From the NCBI RefSeq assembly GCF_021531595.1, contig NZ_JADYUD010000004.1, positions 1 to 64,000 of the forward strand: DNA of 64,000 bases. Reading direction: 5' to 3'. A program made the position numbers and the translations under genes. Numbering within the stretch: position 1 is the stretch's first letter; each line of letters starts with the position of its first letter. The stretch comes from Fusobacterium perfoetens. GTDB lineage: Bacteria > Fusobacteriota > Fusobacteriia > Fusobacteriales > Fusobacteriaceae. Below are positions 1 to 64,000 of this stretch, piece by piece. The notes below the pieces were generated by a model that saw only the letters and a program-made list of their open reading frames with translations, searched no databases and had not been told where the DNA came from.

Positions 1-49
1 CAAGAACTCCTGTGATAACCTCTTTTGTTTCTGTTACTGTTAAAGCCAT
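1..49 (-). CDS. 5' end of an unidentified gene (partial)
   Basis: Only the first 16 codons lie in the window. On the minus strand an ATG ending at 49 is preceded by a good CAGGAGG ribosome binding site (about 56-63), and the peptide reads MALTVTETKEVITGVL before the edge. This is too little to name a family. The gene diverges from the AbiF-like gene, and its upstream region holds a perfect 7-bp inverted repeat at 79-95. Confidence 0.6.
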   Translation of the reverse strand, partial: MALTVTETKEVITGVL

Positions 50-78
50 TTTTTTACCTCCTGTGTTTTTAAAAGATT

Positions 79-95
79 TTATCCTCTTAGGATAA
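79..95. promoter_or_regulatory. Inverted repeat upstream of the clipped minus-strand gene
   Basis: TTATCCT-CTT-AGGATAA is a perfect 7-bp inverted repeat with a 3-nt spacer, 30 bp before the start codon of the minus-strand gene. It is either an operator or a short leader hairpin. No T-tract follows on either strand, so a terminator is unlikely. Confidence 0.4.
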
Positions 96-217
96 GTAAA
101 TTATATAATATAGAGAGAAAAATCGTACTTTGCTCAAAAATTTATAAAACACAGTGGACAAAAAATGGAAAAAAGTTGTTAAGTCTTTAAAACTAAGATA
201 TAAAGGCAGTGATATTA

Positions 218-246
218 TTGACAAAAGTTAAATAATGAGTTATCAT
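218..246 (+). promoter_or_regulatory. Promoter for the AbiF-type RNA and gene
   Basis: TTGACA (218-223), a 17-nt spacer and TATCAT (241-246) form a near-consensus sigma-70 promoter. The -10 lies inside a perfect inverted repeat, TATCATAT-AA-ATATGATA (241-258), which could be an operator. Transcription would begin near 253, just before the RNA structure at 261-306. Confidence 0.65.
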
Positions 247-260
247 ATAAATATGATATA

Positions 261-315
261 GACTTTCTCACACCTCTGACTTTGTCATGTGGCCCATGAG
301 GGAGTCGCTTTTTTT
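261..315 (+). ncRNA. Candidate AbiF-associated structured RNA
   Basis: A 10-bp stem pairs GACTTTCTCA (261-270) with TGAGGGAGTC (297-306), using two G-U pairs. Inside it CAC/GTG and TGAC-TTT-GTCA (277-287) form an apical stem, leaving short internal loops including GGCCCA. A T7 tract (309-315) follows at once, as at an intrinsic terminator, and the AbiF-like gene's ribosome binding site comes right after. A conserved RNA class named abiF has been reported upstream of such genes, from my recollection. Whether this copy matches that covariance model could not be tested here. Confidence 0.55.
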
Positions 316-330
316 ATAAGGAGAAAATTT

Positions 331-1239
331 ATGCATGTTGTAGATGATACTTTTATAAAATTTATTAGTTCTCAGTTAAAACAGCCAACTACATTTAAAG
401 AGCAGATAGATAAACTTAAGAAGAGAAATTTAATCATAGAAGATGAAGATTTTGCAGAAGAAGTTTTAAAAAAGATGAATTATTACTATGTTACAGGTTA
501 TCTTCATGATTTTAAAAATTCAGAGACAGATTGCTATAATGAAGGTTTAACTTTTAATCAGATTTATAAAATAATTAAATTTGATATGAGATTGAGAAGC
601 ATTTTTATATATGCTATGGAGATGATAGAAAGAAGTTTAAAAACTTCTGTAGCATACCATTTTTCACATAATTATCCAGAAGGGAATATTTCCTATTTAT
701 TTAACAGAGATTTTCCAGATAAATTAAAACATGCAAAATTTATAGAATATATTAATAAGAATATAGAAAATAATGAAGATTTGCCTTTTATTCAACATCA
801 TAAACAGCACTATCAAGGATATTATCCAATTTGGGTAGCAGTAGAAGTGTTCACTTTAGGAAATTTAGAAAATTTTTATTCTTTATTAAATACTCCTGTG
901 CAAAAAAAGATAGCCAAAGAATATGACTGCAGTAAAATGCAGATGGAAAACTGGATAGAAGCTATGAGAAGATTTAGAAATATGTTAGCACATGATACAA
1001 GATTATATAATTCTAAAGTAATATTTACTCCTATTAAGAAAAAGGAATGTAATATAACTACTAATAAAATATTTGATTATGTGTTAGTTATGAAATTTTT
1101 AATGTTAGATAAAGAAGAATGGAATGATAAAGTGATACCAGATATTAAAAAGGTTTTTGAAGAATTTAAAGAAAATGTAGATATTGGATGTATAGGTTTT
1201 CCTAAAAATTGGGAAGAAATACTAAAAAATAGGTTATAA
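331..1239 (+). CDS. Abi_2 (AbiF/AbiD-like) HEPN-domain protein
   Basis: This is a 302-residue protein of the Abi_2 family, abortive-infection-type phage-defence proteins that carry a HEPN RNase fold. The HEPN R-x4-H signature is visible as RNMLAH at residues 216-221. The family's central block is present as YPIWVAVEVFTLGNLENFY (about 165-183), and an E-R-S-L-K segment near 100 sits in the first helical region. The start at 331 is chosen because AAGGAG lies 7 nt upstream; an upstream in-frame start at 289 would run through the RNA hairpin. The gene stands alone with its own promoter, a structured RNA before it and a terminator after it. By analogy with reported AbiF loci the RNA may act as antitoxin; that is inference. 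Confidence 0.85.
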   Translation: MHVVDDTFIKFISSQLKQPTTFKEQIDKLKKRNLIIEDEDFAEEVLKKMNYYYVTGYLHDFKNSETDCYNEGLTFNQIYKIIKFDMRLRSIFIYAMEMIERSLKTSVAYHFSHNYPEGNISYLFNRDFPDKLKHAKFIEYINKNIENNEDLPFIQHHKQHYQGYYPIWVAVEVFTLGNLENFYSLLNTPVQKKIAKEYDCSKMQMENWIEAMRRFRNMLAHDTRLYNSKVIFTPIKKKECNITTNKIFDYVLVMKFLMLDKEEWNDKVIPDIKKVFEEFKENVDIGCIGFPKNWEEILKNRL

Positions 1240-1270
1240 TCAAATATTAAAATCATAGTATGTATTGCAT

Positions 1271-1320
1271 AAAGAGATAGGCTGTTACAATCAGATTATC
1301 TCTTTTATTTTTTGTATTTT
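1271..1320 (+). terminator. Terminator after the AbiF-like gene
   Basis: AAAGAGATA (1271-1279) pairs with TATCTCTTT (1297-1305), followed by a T-rich tract. The loop contains GGCTGTTACAA, close to the GGCTGTTGCAA end of the palindromic element at 36064, so this may be a decayed relative of that family. Confidence 0.65.
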
Positions 1321-1347
1321 TTTGGTAATGAAAACATTAAAGAAAAA

Positions 1348-1376
1348 TTGACTAGTATTTATCATTATGTTATACT
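1348..1376 (+). promoter_or_regulatory. Promoter of pnp
   Basis: TTGACT (1348-1353), a 17-nt spacer and TATACT (1371-1376), with a TG one base before the -10 (extended -10). The predicted start near 1383 gives a leader of about 147 nt, almost all of it in one long hairpin. Confidence 0.75.
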
Positions 1377-1390
1377 TAATAAGATATAGG

Positions 1391-1492
1391 AATATTATGG
1401 GGTTGTGTTTTTTTGAGTAAGTAGTAAGCGAAAAGTCATAAAGCAGTGTTTTTATGGTTTTTCCCTTATTATTTACCGAACTCCGTAATATT
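1391..1492 (+). promoter_or_regulatory. Long leader hairpin of pnp
   Basis: Three nested helices stack into one arm. 1391-1404 pairs with 1479-1492 (14 bp, two G-U). 1417-1428 pairs with 1465-1476 (12 bp, two G-U). GAAAA/TTTTC (1430-1434/1459-1463) and CATAAA/TTTATG (1437-1442/1451-1456) close the tip across a symmetric GT/GT internal loop. The Escherichia coli pnp mRNA has a leader stem cut by RNase III and then used by PNPase to repress itself. The similar position and shape suggest the same control here, which is inference. Confidence 0.6.
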
Positions 1493-1529
1493 TTAGAACA
1501 AATATTTTTATGAGATTAGGAGGAAGTTA

Positions 1530-3641
1530 ATGTTTAACGAAACAAGATTAGAATTAGAAATTGGCGGAAGAACACTGTCACTTTCTACTGGTAAATTTGC
1601 AAGACAGTCAAACGGAGCTGTAATGATTCAGTATGGAGATACTGTAATGCTTTGTACAGTAAACCGTAGTAAAGAAGGAAAGCCTGGAATAGACTTTTTC
1701 CCTTTAACAGTTGACTACATTGAAAAATTCTATGCAGCAGGAAAATTCCCTGGAGGATTTAATAAAAGAGAAGCAAGACCTGGAATAGATGCAACACTTA
1801 TTTCAAGACTTACAGACAGACCAATAAGACCAATGTTCCCAGATGGATTTAACTATGAAGTTCAAATAGTTAACACTATTTTTTCATATGACGGGAAAAA
1901 TACACCAGATTATTTAGGAATTATAGGAGCATCAGCAGCTATTATGATTTCTGATATTCCATTTCTTGGACCAGTTGCAGGTGTTGTAGTAGGAAGAAAA
2001 GATGGTCAGTTTATTTTAAACCCTACACCTGAAGAGTTAGAAACTAGTGAACTTAACTTAAAAGTTGCAGGAACTAAGGAAGCTGTAAACATGGTTGAGG
2101 CTGGAGCAGCTGAAATGGACGAAGAAACAATGCTTCAAGCTATTATGTTTGCACATGAAAACATTAAAAAATTATGTGAATTCCAAGAAGAATTTACAAA
2201 ATTAATAGGAAAAGAAAAAATAGAGTTTGTTAAAGAAGAACCAAATCCATTAGTAAAAGATTTCTTAGAAACTAACGGAGAGGAAAGACTTAAACAAGCA
2301 GTTTTAACAACTGGAAAACAAGCAAGACAAGATGCAGTTGATGCACTTCACGACGAATTAAGAGAAAAATTTGTTGCAGAAAACTTTGCTGAACTTTCTG
2401 AAGAAGAACTTCCAGAAGATGTTATGACAGAATTTGATGCTTATTATGAAGAAATGATGAAAAGACTTGTAAGAGAAGTTATCATCTATCATAAACACAG
2501 AGTTGACGGAAGAAAAGTTGACGAAATAAGACCTTTATATGCAGAAGTAGGAACTCTTCCTATGCCTCATGGTTCTGCAATGTTTACAAGAGGGGAAACT
2601 CAGGCTCTTGTTACAACAACACTTGGATCAAAAGCAAATGAACAGTTAATAGATACATTAGATGAAGAATATTACAAAAAATTCTATCTTCACTACAACT
2701 TCCCTGCATATTCTGTAGGAGAAATTGGAAGAAACGGAGCTCCTGGAAGAAGAGAACTTGGACACGGATCTCTTGCTGAAAGAGCATTATCATATGTAAT
2801 TCCATCTGAAGAAGTATTCCCATATACAATAAGAGTTGTTTCTGATATTACAGAATCAAATGGATCATCTTCTCAGGCTTCAATTTGTGGAGGATCTCTT
2901 GCTCTTATGGACGCAGGTGTTCCTATTAAAGAACATGTTGCAGGAATAGCAATGGGACTTGTTAAAGAGGGAGAAGAATTTACAGTTCTTACAGATATCA
3001 TGGGACTTGAAGACCACTTAGGAGATATGGACTTTAAAGTTGCAGGAACAAAATCAGGAATCACAGCTCTTCAAATGGATATTAAAATTACAGGTATCAC
3101 TGAAGAAATAATGAGAATAGCTCTTAACCAAGCACATAAAGCAAGACTTGAAATTCTTGAAGTTATGAATGCAGCAATTCCTGAGCCAAGAAAAGAACTT
3201 GCTCCAAATGCTCCAAGAATAGTTCAAATGCAAATAAATACAGATAAAATAGCAGCTCTTATAGGGCCAGCTGGTAAAAATATTAAGAAAATCATAGAGG
3301 AAACAGGAGCAACTGTTGATATTACAGATGATGGAAAAGTTTCTGTATTCTGTAATGATCTTGAGCAGCTTCAAAAAACTGTAAAAATGATAGAAGCTCA
3401 CACTAAAGATGTTGAAGTTGGAGAAATTTACAGTGGAAGAGTTGTAAAAATTGCTAAATTCGGAGCATTTATGGAAATACTTCCTGGAAAAGAAGGACTT
3501 CTTCATGTTTCTGAAATTTCTAAAGAAAGAGTTGCAAATGTTGAAGATGTTCTTAAAGAAGGAGATGTCTTTGATGTTAAGGTAATTTCTACTGAAGGTG
3601 GAAAAATAAGCCTAAGCAAGAAAAGAATTATAGAAGGTTAA
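1530..3641 (+). CDS. pnp: Polyribonucleotide nucleotidyltransferase (PNPase)
   Basis: This 703-residue phosphorolytic 3'-5' exoribonuclease uses phosphate to release nucleoside diphosphates from RNA, and it also degrades structured RNA in the degradosome. The layout is the usual one: a first RNase PH core (about 1-210), a helical linker, a second RNase PH core (about 310-545, with [14 protein letters not shown] and [21 protein letters not shown]), a KH domain (about 555-615, [11 protein letters not shown]) and an S1 domain at the end ([20 protein letters not shown]). The length is normal. A GGAGG site precedes the ATG. It has its own promoter and a long hairpin leader, and rimO follows after 24 nt, so the two are probably cotranscribed. 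Confidence 0.97.
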
Positions 3642-3665
3642 TTGTAAATTAAGAGAGGTTAATAA

Positions 3666-5000
3666 ATGAAAATAGGTTTAATAAGCCTTGGATGCAGCAA
3701 AAATCTTGTTGACAGTGAAAACATTCTTGGATTTTTAATAAATAAAAGAGGGTTTGAGCTAGTTGAAGATTTAAGCATAGCTGATATTATAGTAGTAAAC
3801 ACTTGTGCTTTTATAGGAGATGCCAAAGAAGAATCTATAGAAGCAATTTTAGAAGCTGCTCAGTATAAACAAAATGGCAGCTTAAAAAAGATAATCGTGG
3901 CTGGTTGTCTTTCTGAAAGATACAGAGATGAACTTATAAAAGAAATTCCTGAAATAGATGCAGTTATGGGAACAGGGGATATTGATAAAATAGGAGAGAT
4001 TGTTGACAGCATTCTTGATGACAAGAAGCCTGTTGTGGTAGGAAGTCAAGACTTCCTTCCAAACTCTCATACAGAAAGAGTTTTAACAACTTATCCTCAT
4101 ACAGCTTACCTTAAAATATCTGAAGGGTGCGATAAAAGATGCACTTACTGCATAATTCCATCTCTTAGAGGGGATTTAAGAAGCAGAAGCATAGAAGATA
4201 TTGTTGAAGAAGCAAGAAATCTTGCAAAATCAGGTGTAAAAGAATTAAATCTTCTTGCACAGGAATCAACAGAATATGGACTGGATAATTATAAGGAAAA
4301 AGCTCTGGCAAAACTTTTAAAAGAACTTGTAAAAGTTGAAGGAATAGAATGGATAAGAACATACTATATGTATCCAAACTCTATAACTGATGAACTTATA
4401 GAAGTAATGAAAAATGAGCCTAAAATCTGTAAGTATTTTGATGTGCCTATTCAGCATATATCAGATGAAATACTTCAGAAAATGGCAAGAGCAAAATCAG
4501 GAGATTATATAAGAAGCATTCTTGGAAGAATAAGAGGTGCAATTCCTGACGCAGTTATAAGAACAACTGTTATTGTAGGTTTCCCTGGAGAAACAGAAGA
4601 GCAGTTTGAAGAACTTAAAGATTTTATAGAAGAATTTAAGTTTGACTATGTGGGAGTATTTAAGTATTCAAGAGAAGAAGATACTGTTGCTTATAGTCTT
4701 CCAAATCAAGTTCCTGAAGAAATAAAAGAAAAAAGATGGGCTGAACTTACAAATCTTCAAGCTGATATAGCTGAAAGAAAAAATGAGCAGTTTATCGGTC
4801 AGGAAGTTGAAGTTATGATTGATGGAGTTTCTTCTGAAAGTGAATATATGCTTGAAGGAAGAACAAGAGGTCAGGCTCTTGAAATAGACGGAAAAGTTCT
4901 TACAAATGATGGAACAGCAAAAGCTGGAGATATTGTAAAAGTTAAAATTGAGCAAAACTTCCAATATGACTTTATAGGGCCTATAATAGAGGAAGAATAA
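3666..5000 (+). CDS. rimO: Ribosomal protein S12 methylthiotransferase RimO
   Basis: RimO is a radical SAM enzyme that adds a methylthio group to the conserved aspartate of ribosomal protein S12. The 444 residues show the N-terminal UPF0004 domain with its three cluster cysteines (SLGCSKNLVDSE near 8, NTCAF near 46, GCLSE near 80). The radical SAM motif is CDKRCTYC near 155, and a C-terminal TRAM domain follows. The GD-RSRS segment after the CxxxCxxC motif and the SLGCSKN start favour RimO over MiaB, which methylthiolates tRNA. It sits 24 nt after pnp and 22 nt before pgsA in one run of plus-strand genes. Confidence 0.93.
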   Translation: MKIGLISLGCSKNLVDSENILGFLINKRGFELVEDLSIADIIVVNTCAFIGDAKEESIEAILEAAQYKQNGSLKKIIVAGCLSERYRDELIKEIPEIDAVMGTGDIDKIGEIVDSILDDKKPVVVGSQDFLPNSHTERVLTTYPHTAYLKISEGCDKRCTYCIIPSLRGDLRSRSIEDIVEEARNLAKSGVKELNLLAQESTEYGLDNYKEKALAKLLKELVKVEGIEWIRTYYMYPNSITDELIEVMKNEPKICKYFDVPIQHISDEILQKMARAKSGDYIRSILGRIRGAIPDAVIRTTVIVGFPGETEEQFEELKDFIEEFKFDYVGVFKYSREEDTVAYSLPNQVPEEIKEKRWAELTNLQADIAERKNEQFIGQEVEVMIDGVSSESEYMLEGRTRGQALEIDGKVLTNDGTAKAGDIVKVKIEQNFQYDFIGPIIEEE

Positions 5001-5022
5001 AACATGGGAGAGAGATGAGATT

Positions 5023-5586
5023 ATGAATTTACCAAATAAGCTGACTCTAACAAGACTGATACTAGCAGTACCTTTTATTTATGTTTTAGAGAATTCTCCA
5101 GAAGGAGGAATGCTGTACAGACTTATTGCACTTGCTATATTTGCAGTAGCCTCTATAACAGACTTCTTTGATGGGTATCTTGCAAGAAAACATAATCTTA
5201 TTACAGATTTCGGGAAAATAATGGACCCTTTGGCAGATAAGATACTTGTAATATCTGCTCTTGTTGTAATGGTATATTTAAGATATATTCCTTCGTGGAT
5301 GTCTATTGTTATAATATTCAGAGAATTTTTAATAAGTGGTATAAGAATGGTTGTTGCTGCAAAGGGAGAAGTTATTCCTGCAAGCAAACTTGGAAAATAT
5401 AAAACAACATCACAAATGATAGCTATTATGCTTATGATAGTTCTTGGAGACAAGGCAAATGAAGTTTATACTTTCCTTCCAAGACATTATAATTTCTATC
5501 TTATGCTTATACCAGTAATACTTACAATCTGGTCAGGTTGGGAGTATGTAGAAAATACTAAACATTATTTTCTGGATATGGATTAA
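5023..5586 (+). CDS. pgsA: CDP-diacylglycerol-glycerol-3-phosphate 3-phosphatidyltransferase
   Basis: PgsA joins CDP-diacylglycerol and glycerol 3-phosphate to make phosphatidylglycerol phosphate at the inner membrane, the committed step to phosphatidylglycerol. The 187-residue protein has the CDP-alcohol phosphotransferase signature D-G-x2-A-R-x8-G-x3-D-x3-D, seen as DFFDGYLARKHN and then DFGKIMDPLADK near 47-73. About five membrane helices surround it, and it begins NLPNKLTLTRL as family members do. The plsY and gpsA genes, which make earlier phospholipid precursors, are elsewhere in the window at 46.7-48.4 kb. Confidence 0.93.
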   Translation: MNLPNKLTLTRLILAVPFIYVLENSPEGGMLYRLIALAIFAVASITDFFDGYLARKHNLITDFGKIMDPLADKILVISALVVMVYLRYIPSWMSIVIIFREFLISGIRMVVAAKGEVIPASKLGKYKTTSQMIAIMLMIVLGDKANEVYTFLPRHYNFYLMLIPVILTIWSGWEYVENTKHYFLDMD

Positions 5587-5616
5587 TTTAATAAGAAAAG
5601 GAGTAATGAAAGAACT

Positions 5617-5874
5617 ATGCACTTAATTGCAGCTGCAATAAATTATACTGTAAACATAATTAACATAATCATATTTATAAGAGTTCTTCTGTCATGGCTG
5701 GCTCCGTATACACACAATGATTTTACAGATGTGGTTTATGCTGTTTCTGAACCAATACTTAAACCATTTAGAATGATATTTCCAGTTGGTTACAGCAGAA
5801 TAGACATATCGCCTATACTTGCATACTTTGCAATAAATTTAATAAGAAGATTATTGTTTTATATAATTTTCTAG
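5617..5874 (+). CDS. YggT family membrane protein
   Basis: This 85-residue protein has two hydrophobic segments (about 5-27 and 60-82) and the YggT-family block IRVLLSWLAPY followed by a proline-rich turn near EPILKPFRMIFPVG. Family members are small inner-membrane proteins often found near cell-division or osmotic-stress genes; their biochemical role is not settled. It lies 30 nt after pgsA with an AGGAG site and is followed by a palindromic hairpin. The family call is secure; the function is not. Confidence 0.85.
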   Translation: MHLIAAAINYTVNIINIIIFIRVLLSWLAPYTHNDFTDVVYAVSEPILKPFRMIFPVGYSRIDISPILAYFAINLIRRLLFYIIF

Positions 5875-5888
5875 GATAATAAAAACTG

Positions 5889-5930
5889 CCCTGCTGAAAA
5901 AAGTATTTTACTGATATTTTTCATGCAGGG
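5889..5930. repeat. Simple palindromic hairpin element (CCCTGC type)
   Basis: CCCTGC (5889-5894) plus an A-rich run pairs with a T-rich run ending TGCAGGG (about 5924-5930), with one bulged A. The ends and bulge match those of the longer element at 9031-9160, so this looks like the same hairpin without the inserted core. It may also attenuate transcription between yggT and rsmH, although the following T-tract is weak. Confidence 0.65.
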
Positions 5931-5951
5931 TATTTTAAATCGGAGGATTTA

Positions 5952-6899
5952 ATGGAAGATATTAAAAATACATTCAGTGAATATCATATTCCCGTTCTTT
6001 TTTATGAAACAATGGAACACCTTATAACAGATAAAGACGGGGTATATCTTGACTGTACTCTTGGAGGGGGAGGTCATACAGAGGGGATTTTAAAATCAAC
6101 TTCTGAAAAGGCAAAAGTTATTTCAATAGATCAGGATCAGCAGGCTATTGATTTTGCTTCAAAAAGACTTGAACCTTTTAAAACTAGATGGAAAGTTTAC
6201 AAAGATAACTTTGAAAACCTTGATACAGTTCTTTACTGTGCAGGTTATGATAAAATAGATGGAATTCTTATGGATATAGGAGTTTCATCAACTCAGCTTG
6301 ACGATGAGGAAAGAGGATTTTCATATCGTTTTGATACAAAGCTTGATATGAGAATGGATAAAAACAACCCTGTTTCAGCTTATGAAGTTGTAAATAATTA
6401 CAGTGAAGAACAACTTTCAAAAATAATATTTGAATATGGGGAAGAGAGATTTGCAAGAAAAATTGCAAGATTTATATGTGAAGCGAGAAAAGAAAAAAAT
6501 ATTGAAACAACAGGGGAACTGGTATCAATAATAAGAAGAGCTTATCCTGCAAGAAGCCAGAAACACCCTGCAAAGAAAACATTTCAGGCAATAAGAATAG
6601 AAGTGAACAGAGAACTTGAAGTTCTTGAAAGAGCAATAGAAAAAGCTGTTAAATCACTTAAAAAAGGGGGAAGGCTTGCAATAATAACTTTCCATTCCCT
6701 AGAAGACAGAATAGTAAAAAATAAATTTAAAGAGCTTGAAAAAGGCTGCACATGTCCACCTGAACTTCCTGTATGTATGTGTGGGAAAAAACCTCAGGTA
6801 AAAGTGGTTACAAGAAAACCTGTGTGTGCAGGAGATGATGAACTTAAATACAATAACAGAGCCCATTCTGCAAAATTAAGAGTGGTTGAAAAAATTTAG
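5952..6899 (+). CDS. rsmH: 16S rRNA (cytosine1402-N4)-methyltransferase
   Basis: RsmH (MraW) uses S-adenosylmethionine to methylate N4 of C1402 in the decoding centre of 16S rRNA. The 315-residue protein opens with HIPVLFYETMEHL and has the SAM-binding block LDCTLGGGGHTEGIL near 34. MDIGVSSTQLDDEERGFSYR follows near 105, then the late TFHSLEDRIVK motif. In many bacteria rsmH starts the division and cell-wall cluster before ftsL. Here only a short FtsL-like gene follows and no mur or fts genes come after it. Confidence 0.95.
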   Translation: MEDIKNTFSEYHIPVLFYETMEHLITDKDGVYLDCTLGGGGHTEGILKSTSEKAKVISIDQDQQAIDFASKRLEPFKTRWKVYKDNFENLDTVLYCAGYDKIDGILMDIGVSSTQLDDEERGFSYRFDTKLDMRMDKNNPVSAYEVVNNYSEEQLSKIIFEYGEERFARKIARFICEARKEKNIETTGELVSIIRRAYPARSQKHPAKKTFQAIRIEVNRELEVLERAIEKAVKSLKKGGRLAIITFHSLEDRIVKNKFKELEKGCTCPPELPVCMCGKKPQVKVVTRKPVCAGDDELKYNNRAHSAKLRVVEKI

Positions 6900-6931
6900 T
6901 CTGAAATCTTTGGGATAATAAAGGGGGAATT

Positions 6932-7204
6932 ATGAAACTGGCATTATATGTATGTTTAATAACGATAGGTATATGGCTTACTCACAATAATTATCTTGTA
7001 AAGGTTTCAAAACTTGAAAAAGCTGTTATTGCAGAAAAGAAAAATCTTGAAAATTTAAAAAAAGATTTAAACGAGAAGCAGACAGAATATGATAAAGCTG
7101 TTGACCTTAAAAGGCTGGAGCTTGAAATGAAAGAAAAAAGAAATATGGAAGTTTCAAAAGAAGTAAATTATTTCAAAATAAAAAAAGAAAACATTCAGAA
7201 ATAA
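6932..7204 (+). CDS. FtsL-like bitopic coiled-coil protein
   Basis: The 90-residue protein has one membrane segment at about 3-20 (LALYVCLITIGIW) followed by a lysine- and glutamate-rich coiled coil to about 80. There is no sequence motif to name it. The topology (short cytoplasmic end, one helix, external coiled coil), the size and the position right after rsmH are those of the divisome protein FtsL. FtsL sequences are poorly conserved, so the assignment rests on context and could be wrong. A GGGGG-type ribosome binding site precedes the ATG. Confidence 0.55.
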   Translation: MKLALYVCLITIGIWLTHNNYLVKVSKLEKAVIAEKKNLENLKKDLNEKQTEYDKAVDLKRLELEMKEKRNMEVSKEVNYFKIKKENIQK

Positions 7205-7258
7205 AATCTCTTTTTATAACTGTGAATTTAAAAAGTACTCGTTTAATTAGGAGGATTA

Positions 7259-8632
7259 ATGTCAGTATCAACTGGAGATAAGGTTATAATAGATATTGAA
7301 AAAATAGTGTACGGAGGAGAGGGGCTTGGATTTATAGATGACTTTGCTGTTTTTGTTCCTATGACAGTTCCTGGAGACCGTGTTGAAATAGAGATTATTT
7401 CAAAAAAGAAAACTTATGCAAGAGGGCTTATAACAAAACTTATAAAAGCAGGACCTGAAAGAATAGAGGATACTTCAAAAATAAGCTTTGAAGATTTTCA
7501 TGGGTGTGACTTTGGTATGCTTAACTATGAATCTCAGCTTAAATATAAAACAGAGCTTGTAAAAGATGTTATGGAAAAAATTGGGGGAATAAAAGATGTT
7601 CCTGTTTCAGATATAATAGGAGCTGAAGAAAAGGATACAAGAAATTACAGAAATAAAGTAATTGAGCCTTTTGCCCTTGATAAAAATAAAAAGATAATAA
7701 CAGGAATGTTTAAAAGAAAATCCCATGAAGTTTTTGAAGTAAAAGAAAATATCTTAAGCTCAGAACTTGCAAATAAAATAATAAATATTGTAAAGAAAAT
7801 GCTTAATAAAAGCAAAATATCAGTTTACAGAGAAAAAGAACATAAGGGACTTCTTCGTCATATAATGGTGAGAACAAATTCTAAGAATGAAGCTATGCTT
7901 GCACTTGTAATAAATTCAAAAAAAGTTCCTAAAGATGTTGAGGAATTTTTAAAAGGAATTTATGAAAATACAGAAGAAATAAAATCAGTTTATGTTTCTT
8001 TAAACAGCGACATAACAAATGTTGCCCTTGGAAAAGAAAATATTCATCTTTTTGGAGACAAATATATTAAGGAGAGCATAAACGGAATTAATTTTAATAT
8101 TTCTCCTAATTCTTTCTTCCAGATAAATGTAAATCAAACTAAAAAACTTTATGATATAGGAATCAGTTTCTTTGATAATATTCAGGATAAATATATTGTT
8201 GATGCCTTTTCAGGTACTGGAACAATAGGAATGATTCTTTCTAAAAATGCAGAGAAAGTTTATTCTATTGAAATAGTTAAAGAAGCTGTAAAAGATGGAA
8301 TGAGAACAGCTAAAGAAAACAATATTGAAAATATTGAATTTATAACAGGAGATGTAAATAAAGAACTTCTTAACCTTATTGAAAAAGGAAAAAGAGTGGA
8401 TGCAGTTATATTTGATCCTCCAAGAAAAGGAATTGAGGGAGATAGTCTTGTAAAACTTGCAGGACACGGAATAGAAGAAATTGTGTATATCTCATGTAAC
8501 CCTTCAACTTTTGCAAGAGACAGTAAAATTCTTACAGAACAAGGATACAGACTTGAAAAAATTCAGCCTGTAGATATGTTCCCAAGAACAAGCCACATAG
8601 AAGTTGTAGGTAAGTTTAGACTTAATAAATAA
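7259..8632 (+). CDS. TrmA/RlmD-family RNA (uracil-5-)-methyltransferase
   Basis: This 457-residue SAM-dependent methyltransferase should make 5-methyluridine in RNA. An N-terminal TRAM domain (about 1-60) is followed by the family blocks FFQIN (near 281), DAFSGTGTIGM (SAM binding, near 315), DPPRKG (near 383) and SCNPSTFARD with the nucleophilic cysteine (near 411). The Fe-S cluster cysteines of RlmD-type enzymes are largely missing: only GCDFGML near 81 remains where three or more cysteines are usual. It therefore resembles the cluster-less TrmA-family members of low-GC bacteria, such as RlmCD. Whether the target is 23S rRNA or tRNA cannot be read from the sequence. Confidence 0.85.
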   Translation: MSVSTGDKVIIDIEKIVYGGEGLGFIDDFAVFVPMTVPGDRVEIEIISKKKTYARGLITKLIKAGPERIEDTSKISFEDFHGCDFGMLNYESQLKYKTELVKDVMEKIGGIKDVPVSDIIGAEEKDTRNYRNKVIEPFALDKNKKIITGMFKRKSHEVFEVKENILSSELANKIINIVKKMLNKSKISVYREKEHKGLLRHIMVRTNSKNEAMLALVINSKKVPKDVEEFLKGIYENTEEIKSVYVSLNSDITNVALGKENIHLFGDKYIKESINGINFNISPNSFFQINVNQTKKLYDIGISFFDNIQDKYIVDAFSGTGTIGMILSKNAEKVYSIEIVKEAVKDGMRTAKENNIENIEFITGDVNKELLNLIEKGKRVDAVIFDPPRKGIEGDSLVKLAGHGIEEIVYISCNPSTFARDSKILTEQGYRLEKIQPVDMFPRTSHIEVVGKFRLNK

Positions 8633-8660
8633 TAAATATTATAGAGGCGGTGATTAAAAA

Positions 8661-8981
8661 ATGGAACTTATACTTGGAATAATGTTTGTAGCATGTTTTA
8701 TGTTTGGTGCACTTCAGCTTTTAGCAGCTCTTATAGGGGCTTTTGCAATTACTGCCGGTTGGCTTGTGATACTTTTATTTTGTTTTATTGGAATAGTTCT
8801 TCCTCTGTTTCTTTTCTCAGCAATGTTTGCTAGTTTTCCTGTGCTTACAGGAATTATAGTAATTGCTCTTGCAGTGTGGGCGGTAATGGTTATTATAAGA
8901 AAGGGATTTGAAGGAATAAGAATTTGTATCAATGAAATAAAAAGATATTTAGATGAGAGAAGATACAATAAATATAAATAG
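8661..8981 (+). CDS. Small membrane protein of unknown function
   Basis: This 106-residue, strongly hydrophobic protein has three probable membrane segments (about 3-22, 25-50 and 54-78) and a basic amphipathic tail rich in K, R and Y (about 80-106). I do not recognise a family. It follows the TrmA-type gene by 28 nt with an AGAGGCGG ribosome binding site, so it is probably translated from the same message. An antisense reading frame over the same bases is far less credible because it lacks a comparable start. Confidence 0.7.
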   Translation: MELILGIMFVACFMFGALQLLAALIGAFAITAGWLVILLFCFIGIVLPLFLFSAMFASFPVLTGIIVIALAVWAVMVIIRKGFEGIRICINEIKRYLDERRYNKYK

Positions 8982-8983
8982 AT

Positions 8984-9017
8984 GTTCATTTTCTTTGTGC
9001 AGACAAAGAAAACGAAC
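8984..9017. repeat. TTTTCTTTG hairpin
   Basis: TTTTCTTTG (8989-8997), six bases and CAAAGAAAA (9004-9012), extended by GTTC/GAAC across one mismatch. The same 9-bp stem with a different loop occurs at 62042-62065 after dnaB. Two copies in intergenic positions suggest a small repeat family. Confidence 0.65.
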
Positions 9018-9030
9018 CAAAAGAAAGCTG

Positions 9031-9160
9031 CCCTGCTAAAAAAATAATTTTATTTATTTTGTTCGTTTCACTAAAAATGGCAAACTCACTTCGTTCAGAC
9101 AGTGCCATTTTTCAGCGTTCAACTCACTGCATAAATTACAAATTATTTTTTAATGCAGGT
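9031..9160. repeat. Nested palindromic element, copy with CCTGC ends
   Basis: CCCTGC and an A-rich arm (from 9031) pair with a T-rich arm ending at TGCAGG (9154-9159), as in the simple hairpin at 5889-5930. Between the arms lies a conserved core beginning GTTCGTTTCACT (9061). Its stem pairs AAAAATGGCA (9073-9082) with TGCCATTTTT (9103-9112), then come GCGTTCAACTCA (9115-9126) and CATAAATTACAAA. The core is shared with 16352-16561 and 46335-46534. Confidence 0.75.
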
Positions 9161-9191
9161 TTTAAAAACAGAAAATTAAAAAGGAATAATC

Positions 9192-10160
9192 ATGGCAAAT
9201 ATATTAACACCTCTTAAAATTAGAAATATAGAACTTAAAAACAGAATAGTTCTTCCCCCTCTTGTAAGGTTTTCTCTTATAGACAAAGATGGTTTTGTTA
9301 CAGAAAGGCTTATAGAGTGGTATGAAAGGATAGCTGAAGACCGTGTAGGGCTTATAATAGTTGAAGCAACTTGTGTTGCAGAAGATGGAAAATTAAGAGA
9401 AAATCAGCTTGGTCTTTGGGACGATAAATTTATAGAGGGGCTTAAAAAAGTATCTGAAATAGGAAAAAAATATGATGTTCCTATGCTTATACAGATACAT
9501 CATGCAGGTTTTAAAGAAAAGATAAAAGAAGTGTCAGAAGAAGTTTTAGATGATATTCTTGAAAAATTTGTAAAAGCCTTTGAAAGAGCTAAAAAAGCTG
9601 GCTTTGATGGAATAGAAATTCATGGGGCACATACATATCTTTTATCTCAGCTGAACTCAAGAATGTGGAATACAAGAGATGACAAATATGGGGGAGATTT
9701 TGAAAGAAGAATGTATTTCAATAAAGCCCTTATAGAAAGAACAAAACATCTTTTTGATGATAATTTTATTCTTGGGTACAGAATGGGAGGAAATGAGCCT
9801 TCTCTTGAAGATGGAATAAAGACAGCCCAGTATCTTGAAAAACTTGGTGTTGATATTCTTCATGTTTCAACAGGAGCACCTGATCCAAAATATAAGCAGG
9901 AAATAAAAATAGATAATTTCCCAGAAGATTTTCCTCTTGACTGGGTAATATACATGGGTACAGTTATAAAAAAACATGTAAACATACCTGTTATAGGTGT
10001 TAGAAAAATAAAGACAGAGCAAGAAGCAAGTTATCTTGTAGAAAACAATCTTCTTGACTGTGTGGCAGTGGGGAGAGCTATGATATTTCAGCCTCACTGG
10101 ATGGTAAAAGCAAGAGAAAGTTATTTAAAAAGAGTAGGAAAAAACAATGAAAGTAAATAG
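9192..10160 (+). CDS. NADH:flavin oxidoreductase, old yellow enzyme family
   Basis: This 322-residue single-domain FMN enzyme belongs to the old yellow enzyme superfamily, which reduces activated double bonds with NAD(P)H. It begins with the typical LTPLKIRNIELKNRIVLPP. It has QIHHAG (near 101), the substrate- and FMN-binding GFDGIEIHGAHTYLLSQ (near 138), NSRMWNTRDDKYGGDFERR (near 155) and a C-terminal phosphate-binding stretch, ENNLLDCVAVGRAMI. It has no Fe-S or second flavin domain, so it is a YqjM-like short form. The substrate is unknown. Its last 14 bases overlap the start of earP, which suggests coupled translation. Confidence 0.9.
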   Translation: MANILTPLKIRNIELKNRIVLPPLVRFSLIDKDGFVTERLIEWYERIAEDRVGLIIVEATCVAEDGKLRENQLGLWDDKFIEGLKKVSEIGKKYDVPMLIQIHHAGFKEKIKEVSEEVLDDILEKFVKAFERAKKAGFDGIEIHGAHTYLLSQLNSRMWNTRDDKYGGDFERRMYFNKALIERTKHLFDDNFILGYRMGGNEPSLEDGIKTAQYLEKLGVDILHVSTGAPDPKYKQEIKIDNFPEDFPLDWVIYMGTVIKKHVNIPVIGVRKIKTEQEASYLVENNLLDCVAVGRAMIFQPHWMVKARESYLKRVGKNNESK

Positions 10161-11313
10161 TATAGACATATTTTGTGAGATAATAGATAATTTCGGAGAT
10201 ATAGGGGTAGTTTACAGAATATCAAAAGAGTTGAAAAAAATCTTTCAAAATGTTAGAATAAGAATGGTTTTGAACAGGCTTGAAGAATTTAAAGCAATTA
10301 ACAAGAAAGTTAAAGATGCAGATTTTCAGGAAATAGATGGTTTAATCTGTGTTACTGAAAAATATGTAAAGGAAAATGCAGAAACTTTTGGAACAGCTGA
10401 TGTGTTTATAGAAGCTTTTGGCTGTAATGTTCCTGAAGAATATATAAAAAGGGCTAAAGAAAATTCAAAACTTTGGATAAATCTTGAATATCTTTCAGGA
10501 GAAAAATGGATAGAAGATTTTCATCTTTGTGAATCTCTTATAGACTCAAAAACCTTAAAAAAAATATTCTATATGCCCGGATTCAGTGAAAAAAGTGGAG
10601 GAGTTATAATTGACTCAGGCTTTCTTGAAAGAAAGGAATATGGAAAAAATAACAGAGAAGAAGTCTTAAAAAAATATTTTCCTAATGTGGATATTAAAGA
10701 TAAGCTTATTGGAACAGTCTTTTCTTATGAAAAAAACTTTGATAACTTATTAGAAGTTCTTAAGGATTATAAGAGAGAAACATTCCTTATTTTAATGGGA
10801 GAAAAGACTCAAAAAAGTTTTTCTGAAATTTTACAAAAAAAATTAAGAGAAAATTTTGGAAAAATAATAAAATATGGTAAAATAACTATGATGTATGCAG
10901 ATTTTCTGTCTCAGGAAGAATATGAAGAAGTGATTTCAGCAGCAGACTTTAATTTTATAAGGGGAGAAGATTCTTTTGTAAGAGGAATACTTCTTGAAAA
11001 GCCTTTTATGTGGCATATATATCTTCAGGAAGAAAAAGCTCATATGGATAAGATAAAAGCCTTTACAGAAAGATTCAGAGAAAGTGTGGAAGGGCTTACA
11101 GAAAAAGAAACAGAGATACTGGATAATTACTGCACTCTTTTAGAGGACTATAATGACAGGGAGAAAAATTCATTGGAAAAAGGAAAAGAAGATTTTAAAG
11201 TATTCTTTGAAAATTTTCATGAAATCAGTATTATCTGTGAAAAGTACAGTAAATTTTTATTAGAGAAATGTAATCTGGTAAAAAAATTATATAAATATAT
11301 ACAAGAATATTAA
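10147..11313 (+). CDS. earP: EF-P arginine rhamnosyltransferase EarP
   Basis: EarP transfers rhamnose from dTDP-rhamnose to Arg32 of elongation factor P, which activates EF-P for rescue of ribosomes stalled at polyproline. The 388-residue protein matches the family: an N-terminal DIFCEIIDNFGDIGVVYR block carries Asp14 and Asp18, and IRGEDSFVRG near 271-280 carries Glu274. These align, shifted by one, with the reported catalytic residues Asp13, Asp17 and Glu273 of the Pseudomonas enzyme. The fold is GT-B-like. The gene overlaps the oxidoreductase gene and sits 11 nt before efp, whose product has the required arginine. No dTDP-rhamnose synthesis genes lie in the window. Confidence 0.92.
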   Translation: MKVNSIDIFCEIIDNFGDIGVVYRISKELKKIFQNVRIRMVLNRLEEFKAINKKVKDADFQEIDGLICVTEKYVKENAETFGTADVFIEAFGCNVPEEYIKRAKENSKLWINLEYLSGEKWIEDFHLCESLIDSKTLKKIFYMPGFSEKSGGVIIDSGFLERKEYGKNNREEVLKKYFPNVDIKDKLIGTVFSYEKNFDNLLEVLKDYKRETFLILMGEKTQKSFSEILQKKLRENFGKIIKYGKITMMYADFLSQEEYEEVISAADFNFIRGEDSFVRGILLEKPFMWHIYLQEEKAHMDKIKAFTERFRESVEGLTEKETEILDNYCTLLEDYNDREKNSLEKGKEDFKVFFENFHEISIICEKYSKFLLEKCNLVKKLYKYIQEY

Positions 11314-11324
11314 AGGGGGACAAA

Positions 11325-11888
11325 ATGAAAATAGCTCAAGAATTAAGACAAGGAAGTACAATTAAAATAGGAAACGATCCATTTGTTGTACTAAGAGCAG
11401 AGTATAATAAATCTGGAAGAAACGCTGCTGTTGTAAAATTAAAAATGAAAAACTTAATAGCTGGAAACATTGTGGATACAGTTGTTAAAGCTGACGAAAA
11501 AATGGACGACATCAGACTTGAAAAAGTTAAAGCAGTTTATTCTTACCACGATGGAACATCTTATGTATTCTCTAACCCAGAAACTTGGGATCAAGTAGAA
11601 TTATCAGGAGAAGACTTAGGAGACGCTTTAAACTACTTAGAAGAAGAAATGGAAGTTGAAGTTGTTTACTATGAAACTACTCCAGTTGCAGTAGAAATTC
11701 CTACTTTCGTTGAAAGACAAATTGAATATACTGAACCAGGATTAAGAGGAGATACTTCTGGAAAAGTATTAAAACCAGCTAGATTAAACACTGGATTTGA
11801 AATTCAAGTACCTATATTCGTTGAACAAGGTGAATGGATCAAAATAGATACAAGAACTAACGAATATGTAGAAAGAATCAAAAAATAA
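11325..11888 (+). CDS. efp: Elongation factor P, arginine-32 type
   Basis: EF-P enters the ribosomal E site and speeds peptide bond formation at proline runs. The 187-residue protein has the KOW-like N-terminal domain and two OB domains, with the C-terminal signature YTEPGLRGDTSG near 137. The loop that reaches the peptidyl-transferase centre reads YNKSGRNAAVVK, placing arginine at residue 32. That is the type modified by EarP rather than the lysine type modified by EpmA. Leucine codons are almost all TTA, as in rpsO and fba, which fits high expression. A strong terminator follows. Confidence 0.96.
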   Translation: MKIAQELRQGSTIKIGNDPFVVLRAEYNKSGRNAAVVKLKMKNLIAGNIVDTVVKADEKMDDIRLEKVKAVYSYHDGTSYVFSNPETWDQVELSGEDLGDALNYLEEEMEVEVVYYETTPVAVEIPTFVERQIEYTEPGLRGDTSGKVLKPARLNTGFEIQVPIFVEQGEWIKIDTRTNEYVERIKK

Positions 11889-11901
11889 TAATTAAAATTT
11901 G

Positions 11902-11928
11902 AAAGAGCTGTCTAACAGCTCTTTTTTT
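11902..11928 (+). terminator. Terminator after efp
   Basis: AAAGAGCTGT-CTA-ACAGCTCTTT forms a perfect 10-bp stem with a 3-nt loop, followed by a T-tract. It closes the run of plus-strand genes that ends in earP-efp. Confidence 0.9.
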
Positions 11929-12071
11929 GTACTCTGAAAAGAAAATTTATAAAAAATTTATCAGTTATAACTTATAAAAATCTAAAAATTTAAAAGGGAC
12001 AATCTATAGTAAACTTTTATTAATTAAGTGCAAAAGATACATAGTTCAATAAATAAAAATTTTATTTTGTT

Positions 12072-12091
12072 AAATCGTACTAGTACAATTT
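12072..12091. promoter_or_regulatory. Palindrome upstream of the aminotransferase
   Basis: GTACTAGTAC is a perfect 10-bp palindrome extended by AAAT/ATTT on both sides with one non-matching pair between. It lies about 35 bp before an extended -10 and is a candidate operator. The rest of the 283-bp gap between efp and this gene shows only the efp terminator and AT-rich sequence. Confidence 0.4.
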
Positions 12092-12123
12092 TCTTTAAAA
12101 AGCTTTTAAAATATTCATAAAAT

Positions 12124-12137
12124 GGTATACTTATAAT
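12124..12137 (+). promoter_or_regulatory. Extended -10 promoter of the aminotransferase gene
   Basis: GGTATACT preceded by T gives TG-n-TATACT (-10 at 12126-12131). A second -10-like TATAAT overlaps at 12132-12137. No good -35 is visible. The ATG is about 34 nt downstream of the likely start. Confidence 0.5.
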
Positions 12138-12171
12138 GTAACAGGAACATGAAATTTATTGGGAGGGACTT

Positions 12172-13269
12172 ATGTATAAACCAGATTATTTAATGATGAC
12201 ACCAGGACCAAGCATTGTAAGAGAAAATGTTATGAAAAAGCGTTCAGAATTTTTTGGGAATCCTGATTTGGACGAGGACTTCTTTATATTTTATGATAAA
12301 CTTGCAGAAAAGACAGCAAAGATATTTGGGTGTAAAAAAGAAAGTATGATACTTATGAGTGGGGAAGGAATGGTAGGACTTGACAGTGCCTGTGCTTCTC
12401 TTACAGAACCAGGAGACAGAGTTCTTGTAATAGAGAACGGACTTTTTGGAGCAGGATTTGCTGATATGGTCAGACCATACGGAGGAGTTCCTGTAACACT
12501 TAGCTTTGATACAAAAAGAAAAATTGATATAGAAAAAGTGAAAGAGTTTTTAGAAAAAGACAGCAATTTTAAATTTGCAACAGTTGTACATTGTGATACT
12601 CCTACAGGGGTTTTAAATGATGTAAAAGAGATATGCAGACTTTTAAAATCAAAAGGAATTCTTACAGTAGTGGATACAGTTGCTGCAATAGGAGGAGAAG
12701 AGTTCAATGCTCTTGAGTATGGGGCAGATATTGCTCTTGGGGGATCACAGAAATGTTTTTCAGCACCTCCTGGAATTACAATGCTTTCAGTAAGCAGTGA
12801 TGCATGGAAGGCAATAAAGGGCAGAAAAACTCCTATAGCTTCTTTCTACTGCAATCTTTCTTATTGGGAAGATTGTGTTGAAAAAAGACTTTTCCCATAC
12901 ACAATGCCTTCAAGTGATTTAATGGGATTTGATATGGCAGTTGACAATATGCTTGAAGAGGGAATAGAAAATATTGTTGAAAGACATCATAAGACAGCAA
13001 AAATGTGCAGAGACGGACTTAAAGAATTGGGACTTAAACTTTATCTTGAAGATGATTTCTCTTCAACAGTAACAGCTTTTTATGTTCCAGAAGGATTTAC
13101 AGTAAATGAATTTATAAAAAGACTTAAAGATGAGTATAAAATATTTATAGGTGGATCTTATGGCCCTTATGCAGATAAAGTTTTAAGAATAGGTCATATG
13201 GGAGAAAGTGCAAAGACAGAGTATATAGAAAGAACTCTTGAAGCAATAAAAGATATGTTAGGAAAATAA
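12172..13269 (+). CDS. PLP-dependent class V aminotransferase
   Basis: The 365-residue protein belongs to the alanine-glyoxylate/serine-pyruvate aminotransferase branch of class V. It opens with YLMMTPGPS, has the PLP phosphate region SGEGMVGLDSACASL near 63, and a VVDTVAAIGGEEF block carrying the cofactor aspartate near 165. The Schiff-base lysine is in GGSQKCFSAPPG near 190. Family members move amino groups between alanine or serine and glyoxylate or other 2-oxo acids, and some cleave phosphonates. The substrate is not readable here. It is a single-gene unit with its own promoter, and it converges with the EamA gene. Confidence 0.85.
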   Translation: MYKPDYLMMTPGPSIVRENVMKKRSEFFGNPDLDEDFFIFYDKLAEKTAKIFGCKKESMILMSGEGMVGLDSACASLTEPGDRVLVIENGLFGAGFADMVRPYGGVPVTLSFDTKRKIDIEKVKEFLEKDSNFKFATVVHCDTPTGVLNDVKEICRLLKSKGILTVVDTVAAIGGEEFNALEYGADIALGGSQKCFSAPPGITMLSVSSDAWKAIKGRKTPIASFYCNLSYWEDCVEKRLFPYTMPSSDLMGFDMAVDNMLEEGIENIVERHHKTAKMCRDGLKELGLKLYLEDDFSSTVTAFYVPEGFTVNEFIKRLKDEYKIFIGGSYGPYADKVLRIGHMGESAKTEYIERTLEAIKDMLGK

Positions 13270-13349
13270 AGTTTTAAGATATATTAAATTATGTAGACAG
13301 ACCTCCAATAAAACTGTCAAAACAAAAAACATCGTTCACAGAAGAAGAG

Positions 13350-13371
13350 CCAGCAATTTATGCTGGTTTTT
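13350..13371 (+). terminator. Terminator after the aminotransferase gene
   Basis: CCAGCA (13350-13355), ATTTA and TGCTGG (13361-13366) form a hairpin followed by T5. It overlaps the last codons of the convergent EamA gene. Confidence 0.75.
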
Positions 13372-14284
13372 CTTCATTTTTATTTTTATCAAAATATTCT
13401 TTTCCCTTGAAATAAAAAATAAGAGAAAATACAATTATAATCATACCAGTTACAGTATTAAAAGAAGGTTTTTCATCAGGAAGCATAATCCAACTTAAAA
13501 CTGCTCCAAGAATTGGATTTATAAGTCTGCACATATTTACTTCTGAAACCTTTGTATTTTTATCCTGAAGAGCCATAAACCAAAAACTAAAAGCAAATAC
13601 AGAAACAAAAACAAGAGTTCCCAGACTTAAATAAAAAGGCAGAGGTTTTCCAATAAAGCTATGGTATCCTTCAATACATACTCCTGCTATATAAAGAAGA
13701 AATCCTCCGAAAAACATTTGAACAGCATTTAAAAATACTGGATCTATATTAGCTTTATATTCAGATAATTTTATAGCAGAAAATCCTTGAAGGATAATAT
13801 TTAAAAATAAAAGTGCTATTCCTGTAAGACCAACAGCTCCTATAGAATATCCTCCTTTTTTCACACCTATAATCATAATAAGTCCTACAAGACTGATTAA
13901 AATACTTATAACCTTATGTCTGTCAAGCTTATCATGTGTTGTCATTATATGACTAAGTATAATATTTACAAAAGGTGTTGTTCCCATAATTATAGATGAA
14001 ACAGCTCCGTCTGCAAGATTAACCCCAATATAAAATGCTGCATATCCAAGAAATATATTTACAAAAGTAAGAAGAAGAAATAAATCTTTGTATTTTTTTA
14101 TTTCTGCAAACATACCTTTATGCCAAGTATAAGCTAAAAGAATAATTCCCACAGAAGTAAATCTAAGACCTGCGAAATTCATAGGAGACATATCATAACT
14201 AAGCCCTGTTTTTATTACAGGATTAACAATAGCCCACAATACTGATGCCAGAACGGCATAAAACAAACCATTTTTCTTAACCAT
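13358..14284 (-). CDS. EamA/DMT family transporter
   Basis: This 308-residue inner-membrane protein has ten predicted helices formed by two tandem EamA domains. The first starts LFYAVLASVLWAIVNPVIKTGL, and the second has GLTGIALLFLNIILQGFSAI, ending in AVLSWIMLPDEKPSFNTVTGMIII. Such proteins export amino acids or other small metabolites, and this one's substrate cannot be told. The gene is on the minus strand between two plus-strand units. On the minus strand TTTACA and TATACA 16 nt apart make a plausible promoter (14310-14337). Confidence 0.88.
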   Translation of the reverse strand: MVKKNGLFYAVLASVLWAIVNPVIKTGLSYDMSPMNFAGLRFTSVGIILLAYTWHKGMFAEIKKYKDLFLLLTFVNIFLGYAAFYIGVNLADGAVSSIIMGTTPFVNIILSHIMTTHDKLDRHKVISILISLVGLIMIIGVKKGGYSIGAVGLTGIALLFLNIILQGFSAIKLSEYKANIDPVFLNAVQMFFGGFLLYIAGVCIEGYHSFIGKPLPFYLSLGTLVFVSVFAFSFWFMALQDKNTKVSEVNMCRLINPILGAVLSWIMLPDEKPSFNTVTGMIIIVFSLIFYFKGKEYFDKNKNEEKPA

Positions 14285-14309
14285 TTTTCCTCCAAAATTT
14301 AAATTATCC

Positions 14310-14337
14310 TGTATATTGTAAAATAAATAATTGTAAA
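14310..14337 (-). promoter_or_regulatory. Probable promoter of the EamA gene
   Basis: Read on the minus strand: TTTACA (14337-14332), 16 nt, TATACA (14315-14310). The spacing is one base short of ideal and the region is AT-rich, so this is tentative. The rest of the 327-bp gap 14285-14611 holds the helicase promoter and its leader, and otherwise nothing I can name. Confidence 0.4.
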
Positions 14338-14487
14338 TATCAAGGATAAAAGAGGTTGAAAAATTTCATATATGAAATTAGAAAAATATATCTTTGATGA
14401 ATTTTAAAAAATATGTTCTTTATTTTATAATAAAATAAGAAAACGGTAAAGAAACATGGTAAATAATTAAATGTTCAGAAAAAGAAT

Positions 14488-14516
14488 ATACATTTTATAA
14501 AAGATGTGATATAATT
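14488..14516 (+). promoter_or_regulatory. Promoter of the DEAD-box helicase gene
   Basis: TATACA (14488-14493), a 17-nt spacer and TATAAT (14511-14516) preceded by TGA, an extended -10. The start near 14523 leaves a leader of about 90 nt, long for this genome. Long leaders are common on cold-induced helicase genes, but no defined structure was found in this one. Confidence 0.65.
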
Positions 14517-14611
14517 ATTAGGTTATAGCAGAATAGTAAAAAGAATAAAAAATAATTGTACTATTATTAAAATATAATAAAAAATAAATTTTTAAAATAA
14601 GGAAGTGACGA

Positions 14612-16330
14612 ATGGTTAATAAATTAGAAGGATTTGCCGCACTTGGTTTAAGTGAAAAAACAATAAAAGCTCTTGCAAAGAAAGGGTTTGAAGAACCAAG
14701 TCCGATACAGGCTTTAACTATACCTGTATTGTTAAAAGGTGAAAAAGATGTAGTCGGTCAGGCTCAGACAGGAACAGGAAAAACAGCTGCGTTTGGTTTA
14801 CCGATACTGGAAATGATAGATAAAAGCAACGGAAATGTAAGAGCTATTGTTCTTGCACCAACAAGAGAACTTGCTATTCAGGTTGCTGAAGAGATTAACT
14901 CTTTTGCAAACGGAAGAAAATTAAAAATAGTTCCTGTTTATGGAGGACAGTCTATTGAACTTCAAATAAGACAGCTTAAAAAAGGTGTTGATATTGTAGT
15001 TGGAACTCCTGGAAGAGTTCAGGACTTAATAGACAGAAAAGTTTTAAAACTGGACAAACTTGAATATTTCATACTTGACGAAGCAGATGAAATGCTTAAC
15101 ATGGGATTTGTTGAAGATATTGAAAAAATTCTTGAAAGCACAAATAAAGATAAGAGAATGCTTTTCTTCTCTGCAACAATGCCAAAAGAAATTTTAAAAA
15201 TAGCTGAAAACCATATGAGAAAAGATTATGAAATCTTAAAAGTTGAAGCTAAAGAACTTACAACAAATCTTACAGATCAGATTTACTTTGAAGTAAAACA
15301 GAAAGATAAATTTGAAGCTCTTTGTAGAATAATAGATTTAGAACCTGATTTTTATGGAATAGTTTTCTGCAGAACTAAAAATGATGTAAATGAACTTACA
15401 GGAAAACTTAACGACAGAGGTTATGATGCAGGAGAACTTCATGGAGACATTACTCAAAAGCACAGAGAAGTTACTCTTAACAGATTTAAAGCAAGAAAAT
15501 TAAGTATCCTTGTAGCAACAGATGTGGCAGCAAGAGGAATAGATGTAAATGATCTTACTCATGTTGTTAACTATGCAATTCCTCAAGAAGCAGAAAGCTA
15601 TGTACACAGAATAGGAAGAACAGGAAGAGCTGGAAAAGAAGGAACAGCAATAACATTTATGACTCCTTCAGAATACAAAAAACTTCTTCAAATAAAAAGA
15701 ATAACAAAAACTGATATAAGAAAAGAAAAACTTCCTGAAATAAAAGATGTTATTCTTTCAAGAAAACACAGAATAATAGAAAATATTACAAATATTCTTC
15801 AGGAAGGAAACTTAAATGGATTCTTAGATATGGCAAAAGATCTATTAAAAGAAGGAAATCCAGAAGAAATAGTGGCATCTTTATTAAAAAGTGCTTACGA
15901 AGATGTGCTTGATACTTCAAACTATAATGAGATTGAAGAAGCAACAGTTGATCATACAGGAAAAACAAGACTTTTCATTGCTCTTGGAAGAGTTGACAAG
16001 ATAACACCTAAGAAACTTGTTGAATTTATTGTAAAAGAATCAAATATAGACAGCAATAAAATAAAAGGTGTTGAAGTTTATGAAAACTTCTCATTTATGT
16101 CAGTGCCTTTTGCTGAAGCTGAAGTAATCCTTGAAATCTTTATGAAAGTAAGAAAAGGAAGAAAACCTCTTGTTGAAAAAGCAAAAGAAAAAAGCAAGGG
16201 AGAAAACAGCGAAAGCGAAAATAAAGAAAAAAATTCAGGCAGAAAAAGATCAGCAAGAAAAAATGAAAAATCAGTAGAAAAATCTTCTGATAAACCAAAA
16301 AGAACAAGAACTAAAAAAGAAAATAAATAA
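14612..16330 (+). CDS. deaD: DEAD-box ATP-dependent RNA helicase (DeaD/CsdA-like)
   Basis: This 572-residue RNA helicase probably acts in ribosome assembly or mRNA turnover at low temperature. It shows the Q motif (FEEPSPIQALTIP), AQTGTGKT (motif I, near 51), PTRELAIQ, TPGRVQDL, DEAD (near 157), SAT, and the C-terminal block ATDVAARGIDVNDLTHVVNY with HRIGRTGRAG (near 336). A DbpA-type RNA-binding domain follows near 450-520 (LFIALGRVDKITPKKLVEFI). The protein ends in a lysine-rich disordered tail of about 55 residues. That layout fits the DeaD/CshA group. It is a single-gene unit followed by a nested repeat. Confidence 0.93.
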   Translation: MVNKLEGFAALGLSEKTIKALAKKGFEEPSPIQALTIPVLLKGEKDVVGQAQTGTGKTAAFGLPILEMIDKSNGNVRAIVLAPTRELAIQVAEEINSFANGRKLKIVPVYGGQSIELQIRQLKKGVDIVVGTPGRVQDLIDRKVLKLDKLEYFILDEADEMLNMGFVEDIEKILESTNKDKRMLFFSATMPKEILKIAENHMRKDYEILKVEAKELTTNLTDQIYFEVKQKDKFEALCRIIDLEPDFYGIVFCRTKNDVNELTGKLNDRGYDAGELHGDITQKHREVTLNRFKARKLSILVATDVAARGIDVNDLTHVVNYAIPQEAESYVHRIGRTGRAGKEGTAITFMTPSEYKKLLQIKRITKTDIRKEKLPEIKDVILSRKHRIIENITNILQEGNLNGFLDMAKDLLKEGNPEEIVASLLKSAYEDVLDTSNYNEIEEATVDHTGKTRLFIALGRVDKITPKKLVEFIVKESNIDSNKIKGVEVYENFSFMSVPFAEAEVILEIFMKVRKGRKPLVEKAKEKSKGENSESENKEKNSGRKRSARKNEKSVEKSSDKPKRTRTKKENK

Positions 16331-16351
16331 CAATTAAAAACAACTGTTATA

Positions 16352-16561
16352 AAAGTTGTTGCAAATATTTATAAAAAAATAAAATTTTATCTTGTGAAAA
16401 TATTTTTTATTTATATTGTTCGTTTCACTAAAAATGATAAACTCGGGCTTTGCCCTCAAACATATCATTTTTTAGCGTTCAACTCACTTCATAAATTACA
16501 AAAATATTTTCAATATTCTAAAATTTTATTTTTTTTATAAATTGAGAGATGCAACAGCTTT
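16352..16561. repeat. Nested palindromic element, copy with TGTTGCA ends
   Basis: The outer arms are AAAGTTGTTGCA (16352-16363) and TGCAACAGCTTT (16550-16561), each joined to an AAATAAAATTTTAT-like arm, as in the simple element at 36064-36133. The core stem pairs AAAAATGATA (16430-16439) with TATCATTTTT (16463-16472) and carries an apical GGGC-TTT-GCCC in place of the usual loop. GTTCGTTTCACT and GCGTTCAACTCA flank it. The upstream AACAACT/AGTTGTT hairpin (16339-16360) overlaps its left end and may end helicase transcription. Confidence 0.75.
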
Positions 16562-16598
16562 TTTAATATATAATCTATTTTGGAGGAAAATAAAAACA

Positions 16599-17543
16599 AT
16601 GAAAAATGTTTTAAGAATACTTATCCTTATAATAGTAGGTGTTACATCTCTTACTGTATTTTCTCTTACAAGAAAAACAGAATATAATCAGACTGTTGAA
16701 ATAAGAAAAGGACAGAGTATTTCAAAATCTTTGAAAGATCTTCCTGTATCAGAGGAATTTATGTTTAAGCTTTACCTTAAGTTTAAAAATCAGGGGAAAA
16801 ATATTAAGGCTGGATACTATGAACTTAAGGGAGAATATTCTATAATCTCTCTTGTTGAGGTATTAGAATCTGGAAAAGACAAAGTATATAGATTTACAAT
16901 TCCTGAAGGATATTCCCTTGAACAGATTGTTAATAAACTTACAGCAGAGGGAAAAATAAATAAAGAAAAATTTTATGAGGAACTTAATAATATAAAAGAT
17001 TTTCCTTATCCTGTTCCAAAAGGAAATTTTGAAGGATATTTCTATCCTGAAACATATAATTTTTCAGAATATTTTGAAGAAAAAGATATTATAAAAACGA
17101 TACTTGGAGAATTTTTAAAGAAATTCCCTCCTGAAAAATATCCTGATAAAGAGGAATTTTATAAAAAACTTATTATGGCGTCAATAATAGAAAAAGAGGC
17201 AGTGAAAGCAGATGAAAAACCTGTGATTGCTTCAGCTTTTTATAACAGAATGAAAAAAGGAATGACTCTTTCATCAGATGCAACAGTAAATTATCTTTTT
17301 AACTACTCAAAAAGAAGAATTTATTATAAAGATTTGGAAATAGATTCTCCTTACAATACATACAAAAATAAGGGACTTCCTCCTGCTCCTATAGCAAATC
17401 CTGATATAAAATCAGTTGAAGCAGCTTATAATCCTGCTGACACAGATTATCTTTTCTTTGTGGCAAAAGGAGATGGATATCATTATTTCAGCAGAACATA
17501 CAAGGAACATCTGGAATTTCAGAGAAACAACAGGAAAAAATAG
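16599..17543 (+). CDS. mltG: Endolytic murein transglycosylase MltG
   Basis: MltG (YceG-like) cleaves nascent glycan strands inside the periplasm and is thought to terminate peptidoglycan polymerisation. The 314-residue protein has one N-terminal membrane helix (LRILILIIVGVTSLTVF), a LysM-like region, and the catalytic YceG domain with ASIIEKEAVKADEKPVIASAFYNRM carrying the catalytic glutamate. A SDATVNY stretch and a LPPAPIANP loop near the end complete it. The start at 16599 follows TTGGAGG; a longer frame reaching back to 16542 runs into the repeat and is rejected. It ends 9 nt before the next gene. Confidence 0.92.
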   Translation: MKNVLRILILIIVGVTSLTVFSLTRKTEYNQTVEIRKGQSISKSLKDLPVSEEFMFKLYLKFKNQGKNIKAGYYELKGEYSIISLVEVLESGKDKVYRFTIPEGYSLEQIVNKLTAEGKINKEKFYEELNNIKDFPYPVPKGNFEGYFYPETYNFSEYFEEKDIIKTILGEFLKKFPPEKYPDKEEFYKKLIMASIIEKEAVKADEKPVIASAFYNRMKKGMTLSSDATVNYLFNYSKRRIYYKDLEIDSPYNTYKNKGLPPAPIANPDIKSVEAAYNPADTDYLFFVAKGDGYHYFSRTYKEHLEFQRNNRKK

Positions 17544-17552
17544 GTGATATAT

Positions 17553-19208
17553 ATGTGTAAAAATATGCTTGTAGGTATAAACAGTAAGTATGTTCATACT
17601 AATCTTGCTGTAAGATATTTAAAAAGATTTACAGAAGCATACAGTGATGAAAAAATTGAAATTTATGAAAGCAATATAAATAATAATCTTATGAAAATGG
17701 TAAGAGATATAGGAGAAAAAGAACCTGAAAAAATATTCTTTTCAACATATATCTGGAATAAAGAGATTATTTTTAAAATAACAAAGGAATTAAGAAAGGT
17801 TCTTAAAGATACTCTTATTATTTTAGGAGGTCCTGAAGTAAGTTATAATCCTTGTGAGATTATGGAAGAAAATCCTGAAATAGATGGAGTGATAATAGGA
17901 GAGGGAGAAAAAATTCTTCTTAACTATCTTACAAAAGATATAAAAGATGTTAAGGGGATATATTACAGAGAGGACGGCAAGATTAAGTTTAACGGCTATG
18001 AAGAACTTATAGAAAATCTTGATATAATTCCCTTCCCTTATACAGATGAAGAAGTAAGTGACATTCATAAAATAATGTATTATGAATCATCAAGAGGGTG
18101 TCCTTTCAGCTGTTCTTACTGTATGTCTTCTATAGATAAGACAGTTAGATATTTTTCAGTTGAAAGAACAAAAAAAGATTTAAAAAGATTTATAGATGCA
18201 GGGACAAAGCTTGTTAAATTTGTTGATAGAACTTTTAATCTTAGAAAAGAAAGATATCTTGAAATATGGAAGTTTCTTCTGGAAAACTACAGAGAAAATA
18301 TAACTTTCCATTTTGAGATAAATGCTAATATTTTTGATGATGAAGTCCTTGAATTTTTAAAGAAAGTTCCTAGAAAGTTCTTTCAGTTTGAAATAGGTGT
18401 TCAGACAATTAATCCCAAAAGTATGGAAAATATAAAGAGAAATAATATTTTAGATAAGCTTTCTCACAATGTAAAATTTATAAACAAAAATATTCATCTT
18501 CATTTAGATTTAATTGCAGGACTTCCTTATGAGGATTATGAATCTTTTGGAAAATCCTTTGACTATGTATATGACACTGGGTGTGAAATGATACAGCTTG
18601 GTTTCCTTAAAATTTTAAAAGGAACAGAGATGGTGAATAATGTAGAAAAATTTAATTATAAATTTTTAGATTTTCCTCCTTATGAAGTTCTTTCAAATGA
18701 ATTTATATCATATAAAGAGATATGTAGATTAAAAGATATTGAAGAAGCTGTTGATTTATACTATAATTCAAATAAATTTAAACATTCTGTGAAATTTATA
18801 GTTGATAATTTTTATGAAAGTCCATTTAAGTTTTTTGAAGCAGTGGGAGATTATTACAAAGAAAAAGGATATTTTGACATAGGAAACAGAGAGACAGCAG
18901 TGTTTAATTATCTTGTTGATTTCTACAGAGAAAAGGGATTTGACAAGGAAAAAATGTTTCTTGAATGTTTAAAAATGGATTACCTTCTTCTTGGAAAGCC
19001 AGGATTCTATCCTGAGTGGATTGACAGTTTTAAAGATAAAGAAAAATATAAAAATGCTCTTGAAAAGATGAATTTTAGAACTTTAAGAGAAGCATATAAA
19101 AATACAGAGATAGAAAGATTTAATTATAATTTCTTGGAAAATAAAGAAGAGGAAACAGATATTATTTTTATCTATGAAAAAGGAGAAACTAAATATTTTT
19201 CCTTATAA
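17553..19208 (+). CDS. B12-binding-domain radical SAM protein (DUF4080 type)
   Basis: The protein of about 551 residues has an N-terminal cobalamin-binding-like domain (NSKYVHTNLAVRYLKRF near 7, ILGGPEVSYNP near 92, IDGVIIGEGE near 110). A radical SAM domain follows with ESSRGCPFSCSYCMSS (CxxxCxxC, near 177), then a C-terminal DUF4080-like part of about 200 residues. Family members are common in anaerobes and few have a known reaction, so the substrate is unknown. The start at 17553 has AGGTGAT 5 nt before it; a GTG at 17544 is the alternative. It follows mltG closely and is probably cotranscribed with it. Confidence 0.82.
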   Translation: MCKNMLVGINSKYVHTNLAVRYLKRFTEAYSDEKIEIYESNINNNLMKMVRDIGEKEPEKIFFSTYIWNKEIIFKITKELRKVLKDTLIILGGPEVSYNPCEIMEENPEIDGVIIGEGEKILLNYLTKDIKDVKGIYYREDGKIKFNGYEELIENLDIIPFPYTDEEVSDIHKIMYYESSRGCPFSCSYCMSSIDKTVRYFSVERTKKDLKRFIDAGTKLVKFVDRTFNLRKERYLEIWKFLLENYRENITFHFEINANIFDDEVLEFLKKVPRKFFQFEIGVQTINPKSMENIKRNNILDKLSHNVKFINKNIHLHLDLIAGLPYEDYESFGKSFDYVYDTGCEMIQLGFLKILKGTEMVNNVEKFNYKFLDFPPYEVLSNEFISYKEICRLKDIEEAVDLYYNSNKFKHSVKFIVDNFYESPFKFFEAVGDYYKEKGYFDIGNRETAVFNYLVDFYREKGFDKEKMFLECLKMDYLLLGKPGFYPEWIDSFKDKEKYKNALEKMNFRTLREAYKNTEIERFNYNFLENKEEETDIIFIYEKGETKYFSL

Positions 19209-19218
19209 ACTACATTTG

Positions 19219-19227
19219 TGATATAAT
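19219..19227 (+). promoter_or_regulatory. Extended -10 promoter before tilS
   Basis: TGATATAAT fits the extended -10 form TG-n-TATAAT. The predicted start near 19234 gives a very short leader of about 13 nt that contains the AGGAGTGAT ribosome binding site. It would let tilS-ftsH be transcribed apart from mltG. Confidence 0.55.
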
Positions 19228-19246
19228 ACTTCTCATAGGAGTGATT

Positions 19247-20596
19247 ATGGATATATTGGAAAGAGTTATAAAAAAAATAAAAGATAAAAATTTAATAGAA
19301 AAAAATGACAGAATTGTTATAGGCTGTTCAGGAGGTCCTGATTCAGTCTTTCTTTTAGATGTGCTGCTTAAAATAAAAGATGAATATAATTTAGAGATTT
19401 TTCCAGTGCATATAAATCATCTTTACAGGGGGGAAGAAGCCTTAAGAGATGAAAACTTTGTAAAAGAGCTTGGAAAAAAATATAATCTTTCAGTTTTTGT
19501 AAAAAGAAAAAGCATGGAAGAAATGGCAAAAGAGGAAAAAATAACTCTTGAAGAAGCTGGAAGAGAGATAAGATATTCTTTTTTTGATGAGGTTATGGAA
19601 AAGGTAAAGGGAAATAAAATAGCCTTAGCACACAATCTTGATGATCAGATAGAAACTTTTCTTTTCAGGCTTATTAGAGGAACTTCTCTTGAGGGACTTG
19701 AAGGAATAAATGATACAAGAGATAATAAAAAGTATATAAGACCTATAAATGAAATATACAAAAAAGATATTATGGATTATCTTGATGAAAATAATATTCC
19801 TTATATGACAGATTCTACAAATCTTGAAAATGAGTATACAAGAAATAGTATAAGACTTGACCTTATACCTTTTATAGAAAAAAGATATAATCCTAAATTT
19901 AAAGAAAAAATAGGAAATCTTTTAAAAGAGATAAGGGAAGTAAATGAGATTCTAGAACCTGACTATTCAAAATATATAACTGAAGATAATATTTTAAAGG
20001 CTTATGAGCTTAATAAAGAAAAAAGCGATTATATAAAAGGGAAAATTATAAATTATTATCTTAATAAAAATAATATAGAAACAACAAGAAGAAAAATTGA
20101 GGGAGTAATAAAAATACTTTTCTCAGGAGGAAGCAAAAAAATAAAATTAGACAAAGACTGTACTCTGATAAAAGAGTATGATAAAATATTTGTTGTGAAT
20201 AGCAAAAAGCCTCAAAAAGAAGTCAAAGAAGTAAAGATGATTATACCGGGGGAATGTGAATTCGGGGAATATATCATAAGTGCTTTTAAAGAAAAAAAAT
20301 CAGGGAACGGCACAAAATACGAATTTGTTACTAATCTTAACGAAGGGGACGAACTTTTTATAAGAAGCAGAAAAGAAGGGGACAGAATTCTTCCTTCAGG
20401 AATGGAAAACTATAAAAAGTTAAAAGATATAATGATAAATTCAAAAGTTCCTAAAGAAGAAAGAGACAGAGTTCCTGTTATACTCCACAACGAAGAAATA
20501 GTATGGGCAGGAGGAATCAGAAAAAGCAGAAAATTCATTTCTGACAACGAGAGCGAAAATGTAGTACTAAGAATAAGGAGGAAATATAGTGTCTAA
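19247..20596 (+). CDS. tilS: tRNA(Ile)-lysidine synthase
   Basis: TilS adds lysine to C34 of the CAU-anticodon isoleucine tRNA so that it reads AUA, which is essential in a genome so rich in ATA codons. The 449-residue protein has the PP-loop ATPase motif GCSGGPDSVFLLDVLL near 26, the ALAHNLDDQIETFLFRLIRGTSLEGLEG block near 127 and C-terminal TilS substrate-binding domains (FIRSRKEGDRILPSG near 368). The ATG at 19247 is chosen because AGGAG precedes it closely. The stop overlaps the GTG start of ftsH by 8 nt, an arrangement also common in Firmicutes. Confidence 0.94.
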   Translation: MDILERVIKKIKDKNLIEKNDRIVIGCSGGPDSVFLLDVLLKIKDEYNLEIFPVHINHLYRGEEALRDENFVKELGKKYNLSVFVKRKSMEEMAKEEKITLEEAGREIRYSFFDEVMEKVKGNKIALAHNLDDQIETFLFRLIRGTSLEGLEGINDTRDNKKYIRPINEIYKKDIMDYLDENNIPYMTDSTNLENEYTRNSIRLDLIPFIEKRYNPKFKEKIGNLLKEIREVNEILEPDYSKYITEDNILKAYELNKEKSDYIKGKIINYYLNKNNIETTRRKIEGVIKILFSGGSKKIKLDKDCTLIKEYDKIFVVNSKKPQKEVKEVKMIIPGECEFGEYIISAFKEKKSGNGTKYEFVTNLNEGDELFIRSRKEGDRILPSGMENYKKLKDIMINSKVPKEERDRVPVILHNEEIVWAGGIRKSRKFISDNESENVVLRIRRKYSV

Positions 20597-22850
20597 TAGC
20601 GTAGATAAAGATAAGGACCAACTAAATGAAAAGGACACAAATTTAAGTGTTTCTGAAGAAAAGAAAAATGAAGAAATCAAAGGTGAAAAAGAAACAATAA
20701 ACGAAGAAAACAAAACAGAAAATAAACCTGAAGAAAAGAAAGAAGAAAAACAGGAAAATAAAGAAAATCATGAAAAAGAAAATGAAGAAAAACCTTTTTC
20801 TGATAATGAAATAGAAGAAGAGAGCAAGAAAGAAAAAACTCCTGAAGAAAAAAGAGAGGAGCTTAAATCAAGACTTTCTTCTGGAATGAGAATGCAGTTT
20901 AAAGAAGGAAAAGGAAAATTCAGCTTTAAAGGTTTTGTAATGCTGATATTTGTTCTTACAGTTCTTCTATCACTTCCTACAATGCTTGCAGATGTAGAGA
21001 AAATTCCTTCAAAGGAAGTATCTTATACAGAGTTTATTAAAATGTCTGAAAACAAGCAGATAGCAAAAGTTGAAGAAAAAGAGGGATATGTATATGGATT
21101 TATAGGAGAAGGGGAAAACTTAAAGAGCTTTAAAACAAGAATGATTACAGACAGACTTGGAAATGATCCTAATCTTGTAAAAGTTCTTGAAAATTCAGAT
21201 ATCACTATTAAGTCAGTTCCACCTCAGGAGCTTCCTTTCTTAGTGAGCCTTCTTGTATCATGGTTCCCAATGCTTCTTCTTATAGGAGTATGGTTCTTCA
21301 TGCTTAACAGAATGAATAAAGGCGGAGGGGGAGGACCTCAAATTTTCAATATGGGGAAATCTAAAGCCAAAGAAAATGGAGAAGAAATTTCAAATACAAC
21401 ATTTAAAGATGTTGCAGGTATAGATGAAGCTAAACACGAACTTCAGGAAGTTGTTGAATTTTTAAAAGAGCCTGAAAAGTTTAAAAAACTTGGAGCAAAA
21501 ATTCCTAAAGGGGTTCTTCTTTTAGGAAGTCCTGGAACAGGTAAAACTCTTCTTGCAAAAGCAGTTGCAGGGGAAGCAAAAGTTCCTTTCTTCAGCATGT
21601 CAGGTTCTGAGTTCGTTGAAATGTTCGTAGGGGTAGGAGCTTCAAGAGTTAGAGACCTTTTTGCAAGAGCAAGAAGAAATGCACCATGTATTGTGTTTAT
21701 TGACGAAATAGATGCTGTAGGTAGAAAAAGAGGTTCTGGACAAGGGGGAGGAAACGATGAAAGAGAGCAAACTCTTAACCAACTTCTTGTTGAAATGGAC
21801 GGATTTGGAAATGAAGAAACTATAATTGTTATTGCTGCTACAAACAGACCTGATGTTCTTGACAGAGCTCTTAGAAGACCTGGAAGATTTGACAGACAAG
21901 TATTTGTAGACAGACCTGATATAAAAGGAAGAAAAGAAATCCTTGAAGTTCATGCAAGAGGAAAGAAATTTGCAGAAGATGTAAACTTTGAAACTGTTGC
22001 AAGAAAAACAGTTGGACTTGTAGGGGCAGACCTTGCAAATATCTTAAACGAAGCTGCAATCCTTGCTGCAAGAGCAGGAAGAACAGAAATAACAATGGCA
22101 GATCTTGAAGAAGCTTCTGAAAAGGTTGAAATGGGACCTGAAAAGAAATCAAAAGTTGTAACTGAAGCTGAAAAATTAAAAACAGCTTACCATGAGGCAG
22201 GACATGCTGTAATAAATTACTTATATCTAAATGACACAGATCCTGTGCATAAGGTAACAATCATTCCTAGAGGAATGGCAGGAGGATACACAATGTCTCT
22301 TCCTAATGAAGACAGATATTTCTATTCAAAAGAATGGTTTATAAATAGAATGAAAATGGCTTACGGAGGAAGAGCTGCTGACGAACTTGTATCAGGAGAA
22401 CTTAATACAGGAGCAAGCAGTGATATTCAACATGCAACATCTATTGCTCACAGTATTGTAACAAGATATGGAATGAACGAAAAATTTGGACCAATCCTTC
22501 TTGATGGTACAAATGAAGGGGATATGTTCCAGAGCAAATATTACAGTGATGTAACAGGTAAAGAAGTAGATGAAGAGATTATAAAACTTGTAAAAACTAC
22601 TTATGCTGAAACAATAGAGGCTTTAAAAGCTAACAGAGACAAACTTGACAGACTTGCTCATGCTCTTTGTGAAAGAGAGACAATAATGCAGGAAGAATTT
22701 GAAATGCTTATGGAAGGAAAAGAACTTCCTCCTTTAACTCTTGCAAAAGATAAGACTCCTTCTCAGGAAGAAGTAGTTTCAGAAGAAAAAGAAGAAGTGA
22801 AAGCAGAGGAAAAAGAAAGCACTGAAGTTTCTGAAAAAGAAGAAAAATAA
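20589..22850 (+). CDS. ftsH: ATP-dependent zinc metalloprotease FtsH
   Basis: FtsH is the membrane-bound AAA+ protease that removes misfolded membrane proteins and some regulators. The 753-residue protein starts at GTG with AGGAGG 7 nt upstream. Residues 1-105 are an extra, highly charged stretch of K and E, followed by the usual first helix (about 115-132), a periplasmic domain and a second helix (about 220-240). GSPGTGKT is Walker A, FIDEIDAVG is Walker B, and HEAGHAV is the zinc site. An acidic tail ends the protein. Most FtsH proteins have about 610-650 residues and no such N-terminal extension. Confidence 0.96.
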   Translation: MSNSVDKDKDQLNEKDTNLSVSEEKKNEEIKGEKETINEENKTENKPEEKKEEKQENKENHEKENEEKPFSDNEIEEESKKEKTPEEKREELKSRLSSGMRMQFKEGKGKFSFKGFVMLIFVLTVLLSLPTMLADVEKIPSKEVSYTEFIKMSENKQIAKVEEKEGYVYGFIGEGENLKSFKTRMITDRLGNDPNLVKVLENSDITIKSVPPQELPFLVSLLVSWFPMLLLIGVWFFMLNRMNKGGGGGPQIFNMGKSKAKENGEEISNTTFKDVAGIDEAKHELQEVVEFLKEPEKFKKLGAKIPKGVLLLGSPGTGKTLLAKAVAGEAKVPFFSMSGSEFVEMFVGVGASRVRDLFARARRNAPCIVFIDEIDAVGRKRGSGQGGGNDEREQTLNQLLVEMDGFGNEETIIVIAATNRPDVLDRALRRPGRFDRQVFVDRPDIKGRKEILEVHARGKKFAEDVNFETVARKTVGLVGADLANILNEAAILAARAGRTEITMADLEEASEKVEMGPEKKSKVVTEAEKLKTAYHEAGHAVINYLYLNDTDPVHKVTIIPRGMAGGYTMSLPNEDRYFYSKEWFINRMKMAYGGRAADELVSGELNTGASSDIQHATSIAHSIVTRYGMNEKFGPILLDGTNEGDMFQSKYYSDVTGKEVDEEIIKLVKTTYAETIEALKANRDKLDRLAHALCERETIMQEEFEMLMEGKELPPLTLAKDKTPSQEEVVSEEKEEVKAEEKESTEVSEKEEK

Positions 22851-22863
22851 AAGTATAAAAAGC

Positions 22864-22892
22864 TTTACAAAAGATAAAATAAATGATATACT
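22864..22892 (+). promoter_or_regulatory. Promoter of rpsO
   Basis: TTTACA (22864-22869), a 17-nt spacer and TATACT (22887-22892) with TGA before it, an extended -10. The start near 22899 matches the 5' edge of the structured leader. Confidence 0.75.
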
Positions 22893-22902
22893 AATTTGGA
22901 AA

Positions 22903-22946
22903 TTTAATCTAGGTTACAGGAGTAGCCGCCTGTTTCTTGGACTAAA
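22903..22946 (+). promoter_or_regulatory. Structured leader of rpsO, candidate S15 autoregulatory site
   Basis: TTTAATCTAGG (22903-22913) pairs with CTTGGACTAAA (22936-22946), with one A-C mismatch and two G-U pairs. It encloses ACAGG/CCTGT (22916-22920/22929-22933) with an 8-nt loop. A G-U pair next to a G-C pair occurs at the top of the outer helix; S15 is known to bind a G-U/G-C motif in 16S rRNA. The ribosome binding site begins 13 nt after the helix. Autoregulation by S15 is inferred. Confidence 0.55.
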
Positions 22947-22972
22947 TAATATTAACTAGGAGGAAAGGCTAA

Positions 22973-23230
22973 ATGAAAACTAAACAACAAATCATTGCTG
23001 AATTCGGTAAAAACGAAAAAGATACTGGATCAACAGAAGTACAAATCGCAATCTTAACTGAGGAAATCAACCACTTAACAGAACACTTAAAAGTTCACAA
23101 AAAAGACTTCCACTCAAGATTAGGACTTCTTAAAAAAGTAGGAAAAAGAAAAAGATTACTTAACTACTTAGCAGGAAGAGACATTGAAGAATACAGATCT
23201 TTAATCGCTAAATTAGGAATCAGAAAATAG
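22973..23230 (+). CDS. rpsO: 30S ribosomal protein S15
   Basis: S15 is a primary binder of the 16S rRNA central domain and seeds platform assembly. The 85-residue protein is full length and shows the family block [47 protein letters not shown] near 19-65. Leucine codons are nearly all TTA or CTT-poor, as in the other highly expressed genes here. It has its own promoter, a folded leader and a strong terminator, so it is a one-gene unit. In many bacteria rpsO precedes pnp, but here the two are 19 kb apart. Confidence 0.97.
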
Positions 23231-23240
23231 TTAAAATTAA

Positions 23241-23275
23241 ATCCCGTAACTTCCCAAGAGGTTATGGGATTTTTA
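23241..23275 (+). terminator. Terminator after rpsO
   Basis: ATCCCGTAAC (23241-23250) pairs with GTTATGGGAT (23261-23270), with one G-U pair and a 10-nt loop, then a T-tract. Confidence 0.9.
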
Positions 23276-23296
23276 CTTTTAATGAAATAAATAAAC

Positions 23297-23325
23297 TTGA
23301 AAGCGAGAGTGAAATAAAGTACAAT
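23297..23325 (+). promoter_or_regulatory. Promoter of ktrB-ktrA
   Basis: TTGAAA (23297-23302), 17 nt, TACAAT (23320-23325). The ATG of ktrB is about 26 nt downstream of the likely start. Confidence 0.65.
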
Positions 23326-23358
23326 ATAAACTAGGGAAAATAACATCGGAGGAGAACA

Positions 23359-24696
23359 ATGAAATTTGTTTTTTTTAGAAAACTTTCTCTTTCAAGAAAA
23401 CTTATACTTGGATTTATGGGAGCAATTCTTATGGGAACACTGCTTCTGATGATGCCATTTTCATCTTCAGGAGAAGAGAACCTAAGTTTTCTTACAGCAC
23501 TTTTTACAATAACTTCTGCTGTATGTGTAACAGGTCTTAGTGTAATTGATGTAGGAAAAGAGCTTTCAACAGCTGGGCAGATTATTCTTTTAATATTTAT
23601 TCAGCTGGGAGGTCTTGGTATAATGACTTTTTCCTCATTTATTCTTTTGCTTGTAGGGAAAAAGATAACATATGAAGAGAGAGAGCTTCTTAAAGAGGAA
23701 AGAAATCTTGAGAACAACGGAGGTATTTTGTGGTTCTTGAGAAAGATTTTTTTAACGGTAGTTATAATAGAAGGAATAGGAGCTTTATTCTTAGGCTTAA
23801 GATTTGCACAGGATATGCCTGTAAAAAAAGCTGTATATTATGGAATATTTCACAGTATTTCAGCTTTCTGTAATGCAGGTTTCAGTCTTTTCAGCAATAA
23901 TCTTGAAGGATATGCAGGAAGTTTTACAATTATAATGACGACTGCTTATCTTATAATAATAGGAGGAATAGGGTTCACTGTTATTGATTCTATACTTCTT
24001 GCAACAAGAAAAAGGGTTACAAGATTTGATCTTACTTCAAAAGTGGCAATTCTTGTGTCAATGATTCTTGTTGTTGTGGGAACTGTTTTATTTTTCATTC
24101 TTGAATATAAAAACAAAGGAACTATAGGGGATATGAGTTTTTCTGAAAAACTTTTAGCTTCTTTTTTCCAAAGTGTAACTACAAGAACGGCAGGTTATAA
24201 CAGTGTTCCATTTGCAAATCTAACTGAAGGATCTGTATTTTTATTCTGTATCCTTATGTTTATAGGAGCTTCTCCAGGTTCAACAGGAGGAGGAATAAAA
24301 ACAACAACTTTTGGTGTGCTTATATTTTATGTTATAAGTGTTGTTAAAAAAAGAGAAAGTGTTGTAATTTTTAACAGAAGAATAGGCTGGGAAGTTCTTA
24401 ACAGAGCCATAGCAGTTTTGGTGCTTTCTATTTTTTATGTGGGAATAATAACTCTTATAATAGTGAGCATTGAAGATTTTACACTGGAACAGGCAATATT
24501 TGAAGTTATTTCAGCTTTTGCTACAACAGGGCTTTCTCTAGGAATTACAGCAGATTTAGGAACAATATCAAGAATTCTTATAATATGTACTATGTTCCTT
24601 GGAAGACTTGGACCTATGACTTTTGCCCTTGCTCTTGGAGGATCAAATAAAGTTGAAAAGATTCAGTTTCCTAAGGAAAACATACTTGTAGGATAA
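23359..24696 (+). CDS. ktrB: Potassium/sodium uptake channel subunit KtrB (TrkH family)
   Basis: KtrB forms the membrane pore of the Ktr potassium-uptake system. The 445-residue protein has four membrane-pore-membrane repeats, and the filter loops can be seen as SAVCVTGLSVID (near 52), SAFCNAGFSLF (near 168), SVTTRTAGYNSV (near 276) and SAFATTGLSLG (near 387), each with the key glycine. A gating-loop segment, GASPGSTGGGIKTTTFG near 307, is also typical. The length favours KtrB over the longer TrkH. ktrA follows after 39 nt. Confidence 0.93.
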   Translation: MKFVFFRKLSLSRKLILGFMGAILMGTLLLMMPFSSSGEENLSFLTALFTITSAVCVTGLSVIDVGKELSTAGQIILLIFIQLGGLGIMTFSSFILLLVGKKITYEERELLKEERNLENNGGILWFLRKIFLTVVIIEGIGALFLGLRFAQDMPVKKAVYYGIFHSISAFCNAGFSLFSNNLEGYAGSFTIIMTTAYLIIIGGIGFTVIDSILLATRKRVTRFDLTSKVAILVSMILVVVGTVLFFILEYKNKGTIGDMSFSEKLLASFFQSVTTRTAGYNSVPFANLTEGSVFLFCILMFIGASPGSTGGGIKTTTFGVLIFYVISVVKKRESVVIFNRRIGWEVLNRAIAVLVLSIFYVGIITLIIVSIEDFTLEQAIFEVISAFATTGLSLGITADLGTISRILIICTMFLGRLGPMTFALALGGSNKVEKIQFPKENILVG

Positions 24697-24735
24697 GATG
24701 AAAAGAAATAAATGAATATATTTTAAGGAGATGTA

Positions 24736-25413
24736 ATGAAACAATATCTTGTAATAGGACTTGGAAGCTTCGGTTCTACTGTTGCAAAAACTCTTTATGA
24801 GGCAGGAGAAGAGGTTGTAGGTATAGATGTACAGGATTGTGTTGTACAGGAACTTATAAATGCAAATACCCTTGAAAACGGGCTTATACTTGATGCTGCA
24901 GATGATACTCAGCTTAGAAAAATCGGAGTAAGAAATTTTGATACGGTTTTTGTATGTGTTGGAGCAGTTGAGCCAAGTATGATGATATGCCTTAATCTTA
25001 AAGAACTTGGAGTGCAGAATATAATAGTTAAAGCTTCATCTAAAAAGCACAGAAAACTTCTTGAAAAAATAGGTGCAAGTCAGGTAATTTATCCTGAAGA
25101 ATATGTAGGTAAAAGAACTGCTCTTATAGCAATGGAACCTAATATGATAGAGCACCTTAGATTCTCACAAGATTTTCTTATTGTAGAGGTGAAAGCTCCT
25201 ACAATTTTCTGGGATAAAACACTTATGGAATCAGAAATAAGAAAAAAATATAATACCAATGTTGTGGGAATAAAAAAATATAATGGTAGATTTATACCAA
25301 ATCCAAATCCAAATGAAAAAATAGAAGAAAATGATATACTTATAGTGATAACAGACTCTAAAACTGCAAATACTCTTAATGGGCTTGTGAAAAAAGAGTT
25401 TAATGAAGACTAG
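24736..25413 (+). CDS. ktrA: Potassium uptake regulator KtrA (RCK protein)
   Basis: KtrA is the cytoplasmic ring that gates KtrB in response to nucleotides. The 225-residue protein has an RCK_N Rossmann domain starting MKQYLVIGLGSFGSTVAKTL, with a GxGxFG nucleotide-binding loop and an acidic residue at the end of the second strand (GIDVQD near 33). An RCK_C (TrkA_C) domain follows from about 140, ending DILIVITDSKTANTLN. The start has AAGGAGATG before it. It pairs with ktrB and lies 15 nt before mnmG, so readthrough into mnmG-rsmG is possible. Confidence 0.93.
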   Translation: MKQYLVIGLGSFGSTVAKTLYEAGEEVVGIDVQDCVVQELINANTLENGLILDAADDTQLRKIGVRNFDTVFVCVGAVEPSMMICLNLKELGVQNIIVKASSKKHRKLLEKIGASQVIYPEEYVGKRTALIAMEPNMIEHLRFSQDFLIVEVKAPTIFWDKTLMESEIRKKYNTNVVGIKKYNGRFIPNPNPNEKIEENDILIVITDSKTANTLNGLVKKEFNED

Positions 25414-25428
25414 GGGGAATAAAATAAA

Positions 25429-27318
25429 ATGCAGGAATTTGATGTAATAGTAGTAGGAGCAGGTCATGCAGGTTGTGAAGCAGCTCTTGCTCCAGCAAGA
25501 ATGGGACTTAAGACAGCAATATTTACAATAAGTCTTGATAAAATAGGATACCTTTCATGTAATCCATCTATAGGAGGGCCAGCTAAATCACATCTTGCAA
25601 GAGAAATTGATGCTCTTGGAGGAGAAATAGGAAGAAATATAGATAAGACTTTTATTCAGATAAGAGTTTTAAATACTAAAAAAGGACCAGCTGTAAGATC
25701 TTTAAGAGCACAGGCAGATAAGCCTAAATATCATATTGAAATGAAAAAAACTCTTGAAAATACAGAAAATCTTGAAGTTATTCAAGGAATGGTTACAGAA
25801 ATTATAACAGAAGGAAATAAGGCTGTAGGAATAAGAACAAAAGAAGGTGTTGAATACAGAGCTAAAACTGTTGTAATAGCTACAGGAACATTTATGAGAG
25901 GGCTTATCCATGTGGGAGAAACACATTTCAGTGGAGGAAGAATGGGAGAACTTTCATCTGAAGAACTTCCTGCTTCTCTTGAAAAGCTTGGTATAAAACT
26001 TGGAAGATTTAAAACAGGAACACCTCCAAGAATAGATGCAAGAACAATAGATTATTCAAAAACAGAAGAACAGCCAGGAGATACACAGATTTTAAAATTC
26101 TCAAACAGAACTTCAGATGAAGAAGTGAGAACTAGAAAACAAATACCATGTCATATTTTATTTACAAATAAAAATGTTCATGAAATTATAAGAAGCAACA
26201 GAGAAAGATCTCCTCTTTTCAATGGAACAATTCAAGGTGTAGGACCTCGTTACTGCCCTTCAATAGAAGATAAAATATTTAGATATCCTGATAAGGAAAG
26301 ACACCATCTTTTCCTTGAAAAAGAAGGATATGACACTAATGAAGTCTATGTAAGTGGATTTTCTTCATCACTTCCAAGTGATGTTCAATATAAAATGCTT
26401 AATGCAATAGAAGGACTTGAACATGCAAAAATAATGAGATATGCCTATGCAATAGAATATGATTATGTTCTTACTGAAGAAATAGGATATTCTCTTGAAA
26501 GTAAAAAAATAGAAAATCTTTTCACAGCAGGACAGATAAATGGAACTTCTGGATATGAGGAAGCTGCTGCACAGGGAATAATGGCAGGAATAAATGCTGC
26601 AAGAAAGGTTCAAGGTAAAGAACCAGTAGTTCTTGATAGGGCAGATTCATATATAGGAACTCTTATAGATGACATTGTATCAAAAGGAACAAATGAACCT
26701 TATAGAATGTTTACTGCAAGAAGTGAATACAGACTTATTTTAAGAGAGGACAATGCAGATTTAAGACTTTCAAAAATAGGTTATGATATAGGGCTTCTTC
26801 CAAAAGAGGAATATGATAAAGTTCTTTATAAAGAAAAAGTTGTAAAAGAAATAATTGAAAAATTAGAAAAGCAACATATAGGAAGCAGTAATCCAAGAGT
26901 AAACGAAGTACTTGAAAAATGTGGTGAAGAACCAGTTAAAAACGGAATTACTTTATTTGAATTTTTAAGAAGACCAAATGTAACATATGATGATGTTAAA
27001 TATGTGGCTGAGCTTATAGATGGCTTTGAGCTTGGAAACTATATTTCAGATATAGAATATCAGGTAGAAGTACAGGTGAAATATTCAGGATATATTGAAA
27101 GATCACTTAGAATGATAGAGAGACATAAAGGGCTTGAAGAGAAAAAAATCCCAGCAGATATTGACTATGACAGCCTTGAAAATATTCCAAAAGAAGCGAA
27201 AGATAAGTTAAAACTTATAAGACCTATGAACATAGGACAGGCTTCAAGAATTTCAGGAGTGTCTCCAGCAGATATCCAAGTACTTCTTATCTATTTAAAA
27301 ATGAGAGGACATAATTAA
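25429..27318 (+). CDS. mnmG: tRNA uridine-5-carboxymethylaminomethyl enzyme MnmG
   Basis: MnmG works with MnmE to place the carboxymethylaminomethyl (or aminomethyl) group on U34 of several tRNAs, using FAD, NADH and methylene-tetrahydrofolate. The 629-residue protein has the FAD-binding [19 protein letters not shown] near 8, the [25 protein letters not shown] block near 43, [11 protein letters not shown] near 200 and a C-terminal helical domain that binds MnmE. The length is standard. Its stop overlaps the ATG of rsmG by one base (TAATG), the classic gidA-gidB pairing. Confidence 0.97.
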
Positions 27319-28019
27319 TGAGAGAATATTTAAAAGAAGGTATAAAAAGAATAGGTGTGGAAATAGATGATGAGAAGATAGATAAGCTTATGGAATATCT
27401 TAAACTTCTTATGGAATATAATTCACATACAAACCTTACTGCAATAAGAGATGAAGAAGGAATAATAGAAAAACATTTTCTAGATTCAATTCTTCTTATG
27501 AAATATATGAAATGCAGTGAAGGAAAAGCACTTGATATAGGAACAGGAGCAGGATTTCCTGGAATGGTTCTTGCTATATGTAACCCAAATATACAGTTTA
27601 CTCTTATTGACTCTGTTGGAAAAAAAATAAATTTTTTAAAACAAGTTAAGGAGAAATTGAATCTAACTAATGCAGATCCCGTTAATGTAAGAGCAGAGGA
27701 GTATATAAATGATGATAACCGTGAATCTTATGATTTAGGTTTCTGCAGAGGGGTATCTAAGCTTAATACAATTCTTGAATATGTTATTCCATTTTTAAAA
27801 GTGGAAGGAAGATTTCTTCCTCAGAAAATGGAAGGTACAAACGAAGAAAAAGAAAGTCAGTCAGCTCTTAAAATACTGAAATCAGAAATTACCGATATAT
27901 ATGAAGAGGAACTTCCATACTGTAAAGATAAAAGAATTATAGTTGAAGTTCTTAAAAAAGGAAAGACAGATAAAAAATATCCAAGAAGAGTGGGTATTCC
28001 ATTAAAAAAACCGTTATAA
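27318..28019 (+). CDS. rsmG: 16S rRNA (guanine527-N7)-methyltransferase
   Basis: RsmG (GidB) methylates N7 of G527 in the 530 loop of 16S rRNA. The 233-residue protein has NLTAIRDEEGIIEKHFLDSIL near 40, the SAM-binding DIGTGAGFPGMVLAI near 74 and a CRGVSKLNTILEY segment near 143. It is translationally coupled to mnmG through the one-base overlap. The next gene, the tamB-like gene, begins 22 nt on with an AGGAGG site, so the envelope block may be partly read from the same transcript. Confidence 0.95.
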   Translation: MREYLKEGIKRIGVEIDDEKIDKLMEYLKLLMEYNSHTNLTAIRDEEGIIEKHFLDSILLMKYMKCSEGKALDIGTGAGFPGMVLAICNPNIQFTLIDSVGKKINFLKQVKEKLNLTNADPVNVRAEEYINDDNRESYDLGFCRGVSKLNTILEYVIPFLKVEGRFLPQKMEGTNEEKESQSALKILKSEITDIYEEELPYCKDKRIIVEVLKKGKTDKKYPRRVGIPLKKPL

Positions 28020-28040
28020 AATAAGCTGAGAGGAGGGAAT

Positions 28041-31000
28041 ATGAAAAATAATATTTTTATGAAAAATAAAAAAATATTACTTGTTTTCCTTCCTCTTTTT
28101 TTAATTGTTTATTTGGTATATCTTGCAGTATTTCAACTGAATGTTTTAGTATTTCTTGGAGTAAGAATTTTTACTCACGGGACAATGAAAATAGAAAAAG
28201 TTGAATTTAAAAAAGGAAGCAGTTTAAAAGAAGGAAGAATAGAAATTTTAAATTCTAAATTATATGATAAAAAACTTCTTATAGCTGACACTCCAAAAAT
28301 AATAATAGATTATAAAGATTGGAAGATAGACAGAATAAACCTATATAGTCCAAAGGCAGTTTTTGTAAGAAAGGGAAGCGATATTAATTTCGTTACTGTT
28401 TTTACAGGAAAGAATGAAGATAGTGAAACTGAAGAAAAAGGCAAAGAAAAGAAGAAGGAAAACAAAAGTGTTCCTATTTTAAAAAGAATAAATGTATATG
28501 ATGCAGACCTTAATTATGTGGATATGTCATATAGTGAGAAAATCTCTAAAAATCTTGAAAATGTTAATGGTTATGTAGCTTTTGAAAATGGCTATAAAAC
28601 AGATTTAAAGTTTACAGGAGAGAATGGAGATGAAAAATACAGCTATACTTTCAGCAATGTTGAAAAATCATATGATATGAGAATACAGCTTTCTAATATA
28701 AATGCTGAAGATACTCTTGTTCAGTATGGATATGACAGTGAAGGGGATATTTCAGATGTAACAGGAGTTATAAATCTTGATTTAAGAATAAATGATGATG
28801 GATTTTTCGGGGAAGGAAAACTTTCACAAGGAAGACTTATTTATAAAGATTTGGGAGTTCCTGTGGAAGATGTTACTCTTGACCTTCAGTTTCTTGGAAA
28901 AAAAATAGTTATTGATGGAGACTATCTGTTTTTTAAGAAAAAGGGAAAATTTTATGTTGAATACAATGATGGTAAAGGTGTAGATGTAGGTTTTAAACTT
29001 AAAAATATTTTATATAGTGAAGCTGCAAATTATAAAATTCTTAAAGATTCAGGAGTGCAGATAGAGGATTTTAATATTGATGAAGTTGATATAAACCTTT
29101 CAGTAAAAAATACTTTCAAAGCACAGGTTGATTTTAAAAGCTCCAAGGGATTTAAAAAAGAGGTTATTGCCCTTAAAGATATATCAGGTCAGCTTGTATA
29201 TGAAAATGGGGAACTGAAGGTAAATAACATTCATACAGATGTTATGCTTGACAGAGAAGGAAAAACAATTGAAAGAGAAATAACAGGAAATCTTCGTTAT
29301 AAAGGGGATACAGGAAGGGTAAATCTTAATGCTAAAGCAAAGGAAGAAGGTTTTCTTTCAGATGTAAACCTTGATTTTCTTTTCAGTGCAGGAAAAGAAA
29401 AATTTAAGTTTAAAGTTGATTCTGATATAATGAACTTTGAAGGAAGATATGAATATAAAAAGGATATGCTTTTTATAAATCAAGATAAAAATTTTGAATT
29501 TAAATATAATATAAAAGATAAAAAGATAGATTTACTTAAAGGATATCTTATATCAAAGCTTGATAAATATTCAGTGAAAACAGATTTAAAATGCACAGAT
29601 GGATATCATGTAACAGTAAATTCTAAAATGAAAGATGAAAATGATGAAATAAGAGGAAGTCTTGAAGGGTATGCAAATATAAAAGAAGCAGCTTATGATT
29701 TAAAAATAAAAGCTAAAGATATAAATCTTTCAGATGAATCTGGATATATTTCAGGAAGCGTTGACGGATATATAAAAGGTGAAAAGGAAAACCTTGAAGG
29801 AGAATTTCTTTTAGATGGCTTTGGTGCAGGAATAACAGCTCAGAAAATAGAAGTTTCTGATATTCTTGGAGTGGTAAATCTTAAGAAAAATGGAAGTCTC
29901 TCTGTTATATTTCAAGGAGAAGCAGGGAAAACAAAGATTGATACAATTGAAATAAACGGACTGAAAATAAGTGTAAAATACTCTGACAGCCTTTTGGAAA
30001 TTATGAATGTTTCCAATAAATTTTTGACATTAAGCGGGAATTACAGTATAATTAATTCAAAAATAGAACTTTCTGCAAAGGGACGAGATATAAATAAAGA
30101 TGTAATAGATATCAGCGGACTTAATTATGAAATCAGTGAAATAGATGGTTCTTTATCAGGAAAAATAAATGACTTAAATGGTAAATTTACAATAAAAAAT
30201 GGAAGTATAGATTTAGGTGAAGAAAGATATATAAACTTTGGGGGAGATATAAATTACCTAAAGGATAAAATCTATGCAGAGAATTTTAAAGTAAATGAAA
30301 ATAAAGTAAATTTTGAATACTATCCTGAAAAAAAAGAGGGAAGTTATAAAGCAGATATATTTGAAAGTATGCTTGGAGAATTTGTTCCAGGAGCAAAATT
30401 CAGAATAATAGGTGTAACTTCAGGAACAATTAAAGAAAATAAAATAAATGGAGATTTTAAAGGCTCTGTAAATGAAGTTTACTACAAAGGAAGCAGAATA
30501 CCAAATGTGCTTTTTGCAGGAAACTATGATAACAGTATAATTAACTTTAAAACTCTGGATATTTTATCTAATGATGATAAAAAAAGTGTAGTAAAAACAG
30601 AAGGGCTTGTAAATATAAAAGATAAGTTCCTAAGTTTTAAAATACCAAAACAAAATGTACCTCTTGGAGAAATAATAAAAAAAGAGGGAATTAAAGGAAG
30701 CATAAATCTTGAAGGTAAGGCAGAGGGGCTTTTTGAAGATATAGAATATTATGTAAAGGCCTCAGAGGGAAATATATCATATAATGATATAACTGTTGAT
30801 AAAATAGGAATTGATATTTCAGGAAATAAAGAAAAAGCAGTTCTTAATAATTTTTCAGCAGGATATTTAAATAACAGCTTAAAAGCACAAGGAGAATATA
30901 ATATCACTGAAAATAAATATAGATTTAATGTTAATTCTTCAGATATAGATATGAAACTTCTGACTCTTTTCCTTGAGCCTTATGGAATAGATAAAGTTTC

Positions 31001-32402
31001 AGGAAAAGGAAAATTAAATCTTGTATTTACAGATATAGTTCCTCAGGGAGAAATAGTTCTTAACAACTTTAATATAAGCTCAAAAAAATATGGAATTGAC
31101 ATGAATAACCTAAATGGTGACATGATATTTGACAAAGGAATTTTAAGCATAAAAAAATTTGCAGGAATTTTAAATGGTGGTTCTATAAATATCAAGGGTT
31201 ATCTTGAAGCTGAGAAAGCAATCAATCATTTATTGGGTGAAAATTTTGACAAAATAGATTATAATTTAGTATTAGATGGAAGAAATGTAAATTATTCTTT
31301 TGAAGATTATTTCAGCCTGAACTTTAATACAAGGTTATCTTTCAGAAATAATGCTGTTTTTGGAAATATAACAGTAAATGAAGGGGATATACAAAAAATT
31401 CTTAATCATGATTTTGGAATAGTTACTGTTGTTAAAAATTTCCTTAAAGATTTCTTTAACAGAAATAAATCTGAAAAAATATTTATGGAAAATACAAGAA
31501 CTTTTTCAGGAGCAGAGAGAAATGTTTCAGACCTTAGAATAAATATAGGATTTAACATTGATAAGGGTATAAAAATAGATGTTGACAGAGTGACAAGTTT
31601 CCTTACAAATGTAAAAGGAACAATACTTGGACAGGGAAGACTTACAGGAAGTTTAGGAAGGTTAAACTTTTTGGGAGAAAATAGCATCAAAGATGGTGAA
31701 TTTATTTTAAATGGAAATAAATTTACTGTGGACAGAGCAATAGTTCTTTTCAATAACAGAGAAGAATATATCCCAGATGTTAATCCAAATATAACATTTT
31801 CAACAAGCTCTATAATAAACAATAAGAATCTTGAAATATCTCTTGACGGACCAGTAAGAAATATGACTTTCACAGTAAGAAGTGGAAATGAAGTGTCAGT
31901 AAATACTCTTGACAGTGTCTTAAGTGGAAATGGAGGAAACGGAGAGGGAAGCAATGACCTTTCAATTCTTCTGACAAACATAATAGGAGGACAGATAACA
32001 GATATTGTTCTTAATCCTCTTGTAAATGTTTTAAGAGCTGTTGGATTTTCAAATTTAAGAGTAAGATCAAGCATACTTGCTGAAGAAAGAAAAAGAGATA
32101 TGCAGGATGAATCAACAATGGCATTTGGAGCATATATAGAAGCTGAAAGTCCTATTTATAAGGATAAACTTTTCTGGAAAGTAAAAGCTAACTTCATGAA
32201 TGATCCTGCTAACAGAGAGGGAGCAGAGGGAAATAATTATAACTATGGAGTAGCTGATTACGATATAAATCTGTATCACAGATTGAATAATAACATTTCG
32301 TGGGGAGTTGGTGTGCAGAAACTGAGAGAAAACTTAGAAACAAAGAAGCGTGACATGAATTACTATATAGAATTAAAGTTTGAAAAGAAATTTGATTTTT
32401 AA
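28041..32402 (+). CDS. tamB: TamB-like translocation/assembly module protein (DUF490)
   Basis: This very large 1453-residue protein has an N-terminal membrane anchor (about 12-33, LLVFLPLFLIVYLVYLAVF). A long beta-strand repeat region of AsmA/TamB type follows, and the C-terminal TamB (DUF490) domain is at about 1130-1453, with FLTNVKGTILGQGRLTGSLG near 1190. TamB proteins span the periplasm and pair with a BamA-family barrel, moving proteins or lipids to the outer membrane. The gene is 15 nt before bamA and no separate TamA is seen, so it may work with this BamA. The overall family is clear from size, layout and context. Confidence 0.85.
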   Translation: MKNNIFMKNKKILLVFLPLFLIVYLVYLAVFQLNVLVFLGVRIFTHGTMKIEKVEFKKGSSLKEGRIEILNSKLYDKKLLIADTPKIIIDYKDWKIDRINLYSPKAVFVRKGSDINFVTVFTGKNEDSETEEKGKEKKKENKSVPILKRINVYDADLNYVDMSYSEKISKNLENVNGYVAFENGYKTDLKFTGENGDEKYSYTFSNVEKSYDMRIQLSNINAEDTLVQYGYDSEGDISDVTGVINLDLRINDDGFFGEGKLSQGRLIYKDLGVPVEDVTLDLQFLGKKIVIDGDYLFFKKKGKFYVEYNDGKGVDVGFKLKNILYSEAANYKILKDSGVQIEDFNIDEVDINLSVKNTFKAQVDFKSSKGFKKEVIALKDISGQLVYENGELKVNNIHTDVMLDREGKTIEREITGNLRYKGDTGRVNLNAKAKEEGFLSDVNLDFLFSAGKEKFKFKVDSDIMNFEGRYEYKKDMLFINQDKNFEFKYNIKDKKIDLLKGYLISKLDKYSVKTDLKCTDGYHVTVNSKMKDENDEIRGSLEGYANIKEAAYDLKIKAKDINLSDESGYISGSVDGYIKGEKENLEGEFLLDGFGAGITAQKIEVSDILGVVNLKKNGSLSVIFQGEAGKTKIDTIEINGLKISVKYSDSLLEIMNVSNKFLTLSGNYSIINSKIELSAKGRDINKDVIDISGLNYEISEIDGSLSGKINDLNGKFTIKNGSIDLGEERYINFGGDINYLKDKIYAENFKVNENKVNFEYYPEKKEGSYKADIFESMLGEFVPGAKFRIIGVTSGTIKENKINGDFKGSVNEVYYKGSRIPNVLFAGNYDNSIINFKTLDILSNDDKKSVVKTEGLVNIKDKFLSFKIPKQNVPLGEIIKKEGIKGSINLEGKAEGLFEDIEYYVKASEGNISYNDITVDKIGIDISGNKEKAVLNNFSAGYLNNSLKAQGEYNITENKYRFNVNSSDIDMKLLTLFLEPYGIDKVSGKGKLNLVFTDIVPQGEIVLNNFNISSKKYGIDMNNLNGDMIFDKGILSIKKFAGILNGGSINIKGYLEAEKAINHLLGENFDKIDYNLVLDGRNVNYSFEDYFSLNFNTRLSFRNNAVFGNITVNEGDIQKILNHDFGIVTVVKNFLKDFFNRNKSEKIFMENTRTFSGAERNVSDLRINIGFNIDKGIKIDVDRVTSFLTNVKGTILGQGRLTGSLGRLNFLGENSIKDGEFILNGNKFTVDRAIVLFNNREEYIPDVNPNITFSTSSIINNKNLEISLDGPVRNMTFTVRSGNEVSVNTLDSVLSGNGGNGEGSNDLSILLTNIIGGQITDIVLNPLVNVLRAVGFSNLRVRSSILAEERKRDMQDESTMAFGAYIEAESPIYKDKLFWKVKANFMNDPANREGAEGNNYNYGVADYDINLYHRLNNNISWGVGVQKLRENLETKKRDMNYYIELKFEKKFDF

Positions 32403-32416
32403 GATGGAGGATTAGA

Positions 32417-34489
32417 ATGAGAAAACAGCTAACGATTTTATTAAGTTTTCTTCTGCTGGTATTTGCTTATGGTGCTGATGCTAACAGCTACAAAATTGAA
32501 AAAATTGTAGTTGAAAACATTCAGGAAATACCTGAAGCTTCAATACTTAGCATAATGAAAGAAAAAGTCGGAGACAAATATTCTGCTAAAGATATGATAG
32601 CAGACTACCAAAAAATCAAAGAACTTGATTATGTTGGAAGTGTTTCAATATATCCACAGTATTATAACGAAGGTGTAAAACTTGTTGTGGATATAAGAGA
32701 AAAGAGAGATACAAAAGATTTACTGACAAAAAATGGAATCATTCCAATGTCTGAAAGAGACAAAATAGACAAAACGGTTATTGTAAAAGGTGTTGAAGTC
32801 TATGGAAACATCAGTATGAAAAAGAAAGATATATTAAAATATATTCCTGTTAAAACAGGAGGATATTTTTCTAAGAAAAAAGTTCTGGACGGATACAGAA
32901 GTCTTGGAGAGTCAGGATACTTCTCACAAGTTGTGCCTGATGTAATAAAAGATGGAAACGGAGTTACAGTTGTTTACTATGTAACAGAAAACCCTACAAT
33001 CACTGGAGTAAACATTATAGGAAACACAGTTTATTCAACAGATGAGCTGTTAGGATTATTGGAAACAAAACCTAACGAAACATTAAACTTTAATTCATTA
33101 AGAAAAGACAGAGAAGCAATAATACAAAAATATAGTAAAGATGGTTATGTTCTTGCCAGAGTAATAGATATTGGACTTAACAATAGTTATGGTCTTGATA
33201 TTTATATTACAGAAGGTATAGTAAGAGATATAAAACTTCAAAAGATGGTTACAAAACAAAAAGGAAACAGAAGACAAGCTTCTGATACTCTTTTAAAAAC
33301 AAAAGATTATGTAATAGAAAGAGAAATTGAATTCAAAGAAGGAGATATCTTTAATATCAACAGATATACTGATACAGAAAATAACTTAAAAAGACTTGGT
33401 TATATTAAAAATGTTAAGTATGAAGCAAGAGATATTTTAGGAGACTCTGACGGTAAAGAAATTGTTCTTTTAATAGATGAAGACAGAACAGCAAGACTTC
33501 AAGGAGCTATTTCTTATGGTTCTGAACTTGGACTTATGGGAATGCTTTCACTTGAAGAAACAAACTGGAAGGGTAAAGGACAGACTACATCATTTACTTA
33601 TGAAAAATCAGACGAAGATTACAGCAGCATGTCAATCAGCTTCTCAGATCCATGGATAAAAGATACTGATAGAATTTCATGGGGATGGAGCTTATATAAA
33701 AATGACTATGAAAATGACGACAGTGAGGCATTCAGCAAGATTGACACTTATGGATTCAGAATCAATGTTGGAAAAGGTATTACAAGAAATGTAAGATTAG
33801 GACTTGGAACAAAAATTGAACATGTAACAACTGAACCTGATGACAGTTTACCAGAAGAAAGAATAAAACAATATGGATATTATGAAGATAAATATTATTT
33901 ATGGAGTTTATTCCCTTCAATAACTTATGATACAAGAAATAGCTTCTTCAATCCTACAAGAGGAGAATATGCAAGATGGCAAGTTGAAGGAGGATATGCT
34001 TCAGGAGAAAATGCAGATTACTTCACTAATACAACTATTGAACTTAGAAAATATCATCAAGGATTCTTTAAAAAGAATACATTTGCATACAGAGCAGTAT
34101 TTGGTATCCAATCTGACTCTACAAAAGAATCACAAAGATATTGGGTTGGAGGAAGCAGTACTTTAAGAGGATATGATGGTGGAACATTCAGAGGTACTAG
34201 AAAATTCACTGGTACAATAGAAAACAGAACAGAGTTTAATGATGTACTTGGAGGAGTATTATTCTTTGATTTTGGTAGAGCATGGGATTATAAAGGTATT
34301 GACCAAGGTTATTACAATTCAAGAGAAAATGCTGATGAAAAAATGCCTGATGGTATAGCTATGGCAGCAGGTGTTGGACTTAGAATCAACACTCCAATGG
34401 GACCACTTAGATTTGACTTTGGTTGGCCAATAAGAGATGACGAAGAAAGCGGAATGCAGTTCTACTTCAATATGGGACAATCATTCTAA
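32417..34489 (+). CDS. bamA: Outer membrane protein assembly factor BamA
   Basis: BamA is the outer-membrane barrel that inserts other barrels. The 690-residue protein has a signal peptide (about 1-20, ILLSFLLLVFAYGADA) and several POTRA domains (about 25-350; for example GVEVYGNISMKKKDILKYIPVKTGGYF near 122). A surface-antigen barrel begins near 360 and contains WVGGSSTLRGYDGG near 575, which holds the conserved VRGF-like lid motif as LRGY. The C-terminus is FYFNMGQSF, with the terminal aromatic residue typical of barrels. It lies between the tamB-like gene and skp. Confidence 0.94.
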   Translation: MRKQLTILLSFLLLVFAYGADANSYKIEKIVVENIQEIPEASILSIMKEKVGDKYSAKDMIADYQKIKELDYVGSVSIYPQYYNEGVKLVVDIREKRDTKDLLTKNGIIPMSERDKIDKTVIVKGVEVYGNISMKKKDILKYIPVKTGGYFSKKKVLDGYRSLGESGYFSQVVPDVIKDGNGVTVVYYVTENPTITGVNIIGNTVYSTDELLGLLETKPNETLNFNSLRKDREAIIQKYSKDGYVLARVIDIGLNNSYGLDIYITEGIVRDIKLQKMVTKQKGNRRQASDTLLKTKDYVIEREIEFKEGDIFNINRYTDTENNLKRLGYIKNVKYEARDILGDSDGKEIVLLIDEDRTARLQGAISYGSELGLMGMLSLEETNWKGKGQTTSFTYEKSDEDYSSMSISFSDPWIKDTDRISWGWSLYKNDYENDDSEAFSKIDTYGFRINVGKGITRNVRLGLGTKIEHVTTEPDDSLPEERIKQYGYYEDKYYLWSLFPSITYDTRNSFFNPTRGEYARWQVEGGYASGENADYFTNTTIELRKYHQGFFKKNTFAYRAVFGIQSDSTKESQRYWVGGSSTLRGYDGGTFRGTRKFTGTIENRTEFNDVLGGVLFFDFGRAWDYKGIDQGYYNSRENADEKMPDGIAMAAGVGLRINTPMGPLRFDFGWPIRDDEESGMQFYFNMGQSF

Positions 34490-34517
34490 TACAATATAAA
34501 ATTACCGGAGGAATAAT

Positions 34518-34994
34518 ATGAAAAAATTATCAGTTTTAGCATTAGCAGCTGTTATGTCAGCATCAGCTTTTGCAGCAAAAGTAGGAGTAGTAAATACTCA
34601 GGAATTATTCTACAAATATTCTAAAACAAAAGTTATAGAACAAAACTTAAAGAAACAAGGAGCTTCTCTTGATAATACTTTAAATCAAAAGCAAGTTGAG
34701 CTTAAAAAACTTCAGCTTGAACTTCAAGCAAAAGGAAGTAAAGTAACTGATGCTGAGAAAAAAGCTTTTGAAGATAAAGTAAAAGCTCTTGATAAATTTG
34801 TAAGAGATGCACAAATGAAGCTTGAAAAAGAAAGAAACACAAGACTTCAAGAAGTTGAAAACACAATGAAAAATGCTATCAACAAAGTTGCAAAAGCAGA
34901 TAAATATGATTATGTTTTAGAAGCAGGAGCAGTAAAATTTGGTGGAACTGATATTACTGCAAAAGTTTTACAAGAAATGGAAAAATCTAAATAA
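34518..34994 (+). CDS. skp: OmpH/Skp family periplasmic chaperone
   Basis: This 158-residue protein has a signal peptide (MKKLSVLALAAVMSASAFA, cut near 19). The OmpH domain follows with KVGVVNTQELFYKYSKTK, then a long coiled coil rich in K, L and Q that forms the tentacles of the Skp trimer. Skp holds unfolded outer-membrane proteins on their way to BamA. The gene is 28 nt after bamA and 33 nt before lpxD, which is the usual bamA-skp-lpxD order. The length is normal for the family. Confidence 0.92.
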   Translation: MKKLSVLALAAVMSASAFAAKVGVVNTQELFYKYSKTKVIEQNLKKQGASLDNTLNQKQVELKKLQLELQAKGSKVTDAEKKAFEDKVKALDKFVRDAQMKLEKERNTRLQEVENTMKNAINKVAKADKYDYVLEAGAVKFGGTDITAKVLQEMEKSK

Positions 34995-35027
34995 TAATCA
35001 CTAGAGAAAATACAGGAGGGATTAGCT

Positions 35028-36041
35028 GTGAGCTATAAAATAAGTGAAATAGCTAGTCTTCTTGAAAGTGAAATTAAAGGAGACAAAAATCTTGTTGTAA
35101 GAGGTCTGTCTCCTTTTTTTCAAGCTAAAGAAGATGAGCTTACATTTGCATCAGATGAAAAATTTCTGCATAAATTAAATGAAACAAAGGCAAAGGTAAT
35201 TATTGTTCCTGATATACCTCTTCCTGAAAATATAGGAAAGACATATATAGTAGCAAAAATTGATCCTAGAAAACTTATGCCTAAACTTTTAGCATATTTT
35301 AAAAAGCCTTTGAAAAAAATGGAAAAGCCTATTGAAGATTCAGCTGTAATAGCTGCTTCTGCTGAAATAGCTCCTCATGTTTATATAGGACATGATGTAA
35401 AAATAGGGGAAAATACAATAATTTATCCAAATGTAACAATCTGTGAAGGAGTTACAATAGGTGATAACTGTGTAATTTATCCAAATGTAACAATAAGAGA
35501 ATTTTGTGAAATTGGAAACAGAGTTGTTATTCAGCCAGGAGCTGTAATTGGAGCTGATGGATTTGGATTTGTTAAAGTAAATGGAAATAACCAAAAAATA
35601 GATCAGATAGGAAGAGTTATTTTAGAAGATGATGTTGAAGTAGGAGCAAATACAACTATTGACAGAGGAGCAATAGGTGACACTGTGGTTAAGAAATTTG
35701 CAAAATTTGACAATTTAATTCAGATAGGACACAATGTAATAATAGGTGAAAACTTCCTTATGGCTTCTCAGTCAGGAATAGCAGGAAGTACAGAAGTAGG
35801 AAATAATGTAACAATCGGAGGACAGGTTGGAATAGGTGGGCATATCAAAATAGGAAATAATATTATGGTTGCTGCTAAATCAGGAATAACAGGAAATGTT
35901 AAAGATAACCAAGTCCTTGGAGGACATCCTATAGTACCTCTTCAGGAAAGCTTAAAAATTCAGGCAGGACTTAAAAAACTTCCTGAACTTTTAAAAAGAG
36001 TTAAAAAACTTGAACAAGAAATAAATGACAAAGAAAAATAA
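35028..36041 (+). CDS. lpxD: UDP-3-O-acylglucosamine N-acyltransferase
   Basis: LpxD adds the second hydroxyacyl chain in lipid A synthesis. The 337-residue protein has the N-terminal uridine-binding domain (about 1-100), then a left-handed beta helix of hexapeptide repeats from about 108 ([20 protein letters not shown] and onward). The region [27 protein letters not shown] near 245 is typical. The catalytic histidine is probably the one in [11 protein letters not shown] near 230. The start is GTG with ACAGGAGGG before it. Its presence shows that the organism makes lipid A and so is diderm. A terminator hairpin element follows. Confidence 0.95.
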
Positions 36042-36063
36042 TAAAATTAATTAAAATAAAAGA

Positions 36064-36133
36064 GGGCTGTTGCAAATTTATAAAAATAAAATTTTATTTT
36101 TATAATCTAAAAAATGCAACAACCCTTTTTTTA
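36064..36133 (+). repeat. Simple palindromic element acting as terminator after lpxD
   Basis: GGGCTGTTGCA (36064-36074) pairs with TGCAACAACCC (36115-36125). Inside, TATAAAAATAAAA pairs with TTTTATTTTTATA. T8 follows, so it also works as a terminator. Its ends match those of the longer nested copies at 16352 and 46335. Confidence 0.85.
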
Positions 36134-36195
36134 TTAAAAAAGTTAAGGAAAAATAAGTTTTTTTTATTATTTCTATTTAATAAATTCTTATTCCG

Positions 36196-36204
36196 TGATA
36201 CAAT
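36196..36204 (+). promoter_or_regulatory. Extended -10 before the DUF2344 gene
   Basis: TGATACAAT fits TG-n-TACAAT; no good -35 is seen. The start would be near 36211, leaving a leader of about 25 nt. Confidence 0.45.
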
Positions 36205-36235
36205 AGATAGTATCAAAAGACGAAAGAGGATTAAG

Positions 36236-36832
36236 ATGAAGAAGAGATTGTTTTTTAACAAGTACGAAGAAATGAAATATATTTCTCACTTAGACCTTTT
36301 GAGATTTATGGACAGAATTTTGAGAAAGAGTGGGATACCTGTGAAATACAGTCAGGGATTTCACCCAAGACCAAAAATCTCTTTGGGAAATCCTATCTCT
36401 TTGGGAACAGATGCTTTTAATGAGGCAATGGATATTGAATTGAGAGAAGATATGACAAATGAAGAGTTATTCAGAAGACTGAATAATAAATGTGTCATAG
36501 GATTTGAGTTTACCAAAGTGATGGATATTGATGGAAAAACATCAATAGCTGAGGAATATAAAGAGATGAAATTTGAAATTCAGGGACCAGGCTCCTCCAT
36601 AGAGAAAATAGAAAATCTTTTATCACAGGATGAAATAATCCTTACAAAAGAGAAAAAAGGAAAAATAGAAAGTAAAGATTTAAAACCAAGAATTAAAAAA
36701 TATGAGATAGATAGAGAAAATCAAAAAATTACAATGATACTTGAAAATATGTCACCTAACTCACTTTTAAATATATGTGGTGTTAAGGCTGAGGAAGTAT
36801 CAATAAAAAAATATGGAATGATTGAAATATAA
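36236..36832 (+). CDS. TIGR03936 / DUF2344 protein
   Basis: The 198-residue protein matches the DUF2344 family, in which the start RLFFNKYEEMKYISHLDLLRFMDRILRKSGIPVKYSQGFHPRPKI(SLG) is highly conserved. Elsewhere this domain is fused to, or sits beside, a radical SAM protein and often lies near the ribonuclease gene rng and rplU, hinting at RNA modification. Here it is separate and no radical SAM gene adjoins it. The function is not established. It is 16 nt before serS and probably cotranscribed with it. Confidence 0.82.
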   Translation: MKKRLFFNKYEEMKYISHLDLLRFMDRILRKSGIPVKYSQGFHPRPKISLGNPISLGTDAFNEAMDIELREDMTNEELFRRLNNKCVIGFEFTKVMDIDGKTSIAEEYKEMKFEIQGPGSSIEKIENLLSQDEIILTKEKKGKIESKDLKPRIKKYEIDRENQKITMILENMSPNSLLNICGVKAEEVSIKKYGMIEI

Positions 36833-36836
36833 TTAA

Positions 36837-38574
<1,738 letters not shown>

Positions 38575-38585
38575 TTTTTAATAGA

Positions 38586-38614
38586 TTGATTTTATTTGTA
38601 ATTTTTGGTAAAAT
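38586..38614 (+). promoter_or_regulatory. Promoter of the aldolase gene
   Basis: TTGATT (38586-38591), 17 nt, TAAAAT (38609-38614) with TGG before the -10. The start near 38621 gives a leader of about 30 nt with an AGGAGG site. Confidence 0.6.
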
Positions 38615-38651
38615 TGAAGTGGGTAAAAATTATTCACAGGAGGAAGAAAAT

Positions 38652-39641
38652 ATGGCTTACAATTATAAAGACCTAGGTCTTGTAAACACAAAAGAAATGT
38701 TTAAAAAAGCAAACGAAAATGGTTATGCTGTACCAGCATTCAACTTCAACAACATGGAGCAAGCTATGGCTATCGTTGAAGCTTGTGCTGAAATGGGTTC
38801 TCCAGTAATCCTTCAATGTTCAAAAGGAGCTATGGAATACATGGGATCTTACATGGTACCAATGATTGCTAAAGCAGCTGCTGACTATGTAAAATTATCA
38901 GGATCTGATATCCCTGTAGCTTTACACCTTGACCATGGACCAAGTTTTGAAGTTGCTAAAAAATGTATAGACTGCGGATTCTCATCTGTAATGATAGACG
39001 GTTCTCATCACCCTTATGATGAAAATATTGCTGAATCTAAAAAAGTTGTTGAGTATGCTCACTCTAAAGATGTAACAGTAGAAGCTGAATTAGGAGTTTT
39101 AGCAGGAATTGAAGATGATGTTAAAGCTGCTGACCACATCTACACAAACCCAGATGAAGTTGAAGACTTCGTAAGCAAAACAGGAGTTGACTCTTTAGCA
39201 ATAGCTATCGGAACTTCTCACGGAGCTCATAAATTCAAACCAGGTGATGATCCTAAATTAAGACTTGACATATTAGAAGAAATAGAAAGAAGAATACCAG
39301 GATTCCCAATCGTATTACACGGTTCATCAGCTGTTCCAGGACAATATGTTGAAATGATAAAACAATATGGTGGAACAATAAAAGACGCTATCGGAATTCC
39401 TGATTCTGAATTAAGAAAAGCTACTAAATCAGCAGTTGCTAAAATCAATGTTGATACAGACGGAAGACTTGCTTTCACTGCTGCTTTAAGAAAAGTTTTA
39501 GCTGAAAAACCAGGAGAATTTGACTTAAGAAAATACTTAGGACCAGCTAAAGAAGAAATGAAAGCTTACTACAAAACTAAAATAGTTGATGTATTTGGTT
39601 CTGAAGGAGCTTACAAAAAAGCTGTTAATCCTGTAAAATAA
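38652..39641 (+). CDS. fba: Class II fructose-bisphosphate aldolase
   Basis: The zinc-dependent aldolase splits fructose 1,6-bisphosphate into glyceraldehyde 3-phosphate and dihydroxyacetone phosphate in glycolysis. The 329-residue protein has LHLDHG near 84 with the catalytic aspartate and a zinc histidine, SVMIDGSHHPYDENI near 103, EAELG near 138, and GTSHGAHK and LHGSSAVPG further on for zinc and phosphate binding. The start at 38652 follows AGGAGG; an upstream in-frame start would lie in the promoter and is rejected. TTA-rich codon use fits a highly expressed glycolytic gene. A strong terminator follows. Confidence 0.95.
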   Translation: MAYNYKDLGLVNTKEMFKKANENGYAVPAFNFNNMEQAMAIVEACAEMGSPVILQCSKGAMEYMGSYMVPMIAKAAADYVKLSGSDIPVALHLDHGPSFEVAKKCIDCGFSSVMIDGSHHPYDENIAESKKVVEYAHSKDVTVEAELGVLAGIEDDVKAADHIYTNPDEVEDFVSKTGVDSLAIAIGTSHGAHKFKPGDDPKLRLDILEEIERRIPGFPIVLHGSSAVPGQYVEMIKQYGGTIKDAIGIPDSELRKATKSAVAKINVDTDGRLAFTAALRKVLAEKPGEFDLRKYLGPAKEEMKAYYKTKIVDVFGSEGAYKKAVNPVK

Positions 39642-39678
39642 TAAAGTACAGGAAACTGTGAAAAAATGGTAAATAAAG

Positions 39679-39712
39679 AAAAACCCTTAAAAAATTTTTT
39701 AAGGGTTTTTTT
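39679..39712 (+). terminator. Terminator after fba
   Basis: AAACCCTTAAAAAA pairs perfectly with TTTTTTAAGGGTTT (39681-39708), with a T-run after it. Confidence 0.9.
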
Positions 39713-39720
39713 AATTTTAC

Positions 39721-39749
39721 TTGAAAAATTTCAATAATTTAAGTATTAT
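39721..39749 (+). promoter_or_regulatory. Promoter of the HU gene
   Basis: TTGAAA (39721-39726), 17 nt, TATTAT (39744-39749). The -35 is half of an inverted repeat, TTGAAA-AA-TTTCAA (39721-39734), which might be a binding site. Confidence 0.65.
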
Positions 39750-39786
39750 ATATATTATTAAATAAATTAAAGAAGGAGAGGAAGAT

Positions 39787-40110
39787 ATGGTTAAAAAAGA
39801 GTTAGTGGAATTATATATGAAGTACAAAAAAATGCACATTTACACTGAAGCAAAAAAAGAGGTTGAAGATTTCATAGAAGTTATGAAGTTAGCTCTTGAA
39901 AGAGACGAAACTCTTATATTAAGAGACTTTGGAACTTTTGAAATAAAAGAGACAAAGAGAAAAATGGCTTTCAATCCAAGAACAGGGGAAGAAGTAGCAT
40001 GCACTCCTAAAAAATATATAAAATTCAGAGTTGGTAAAGAACTTGAAGCCAGAATAAATGTTCCTAAAAGAAGAGGAAGAAAGAAAATGGTTACAAGCCC
40101 TAATAAATAA
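39787..40110 (+). CDS. HU/IHF family DNA-binding protein
   Basis: This 107-residue histone-like protein bends DNA in the nucleoid. It has the N-terminal helices, the RDFGTFEIKETKRKMAFNPRTGEEV segment with the family signature, whose proline-containing arm intercalates in DNA, and KYIKFRVGKELEARIN. It then continues with a basic tail, KRRGRKKMVTSPNK, longer than in the usual 90-residue HU. It is a one-gene unit with its own promoter and a bidirectional terminator. Whether it is HU or IHF-like cannot be told. Confidence 0.9.
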   Translation: MVKKELVELYMKYKKMHIYTEAKKEVEDFIEVMKLALERDETLILRDFGTFEIKETKRKMAFNPRTGEEVACTPKKYIKFRVGKELEARINVPKRRGRKKMVTSPNK

Positions 40111-40126
40111 TAAATATTTTTATAAT

Positions 40127-40160
40127 AAAAAACCTCTTTCATTAAGAAAGAGGTTTTTTA
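40127..40160. terminator. Bidirectional terminator between the HU gene and nanA
   Basis: AAAAAACCTCTTTC, a 5-nt loop and GAAAGAGGTTTTTT form a 14-bp stem with A- and T-tracts on either side, so it can end transcription from both convergent genes. Confidence 0.9.
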
Positions 40161-40185
40161 ATTTTTCATGCTGGTTATTTATCAA

Positions 40186-41112
40186 TTATAGATATTTAGC
40201 TTCAGTATCTCTTATTAATTTAGCAACAGCTTGAACTTTTTCCATATCTTCAGGGAAAAGGTTTGCAAAAGGTGCTGCAACTCCACCGATGTTTAAGTTG
40301 TGGTTAATACGAAGAGTTTCTTTTATTACAGCATACATTTGTCCTTTGCAAGAACATAATCCTGCTATGATATCGTTTACTGCATATTGAATTTCTCTTG
40401 CTAATTCAAGGTTTGCAGGAGTTCCTGTTTTATATAATTCATGCATTTTAAGGAATAATCCAGGCATTGCACTGTAAGTTCCTCCAATTCCACCGTCTGC
40501 TCCCATTAATAATCCACCGATGAATTGTTCATCAGGACCATTAAATACAACACTGTCTTTTCCAGCTATTGATTTAAATGTTTGGATATCTTGTATTGGC
40601 ATAGATGAGTTTTTAACACCAATAACTCTAGGATTTTTTAACATTTCTTTTAATAGAGAAGGTGTTAAAGCAACACCAGCTAATTGAGGAATGTTGTAAA
40701 TTATAAAGTCTGTATTAGGTGCAGCACTTGATATATCGTTCCAGTATTTAGCGATAGCATGTTCTGGTAAACGGAAATAGATAGGAGGAATAGCAGCTAT
40801 AGCATCTACTCCAAGAGATTCAGCATGTCTAGCTAGTTCCATACTTTCTTTAGTACTGTTACATGCAACATGGGCTATTATTGTTAAACGACCTTTAGCT
40901 TCGTCAACAACATTTTCTAAAACTAATTTTCTGTCTGCAACAGTTTGATAGATACATTCTCCAGAAGATCCACCAACATATGCTCCTTTAACACCGCTTT
41001 CAATTAGGTAACGAGTGAAAGCACGAACACGCTCAGGGCTTACATTTCCTTCGTCATCATAGCAAGCATAGAAAGCAGGAATTACTCCATGAAATTTTTC
41101 TAAATCTCTCAT
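40186..41112 (-). CDS. nanA: N-acetylneuraminate lyase-type aldolase
   Basis: This 308-residue class I aldolase belongs to the DapA/NanA superfamily. The GAYVGGSSGE block (near 41) resembles the sialate-lyase GGSTGE motif more than the dihydrodipicolinate synthase GTTGE motif. IIYNIPQLAGVAL (near 137) holds the catalytic tyrosine, and GVKNSS near 168 the Schiff-base lysine. Such lyases split sialic acid into N-acetylmannosamine and pyruvate. It diverges from a MurR/RpiR regulator, a class that often controls sialic-acid genes. No transporter or kinase gene for sialic acid is near, so another 2-keto-3-deoxy sugar acid remains possible. Confidence 0.8.
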   Translation of the reverse strand: MRDLEKFHGVIPAFYACYDDEGNVSPERVRAFTRYLIESGVKGAYVGGSSGECIYQTVADRKLVLENVVDEAKGRLTIIAHVACNSTKESMELARHAESLGVDAIAAIPPIYFRLPEHAIAKYWNDISSAAPNTDFIIYNIPQLAGVALTPSLLKEMLKNPRVIGVKNSSMPIQDIQTFKSIAGKDSVVFNGPDEQFIGGLLMGADGGIGGTYSAMPGLFLKMHELYKTGTPANLELAREIQYAVNDIIAGLCSCKGQMYAVIKETLRINHNLNIGGVAAPFANLFPEDMEKVQAVAKLIRDTEAKYL

Positions 41113-41188
41113 CTTAAAATCACTCCTTTATTTTTATTTTTTTTCATTCAGTCTGTATTTAAAACACTTGTTTGTTACTTACAATGAT

Positions 41189-41217
41189 ATGATACTAAAA
41201 AAAAAATAAAATGTCAA
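41189..41217 (-). promoter_or_regulatory. Promoter of the nanA-like gene
   Basis: On the minus strand TTGACA (41217-41212), 17 nt, TATCAT (41194-41189): a near-consensus promoter with its start near 41182. The region between here and the regulator promoter (about 41220-41290) is a long A/T tract with no clear palindromic operator. Confidence 0.75.
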
Positions 41218-41293
41218 TAATCTTTCTAAAAAAAATAAAATTTTATTTTTTATTTTTAAAATTTTAAAATAAATTTTTATTTTTACAAAAAAG

Positions 41294-41302
41294 TGTTATA
41301 AT
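41294..41302 (+). promoter_or_regulatory. Extended -10 promoter of the RpiR-type regulator
   Basis: TGTTATAAT fits TG-n-TATAAT (-10 at 41297-41302). The predicted leader of about 88 nt contains a hairpin at 41359-41384. Confidence 0.6.
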
Positions 41303-41358
41303 TGAATAAAATATTGCAAAGAGACGAACTATTTGCTATATTTATTATAATAGTATGG

Positions 41359-41384
41359 TGCTGAAGGCACTTAAGCCTTAAGCA
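41359..41384 (+). promoter_or_regulatory. Leader hairpin/palindrome before the RpiR-type gene
   Basis: TGCT-G-AAGGC pairs with GCCTT-A-AGCA around the loop ACTTAA, a 9-bp stem with one mismatch. It ends one base before the GAAAGG ribosome binding site, so it could control translation, or it could be a binding site for the regulator itself. Confidence 0.45.
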
Positions 41385-41397
41385 GAAAGGATAAAAA

Positions 41398-42276
41398 ATG
41401 ATTCCAGCAAACAAAGATAATGTTTTAACACAGATTACAAATGAATATCTTAGTTTAAGCAAGCCTTTAAAGAGGATAGCAGACTATATTCTTTCAAATA
41501 TATCAGAGCCTCAGTATCTGTCTATATATCAGCTTGCTGCTGCCTGTGAAGTAAGTGAATCTACTGTTTTCCGTTTTTGTCAGATTCTTGGATTTAAAGG
41601 GTATAAAGAATTTAAATATGCTCTTGCAGAGGCAAACAGTGCAAAGCTTATTGACGGAGAGATAGATGCTTATGAAGAAATTCTTCCTGAAGATTCTTTT
41701 ATGGATATGGCAAAAAAGCTTTTCGCTTATAATATGACTTCTGTAAATCAAACACTTCAGCTTATAGATAAAGAGGCTTATTGTAAAGCAGCTAAGTATT
41801 TAAAAGATGCAAAACATATATATTGTTTTGGTCAGGGAAGCAGTGGAATAATGGCACAGGAGTTATGGGGAAGATTTGTAACTGTTTCAAGCAATTTTTC
41901 ATATATACCTGATTCTCATTTTCAGACTATAATAGTTTCAAACTGCAGCAAGGAAGATGTAGTTGTCCTGTTTTCATATTCAGGGGCTACAGAAGATGGG
42001 CCTAAACTTTTAGAGCAGGCTAAGAAGAGAGGGGCAAAAACAATTCTTATAACACATCACAGAAATAGTTTTGCAGGAGAATTTGCAGATATAATTCTTT
42101 TATGTGGATCAAGGGAAAGTCCTAAACAAACAGGAAGCATAGCTGCCAGAATGGCACAACTTTTTGTAATAGATCTTTTATTCAATGAATTTTACAGACT
42201 TGACAGAGAGGCAGCTGAAGAGGCTATAAACAGAACTTCAGAAGCTATGGAGAAAAAACTTCTTACATATAAATAA
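41398..42276 (+). CDS. MurR/RpiR family transcriptional regulator
   Basis: This 292-residue repressor or activator has an N-terminal HTH_6 domain (ADYILSNISEPQYLSIYQLAAACEVSESTVFRFCQILGFKGYKEFK, 25-71 region) and a C-terminal SIS sugar-phosphate-binding domain (about 125-260; IYCFGQGSSGIMAQ near 140, VVLFSYSGATEDG near 193). Members sense sugar phosphates such as N-acetylmannosamine 6-phosphate or GlcNAc 6-phosphate. Its divergence from the sialate-lyase-type gene suggests that it controls that gene; this is inference. A bidirectional hairpin separates it from htpG. Confidence 0.92.
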   Translation: MIPANKDNVLTQITNEYLSLSKPLKRIADYILSNISEPQYLSIYQLAAACEVSESTVFRFCQILGFKGYKEFKYALAEANSAKLIDGEIDAYEEILPEDSFMDMAKKLFAYNMTSVNQTLQLIDKEAYCKAAKYLKDAKHIYCFGQGSSGIMAQELWGRFVTVSSNFSYIPDSHFQTIIVSNCSKEDVVVLFSYSGATEDGPKLLEQAKKRGAKTILITHHRNSFAGEFADIILLCGSRESPKQTGSIAARMAQLFVIDLLFNEFYRLDREAAEEAINRTSEAMEKKLLTYK

Positions 42277-42280
42277 AAAG

Positions 42281-42353
42281 TGGGAATGTTGCAAATCTAT
42301 AAAAATAAAATTTTATTTTTATAAATTAGAAAATGCAACATCCCCATTTTTTT
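42281..42353. repeat. Simple palindromic element and bidirectional terminator
   Basis: GGGAATGTTGCA (from 42282) pairs with TGCAACATCCCC (to 42345), and the AT-rich inner arms TATAAAAATAAAA/TTTTATTTTTATA continue the stem. A and T tracts flank it. It separates convergent rpiR and htpG, and its inner arms match those of the element at 36064. Confidence 0.85.
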
Positions 42354-42374
42354 AATTAAGGATTTATTAGAAGC

Positions 42375-44201
42375 CTATTTTGAAAGTATTTTATTTACTT
42401 TATCAGCAAATTCAACAGGGTTTTCCATAGGGAATCCTTCAATCATTAAAGATTGATTATAAAGAATGTATATTAAATCTTTAAGAGTTTCATCATCACT
42501 GTTTTTTATCTTTTCAAACATAGGATGATTTGGATTAAGTTCAAGTATTTTTTCAGCTTTTATATTTTCATTTCCTGGGATTTCAGAAAGAGTTCTTTCC
42601 ATTTCAAGAGAGATTTCTCCTTTAGCTGAAAGTCCAGCAGCACCACTTCCAAGCCCATTGTTTAATTTTACTTCTGCAATTTTTTCTCCAAGAAGATTTT
42701 TTATTCTTTCAAGAAGAGGTTTGTTTTCTTTAGCAAGATTTTCTTTTTCTTCTTTAGTTTTTTCATCATCAAGTTCAAAATCAGAAGCGTTGATAGACTT
42801 AAATTGTTTTTCATCATATTCCATAAGTGCTTTTATTGTAAATTCATCAATTCTGTCTGTAAGATATAGAACTTCAAGTCCTTTATCTTTAAGCACCTTC
42901 ATTTTTGGAAGAGATTTTAAAACTTCAATATTTTCTCCTGAAACATAAAGGATTTCTTTTTGATCTTCTTTCATTCTCTCAACATATTCTTTAAGAGTTA
43001 CATATTTATCTTCAAAAGAAGATTTGAAGATAAGAAGATCTTTTAATTTTCCTTTATAAATTCCATACATATCTTGTACACCAAATTTTATAGATCTTCC
43101 AAATGCTTCCCAAAGAGTTATATATTTTTCTCTGTCTTCTTTTATTAATTTTTGAAGCTCAGTTGTTATTTTCTTTTCAATATTTTTAGAGATTTTTTCA
43201 AGTTCGTCATTTTGTTGTAAAATTTCTCTTGAAATATTAAGAGAAAGGTTATCTGTATCAACTATACCTTTCATAAAGCTAAAATATTCAGGTATAAGTT
43301 TTTCAGCTTTATCCATTATGAATACATTTTTGCTGTAAAGTTGAAGTCCTCTTTTATAGTCTCTTGAATAGAAGTCCATAGGTGTTCTTTTTGGAACATA
43401 GATAAGAGCTGTATATTCAAGAGAACCTTGTACTTTAAAATGAAAGTGAAGAAGAGGATCTTCAAAGTCATAGAAAGTATGTTTATAAAATTCATTATAT
43501 TGTTCTTCAGTTATATCTTTTTTATCCATTTTCCATAGAGGTTTTTCATCGTTTAATTTTTTTTCTCCCATGAAAATAGGATATTTAATTGAGTTTGAAT
43601 GTTTTTTGATAAGTGAAGAAATTTTATAATCTTCAAGGAAATCAAGAGCATCTTCTTTCATATGAAGAATGATTTTTGTTCCTCTTTTTAAATCGTCACT
43701 GTTTTCAGTTTCTTCAATGTTATATGAACCGTCTCCATTTGATGACCATAAAACAGTAAGCTCACTTAAAGGTGATTTTGTTAAAAGAGTGATTTTGTCA
43801 GCAACCATAAATGCTGAATAGAAACCTACTCCGAACTGTCCTATAATATCAATTTCTGAATTTTCTTTAGCTTCTTTAAATTTTTCTATAAAAGCTTTTG
43901 AACCAGATTTAGCAATAGTACCAATGTTTTCATTTACTTCGTCAAAAGTCATACCTATACCGTTATCACAGATAGTAAGAGTTTTATTTTCTTTGTCTGT
44001 AGCTATTGTGATTTTAAAATCGCTTCCATCTTTTAAAAGTTCAGTATCTGTAAGAGCTCTGAATCTAAGTTTGTCAATGGCATCACTTGCATTTGATACA
44101 AGTTCTCTTAGGAATATTTCTTTATTTGTATAAATTGAATTTACCATTAAGTTTAAAAGTTCTTTTGTTTCAGCTTGAAAGTTTTCAGTCTGTTTTCTCA
44201 T
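42375..44201 (-). CDS. htpG: Chaperone HtpG (Hsp90)
   Basis: HtpG is the bacterial Hsp90, an ATP-driven dimeric chaperone. The 608-residue protein has the N-terminal GHKL ATPase with ELVSNASDAIDKLR (near 34), DNGIGM (near 79) and GQFGVGFYSAFMVAD (near 122). A middle domain follows (LYSKNVFIMD, LSLNISREILQQN near 330) and a C-terminal dimerisation domain. The length is standard. It is a one-gene unit on the minus strand with a strong promoter and a CIRCE-like operator over its start, so HrcA control in heat shock is likely. Confidence 0.96.
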   Translation of the reverse strand: MRKQTENFQAETKELLNLMVNSIYTNKEIFLRELVSNASDAIDKLRFRALTDTELLKDGSDFKITIATDKENKTLTICDNGIGMTFDEVNENIGTIAKSGSKAFIEKFKEAKENSEIDIIGQFGVGFYSAFMVADKITLLTKSPLSELTVLWSSNGDGSYNIEETENSDDLKRGTKIILHMKEDALDFLEDYKISSLIKKHSNSIKYPIFMGEKKLNDEKPLWKMDKKDITEEQYNEFYKHTFYDFEDPLLHFHFKVQGSLEYTALIYVPKRTPMDFYSRDYKRGLQLYSKNVFIMDKAEKLIPEYFSFMKGIVDTDNLSLNISREILQQNDELEKISKNIEKKITTELQKLIKEDREKYITLWEAFGRSIKFGVQDMYGIYKGKLKDLLIFKSSFEDKYVTLKEYVERMKEDQKEILYVSGENIEVLKSLPKMKVLKDKGLEVLYLTDRIDEFTIKALMEYDEKQFKSINASDFELDDEKTKEEKENLAKENKPLLERIKNLLGEKIAEVKLNNGLGSGAAGLSAKGEISLEMERTLSEIPGNENIKAEKILELNPNHPMFEKIKNSDDETLKDLIYILYNQSLMIEGFPMENPVEFADKVNKILSK

Positions 44202-44224
44202 TTTAAAAATAACCTCCTATTTTT

Positions 44225-44251
44225 TTAGCACTCATATTACTTAGCTGCTAA
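44225..44251 (-). promoter_or_regulatory. CIRCE-like operator of htpG
   Basis: TTAGCACTC, 9 nt, AGCTGCTAA. The CIRCE consensus is TTAGCACTC-N9-GAGTGCTAA; the left half is perfect and the right half differs at its three inner bases. It covers the predicted transcription start, where HrcA binding would block the promoter. Confidence 0.75.
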
Positions 44252-44255
44252 TATA

Positions 44256-44284
44256 AAAATATCATAAATTCTTGAAACTGTCAA
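44256..44284 (-). promoter_or_regulatory. Promoter of htpG
   Basis: On the minus strand TTGACA (44284-44279), 17 nt, TATTTT (44261-44256) with TGA before the -10. The start near 44249 lies in the CIRCE-like element. Confidence 0.75.
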
Positions 44285-44297
44285 TAAAATTTATAAC

Positions 44298-44326
44298 TTT
44301 AAATTAATAAAAATATATAGTATAAT
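44298..44326 (+). promoter_or_regulatory. Promoter of rsmB
   Basis: TTTAAA (44298-44303), 17 nt, TATAAT (44321-44326). It is divergent from the htpG promoter, with the two -35 elements 14 bp apart. Confidence 0.6.
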
Positions 44327-44377
44327 GAATAAGAAATAATAGAAACTGAAAAAAGGCAGAGATAAAAGGAGATAACT

Positions 44378-45679
44378 TTGAATATAAAGCAGAGAGTGAT
44401 TTCATTAATAACAGAAGTTGATAATGGAAAATATTCTAATATAGCCCTTAATGAATATTTTAAAGAAAATAGACTTGATAAGAAAGAAAGAGGGTTTATA
44501 ACAGAAGTTTTTTATGGAGTAATAAGAAATAAAATATTTATAGATGAGATGATTAATAAAAGAGCCAAGGAAATAAAAAAAGATTGGCTGAGAAATCTTC
44601 TTAGAATTTCAATATATCAGATGACTTTTATGAAAAGTGATGAAAGAGGAGTTGTCTGGGAAGCAGCAGAACTTACAAAGAAAAAATTTAGTGTTCCTGT
44701 AAGCAGATTTGTAAACGGTGTACTAAGAGGATATGCAAGGGAAAAAGATGAAGAAATTGCAAAGCTTAAAGAAGAGGGAAGATACGATATACTTTATTCT
44801 TATCCACAGTGGTTCTTTGATAAAGTAAAAAAAGACTATGGAGATAAGGCAGAAGAAGTATTAAAATCTCTTAAAAAAATTCCTTATATGGCAGTAAGAG
44901 TAAATAGACTTACATATTCAGAGGAAAAATTTGAAAAACTTTTAAAGAAACTTGATATAAAAATAGTGAAAAAAGTTGATACTGTTTATTATCTTGATTC
45001 AGGTGCAGTTCTTTATCTTGATGAGTTTAAAGAGGGAAAAATAATTGCTCAGGACGGAGCATCTTATCTTTCTGTAAGAGTTTTAAATCCAAAACCAGAA
45101 GAACATGTGCTTGACACATGTGCAGCTCCTGGAAGTAAAACAGTTCTTATGGCTGAATTTATGGAAAATAAAGGAGAGATAATGGCTCTTGATATCTATC
45201 CTCATAAAATTAAACTGATAGAAGAAAACTGTGAAAAAATGGGAATAGATATAGTAAAAGCAGTGAAAATGGATGCAAGAAAACTTAAAGAACAAGGTAA
45301 AAAGTTTGATAAAATTTTAGTTGATGCTCCATGCAGTGGATATGGTGTAATAAGAAAAAAACCAGAAATTTTATATAGCAAAGGGCTGGAAAATGTTGAA
45401 GAATTATCAAAACTTCAGTATGAAATCCTTGAATCAGCAGCATGTATTTTAAAAGATGAAGGAGAGCTTGTATACAGCACTTGTACTATAACTTATGAAG
45501 AAAATACAGGAAATGTTAAGAGATTTTTAGAAAATAATCCACAGTTTGAAGTTGTTAAATTTGAAATTCCTCAAAATGTAGGAGGAGATTTTGACCAGTT
45601 TGGTGGATTTACAATAAATTATAAAGAAGAAATTTTAGATAATTTCTATATGATTAAATTCAGAAAAAAAGGGGAATAA
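44378..45679 (+). CDS. rsmB: 16S rRNA (cytosine967-C5)-methyltransferase
   Basis: RsmB makes 5-methylcytosine at position 967 of 16S rRNA. The 433-residue protein has an N-terminal NusB-like helical domain (about 1-140) and a Nop2/NSUN methyltransferase domain. DTCAAPGSKTVLMAE (SAM, near 246), VDAPCSGYGVIRKKPEI with one active cysteine (near 312) and YSTCTITYEENTGNV with the second cysteine (near 364) are all present. The start is TTG, supported by AAAAGGAGAT 5 nt upstream. It is followed at once by a TrmR-like gene. Confidence 0.93.
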   Translation: MNIKQRVISLITEVDNGKYSNIALNEYFKENRLDKKERGFITEVFYGVIRNKIFIDEMINKRAKEIKKDWLRNLLRISIYQMTFMKSDERGVVWEAAELTKKKFSVPVSRFVNGVLRGYAREKDEEIAKLKEEGRYDILYSYPQWFFDKVKKDYGDKAEEVLKSLKKIPYMAVRVNRLTYSEEKFEKLLKKLDIKIVKKVDTVYYLDSGAVLYLDEFKEGKIIAQDGASYLSVRVLNPKPEEHVLDTCAAPGSKTVLMAEFMENKGEIMALDIYPHKIKLIEENCEKMGIDIVKAVKMDARKLKEQGKKFDKILVDAPCSGYGVIRKKPEILYSKGLENVEELSKLQYEILESAACILKDEGELVYSTCTITYEENTGNVKRFLENNPQFEVVKFEIPQNVGGDFDQFGGFTINYKEEILDNFYMIKFRKKGE

Positions 45680-45686
45680 AATATAA

Positions 45687-46319
45687 ATGCTGGAAGAATT
45701 AAAAGAAGCAAATGGTTATGTGACAGGAAAAATTAAAGAAAAAGATGAACTTATACTTGAAATGGAAAAATATGCAGCTGAAAACAATGTTCCTATTGTT
45801 ACAAAAGAAGTAGCTGAATATCTTAAATTTATGGTTAATATAAATAGAAGCACAAATATCCTTGAAGTTGGAACAGCTATAGGTTATTCAGGTATTTTAA
45901 TGGCAAAAGCCAGTGAAAAATACGGAGGAAAACTTACTACAATAGAGATAGATGAAATAAGATATAAAGAGGCACTTGAGAATTTTAAAAAAGCAGGTCT
46001 TACTAATGTAAATGCAATTTTAGGAGATGCTTCTGAAGAGATAAAAAAACTTAATGAGGAATTTGATTTTGTGTTTATTGATGCTTCAAAAGGTCACTAC
46101 AAAGAATTTTTTGATGATTCCTATAAGCTTTTGAAAAAAGATGGAATAATATTTATTGATAATATTATGTTCAGAGGATATCTATATAAAGAATACCCAA
46201 AAAGATTTAAGACAATAGTAAGAAAACTTGATGAATTTATAACTTGGCTTTATGAAGAATTTGGAGAAAAGTTCGTCCTTCTTCCTTTCGGAGATGGGAT
46301 TGGTCTTTTAAAAAAATAA
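45687..46319 (+). CDS. trmR: O-methyltransferase, TrmR-like
   Basis: This 210-residue class I SAM methyltransferase is of the catechol-O-methyltransferase-like family 3. It has NILEVGTAIGYSGILMAKA (SAM binding, near 58), TTIEIDE near 90, DFVFIDASKGHYKEFF (metal and catalytic region, near 128) and FIDNIMFRGY near 150. Bacillus TrmR (YrrM) has this size and fold and methylates 5-hydroxyuridine 34 of tRNA to 5-methoxyuridine. The hydroxylation needs a TrhP protein, which the window also has at 62142. Sequence alone does not exclude another acceptor. Confidence 0.75.
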   Translation: MLEELKEANGYVTGKIKEKDELILEMEKYAAENNVPIVTKEVAEYLKFMVNINRSTNILEVGTAIGYSGILMAKASEKYGGKLTTIEIDEIRYKEALENFKKAGLTNVNAILGDASEEIKKLNEEFDFVFIDASKGHYKEFFDDSYKLLKKDGIIFIDNIMFRGYLYKEYPKRFKTIVRKLDEFITWLYEEFGEKFVLLPFGDGIGLLKK

Positions 46320-46334
46320 TAAATTTATCATAAG

Positions 46335-46534
46335 AGGAGCTGTTGCAAATTTATAAAATAAAATTTTATACTGTAAAAATATTTTTTATTTATATTATTC
46401 GTTTCACTAAAAATGACAAACTCACTTCGTTCAGACAGTGTCATTTTTGGCGTTCAACTCATTTCATAAATAACAAAAATATTTTTAATGTTCTAAAATT
46501 TTATTTTTATAAATCAGAATTTGCAATAGTTCCT
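46335..46534. repeat. Nested palindromic element, second TGTTGCA copy
   Basis: The outer arms are AGGAGCTGTTGCAA (46335-46348) and TTGCAATAGTTCCT (46521-46534), with AAATAAAATTTTA-type inner arms. The core has AAAAATGACA (46409-46418) pairing with TGTCATTTTT (46439-46448), GTTTCACT on its left, GCGTTCAACTCA-like sequence on its right and long arms AAATATTTTTTATTTAT/ATAAATAACAAAAATATTT around it. It fills half of the 411-bp gap before plsY. Confidence 0.75.
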
Positions 46535-46575
46535 TTTATTTTTTCTTTATAAAAGTTTATTTTTTTTATTTTAAA

Positions 46576-46584
46576 TGATATAAT
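46576..46584 (+). promoter_or_regulatory. Extended -10 promoter of plsY-gpsA
   Basis: TGATATAAT fits TG-n-TATAAT. A leader of about 140 nt (46591-46730) follows, AT-rich with no clear structure. Confidence 0.5.
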
Positions 46585-46730
46585 ATATTTGCTGAAGTGC
46601 CTTTGTTACAGCCTTTGATACTTTAATAAAAAATAGAATTTTTTATAACTGAAAAGGAAATAAATAAAAGCATCAGAATATATATAAAAGAGCTAAAATA
46701 AAAATGCTCATAAAATATTAAGGGGGAAAT

Positions 46731-47345
46731 ATGAGTAAGTATATACTTTTATCACTTCTTGCATATTTCTGTGGGGCTATTCCCAGCGGAGTGTGGATAG
46801 GAAAAATATTTAAGGGAATTGATATAAGAACAGTAGGAAGCAGAAACTCGGGAGCAACTAATGCTTACAGAATATTAGGAGCAAAATGTGGAATAGCAAC
46901 TCTTATTATGGATGCATTGAAAGGTTATCTGCCTTTATATATAGCAAGCCATTTTAATATATCAGATAAATATATAGTAGTATTAGGGCTTATTGCTATA
47001 TTTGCCCATTCAATGTCATGTTTTCTTAACTTTAAAGGAGGAAAGGGAGTGGCTACAAGTCTTGGAGTATTCTTATTCCTTGCACCAAAAGCTGTTCTTG
47101 TGACATTCTTTGGATTTTTAATAGTTGTATATTTTACAAGATATGTTTCACTTTCATCAATTACAGGAGCAATTATTCTTCCTGTGATGGTTTTAATACT
47201 TCCTGCAAAGGAGGGAGTTGACAAGACAACTCTTGTGGTACTGTCTTTTATAATAGGAGCTTTTGTAATTTACAAACATAAAAGCAATATAGGAAGACTT
47301 TTAAACGGTACAGAATCAAAAATAACATTTGGAAAGAAAGGATAG
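46731..47345 (+). CDS. plsY: Acyl-phosphate glycerol-3-phosphate acyltransferase
   Basis: PlsY moves an acyl group from acyl phosphate to sn-glycerol 3-phosphate at the membrane, the first step of phospholipid synthesis. The 204-residue protein has about five helices and the family blocks YFCGAIPSGVWIGK near 13, GSRNSGATNAYRILG near 37 and FKGGKGVATSLG near 103. The adjacent gpsA makes glycerol 3-phosphate, so substrate maker and user are cotranscribed, 6 nt apart. The length and motifs are standard. Confidence 0.95.
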   Translation: MSKYILLSLLAYFCGAIPSGVWIGKIFKGIDIRTVGSRNSGATNAYRILGAKCGIATLIMDALKGYLPLYIASHFNISDKYIVVLGLIAIFAHSMSCFLNFKGGKGVATSLGVFLFLAPKAVLVTFFGFLIVVYFTRYVSLSSITGAIILPVMVLILPAKEGVDKTTLVVLSFIIGAFVIYKHKSNIGRLLNGTESKITFGKKG

Positions 47346-47351
47346 GTAGTG

Positions 47352-48356
47352 ATGAGAGATAAAATAGTAGTTGTAGGAGCAGGAAGCTGGGGTACAGCAC
47401 TTGCACTGGTACTTGCAAATAAAGGTTGCTTTGATGTACATATGTGGGAATATGATAAAGAGCTTGCAGAAAAAATGGAAAGAGAAAGAGAAAATGCAAA
47501 ACTTCTTCCAGGAGTAAAGTTTCCTGATAATCTTCATGTTACAAATGAAGATAAAGACCTTCTTAAAAATGCAAAGGCAGTTGTATTTTCAATACCTTCA
47601 CAAGTTTTAAGAGGTGTGGTTGCAAGATTTTCAGATCAGATGAGAAGTGATCTTCTTATTGTAAACACAGGAAAAGGAATTGAAATAAGTTCAGGACTTA
47701 GACTTTCAGAAGTAATAAAAGATGAAATTTTAGGAAAATATCACAATAATATAGTTGTTCTTTCAGGGCCTACACATGCTGAAGAAGTATGTAAGGGAAT
47801 ACCTACAACAATAGTTGCAGCAGGTAAACTTGATAAGGCAAAAGCTGTTCAGGAAATATTTAATTCTGAAGTCTTCAGAGTTTATGTAAATGAAGATATG
47901 GTAGGAGTTGAACTTGGTGCAGCAGTTAAAAACTGTCTTGCTCTTGGTGCAGGTATATCTGACGGACTTGGATTTGGAGATAACACAAAAGCTGCTCTTA
48001 TAACAAGAGGTGTAGCTGAAATGATAAGATTTGGAGAAAAATGTGGAGCAAATCCAAAAACATTTTATGGATTAAGTGGTATAGGAGACCTTATAGTTAC
48101 TTGTGCCAGCCAACACAGCAGAAACAGATATGTGGGAGAGAAACTTGGAAAAGGATATACTCTTAAAGAAATACTTGACGGAATGACAATGGTGGCAGAG
48201 GGAGTGCCTACTGTAAAAGCAGTTTATACAAAAGCACAGGAATTAAATGTAAGCATGCCAATAGTTGAGGCTGTATACAAAGTACTGTATGAAGATGAAA
48301 AAGCAGCTGTTATGGTTAAAGAACTGATGTCCCGTGATTTAAAAGAGGAGTTCTAA
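47352..48356 (+). CDS. gpsA: Glycerol-3-phosphate dehydrogenase [NAD(P)+]
   Basis: GpsA reduces dihydroxyacetone phosphate to sn-glycerol 3-phosphate for lipid synthesis. The 334-residue protein has an N-terminal Rossmann domain (IVVVGAGSWGTALALVLA), SGPTHAEEV near 139, the catalytic lysine in GAAVKNCLALGAGISDGLGFGDNTKAALITRG near 190 and LSGIGDLIVTCASQHSRNRYVG near 240. The ATG at 47352 is preferred to the GTG three bases earlier, which would give the same protein with one extra residue. It follows plsY. Confidence 0.95.
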   Translation: MRDKIVVVGAGSWGTALALVLANKGCFDVHMWEYDKELAEKMERERENAKLLPGVKFPDNLHVTNEDKDLLKNAKAVVFSIPSQVLRGVVARFSDQMRSDLLIVNTGKGIEISSGLRLSEVIKDEILGKYHNNIVVLSGPTHAEEVCKGIPTTIVAAGKLDKAKAVQEIFNSEVFRVYVNEDMVGVELGAAVKNCLALGAGISDGLGFGDNTKAALITRGVAEMIRFGEKCGANPKTFYGLSGIGDLIVTCASQHSRNRYVGEKLGKGYTLKEILDGMTMVAEGVPTVKAVYTKAQELNVSMPIVEAVYKVLYEDEKAAVMVKELMSRDLKEEF

Positions 48357-48395
48357 TTCTTTATTAATTATTAAAACAGGGTGAGGTTGTACAGT

Positions 48396-49223
48396 ATGGA
48401 AGAAAAAGATCTAGTTTCACTTTACTTGAATGATATAAGAAAATATGAGATTTTAGATAGAGAAGAGGAAGAAAAACTTCTGCTGAAAGTAAAAGAGGGA
48501 GACCTTGAGGCTAAAAATAAGCTGATTGTCTGCAACTTAAGACTTGTTATAAGTGTTGCCAAAAACTATATGAATAAGGGAATGACTCTTATTGACCTTA
48601 TAAGCGAAGGAAATTTTGGACTGATCCGTGCTATTGATAAATTTGATATGGATAAGGGATTTAGATTTTCAACATATGCTGTATGGTGGATAAAACAGTC
48701 AATTACAAAAGCCCTTATGTGTAAAGGAAGAGAAATAAGAATACCTTCTTATAAATATGACTTGTTAAATAAGATAAATAAGATTGTAGTGGAAGAACTT
48801 ATGAATACAGGTGATTATCCTTCAAATGAGTTTATAGGTGAAAAGCTTAATATCTCTCCTGAAAAGATATCAAATATTATGATTGAATTTCAGGAAGTGA
48901 TGTCTTTAAACGAGTCTGTAGGAGACAATATATATCTTGAAGATGTAATTTTAAATGAAAACTCTGAAAATCTTGAAAATGATATTATAAATGAGATTCA
49001 CAGAGAAAAAATATATGAAATGCTTGATGACCTTGGAGACAGAGAAAAAGAAATTCTTATGAGAAGATATGGTTTGAGTGGATATGATATACATACACTT
49101 GAACAGGTAGGAGAAGCATTTAATATTACCAGAGAAAGAGTAAGACAGATTGAGAAAAAAACTCTGGCAAAACTTAGAAAAAAATATGACAAAGAACTTA
49201 GCAATAGTTTATATGTTAAATAA
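48396..49223 (+). CDS. Sigma-70 family RNA polymerase sigma factor
   Basis: This 275-residue sigma factor has region 1.2 (about 1-35), region 2 (LRLVISVAKNYMNKG, DLISEGNFGLIRAIDKFDMDKGFRFS, YAVWWIKQSI), region 3 and region 4 (LEQVGEAFNITRERVRQIEKKTLAKLR). It lacks the acidic region 1.1 and the long insert of primary RpoD proteins, so it is either a compact principal sigma or a group 2 sigma. Region 2.4 and 4.2 residues match the housekeeping type, so it should read ordinary -10/-35 promoters. The ATG at 48396 has GAGG 9 nt upstream; an earlier GTG at 48381 is possible. dnaN follows after 15 nt. Confidence 0.9.
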   Translation: MEEKDLVSLYLNDIRKYEILDREEEEKLLLKVKEGDLEAKNKLIVCNLRLVISVAKNYMNKGMTLIDLISEGNFGLIRAIDKFDMDKGFRFSTYAVWWIKQSITKALMCKGREIRIPSYKYDLLNKINKIVVEELMNTGDYPSNEFIGEKLNISPEKISNIMIEFQEVMSLNESVGDNIYLEDVILNENSENLENDIINEIHREKIYEMLDDLGDREKEILMRRYGLSGYDIHTLEQVGEAFNITRERVRQIEKKTLAKLRKKYDKELSNSLYVK

Positions 49224-49238
49224 TCAGGAGGATTTTAC

Positions 49239-50366
49239 ATGATTGTAAAAGTAAATAGGGGAGAATTCTTAAAAAAATTAAGAACTGTTGAAAAAGCAGT
49301 TACAGAAAATAAAATAAAGCCGATAATTTCATGTGTATATCTTGAAGTTAAAGAAGACAATACTTTATTTTTCTGTGGAACTAATCTTGAGCTGACTATT
49401 ACTTCAACTATGGAATGCGAAGCTGCAGCAAAAGGAAAGGTTGTTTTTCAGCCTCAGCTTATAGATGAATATGTAAAGGAACTTTCTGATGATGTAATCC
49501 TTTTAAAAGCAGAAGATTCTACACTTATTATAGAAACAGGAGATTCTTCTTCTGAGTTTTCTCTTATGAATGCAGATGAATTTCCAATGCTTGCAAACAG
49601 AAATAGTGAAGCTGCAAAACACTGTTTTACAATTTCAAGCAAAGAACTTTTAGAAACATTTGAAAAAGTTAAATTTTCAGCAGCAGCAACAGCTGATAAT
49701 CTTTCTCTTAACTGTATAAGACTTGATATGCAAGGAAAAATTGCAAGATTTGTTTCAACTGATACATACCGTCTGACTTATCTTGTAAAAGAGATAGAAA
49801 CAGAAAGTGAAACACAGGTAAGTATACCTTTAAACACAGTTGAAGCTATAACAAAACTTCTTAAGAGTGAAGATTTAAAAGATATAAATATTTCTGTAAG
49901 AGAAAATCAGATTTACTTTATTTCAGACAATACTGAAATAGTGAGCAGAACAATAGAACTTCCTTTCCCTAATTATGGAGGAATTTTAGGAACTGCACAA
50001 TATAATAAAAAAATGACAGTAAAAACAGATGACCTTATGAAAGTGTTAAGAAGAATACAGATTTTCGTAAGATCTAATATGGATTCAAAATATGGAGCTG
50101 TATTTGAATTTGGAAATGACACTATGCTTGTAAGAGGAGTGAGCAGTGTTGCTAAAATAAAAGAGGAATTAGGTATAAACTACTCAGGAGATAATCTTAA
50201 AATATCTCTTAATGTAAAATTCCTTCTTGAGTTTTTACAAAATTTTGATAAAGAAAGTGATGTTGTAATAGAGCTTAAAGAGTCAAATAGCTCTGTAAGA
50301 ATTGCAAGTGTAAATGATGAAAATTACATATATGTTGTAATGCCACTTGCACTTAAAGATTTTTAA
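49239..50366 (+). CDS. dnaN: DNA polymerase III beta sliding clamp
   Basis: DnaN forms the dimeric ring that holds the replicative polymerase on DNA. The 375-residue protein has the three repeated clamp domains. It begins MIVKVNRGEFLKKLRTVEKAVTENKIKPIISCVYLE and ends with the typical EDNYIYVVMPLAL..F segment that forms the hydrophobic partner-binding cleft. RFVSTDTYRLTYL near 172 is characteristic. In most bacteria dnaN follows dnaA at the origin; here a sigma factor gene precedes it and no dnaA or origin-like box cluster is seen. Confidence 0.96.
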   Translation: MIVKVNRGEFLKKLRTVEKAVTENKIKPIISCVYLEVKEDNTLFFCGTNLELTITSTMECEAAAKGKVVFQPQLIDEYVKELSDDVILLKAEDSTLIIETGDSSSEFSLMNADEFPMLANRNSEAAKHCFTISSKELLETFEKVKFSAAATADNLSLNCIRLDMQGKIARFVSTDTYRLTYLVKEIETESETQVSIPLNTVEAITKLLKSEDLKDINISVRENQIYFISDNTEIVSRTIELPFPNYGGILGTAQYNKKMTVKTDDLMKVLRRIQIFVRSNMDSKYGAVFEFGNDTMLVRGVSSVAKIKEELGINYSGDNLKISLNVKFLLEFLQNFDKESDVVIELKESNSSVRIASVNDENYIYVVMPLALKDF

Positions 50367-50407
50367 TCATTTTCTGACTGATTACTAAAATAAATATTTA
50401 TGTATAA

Positions 50408-50495
50408 AAATATCTGCACAGTTTATATAACAGAGAAAAAATTAAAATGCTTTAATTTTTATCTTTCTGAAGTGTAAACAGCAGATATTTTTTTT
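50408..50495 (+). terminator. Long hairpin terminator after dnaN
   Basis: AAATATCTGC (50408-50417) pairs with GCAGATATTT (50481-50490). GTTTA/TAAAC continues it, and an inner AAAAATTAAA-ATGC-TTTAATTTTT hairpin (50437-50460) sits at the tip. T8 follows the base. Confidence 0.75.
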
Positions 50496-50558
50496 GAAAA
50501 AAATATTTGTTGATTTATTTTCATACCTTATTTTTTCGTTAATTGGACAATTCAGAAA

Positions 50559-50587
50559 TTGAAATGGATATATAAATATGTTATAAT
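50559..50587 (+). promoter_or_regulatory. Promoter of the DUF116 gene
   Basis: TTGAAA (50559-50564), 17 nt, TATAAT (50582-50587) with TGT before it: near consensus with an extended -10. The start near 50594 leaves a 30-nt leader. Confidence 0.75.
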
Positions 50588-50624
50588 GAAAATGCGTAAT
50601 AATATATCTAAAGAGGTAAAAATA

Positions 50625-51173
50625 ATGACCAATTTTTTATCAGGAAAACTTATTTACAGCTTTTTTTATCTGGCATATATTCTCAATGAAAGATTTCTTA
50701 ATGACCAAATTAAAAGGAATTACATGGCTGATAAATTTTTGGAATACAACAACAAACGGGTAATGAAAAAATTTAGAAGTTTTGTGCCTAAAAATATAGC
50801 ACTCCTTCTTCCACACTGTATTCAGAACTACGACTGCCCTTTTAGAATTACTTCAGATATAGAAAACTGTAAAAAATGCGGAAAATGTAAAATAGGTGCA
50901 ATCCTTAATCTTAAAGAAAAATATGGACTGGAAGTTAAGGTTGCAACTGGGGGAACTCTTGCAAGACTGTTTATAAAAGAAAAAAGACCTGAACTTATTA
51001 TAGCAGTAGCATGTAAGCGAGATTTGGTGTCAGGAATTTATGATACATTTCCTATGAGTGTTTATGGAGTTTATAATAAAATAAAAAAATCTCCGTGTAT
51101 CAACACAGATTTAGATATTGATGAAATAGAAAGTTTTCTTATTTCTCTTAAAAAGAATGAAAACATTTCTTAA
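50625..51173 (+). CDS. DUF116 domain-containing protein
   Basis: This 182-residue protein matches DUF116, whose members have a set of cysteines that probably hold an Fe-S cluster: CIQNYDCPFRI and then CKKCGKC near 60-90. ATGGTLARLFI and AVACKRDLVSGI follow. The reaction is unknown; members occur mostly in anaerobes, sometimes next to radical SAM or lipoate-type genes. The start at 50625 has AAAGAGG upstream. An earlier in-frame TTG at 50559 lies in the promoter's -35 element and is rejected. Confidence 0.82.
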   Translation: MTNFLSGKLIYSFFYLAYILNERFLNDQIKRNYMADKFLEYNNKRVMKKFRSFVPKNIALLLPHCIQNYDCPFRITSDIENCKKCGKCKIGAILNLKEKYGLEVKVATGGTLARLFIKEKRPELIIAVACKRDLVSGIYDTFPMSVYGVYNKIKKSPCINTDLDIDEIESFLISLKKNENIS

Positions 51174-51239
51174 ACTTCATGATGTAAGCTGTTTTTAGGT
51201 TATATTAAAAATTAACCAGTAAATCAAGGAGTGATAATA

Positions 51240-54125
51240 TTGTTCAAAAGAAAATTTTTATACATTGCATTAATCACTTTAAGTGCTAATCTGGCTTATG
51301 GAAATATGAAAGAAGATATAGCATTTTTAAATGAGTTGTACAAACAAGAAAGATATGATATGGCTGTATCAGAATCTGAAAAATTTATTTTAAATTATCC
51401 TGATTCTAAATATAATAAAAATATATGTGAAAGAATGGCGAAAGTATATTTTATACAAAAAGATTATAAAAAATCTGAGATATATTTTCAAAAATTTTTA
51501 ACAGAGTATAAATTAAAAAAAGATGAAAAGACAGAAGCTTATTCTTACCTTTATAAAATAAAAAAAGCTGAAGGAAACAGAGCAGAAGCAGAAAAATATG
51601 CTGTAAATCTAAAAGAAAATAAAAAAATATATGAAAAAACTCTTTATGACAGTGGTATAATTCTTCTTAATCAGGGAGATAACACAGAAGCTGTAAAAGA
51701 GTTTATGAATGTTGTAAGAATTCAGGGAGATTATTATGAATCTGCAGTTCTGTATCTTGCAATGGGGCTTTATAATAATGGGCAGTATGGAGATGCAGTA
51801 AAGTATCTTGATTTTTATAATAATCTTCAAAGCACAAGTAAGGATATTCCTCTTTTAACTTACCTTTATGGATCTTCTTATTATAAACTTAATGATTCTG
51901 ATAAAGCTATAAGTTGTTTTGAAGAGGGGTTGAGAAGATATCCTAATGACAGCTATAGTAAAAAAGGAAGAATAACTCTTATAGAAATATATGCAAACAG
52001 AGAAGAAATAGATAAGGCTCTTATGATTTATTCTGAAATTGACAGAGAAAGAGATAAAAAAGCAGGAGCAAGGGTTTTAGCAGATTATTTTCTTGCAGAG
52101 AATGAATATAAAAGAGCAGTTAACTTTTATGACATAATGGGAGAGGAAAAACCTGACAGTGTAAGATATACTTATGCTTATTCTCATTATAAACTTGAAA
52201 ACTATAAGAAGGCAGCACAAGAATTTGAAAAAATAAAAGATAAAAAATACCTTCTTAACAGCAGATATTATTCAGCACTTAGCTTTTATAATATGAAAGA
52301 TTATAAAAAAGCTGTGTCTTTTGAAAAATATCTTCCTGAATATGAAACAGAAGGAAAAAAATATATAGATTTATGTACAGTATTTGGAAACTCTTATTAT
52401 GAAATGGGAGATGCTTTAAAATCTTATAAGTATTATAAAGGCATATATAAAGATTATCCTACAGCAGAAAATCTTTACAGGGTGATAGTTCTTCAGACAA
52501 AAACTGATGATGAAACAGGACTTTCAGAGTCTTTTGAAAAATATAAAACTGAATTTCAAGAAGATAGAGATTATAAAAAAGATATTTATCTTGCAGCAGG
52601 AAATTATTTTTATAAAAAAGGAAAATCAGAAGAAGCTGAAAAGATTTACAAAGAATATATGAAATCAGGAAGTGATGTTGAAATAGGAAATAACCTTGTA
52701 AATCTTCTTGTAAATGAGAAAAAATATTCAGAAGTTATAGAATATTTGAATAAAATGGAAGAGACAGATGACAGCACCTATTTAAAAGGAATAGCTTATA
52801 TGGGTGTGGGAGAATATGAAAAAGCAGATAGCCTGCTTTCTCCTCTTAAAAGTAAAGAAAATATAGGAAAAGAGCTTAAAGAAAAAACAGCTTATAATAT
52901 AATAAAAAATAATTTCCTATGGGAAAAATATGAAAAAGTTATAAAAGAAGGAGAAGAATATCTTAACGGAGCATATATTTATGGACTTGATGATATTGTT
53001 GACAGAATAGGACTTAGTTATTACAGACTAGGAAATTATGAAAAGGCGAGAGAATATTTTGCAAAACTTACTGTTATTCCAGAGTACAGTGGTTATGCAA
53101 GATTCCAGACAGCTGACAGTTATTTTGCTGAAAAGAATTATGAGAAAGCAAAAGCTGAATATAAAATGGTATACAGTGAAAAAAGTGGAAAGAAATATGA
53201 AGAAGATGCAAAATACTGGGAGCTTAACTGTGAACTTAATCTTGGAAAAGAAGATTCTTATCTTGCTGAAAGTGAAAAATTTCTTAAGGAGTATCCTCAT
53301 TCTTCATATTTAGTAAATATTCTTTCAATAAGAGGAAAAATTCTTTCTGACAGGGGAAAATCAGAGGAAGCTGTAAAAGAATATGAAAATCTCTATATAG
53401 CATCAGTGCAGAACACAGAAAAAGATCAGACAGTAGAAAAGATAATAGAACTTTATGATAAAACAGAAAATATAGAAGCCAAAAGTCAGTGGATTGAAAA
53501 GTTTTCTGATAAATATAAAAAAAGTTATTATAAATCTCTTGCTTACAGAGAAAAAGGAATGACAAAAGAGGCACAGGCAGAGGAAAAAATTCTTTTTGAA
53601 AGTAAAAAATATAGGGATTATGCTCTTATAAATAGTGCAAATGACTATTTCAATGAAAAGAAATATGCAGAAGCTGAGAAAAATTATAAAGAGATAAGAG
53701 AAATGGAAAGCACTCCATATAAAGATTTAGCAGTATTCCAAACAGGAAATATATATGCTCTTAAGGGAGAAAATGATAAAGCTGAAATAGAGCTTTCAAA
53801 AGTTTTTGTTCTTTATCCACAAAGTATATATGTAATACCAGCAAAATTAAAACTGGCAGATGTATATGATGCTAAAGGAGATACGGCAAAAGCAAAAGAA
53901 GGTTATAAGGAACTTCTTCAAAATAAAAATGCCTCAGAATATAAAGAGTATCTAACAGAAAAAATGCTTTTTATATCTCTTAAGGAAAATAATAAAGAAG
54001 AGTCCCAAAAATATTATAAAGAACTTAAAAAACTTAATAAAGAAACAGCAGCAAAATATGATGAGTTTATGAAAGAGGAAACAGAAACTACCGTATCTGA
54101 CACAAATAAGGAGGAACAAAAATGA
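51240..54125 (+). CDS. Large TPR protein of the TonB/Exb operon
   Basis: This protein of about 961 residues has a signal peptide (FLYIALITLSANLAYG, cut near 20) and then more than twenty TPR-like helix pairs to the C-terminus, seen as recurring Y-x3-G-x3-KA or NYEKA blocks (for example SYYKLNDSDKAISCFEEGLRRYPND). It is probably a periplasmic or outer-membrane-bound scaffold. The start is taken as TTG 51240, which AAGGAG precedes with 8 nt spacing. It overlaps the next small gene by 4 nt (ATGA). The operon with ExbB, ExbD and TonB suggests that it helps link energised TonB to an outer-membrane partner; this is inference. Confidence 0.85.
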   Translation: MFKRKFLYIALITLSANLAYGNMKEDIAFLNELYKQERYDMAVSESEKFILNYPDSKYNKNICERMAKVYFIQKDYKKSEIYFQKFLTEYKLKKDEKTEAYSYLYKIKKAEGNRAEAEKYAVNLKENKKIYEKTLYDSGIILLNQGDNTEAVKEFMNVVRIQGDYYESAVLYLAMGLYNNGQYGDAVKYLDFYNNLQSTSKDIPLLTYLYGSSYYKLNDSDKAISCFEEGLRRYPNDSYSKKGRITLIEIYANREEIDKALMIYSEIDRERDKKAGARVLADYFLAENEYKRAVNFYDIMGEEKPDSVRYTYAYSHYKLENYKKAAQEFEKIKDKKYLLNSRYYSALSFYNMKDYKKAVSFEKYLPEYETEGKKYIDLCTVFGNSYYEMGDALKSYKYYKGIYKDYPTAENLYRVIVLQTKTDDETGLSESFEKYKTEFQEDRDYKKDIYLAAGNYFYKKGKSEEAEKIYKEYMKSGSDVEIGNNLVNLLVNEKKYSEVIEYLNKMEETDDSTYLKGIAYMGVGEYEKADSLLSPLKSKENIGKELKEKTAYNIIKNNFLWEKYEKVIKEGEEYLNGAYIYGLDDIVDRIGLSYYRLGNYEKAREYFAKLTVIPEYSGYARFQTADSYFAEKNYEKAKAEYKMVYSEKSGKKYEEDAKYWELNCELNLGKEDSYLAESEKFLKEYPHSSYLVNILSIRGKILSDRGKSEEAVKEYENLYIASVQNTEKDQTVEKIIELYDKTENIEAKSQWIEKFSDKYKKSYYKSLAYREKGMTKEAQAEEKILFESKKYRDYALINSANDYFNEKKYAEAEKNYKEIREMESTPYKDLAVFQTGNIYALKGENDKAEIELSKVFVLYPQSIYVIPAKLKLADVYDAKGDTAKAKEGYKELLQNKNASEYKEYLTEKMLFISLKENNKEESQKYYKELKKLNKETAAKYDEFMKEETETTVSDTNKEEQK

Positions 54126-54460
54126 AAAAATTAGTTTTATGTCTTATGATTTTAGGTTCTCTTTCAGCATTTTCAGCAGAAAGTGTTGTAATTGACAAAG
54201 AAGTTACTGGTGTAAACAAAGAAACTATTGAAACTAGAGAAGTGGCAGACAAAAAAATAAATCTTGATCAAAAAGAAGTAGATGCAAGTGAAATAAAAAC
54301 ATCAAGTAAAAAAATAAAAGAAGGACAAGAAAGCCTTGAAGTAAAAAATAGTGATGATGAAATAAAAAAAGAACTTGCTTCTGATGTTTCAAAAGAAAGC
54401 TCAATTTGGAAATATGTTTTGGGAGTACTTGGGGTAATAGCTATAGCTGTTGCTTTATAG
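54122..54460 (+). CDS. Small exported bitopic protein of the Exb operon
   Basis: The 112-residue protein has a signal peptide (MKKLVLCLMILGSLSAFSA), a charged, mostly helical middle rich in K, E and V, and a C-terminal hydrophobic helix (about 96-112, YVLGVLGVIAIAVAL) right at the end. It would therefore be exported and then anchored by its tail. I recognise no family. Its ATG overlaps the TPR gene stop (ATGA), and exbB follows 25 nt later, so it belongs to this operon and may bridge the TPR protein and the ExbB-ExbD-TonB complex. Confidence 0.7.
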   Translation: MKKLVLCLMILGSLSAFSAESVVIDKEVTGVNKETIETREVADKKINLDQKEVDASEIKTSSKKIKEGQESLEVKNSDDEIKKELASDVSKESSIWKYVLGVLGVIAIAVAL

Positions 54461-54485
54461 GTTTACAACAGGAGGTTTTACGAAA

Positions 54486-55097
54486 ATGTATTGGATAAAA
54501 AATGGTGGATTTTTAATGTACTTCATACTGCTTATGTCAGTTCTTGGTACAGGAGTTATAATTGAAAGATTTATTTATTTTAGAACAAGAGAGAAAAACA
54601 GATTTTCAGATATAAAGCCAGTTCTTAGAAAATATATAGAAGAAGATAATGTAAAAGGTGCAATAGGTTATCTTTCAAATTCAAAATCTTCAACAGGAAT
54701 GGTTTTAAAAGAAGTTTTAAGCTTTTGGAATAAAACAAATACAACTAATATTGTGACACTTGAAGAAAAAGCAAGAGAAGCTGCTCTTTCACAAATTCCT
54801 CTTCTTGAGAGAAATATGTGGCTTTTAAGTATTGTTGCTCACACTACTCCTCTTATTGGACTTTTAGGAACTGTAACAGGAATGATAAAAGCCTTTCAGG
54901 CAGTTGCACTTCATGGTACAGGAGATGCTAAAATCCTTGCAGGAGGAATTTCAGAAGCATTATTTACAACAGCAGGAGGACTTTTTGTTGCTATTCCAGC
55001 CCTTATTATTTATAACTACTATAACAGAAAAATAGATGAAATTATAAATGATATGGAAAAAGGAAGCACAGAGGTTATCAATTACTTCAGGAGGTAA
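54486..55097 (+). CDS. exbB: ExbB/TolQ/MotA family proton channel protein
   Basis: This 203-residue inner-membrane protein forms the pentameric proton channel that energises TonB. It has three helices (near 9-29, 112-135 and 155-178). The MotA_ExbB domain shows LSIVAHTTPLIGLLGTVTGMIKAFQ (near 114) and GISEALFTTAGGLFVAIPALIIYNY (near 157), the conserved threonine and proline-containing channel helices. The start at 54486 follows ACAGGAGG. ExbB and TolQ cannot be told apart by sequence alone; the TonB gene downstream favours ExbB. Confidence 0.92.
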   Translation: MYWIKNGGFLMYFILLMSVLGTGVIIERFIYFRTREKNRFSDIKPVLRKYIEEDNVKGAIGYLSNSKSSTGMVLKEVLSFWNKTNTTNIVTLEEKAREAALSQIPLLERNMWLLSIVAHTTPLIGLLGTVTGMIKAFQAVALHGTGDAKILAGGISEALFTTAGGLFVAIPALIIYNYYNRKIDEIINDMEKGSTEVINYFRR

Positions 55098-55102
55098 GTT
55101 TT

Positions 55103-55540
55103 ATGAAACTGCAGAGATTAAAAAGAAGAAATAGTGGCAGTATTATTCTTGAAATGACTCCTCTTATAGATGTAGTATTTCTTCTTCTGATATTCTTTCT
55201 TGTGGCAACATCTTTTGAAGATATAAACAGTGGAATAAAAATAGATCTTCCACAATCTACAATAAGAGAGATAAAAGCAGTGAAAGAACTTCAGGTTGAT
55301 ATTACAAAAGGTAAAACTATCTATGTAAAATATCAGGAAGGAAATGAAAGAAAAAGTATAAAAGTAACAAAGGACAGCTTGAAAAGAGTTCTTGCAGATA
55401 AACTTGAGAAATCTCAGGACAAAACTGTTATTATAAGTGGAGACAAGGCTCTTGACTATGGTTTTATAGTTGATATCATGACTATATCAAAAGAAGCAGG
55501 AGCATCAGAACTTGATATTGATACAATGCTTGAGAAATAG
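55103..55540 (+). CDS. exbD: ExbD/TolR family protein
   Basis: The 145-residue protein has an N-terminal helix with the key proton-carrying aspartate in EMTPLIDVVFLLLIFFLVATSF (Asp near 24) and a periplasmic domain ending in AGASELDIDT. It forms the stator with ExbB. It begins 5 nt after exbB with GGAGG overlapping the exbB end, and tonB follows 11 nt later. The length is normal. As with ExbB, the TonB neighbour makes ExbD more likely than TolR. Confidence 0.92.
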   Translation: MKLQRLKRRNSGSIILEMTPLIDVVFLLLIFFLVATSFEDINSGIKIDLPQSTIREIKAVKELQVDITKGKTIYVKYQEGNERKSIKVTKDSLKRVLADKLEKSQDKTVIISGDKALDYGFIVDIMTISKEAGASELDIDTMLEK

Positions 55541-55551
55541 GAGTGGTAAAA

Positions 55552-56433
55552 ATGGATATTAATAAAAGAGACAAACTCTCTTTTTCTCTGGCACTTATAA
55601 TAAATCTGATAATAGTTCTTCTTATTCCTGGATATAAAATAGAAGATGTAAAGGAAGGAAAATTAAAAGTCGGATTAGTTGCTCTTGAAAAAGAAAGGGT
55701 TTACTCAAAGGAACAGAAAAAAACTGTAACTGCTAAAAAAACTGTGGAAAAGAAAGAGCCTGTTAAGAAAAATATAGAAATTCCTGCTCCAAAAAAACAG
55801 GAAGCTAAAAAAGAAAAAAGTTTAAGTCTTGATTCTGTTTCAAAAACAATAAAAGCTCCTTCAATAAATGTAATAAGCAGTGTAAATCTAAGTGCAAGAA
55901 AAAAAAGCGATACTCTTGATGAGGCACTAAAGAGCACTAAAAAAGAGCTTAAATTTGAAAGAGAAGAAAAGCTTGGAATGAAAACAGAAGATATAAAATT
56001 TAATGATACTCTTGTTCTTGATGAAACAATTAAAGAAAGAGATACAAGCAATATCCTTATTGATAAAGATGAAAGTATATCAATTGAAAGCATAAAAGTT
56101 GAAGAGGGAAAAGTTGAAGGACTTCCTAGTGGATATAAACTTGGTGTAGAAGAAGGAGATATAGTTGCAAGATGGGACTCAGAAAATCAAGAGCCTGAAT
56201 ATCCTGAATCAGCTCAGTTAAAAGGGCTTCAAGGAAGTGTAAGAGTAAAAATAGATGTAAATGAAAAAGGGGAAGTTGTAAATCTTATAATTGATAAAGG
56301 AAGTGGAGTTCCTGAAATCAACAGTGCCATTGAATCCATAGGAAGAACATGGAAAATATACCTTAGCAGGCACGGTTTAAGTATAAAAGGAAGAGTTATT
56401 CTAGATTATACATTTAAACTTAAAGGTAATTAG
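55552..56433 (+). CDS. tonB: TonB family energy transducer
   Basis: This 293-residue protein has an N-terminal membrane helix (about 8-27, LSFSLALIINLIIVLLIPG), a long K-, E-, P-rich spacer across the periplasm, and the C-terminal TonB domain (about 205-293). That domain shows EYPESAQLKGLQGSVRVKIDVNEKGEV followed by the terminal strands. The SFSLAL helix resembles the TonB helix that contacts ExbB-ExbD. The spacer is less proline-rich than in enterobacterial TonB. It is preceded by AGGAG. Its receptors are not in the window. Confidence 0.9.
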   Translation: MDINKRDKLSFSLALIINLIIVLLIPGYKIEDVKEGKLKVGLVALEKERVYSKEQKKTVTAKKTVEKKEPVKKNIEIPAPKKQEAKKEKSLSLDSVSKTIKAPSINVISSVNLSARKKSDTLDEALKSTKKELKFEREEKLGMKTEDIKFNDTLVLDETIKERDTSNILIDKDESISIESIKVEEGKVEGLPSGYKLGVEEGDIVARWDSENQEPEYPESAQLKGLQGSVRVKIDVNEKGEVVNLIIDKGSGVPEINSAIESIGRTWKIYLSRHGLSIKGRVILDYTFKLKGN

Positions 56434-56459
56434 AAAAAGAATGTTAAAGGGGGAATCAA

Positions 56460-57854
56460 ATGACTTTTTTAGGATTTAGAGTGGAAAAGGATTTGAGAGA
56501 AGAACTGGAAGGGAATACAGAGCACGGACTTATATATGTAGAAGCAGTTGGTGATTTTATAGATCAGCTTAAGGAAAAAAATCATGACTGTGTTTTAATA
56601 GAAGAAAAAAATCTACCTGTGGAAACTCTTGTAAACCTTATAAAAAAAGTAAATGAATTTCAGCAAAAAACAGTAGTTATTGTTATAGGAGTAAGTTCAA
56701 ACTTAAAAGTTGTAGCAGGAAGTATTAAAGCTGGGGCATATGATTATCTTTTAAAACCTATGCCGACTTCTGAAATACTGAGAGTGTGTGCAAAGGCTGT
56801 AAGAGACCATAAACTTATGGCTGAAAGAGTTGAAAGAAATAAAAATATAGGAGATAAACTTATAGGTCAGACTAAAGAAATAGTTCAAGTCTATAAAAAA
56901 ATAGGAAAGGTTTCAGCAGGAAGAATGCCTGTTCTTGTATCTGGAGAAAAAGGAACAGGAAAGAAAAGTGTTGCTCTTGCAATACATCAGTTTGGCGATA
57001 CTTCTAAAAAACCTTTTATAAGTATAAACTGCCTTTCATTCCCTCACTCTCTTCTTGAAAGAAGACTTTTTGGTTATGAAAAAGGTGCTTTTGAAGGAGC
57101 AATTTTCTCACAAGCAGGAGAGCTGGAAAAGGCAAATGGAGGAACACTTCATCTTGGAAATGTGGAAGCATTAAGTCTTGATGTTCAGTCAAAACTTCTT
57201 TATTTCCTTCAGGAAGGAGAATTTTTCAGACTAGGAGGAGCAGATCCTATTAAAACTGATATGAGAATAATAGCAACATCTTCTGTAGATCTTGGAAAAG
57301 AGGTACAGGCTGGCCGTTTCATAGAAGAACTTCTTGATACTTTAAAAGTTCTTGAAATAGTTATTCCTCCTCTTAGAAACAGAAAAGATGACATTCCTTT
57401 TATAATAGATAACTATTTAAGAGAATGTAACAGAGAACTTAATAAATCTGTAAAAGGTGTAAGCAAACCTGCTATGAAAAAAATTCTTAGATTTGACTGG
57501 CCTGGAAATGTAAATGAACTTAAAAATGCAATTAAATCTGCAGTTGCAATGTGCAGAGGAAATACAATAGTTATAGAAGATCTTCCAGCAGATGTTGCAG
57601 GAGTAAGAGCTTCAAGAAGAAATACAAACTATCAGACATGGATGCTTAATGAATGGATAGAAGATGAAATTAAAAATTATAAAAAATCAACTCATAAAGG
57701 TTCTTATTATACATATATAATGGGACAGGTTGAAAAAGAGCTTATAAAACAAGTTCTTGAGCAGACAAATGGAAAGAGAATTGAAACAGCTGAAGTTCTT
57801 GGAATAACAAGAAATACACTTAGAACTAAGATGATAAATTATGGGCTTGAGTAG
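56460..57854 (+). CDS. Degenerate NtrC-like AAA+ regulator with pseudo-receiver
   Basis: This 464-residue protein has the layout of a sigma-54 activator: receiver (1-120), AAA+ domain (about 131-370) and Fis-type HTH (about 425-464). Key residues have changed. The receiver's phospho-Asp position is Glu48 or Glu49, with Lys99 kept. Walker A is intact (GEKGTGKK, 162-169), but the GAFTGA loop is GAFEGA (209-214). Walker B is GGTLHLGNV, without the DE pair (227-235), and the FREDLYYRL arginine segment reads FIEELLDTL (288-296). ATP hydrolysis and sigma-54 contact are therefore doubtful. It ends the TonB operon and precedes dnaX by 11 nt. It may be a plain DNA-binding regulator. Confidence 0.85.
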   Translation: MTFLGFRVEKDLREELEGNTEHGLIYVEAVGDFIDQLKEKNHDCVLIEEKNLPVETLVNLIKKVNEFQQKTVVIVIGVSSNLKVVAGSIKAGAYDYLLKPMPTSEILRVCAKAVRDHKLMAERVERNKNIGDKLIGQTKEIVQVYKKIGKVSAGRMPVLVSGEKGTGKKSVALAIHQFGDTSKKPFISINCLSFPHSLLERRLFGYEKGAFEGAIFSQAGELEKANGGTLHLGNVEALSLDVQSKLLYFLQEGEFFRLGGADPIKTDMRIIATSSVDLGKEVQAGRFIEELLDTLKVLEIVIPPLRNRKDDIPFIIDNYLRECNRELNKSVKGVSKPAMKKILRFDWPGNVNELKNAIKSAVAMCRGNTIVIEDLPADVAGVRASRRNTNYQTWMLNEWIEDEIKNYKKSTHKGSYYTYIMGQVEKELIKQVLEQTNGKRIETAEVLGITRNTLRTKMINYGLE

Positions 57855-57865
57855 GAGAAATTCAT

Positions 57866-59329
57866 ATGCATATAACATTATATAGAAAGTACAGACCAAA
57901 AGATTTCAGTGAAATCGCAGGAGAAGGGGATATTGTAAGAACTCTTAAAAATTCCCTTGATAACGACAGAATTTCTCATGCCTATCTTTTCAGTGGGCCA
58001 AGAGGGGTAGGAAAAACAACAAGTGCCAGACTTATAGCTAAAGGAGTAAACTGCCTTAAAAATGGAATAAGCAGTACACCATGCAATGAATGTGAGAACT
58101 GCCGTGAGATTGATAACGGAAATTTTATAGATCTTATTGAAATTGATGCTGCATCAAACAGAGGTATTGATGAAATAAGAGAACTGAAAGATAAAATAAA
58201 TTATCAGCCTTCAAAAGGAAGAAAAAAAATATACATAATAGATGAGGTTCACATGCTTACAAAAGAGGCTTTTAATGCTCTTTTAAAAACATTGGAAGAA
58301 CCTCCTGAACATGTAATTTTTATTCTTGCAACAACAGAACCAGATAAAATTCTTCCTACTATTATTTCAAGATGTCAGAGATATGATTTTCAGCCTCTTA
58401 CATATGGAGAAGTTAAAGAAAAGCTTTCTGAAATATGCAGAGGAGAAAATGTAGAAATTGATGAAGGAAGCCTTGGACTTATATATGAAAGTTCAGGGGG
58501 AAGTATGAGAGATGCTATATCAATTCTTGAAAGAGTTATAATAACATATCTCGGAGAAAAAATAGATGAAGATAAATGCAGTAAAGTTATAGGAGTTACA
58601 TCTAAATCACTTTTAAAAGAATTTTTAGATATTATAAAAGGAGGAAGAGTTTCAGAAGGAGCAGTATTTTTAGATAAACTGTGGCTTGAATCTCTTGATA
58701 TAGAAAAATTTTTTAAAGACTTTGGAAAATATGTAAAAAATCTTGTCCTTGAAGGCAAACTTGAAGCAGAAGAGGGACTTGGAATAATAGGAAATATTTT
58801 TGATTCCCTTAATAAATTCAAAAGTGAAGAAGATAAAAGACTTCTTGGATATGTAGTTTTAAACAGTCTTATAAAGAAAACAAAGCAGGAAGTAAAAGAA
58901 GTTGTAGTTGAAAAACAGGTTGTTTATAAAGAAGCTCCTAAAAAAATAGAAACTTCAGAAACTGTGTCAAGAGAAGTTTTAGAAGAGGTACCTACTGTAA
59001 ACATATCACTTGAGGATATAAAAAATAGATGGACAGAGATAGTAAGAGCAGCTAAAAATGAAAAAATGACTTTTTCAGCATTTCTTATGGATGCTCTTCC
59101 CTATAAAGTGGAAGAAAATATTCTTTATATAAGATTTAATTCAAATCTTTTTGCAAAAGAGCAGATGGAAACAGAATATTATAATACTATATTCCAAGAT
59201 GTTGTTGAAAGAATAACAGGAGTAAAATTAAGAATAAAATATATATTTAAAGAAAATAAAAATGAAAAAGGAAAAAATGAAAGTGATTTTACATCACAGT
59301 TAATGACATATTTTTCAGAGGAGAATTAG
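57866..59329 (+). CDS. dnaX: DNA polymerase III subunit gamma/tau
   Basis: DnaX is the ATPase of the clamp loader that opens the beta ring (dnaN is in this window). The 487-residue protein has YRKYRP near 6, Walker A GPRGVGKTTSARLIAKG near 44, the zinc site (CLKN... then CNECENC) near 64-80, Walker B IYIIDEVHML near 121 and the SRC arginine-finger motif ISRCQRYDF near 170. The C-terminal part is short, closer to gamma than to tau in length. No clear ribosomal frameshift site was seen at the domain III end. Confidence 0.95.
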   Translation: MHITLYRKYRPKDFSEIAGEGDIVRTLKNSLDNDRISHAYLFSGPRGVGKTTSARLIAKGVNCLKNGISSTPCNECENCREIDNGNFIDLIEIDAASNRGIDEIRELKDKINYQPSKGRKKIYIIDEVHMLTKEAFNALLKTLEEPPEHVIFILATTEPDKILPTIISRCQRYDFQPLTYGEVKEKLSEICRGENVEIDEGSLGLIYESSGGSMRDAISILERVIITYLGEKIDEDKCSKVIGVTSKSLLKEFLDIIKGGRVSEGAVFLDKLWLESLDIEKFFKDFGKYVKNLVLEGKLEAEEGLGIIGNIFDSLNKFKSEEDKRLLGYVVLNSLIKKTKQEVKEVVVEKQVVYKEAPKKIETSETVSREVLEEVPTVNISLEDIKNRWTEIVRAAKNEKMTFSAFLMDALPYKVEENILYIRFNSNLFAKEQMETEYYNTIFQDVVERITGVKLRIKYIFKENKNEKGKNESDFTSQLMTYFSEEN

Positions 59330-59333
59330 TTTA

Positions 59334-60236
59334 ATGGATAAAAAGATTTCAAAAAATAATTACAGTGATGTTTCAGGAATTCTCCTTGATGCTGTAATGT
59401 GCACAATTCTTTACAATCTTTCTATGCTTATGCCTGTTACAGGATTTGCACTTCTTATTTATAAGATAAAAAATGTGCCAATGTTTAAAATAAAAAAATG
59501 GCTTGGAGCAACAATTCTTTCAATGATTTTTATAGGGGGAATAAATTTTTATGTTTCTCCAGTTACATATAAATTTGCATTTGAATTCATGACTGCAGAA
59601 AGTCTTAAAAATTTAGCAGGGTATGTTCTTATATTTTTTCCTATAGAAATTTTATACTATCAGTTTAATGGGAAAAAATTTATGATTCCTGTATTTGACA
59701 GAATTATAATAACAAGCATAGTTACAACAGTAACAGCATTCTTTTATATAAAGCTGCTTAATATAAATGGAGAACTTTTAAAAGAGGTTGTAAAGGAGCT
59801 TAATAATATTGATCAGGCAAATATTGATATTATTTTTAAGTTTATAAAAAATAATGTATATTATATGATATATACTTATGTAGGTCTTATAACTTATCTT
59901 ACATATTATTCTTTTGGAAGAAAAAGTTATCCTGTATGGAGAATATCATACTGGTGGCTTCTGTTCTATATAGTCCCATTCTTTATAATAAGATTTGGAC
60001 ATATTCAAAATGTATATTTGACAAATATCATGCTTATGGTTAAAATATCTTTTGTTGTATATGGGATAAAAATAGTATATAATCTTATAAGACTGAAAAT
60101 TAAATCAGATTTAATATGTCAGTTATTGGCAGTTATAATAGGGCTTAATTTTCAAAATATAATCTTTATAATAGCCGGGCTTTTAAGTTTTGAAGCCGTA
60201 AAAATTACAATAATAAAAGACAACGGAGGAAAGTAA
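59334..60236 (+). CDS. YybS/DUF2232-like membrane protein
   Basis: The 300-residue protein has about eight membrane segments (for example LMPVTGFALLIYKIK, ILSMIFIGGINFYV, LAGYVLIFFPIEIL, IIGLNFQNIIFIIAGLLSFEAV). Sequence similarity to a named family is weak by eye. Bacillus and relatives have a multi-helix YybS (DUF2232) protein just before gdpP-rplI-dnaB, and this gene sits before rplI-dnaB in the same way, without gdpP. I suggest YybS-like from position and topology only. Its stop is 1 nt from the rplI start. Confidence 0.65.
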   Translation: MDKKISKNNYSDVSGILLDAVMCTILYNLSMLMPVTGFALLIYKIKNVPMFKIKKWLGATILSMIFIGGINFYVSPVTYKFAFEFMTAESLKNLAGYVLIFFPIEILYYQFNGKKFMIPVFDRIIITSIVTTVTAFFYIKLLNINGELLKEVVKELNNIDQANIDIIFKFIKNNVYYMIYTYVGLITYLTYYSFGRKSYPVWRISYWWLLFYIVPFFIIRFGHIQNVYLTNIMLMVKISFVVYGIKIVYNLIRLKIKSDLICQLLAVIIGLNFQNIIFIIAGLLSFEAVKITIIKDNGGK

Positions 60237-60237
60237 T

Positions 60238-60684
60238 ATGGCAAAAATACAAGTAATTTTAACACAAGATGTAGCAGGACAAGGAAGAAAAGGAGATTTA
60301 ATAACTGTATCAGACGGTTATGCAAAAAACTTTATTCTTAATAAAAATAAAGGGATAATTGCTACAGCTGAAGCTTTACAAAAAATAGAAAATGATAAGA
60401 AAAAAGAAGCTAAAAGAAATGAAGATGAAAAAAATAAAGCTATAATCCTTAAAAATCAGTTAGAAAAAGAAAAATTAGTTTTAACTGTTAAAGTAGGAGA
60501 TAACGGAAAATTATTTGGAGCAATAACTAATAAAGAAATTGCTGCTGAAATGGAAAAATCTTTTGGACTTAAAATAGATAAGAAAAAAATAGAATGCAGT
60601 ATAAAATCACTTGGTGAACATAAAGTAACAGTTAAACTTCATCAAGATGTAAAAGCCGAAATTACTGTTATAACAAAAGAGTAG
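60238..60684 (+). CDS. rplI: 50S ribosomal protein L9
   Basis: L9 binds 23S rRNA domain V and affects decoding fidelity. The 148-residue protein has the N-terminal domain MAKIQVILTQDVAGQGRKGDLITVSDGYAKNFI (the family's strong signature with GYARN-like GYAKNF), a long connecting helix rich in K and E, and the C-terminal rRNA-binding domain. The length is normal. It is flanked by the YybS-like gene and dnaB, matching the conserved rplI-dnaB pairing. Confidence 0.97.
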   Translation: MAKIQVILTQDVAGQGRKGDLITVSDGYAKNFILNKNKGIIATAEALQKIENDKKKEAKRNEDEKNKAIILKNQLEKEKLVLTVKVGDNGKLFGAITNKEIAAEMEKSFGLKIDKKKIECSIKSLGEHKVTVKLHQDVKAEITVITKE

Positions 60685-60693
60685 GAGATAATA

Positions 60694-62031
60694 ATGGAAG
60701 GTGTGGAAAATCTTAAGAGAGTTCCAAGCAGCATGGAGGCAGAGAAATCTGTTCTCGGAGGTATTTTTCTTAAGCCTGACTGTTTTGGAGATATTATTGA
60801 GATAATATCTCCAAATGATTTTTATAAGGTAGGACATAAATATATTTTTGAAGCTATGACAGAATGCTATAACACTGGTGAAACAATAGATCCCATTGTT
60901 GTTATGAACAAACTTAAAAAGATGAATAAGTTTGATGAAATAGGCGGAGAGTCTATGCTTTATGATGTTATAGGAGGAGTTGTTACAGCTGCTCATATTG
61001 ATGTTCATGCTAAAATCATTAAGGAAAAGTCTATTTTAAGAAGGCTTGGAGATGTGGGAACAAAAATAGTTGAAATGTCTTATGATGGATATGAAGATGT
61101 AGATACAATCTTAGATAAGGCAGAGGGACTTATTTTTAAAATTTCTGAAAATAAAGAATCTAAAGATGTAATAAGTATAAAAGATGCTATGACTGAAGAG
61201 TTTATGAGACTGGAAGAAGTCTTTAACAATAAAGGAGCAGCTACTGGAATTTCATCAGGATTTGCAAATTTTGATGAAAAAACAAGTGGATTTAATCCTT
61301 CAGATCTTGTAATTCTTGCAGCAAGACCTTCAATGGGAAAAACTGCTTTTGCTCTTAACCTTGCTCTTAATGCAGCAATGAAAGGGGGAAAATCAGTTCT
61401 TATATTCAGTCTTGAGATGTCAAGCTCACAGCTTTTACAAAGACTTTTAGCTGTTCAGTCAGGGATAGGACTTCAGAAAATAAGAAATGGTTTCCTTGAA
61501 GAAGAAGAATGGGGAAGACTTGGTATAGCAAGTGGACAGCTTGCAGAATCTCATATAAATATAGCAGATGTCCCTAATGTTAATGTTCTTGAAATAAGAG
61601 CAATGGCAAGAAGACTTAAAGCTATGAATAAACTTGATATGATTGTAATAGACTATCTTCAGCTTATAAAAGGAACAGGAAGAGGAGACAACAGACAGCA
61701 GGAAATATCTGATATTTCAAGATCACTTAAAGGGATAGCAAGAGAACTTAATATTCCTATAATTGCTCTTTCACAGCTTTCCAGAGCACCTGAACAGAGA
61801 GCAGACAGAAGACCAATGCTTTCAGACTTAAGAGAATCAGGAGCGATTGAGCAGGACGCAGACATGGTTGTATTCCTTTATAGAGATGACTATTATAATG
61901 AAGAAAGTGATGAAAGAGGAATCACAGAAGTAATTATTGGTAAGCAGAGAAATGGACCTGTAGGTACTGTAAAGCTTAGATTCTTCCATGAAATTACAAA
62001 ATTTGCAGATTACACAACAAAAGTGGAATAA
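60694..62031 (+). CDS. dnaB: Replicative DNA helicase DnaB
   Basis: DnaB is the hexameric helicase that unwinds DNA at the fork. The 445-residue protein has the N-terminal primase-binding domain (begins RVPSSMEAEKSVLGGIF), a linker and the RecA-like domain with Walker A ARPSMGKTAFAL near 209, the MIVIDYLQLI Walker B near 315, and SQLSRAPEQR with DLRESGAIEQDADMVVFLYRDDYY near 360-405. There is no intein. It follows rplI by 9 nt. Together with dnaX and dnaN it makes three replisome genes in 13 kb. Confidence 0.97.
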   Translation: MEGVENLKRVPSSMEAEKSVLGGIFLKPDCFGDIIEIISPNDFYKVGHKYIFEAMTECYNTGETIDPIVVMNKLKKMNKFDEIGGESMLYDVIGGVVTAAHIDVHAKIIKEKSILRRLGDVGTKIVEMSYDGYEDVDTILDKAEGLIFKISENKESKDVISIKDAMTEEFMRLEEVFNNKGAATGISSGFANFDEKTSGFNPSDLVILAARPSMGKTAFALNLALNAAMKGGKSVLIFSLEMSSSQLLQRLLAVQSGIGLQKIRNGFLEEEEWGRLGIASGQLAESHINIADVPNVNVLEIRAMARRLKAMNKLDMIVIDYLQLIKGTGRGDNRQQEISDISRSLKGIARELNIPIIALSQLSRAPEQRADRRPMLSDLRESGAIEQDADMVVFLYRDDYYNEESDERGITEVIIGKQRNGPVGTVKLRFFHEITKFADYTTKVE

Positions 62032-62041
62032 AATGTGTTAC

Positions 62042-62065
62042 TTTTCTTTGGTCAATCAAAGAAAA
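62042..62065. repeat. Second TTTTCTTTG hairpin
   Basis: TTTTCTTTG (62042-62050), GTCAAT and CAAAGAAAA (62057-62065): the same 9-bp stem as at 8989-9012 with a different loop. No T-tract follows. It overlaps a possible promoter for the U32 gene. Confidence 0.65.
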
Positions 62066-62076
62066 ATAAATATAAT
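62048..62076 (+). promoter_or_regulatory. Possible promoter of the U32 gene
   Basis: TTGGTC (62048-62053), 17 nt, TATAAT (62071-62076). The -35 is inside the hairpin, so RNA folding or factor binding there could affect it. Confidence 0.45.
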
Positions 62077-62141
62077 AAATTTTTAATATGTGTATATAGA
62101 AAGTTAGATGAAAATTTTTTTAAAGGAAGAAAGGATATTAG

Positions 62142-63392
62142 ATGAAAAAAGTAGAATTATTAGCACCAGCAGGTAATATAGAAAAAATGGAAATGGCTTT
62201 TCACTATGGAGCTGATGCAGTTTTCTTAGGAGGAAAGATGTTCAACCTTAGAGCAGGAAGTAACAACTTTTCTGACGAAGAATTAACAAAAACAGTGGAG
62301 TATGCTCACTCACTTGGAAAAAAAGTATATGTTACACTTAATGTAATACCTCACAATGAGGAACTAGATGACCTTCCAGAATATGTTAAGTTTCTTGAAA
62401 GTATAAAAGTTGACGGAGTTATTGTTGCAGACCTTGGAGTTTTCCAAATAGTAAAAGAAAACTCAAATCTTTCTATCAGTGTAAGTACACAGGCAAGTAA
62501 TACAAACTGGCGTTCAGTAAAAATGTGGAAAGATATGGGAGCAAGAAGAGTTGTTCTTGCAAGAGAAATTTCTCTTGAAGATATAAAAACAATAAGAGAA
62601 AAAGTACCTGATATAGAACTTGAAGTATTTATACATGGAGCTATGTGTATGTCAATTTCTGGAAGATGTCTTTTAAGTAACTATATGACAGGAAGAGATG
62701 CTAACAGAGGAGACTGTGCACAGTCATGCAGATGGAGATATTCTCTTATGGAAGAAAAAAGACCAGGAGAATATATGCCTGTATTTGAAGATGAGCATGG
62801 AACATTTATTTTCAGTTCAAAAGATTTATGTACAATAAAAATGATAGACCAAATTCTTGATTTAGGTGTAGATTCACTTAAAATAGAAGGAAGAATGAAA
62901 GGTATCTATTATGTTGCTAACAGTGTAAAAGCATATAGAGAAGCTATTGATAAATACTATGAAGGAAACTTTAAATTTGAAGAAAAATGGCTTAGAGAAC
63001 TTGAGTCAACTTCACACAGACTTTATACAGAAGGATTCTATCATGGAAGACCTGGAGCAGAAGCTCAAAATTATAATGACAGAAATTCTTACAGCCAAAC
63101 ACATCAGCTTGTTGCAAAAGTTATAGAAAAAATTTCTGATGATGAATATATTCTTGCTATAAGAAACAGAGTTGAAGCTGGAGAAGAACTTGAAGTAGTA
63201 ACTCCTAAATATGATCCTAGAAAAATAGTTCTTCCTAAAATGATTCTTCTTGGAAGAAATGGTCATGAAGAGGAAGTACTTGCTGCAAATCCTAATTCAA
63301 CAGTAAGAGTTGTAATGCCAGGAGCAGACATGGAAGTTCTTGATATGATAAGAAAAGTTAAAGAAGAAAATCCTGGAGTAGAAGTTAAATAA
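62142..63392 (+). CDS. trhP: U32 family protein, TrhP-type tRNA hydroxylation enzyme
   Basis: The 416-residue protein has the U32 peptidase signature EVFIHGAMCMSISGRCLLSNY near 165-185 and a further DCAQSCRW cysteine cluster near 195. It starts KKVELLAPAGNIEKMEMAFHYGADAVFLGG, the family's TIM-barrel opening. U32 proteins were once called collagenases. Several (TrhP, YegQ, RlhA) are now linked to prephenate-dependent hydroxylation of RNA, and TrhP acts on U34 of tRNA. Its length and single-domain layout fit TrhP or YegQ. The TrmR-like gene at 45687 would use its product. RlhA-type rRNA work cannot be excluded. Confidence 0.82.
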   Translation: MKKVELLAPAGNIEKMEMAFHYGADAVFLGGKMFNLRAGSNNFSDEELTKTVEYAHSLGKKVYVTLNVIPHNEELDDLPEYVKFLESIKVDGVIVADLGVFQIVKENSNLSISVSTQASNTNWRSVKMWKDMGARRVVLAREISLEDIKTIREKVPDIELEVFIHGAMCMSISGRCLLSNYMTGRDANRGDCAQSCRWRYSLMEEKRPGEYMPVFEDEHGTFIFSSKDLCTIKMIDQILDLGVDSLKIEGRMKGIYYVANSVKAYREAIDKYYEGNFKFEEKWLRELESTSHRLYTEGFYHGRPGAEAQNYNDRNSYSQTHQLVAKVIEKISDDEYILAIRNRVEAGEELEVVTPKYDPRKIVLPKMILLGRNGHEEEVLAANPNSTVRVVMPGADMEVLDMIRKVKEENPGVEVK

Positions 63393-63426
63393 TAAAAGGT
63401 TTTTTAGTTAAAGGAAAGGGATAGTT

Positions 63427-63570
63427 ATGTATAAAGGGAATTTTTCAAATTCTTTTGTTAAATGGGCTGTTATACTTTTTCTTTTCCCTGTATATGCAGG
63501 AGGGCTAGTACTAAGGGCTGCCGATTATTTAATAAAAAAGACAGAGAGTAAAAAAGAAACGGAGATTTAA
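63427..63570 (+). CDS. 47-residue membrane peptide
   Basis: A 48-codon frame (with stop) begins ATG at 63427 after an AAAGGAAAGG ribosome binding site. It encodes MYKGNFSNSFVKWAVILFL and so on: one membrane helix (about 12-32) and a lysine- and glutamate-rich tail. The stop codon lies in the left half of the terminator. The good ribosome binding site and bitopic make-up support a real gene. I know of no family. Confidence 0.55.
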   Translation: MYKGNFSNSFVKWAVILFLFPVYAGGLVLRAADYLIKKTESKKETEI

Positions 63571-63584
63571 TTCTCCGTTTTTTC
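63558..63584. terminator. Terminator after the membrane peptide gene
   Basis: AACGGAGA (63558-63565), TTTAAT and TCTCCGTT (63572-63579), followed by a T-run. Its minus-strand reading also has a T-tract, so it may end the convergent TPR gene as well. Confidence 0.85.
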
Positions 63585-64000
63585 TATTTCTTTTTTCCTT
63601 TTATTAGCTTTTTAACTGATTTTATTTTTTCTTCAAGTTCAGTACTTTCCTCTTCAACATTAAGAGCTTTTTCATAATACTCTAAAGCTTTTTCATAATT
63701 TTTTAAAGCTTCATAGCATTCGGCAGTATTTTCATAAAACCAACTTGAATCTTTTCCAAGTTCTTCAGATTTTAGAAAATATTTAAGAGCCTTTTTATAG
63801 TCTTCTTTTCCTTTGTAACTCCATGCTATTTCAGAATAAATCCACTCGTCTTTTCTTCCAAGTCTTTCAGCAATGAAAAGATATTCAAGGGCTTTGTCAA
63901 AGTCATTTAAAGAACCATATGTCCACCCTATCTCAGAGTAAATCCAGTCATCATTTCTTCCAAGTTTTATTGCTTTAAAAAGATATTCAAGAGCTTTTTT
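63584..64000 (-). CDS. TPR repeat protein, 3' end (partial)
   Basis: The last 138 codons of a minus-strand gene that continues past the window. It shows at least three 34-residue repeats of the form KALEYLFKAIKLGRNDDWIY, then SEIGWTYGSLNDFD, and a final diverged repeat KALEYYEKALN. It ends in a basic tail, KSVKKLIKGKKK. The W-I-Y-S-E-I and x-W-x-Y positions are kept in each repeat, more tightly than in ordinary TPRs. Such tandem arrays are common in Fusobacterium genomes as I recall. No signal peptide or further domain is in view. Confidence 0.8.
   Translation of the reverse strand, partial: KKALEYLFKAIKLGRNDDWIYSEIGWTYGSLNDFDKALEYLFIAERLGRKDEWIYSEIAWSYKGKEDYKKALKYFLKSEELGKDSSWFYENTAECYEALKNYEKALEYYEKALNVEEESTELEEKIKSVKKLIKGKKK

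Follow-up and report, generated by a model that had tools for sequence, protein, structure and literature searches.

An AbiF-type HEPN protein with an upstream abiF-type RNA in Fusobacterium perfoetens, and stand-alone copies of such an RNA in prophages of the same genome

In the window analysed here, a stretch of 64,000 nt of the genome of Fusobacterium perfoetens, positions 218–1322 form a single transcription unit consisting of a promoter, a folded RNA, a T7 tract, a Shine-Dalgarno sequence, an open reading frame and a 3' hairpin. The best reading of this locus, by analogy with studied homologues, is that of a type III-like toxin-antitoxin system. We consider it highly probable that it encodes an AbiF toxin-antitoxin (abortive-infection) system that resides in the chromosome and spreads horizontally, its HEPN ribonuclease being neutralised by the RNA. 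The more interesting result was obtained outside this locus. Copies of the putative antitoxin RNA are present in two prophages of the same genome that have no Abi_2 gene, and this points to a use of the copies by phages to switch AbiF defence off.

All features of the unit are located on the plus strand. A sigma70/A-type promoter (218–246) is formed by TTGACA at 218–223 and TATCAT at 241–246 with a spacer of 17 nt and agrees with the consensus at 11 of 12 positions. This is the top-scoring promoter site of the region; the mere number of promoter-like sites showed no excess above chance (12 vs. 10.8 in shuffled sequences). The three orthologous loci L003, L005 and L006 possess a TTGACA/TTGACT-17-TATAAT-like promoter with equal spacing ahead of the RNA. 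The near-consensus promoter noted in a preliminary description of this DNA was corroborated. The same applies to three further elements that had been named there, namely the T7 tract behind the RNA, the Abi_2 protein with its HEPN motif, and the terminator behind the gene. The 5' leader TGATATA (254–260) abuts the outer stem of the abiF-type RNA (261–306) and is identical in L003, L005 and both prophage RNAs described below. The RNA ends 24 nt before the ATG of abiF on the same strand. Judged by sequence, the T7 tract at 309–315 is the predicted attenuator or terminator of a short RNA, and a T tract likewise follows the RNA in homologues. The stem of this predicted attenuator is imperfect (9–10 bp) and its T tract is short; a terminator scanner did not flag the hairpin at 261–306, since the loop there departs from the simple type of 3–8 nt. 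The Shine-Dalgarno sequence AAGGAG (318–323) is followed by the abiF gene (331–1239), encoding 302 aa. A mechanical list of open reading frames starts this frame at a GTG at 289, within the RNA. We took the ATG at 331 as the start, since a ribosome-binding site is present and the orthologues agree. The likely transcription terminator is a 3' hairpin whose tail is rich in T (1271–1322; folding z −2.4). The order of promoter, RNA, terminator and toxin, as in type III toxin-antitoxin systems, is kept in the orthologues.

The window protein is an AbiF/AbiD family HEPN protein. It matched PF07751 (Abi_2) with an E-value of 7.1e-48 (163.8 bits vs. a gathering score of 25.6) and the AbiD model of PADLOC with an E-value of 8.3e-84 (279.6 bits), and its sole relative by sequence in the PDB is PbAbiF (8VZ6, E 5.8e-22). 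An AlphaFold model built from six sequences (pLDDT 86.7, pTM 0.82) had a single significant match in the PDB, again to 8VZ6, the PbAbiF dimer bound to ncRNA (TM 0.83, E 2.2e-12). The catalytic motif RNMLAH (residues 216–221, R216 to H221; positions 976–993) aligns with RNSCCH of PbAbiF and RNQCAH of C. difficile AbiF, and its R, N, A and H residues are invariant across the alignment. The chain of 302 aa has one R-x4-H and lacks the second HEPN motif expected of Cas13. A 16-member protein alignment contained no stretch conserved enough for use as a search pattern, and protein-pattern scans of genome contigs and of viral contigs found no relatives.

The RNA is composed of an outer stem of 9 bp (261–269/298–306), the linker A270, an inner stem of 3 bp (271–273/289–291), a CUCU sequence (274–277), an extra apical hairpin of 3–4 bp (278–280/284–286) and a 6-nt 3' bulge, GCCCAU (292–297). 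The folded RNA of the preliminary description was recovered at its place, but the two-stem layout given there has to be replaced by an outer, an inner and an apical helix. The folding energy of 261–306 is −17.1 kcal/mol (z −2.4 to −2.7), and the interior pairing obtained with RNAfold departs from that supported by covariation. The apical mini-hairpin, which breaks the family consensus loop CUCUnAACnAU, is found in the window RNA, in its three orthologues from Fusobacteriota and in a single faecal phage. Its arms are GAC and GUC around UUU in the window, GAC/GUU in L003, GAC/GUC in L005, AAC/GUU in L006 and CAC/GUG in L038, the contig of the faecal phage, with a first pair that varies between G-C, G-U, A-U and C-G. 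L005 has two U-U mismatches within its outer stem. The RNA varies in its outer stem and at the tip of its loop, while the leader, the inner stem, CUCU/AU and the bulge are kept. Tandem antitoxin repeats as in ToxI are absent; the leader holds one copy of the RNA, and most abiF homologues likewise have a single copy. A DNA pattern for the extra hairpin gave 8 matches in viral contigs, 0 of them upstream of Abi_2, and these were rejected as chance occurrences in coding DNA.

Whether this RNA is recognised by a covariance model depended on the model. The library model for abiF RNA, Rfam RF03085, did not match the window at its gathering cut-off or at E≤10, and permissive Rfam matches in the window, to microRNA and snoRNA families, were rejected as chance. 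In a phylum-wide search, RF03085 scored well in only one genome (G063), still under the cut-off. The scan itself works, since the same Rfam library detected abiF RNA ahead of the Abi_2 gene of Bacillota homologues. The upstream regions of homologues share a common plan of outer stem, 1-base linker, 3-bp inner stem, loop and a bulge of 5–7 nt, usually followed by T-rich sequence. When the window was scored for this architecture, the RNA outscored all other tiles (1304 in total, covering both strands), with a score of 40 vs. at most 30 in shuffled sequences (0 of 400 shuffles reached 40). A second covariance model, R1, was built from 21 abiF-type RNAs, among which neither the window RNA nor those of its three close orthologues were included. 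In the 64-kb window, R1 matched exactly 261–306 as its sole match (E 6.4e-5), and it found all three left-out orthologues (E 8.6e-5 to 0.003), these E-values being rough with a shortened calibration. With 23.7 bits, the window RNA scores near the lower end of the family's range. Within the family, 9 of 10 pairs showed changes on both sides (0/500 shuffles), and 91% of the cells pair vs. 75% in shuffles, dropping to 27–45% in slid structures. Adding the window clade left the covariation result unchanged, and outer and inner stems both covary.

The check suggested in the preliminary description had a divided outcome: the library abiF model gave no match, but the comparison of homologues yielded the compensatory changes that had been looked for, and RNA and protein were found to be conserved as a pair. 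The earlier assignment of an AbiF-type protein with an abiF-type RNA is upheld by the leave-out model, covariation, phylogeny and structure. On these sequence comparisons, the window RNA is an abiF-type RNA that the curated Rfam model misses. It resembles RF03085 in its outer stem, 1-nt linker, 3-bp inner stem, CUCU loop AU and 6-nt bulge upstream of Abi_2; in contrast to RF03085, with a loop of 11 nt, its loop of 15 nt includes the extra 3-bp hairpin, and its inner stem is CAC/GUG. The last two features most likely explain the miss best. As the Rfam model misses the window clade, AbiF RNAs are probably under-counted.

Close orthologues of the protein occur in another genome of the genus (G006, 82% protein identity) and in two genomes of another genus in the family (77% and 70%), and RNA and gene are found together in 3 of 3. 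Within the genus, 2 of 7 genomes have the gene, each at a site of its own, and the pnp-flanking site is taken by other genes in all 6 other genus genomes. With the contig starting at window base 1, the other flank is out of view. In G006, the orthologue adjoins a restriction-type R protein (ResIII, HSDR_N, DUF4145). Taking the patchy occupancy of the pnp site together with this neighbour, the distribution of the locus is, as far as gene content indicates, that of a defence gene that moves between genomes. When the R1-type RNA was mapped onto a tree of 36 Abi_2 proteins, 3 changes were needed vs. 12 with shuffled labels (0/500). Farther Abi_2 clades (L004, L010, L012, L014–L032) bear hairpins of other kinds ahead of the gene, to which R1 gives no match, and it is therefore false for the family as a whole that Abi_2 implies this RNA. 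The upstream hairpins of L004, L010, L012, L014, L019, L022, L026–L028, L030 and L032 are possibly further classes of antitoxin RNA. At another locus (L188 1500–1800; G059:C1:935622), an abiF-type RNA is kept before an internally deleted Abi_2 gene.

The AbiF-RCd22 system of C. difficile phi027/phiC2 is similar to the window locus in its Abi_2 protein (37% identity), its HEPN R-x4-H and its order of promoter, abiF-type RNA, terminator and toxin on one strand (PMC12373285). RCd22 is transcribed from a SigA promoter, and most of its transcripts stop at a terminator ahead of abiF, with readthrough; the RNA lowers abiF expression in cis and neutralises AbiF in trans by direct binding, for which the stems but not their exact sequence are needed, and the R and H of the HEPN motif are required for toxicity of AbiF (PMC12373285). 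Phage defence itself was not demonstrated for this homologue (PMC12373285). RCd22 contains two abiF motifs and a separate terminator hairpin, whereas the window has one motif directly before the T tract and the extra apical hairpin; likewise, the C. difficile gene belongs to a prophage lysis module, whereas the window locus is chromosomal and adjoins pnp. PbAbiF with its RNA, AbiFr, agrees with the window locus in fold, catalytic motif and, according to the published description, the bulged RNA, although the proteins are only about 22% identical; PbAbiF is a HEPN dimer with one RNA per monomer and is inhibited via bulge nucleotides (PMC12737573). Lactococcal AbiD, AbiD1 and AbiF belong to the same protein family and are described as having a structured leader upstream (PMC12373285). 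ToxIN, a type III system, also has an RNA antitoxin of an RNase, but its toxin fold is unrelated and ToxI is a tandem-repeat pseudoknot. AbiF and its RNA have been proposed as ancestors of Cas13 and its guide RNA (PMC12373285; PMC12737573), and the link to Cas13 named in the preliminary description is real; in contrast to Cas13 (type VI CRISPR), the window protein carries one HEPN motif per chain instead of two. Given this proposed ancestry, variants of the RNA are informative on which of its parts are constrained.

Since the window has every sequence element of the C. difficile/PbAbiF scheme, we infer an RNA antitoxin with a readthrough-limited toxin. What we propose on antitoxin binding, readthrough, RNA cleavage and phage defence is drawn from the studied homologues. 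The mechanism put forward in the preliminary description, a short RNA that neutralises the RNase and a toxin made by readthrough, corresponds to what was shown for RCd22 and AbiF of C. difficile (PMC12373285) and is proposed for the window locus by homology and layout. One promoter would give rise mainly to a short abiF-type RNA of approximately 50–60 nt ending in the T tract, which would bind the AbiF HEPN ribonuclease dimer and keep it inactive, while occasional readthrough past the T tract would produce the toxin mRNA. Upon infection or shut-off of host transcription, the labile RNA would be depleted, and the freed RNase would cut RNA and stop growth. Phage defence by the window locus would be a further step beyond antitoxin action.

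Three other explanations of the locus were weighed. The RNA might act solely in cis, as a leader or attenuator by which abiF transcription is kept low or a phage signal is sensed, without binding to the protein. Its position between promoter and gene and its T7 tract are consistent with such a role, as are the lactococcal abiD1 leader, which is under cis control by a phage protein, and the cis activity of RCd22 (PMC12373285). However, loop, inner stem and bulge are conserved beyond the needs of a terminator while the outer stem varies freely, RNAs of the same architecture occur alone in phages where there is no abiF to attenuate, and RCd22 and AbiFr both bind and neutralise their proteins (PMC12373285, PMC12737573). 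We therefore regard a purely cis-acting leader as improbable. A role of the locus mainly as an addiction or stability module of a mobile element, and not in phage defence, was rated as unlikely. The patchy occurrence at different sites and homologues found on plasmids and in prophages would fit this role; yet the locus consists of abiF and its RNA only, with no adjoining integrase or plasmid gene seen on a contig that starts at window base 1, and the occurrence of the antitoxin RNA alone in phages is expected if AbiF threatens phages. Finally, protein or RNA might no longer be functional. The RNA is too divergent for Rfam, and broken copies exist in other Fusobacteriota (G062, G084 and G059:C1), but the open reading frame is of full length with an intact catalytic motif, and promoter, Shine-Dalgarno sequence and RNA are kept relative to orthologues at 70–82% identity, making a decayed remnant very improbable.

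Two further matches of R1 were found in the same genome, at C4:154063–154104 on the minus strand (E 5e-8; L195 14063–14104 in local coordinates) and at C17:1365–1406 (E 3e-7; L193 1365–1406), both stronger than the window match. The whole genome contains one Abi_2 gene in total. C17 is a prophage with genes for terminase, a portal/head protein, tail sheath, tape measure and baseplate proteins, and C4 harbours a prophage at 140–160 kb encoding terminase, RecE, RecT, replisome proteins and tail proteins. Among the latter tail genes we also observed a reverse transcriptase (L195 1555–2649; G000:C4:141555–142649, minus strand; phrog_1423, 3.5e-102), which could belong to a diversity-generating retroelement. 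Both orphan RNAs lie inside a noncoding cassette of approximately 390 nt, whose two prophage copies have 80% identity and which holds tRNA-like elements, one of which matched the Rfam tRNA model with 46.9 bits; ARAGORN made no call for the tRNA-like elements beside the orphan RNAs. Beyond the own genome, searches of other Fusobacteriota and of phage records for this cassette returned only short scraps. Both orphans, with an overall identity of 75–77% to the window RNA, have in common with it the leader and stem base TGATATAGAC, the core CACCTCT...ATGTG and the tail GTCGC, and their bulge likewise ends in CAU. They are devoid of the extra hairpin, and their outer stem is different yet internally paired. 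Among the 9 phylum-wide matches of R1 at E≤0.01, only the two prophage orphans do not adjoin an Abi_2 gene or remnant.

Orphan RNAs of this type are also present in phages elsewhere. The exact pattern of the canonical RNA occurred in at least 120 stretches of IMG/VR (L061–L180). Among the matches listed, 106 had enough downstream sequence, and 99 of these were without Abi_2 in the locus. A search of whole records revealed Abi_2 in 0 of 40 orphan IMG/VR records examined, many of which may be fragments, vs. 6 of 6 controls. The outer stem pairs in 79 of 84 distinct orphans among the matches listed, compared to 14.8 when the 3' halves were shuffled. Isolated phages with an orphan RNA comprise 18 Bacillus phage records (SBSphiJ5–7, Grass, phiNIT1 and others), Streptococcus Javan129/132 and Enterococcus phages; examples are SBSphiJ7 (L208 1494–1534), dArtagnan (L209 1490–1532) and Javan132 (L210 1495–1536). 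In SBSphiJ7, the orphan RNA is situated within a tRNA cluster. When phage records were searched for Abi_2 with a threshold as loose as E≤10, no Bacillus phage was among those that matched.

A single cyanophage abiF RNA has been reported earlier (PMC9964418), and a precedent exists in the pseudo-ToxI of phage PhiTE, an RNA shown to mimic the RNA antitoxin of ToxIN (PMC3475682). A literature search, mostly outside subscription journals, found no description of orphan abiF RNAs as anti-AbiF mimics. By analogy, the orphan abiF-type RNAs look like antitoxin mimics. They may also serve as a processing element of tRNA clusters, bind another HEPN protein, or be remnants of lost toxin-antitoxin loci. 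On balance, we think it probable that in the host's prophages, and in phages widely, stand-alone abiF-type RNAs disarm AbiF, often forming an RNA-only counter-defence cassette with genes for tRNAs or tRNA-like RNAs, and that the window AbiF with its extra-hairpin antitoxin is one arm of a contest inside a single genome. The presence of orphans in phages, including well-used Bacillus phages, makes this counter-defence hypothesis for AbiF directly testable.

Next to the abiF unit, pnp is preceded by a hairpin leader of its own (1413–1477; AAGTAGTAAG...CCCTTATTATTTAC). Its match to mir-965 was rejected as that of a simple hairpin. Both arms of this leader are kept in 7 of 7 genus genomes, and it is possibly an element of PNPase autoregulation.
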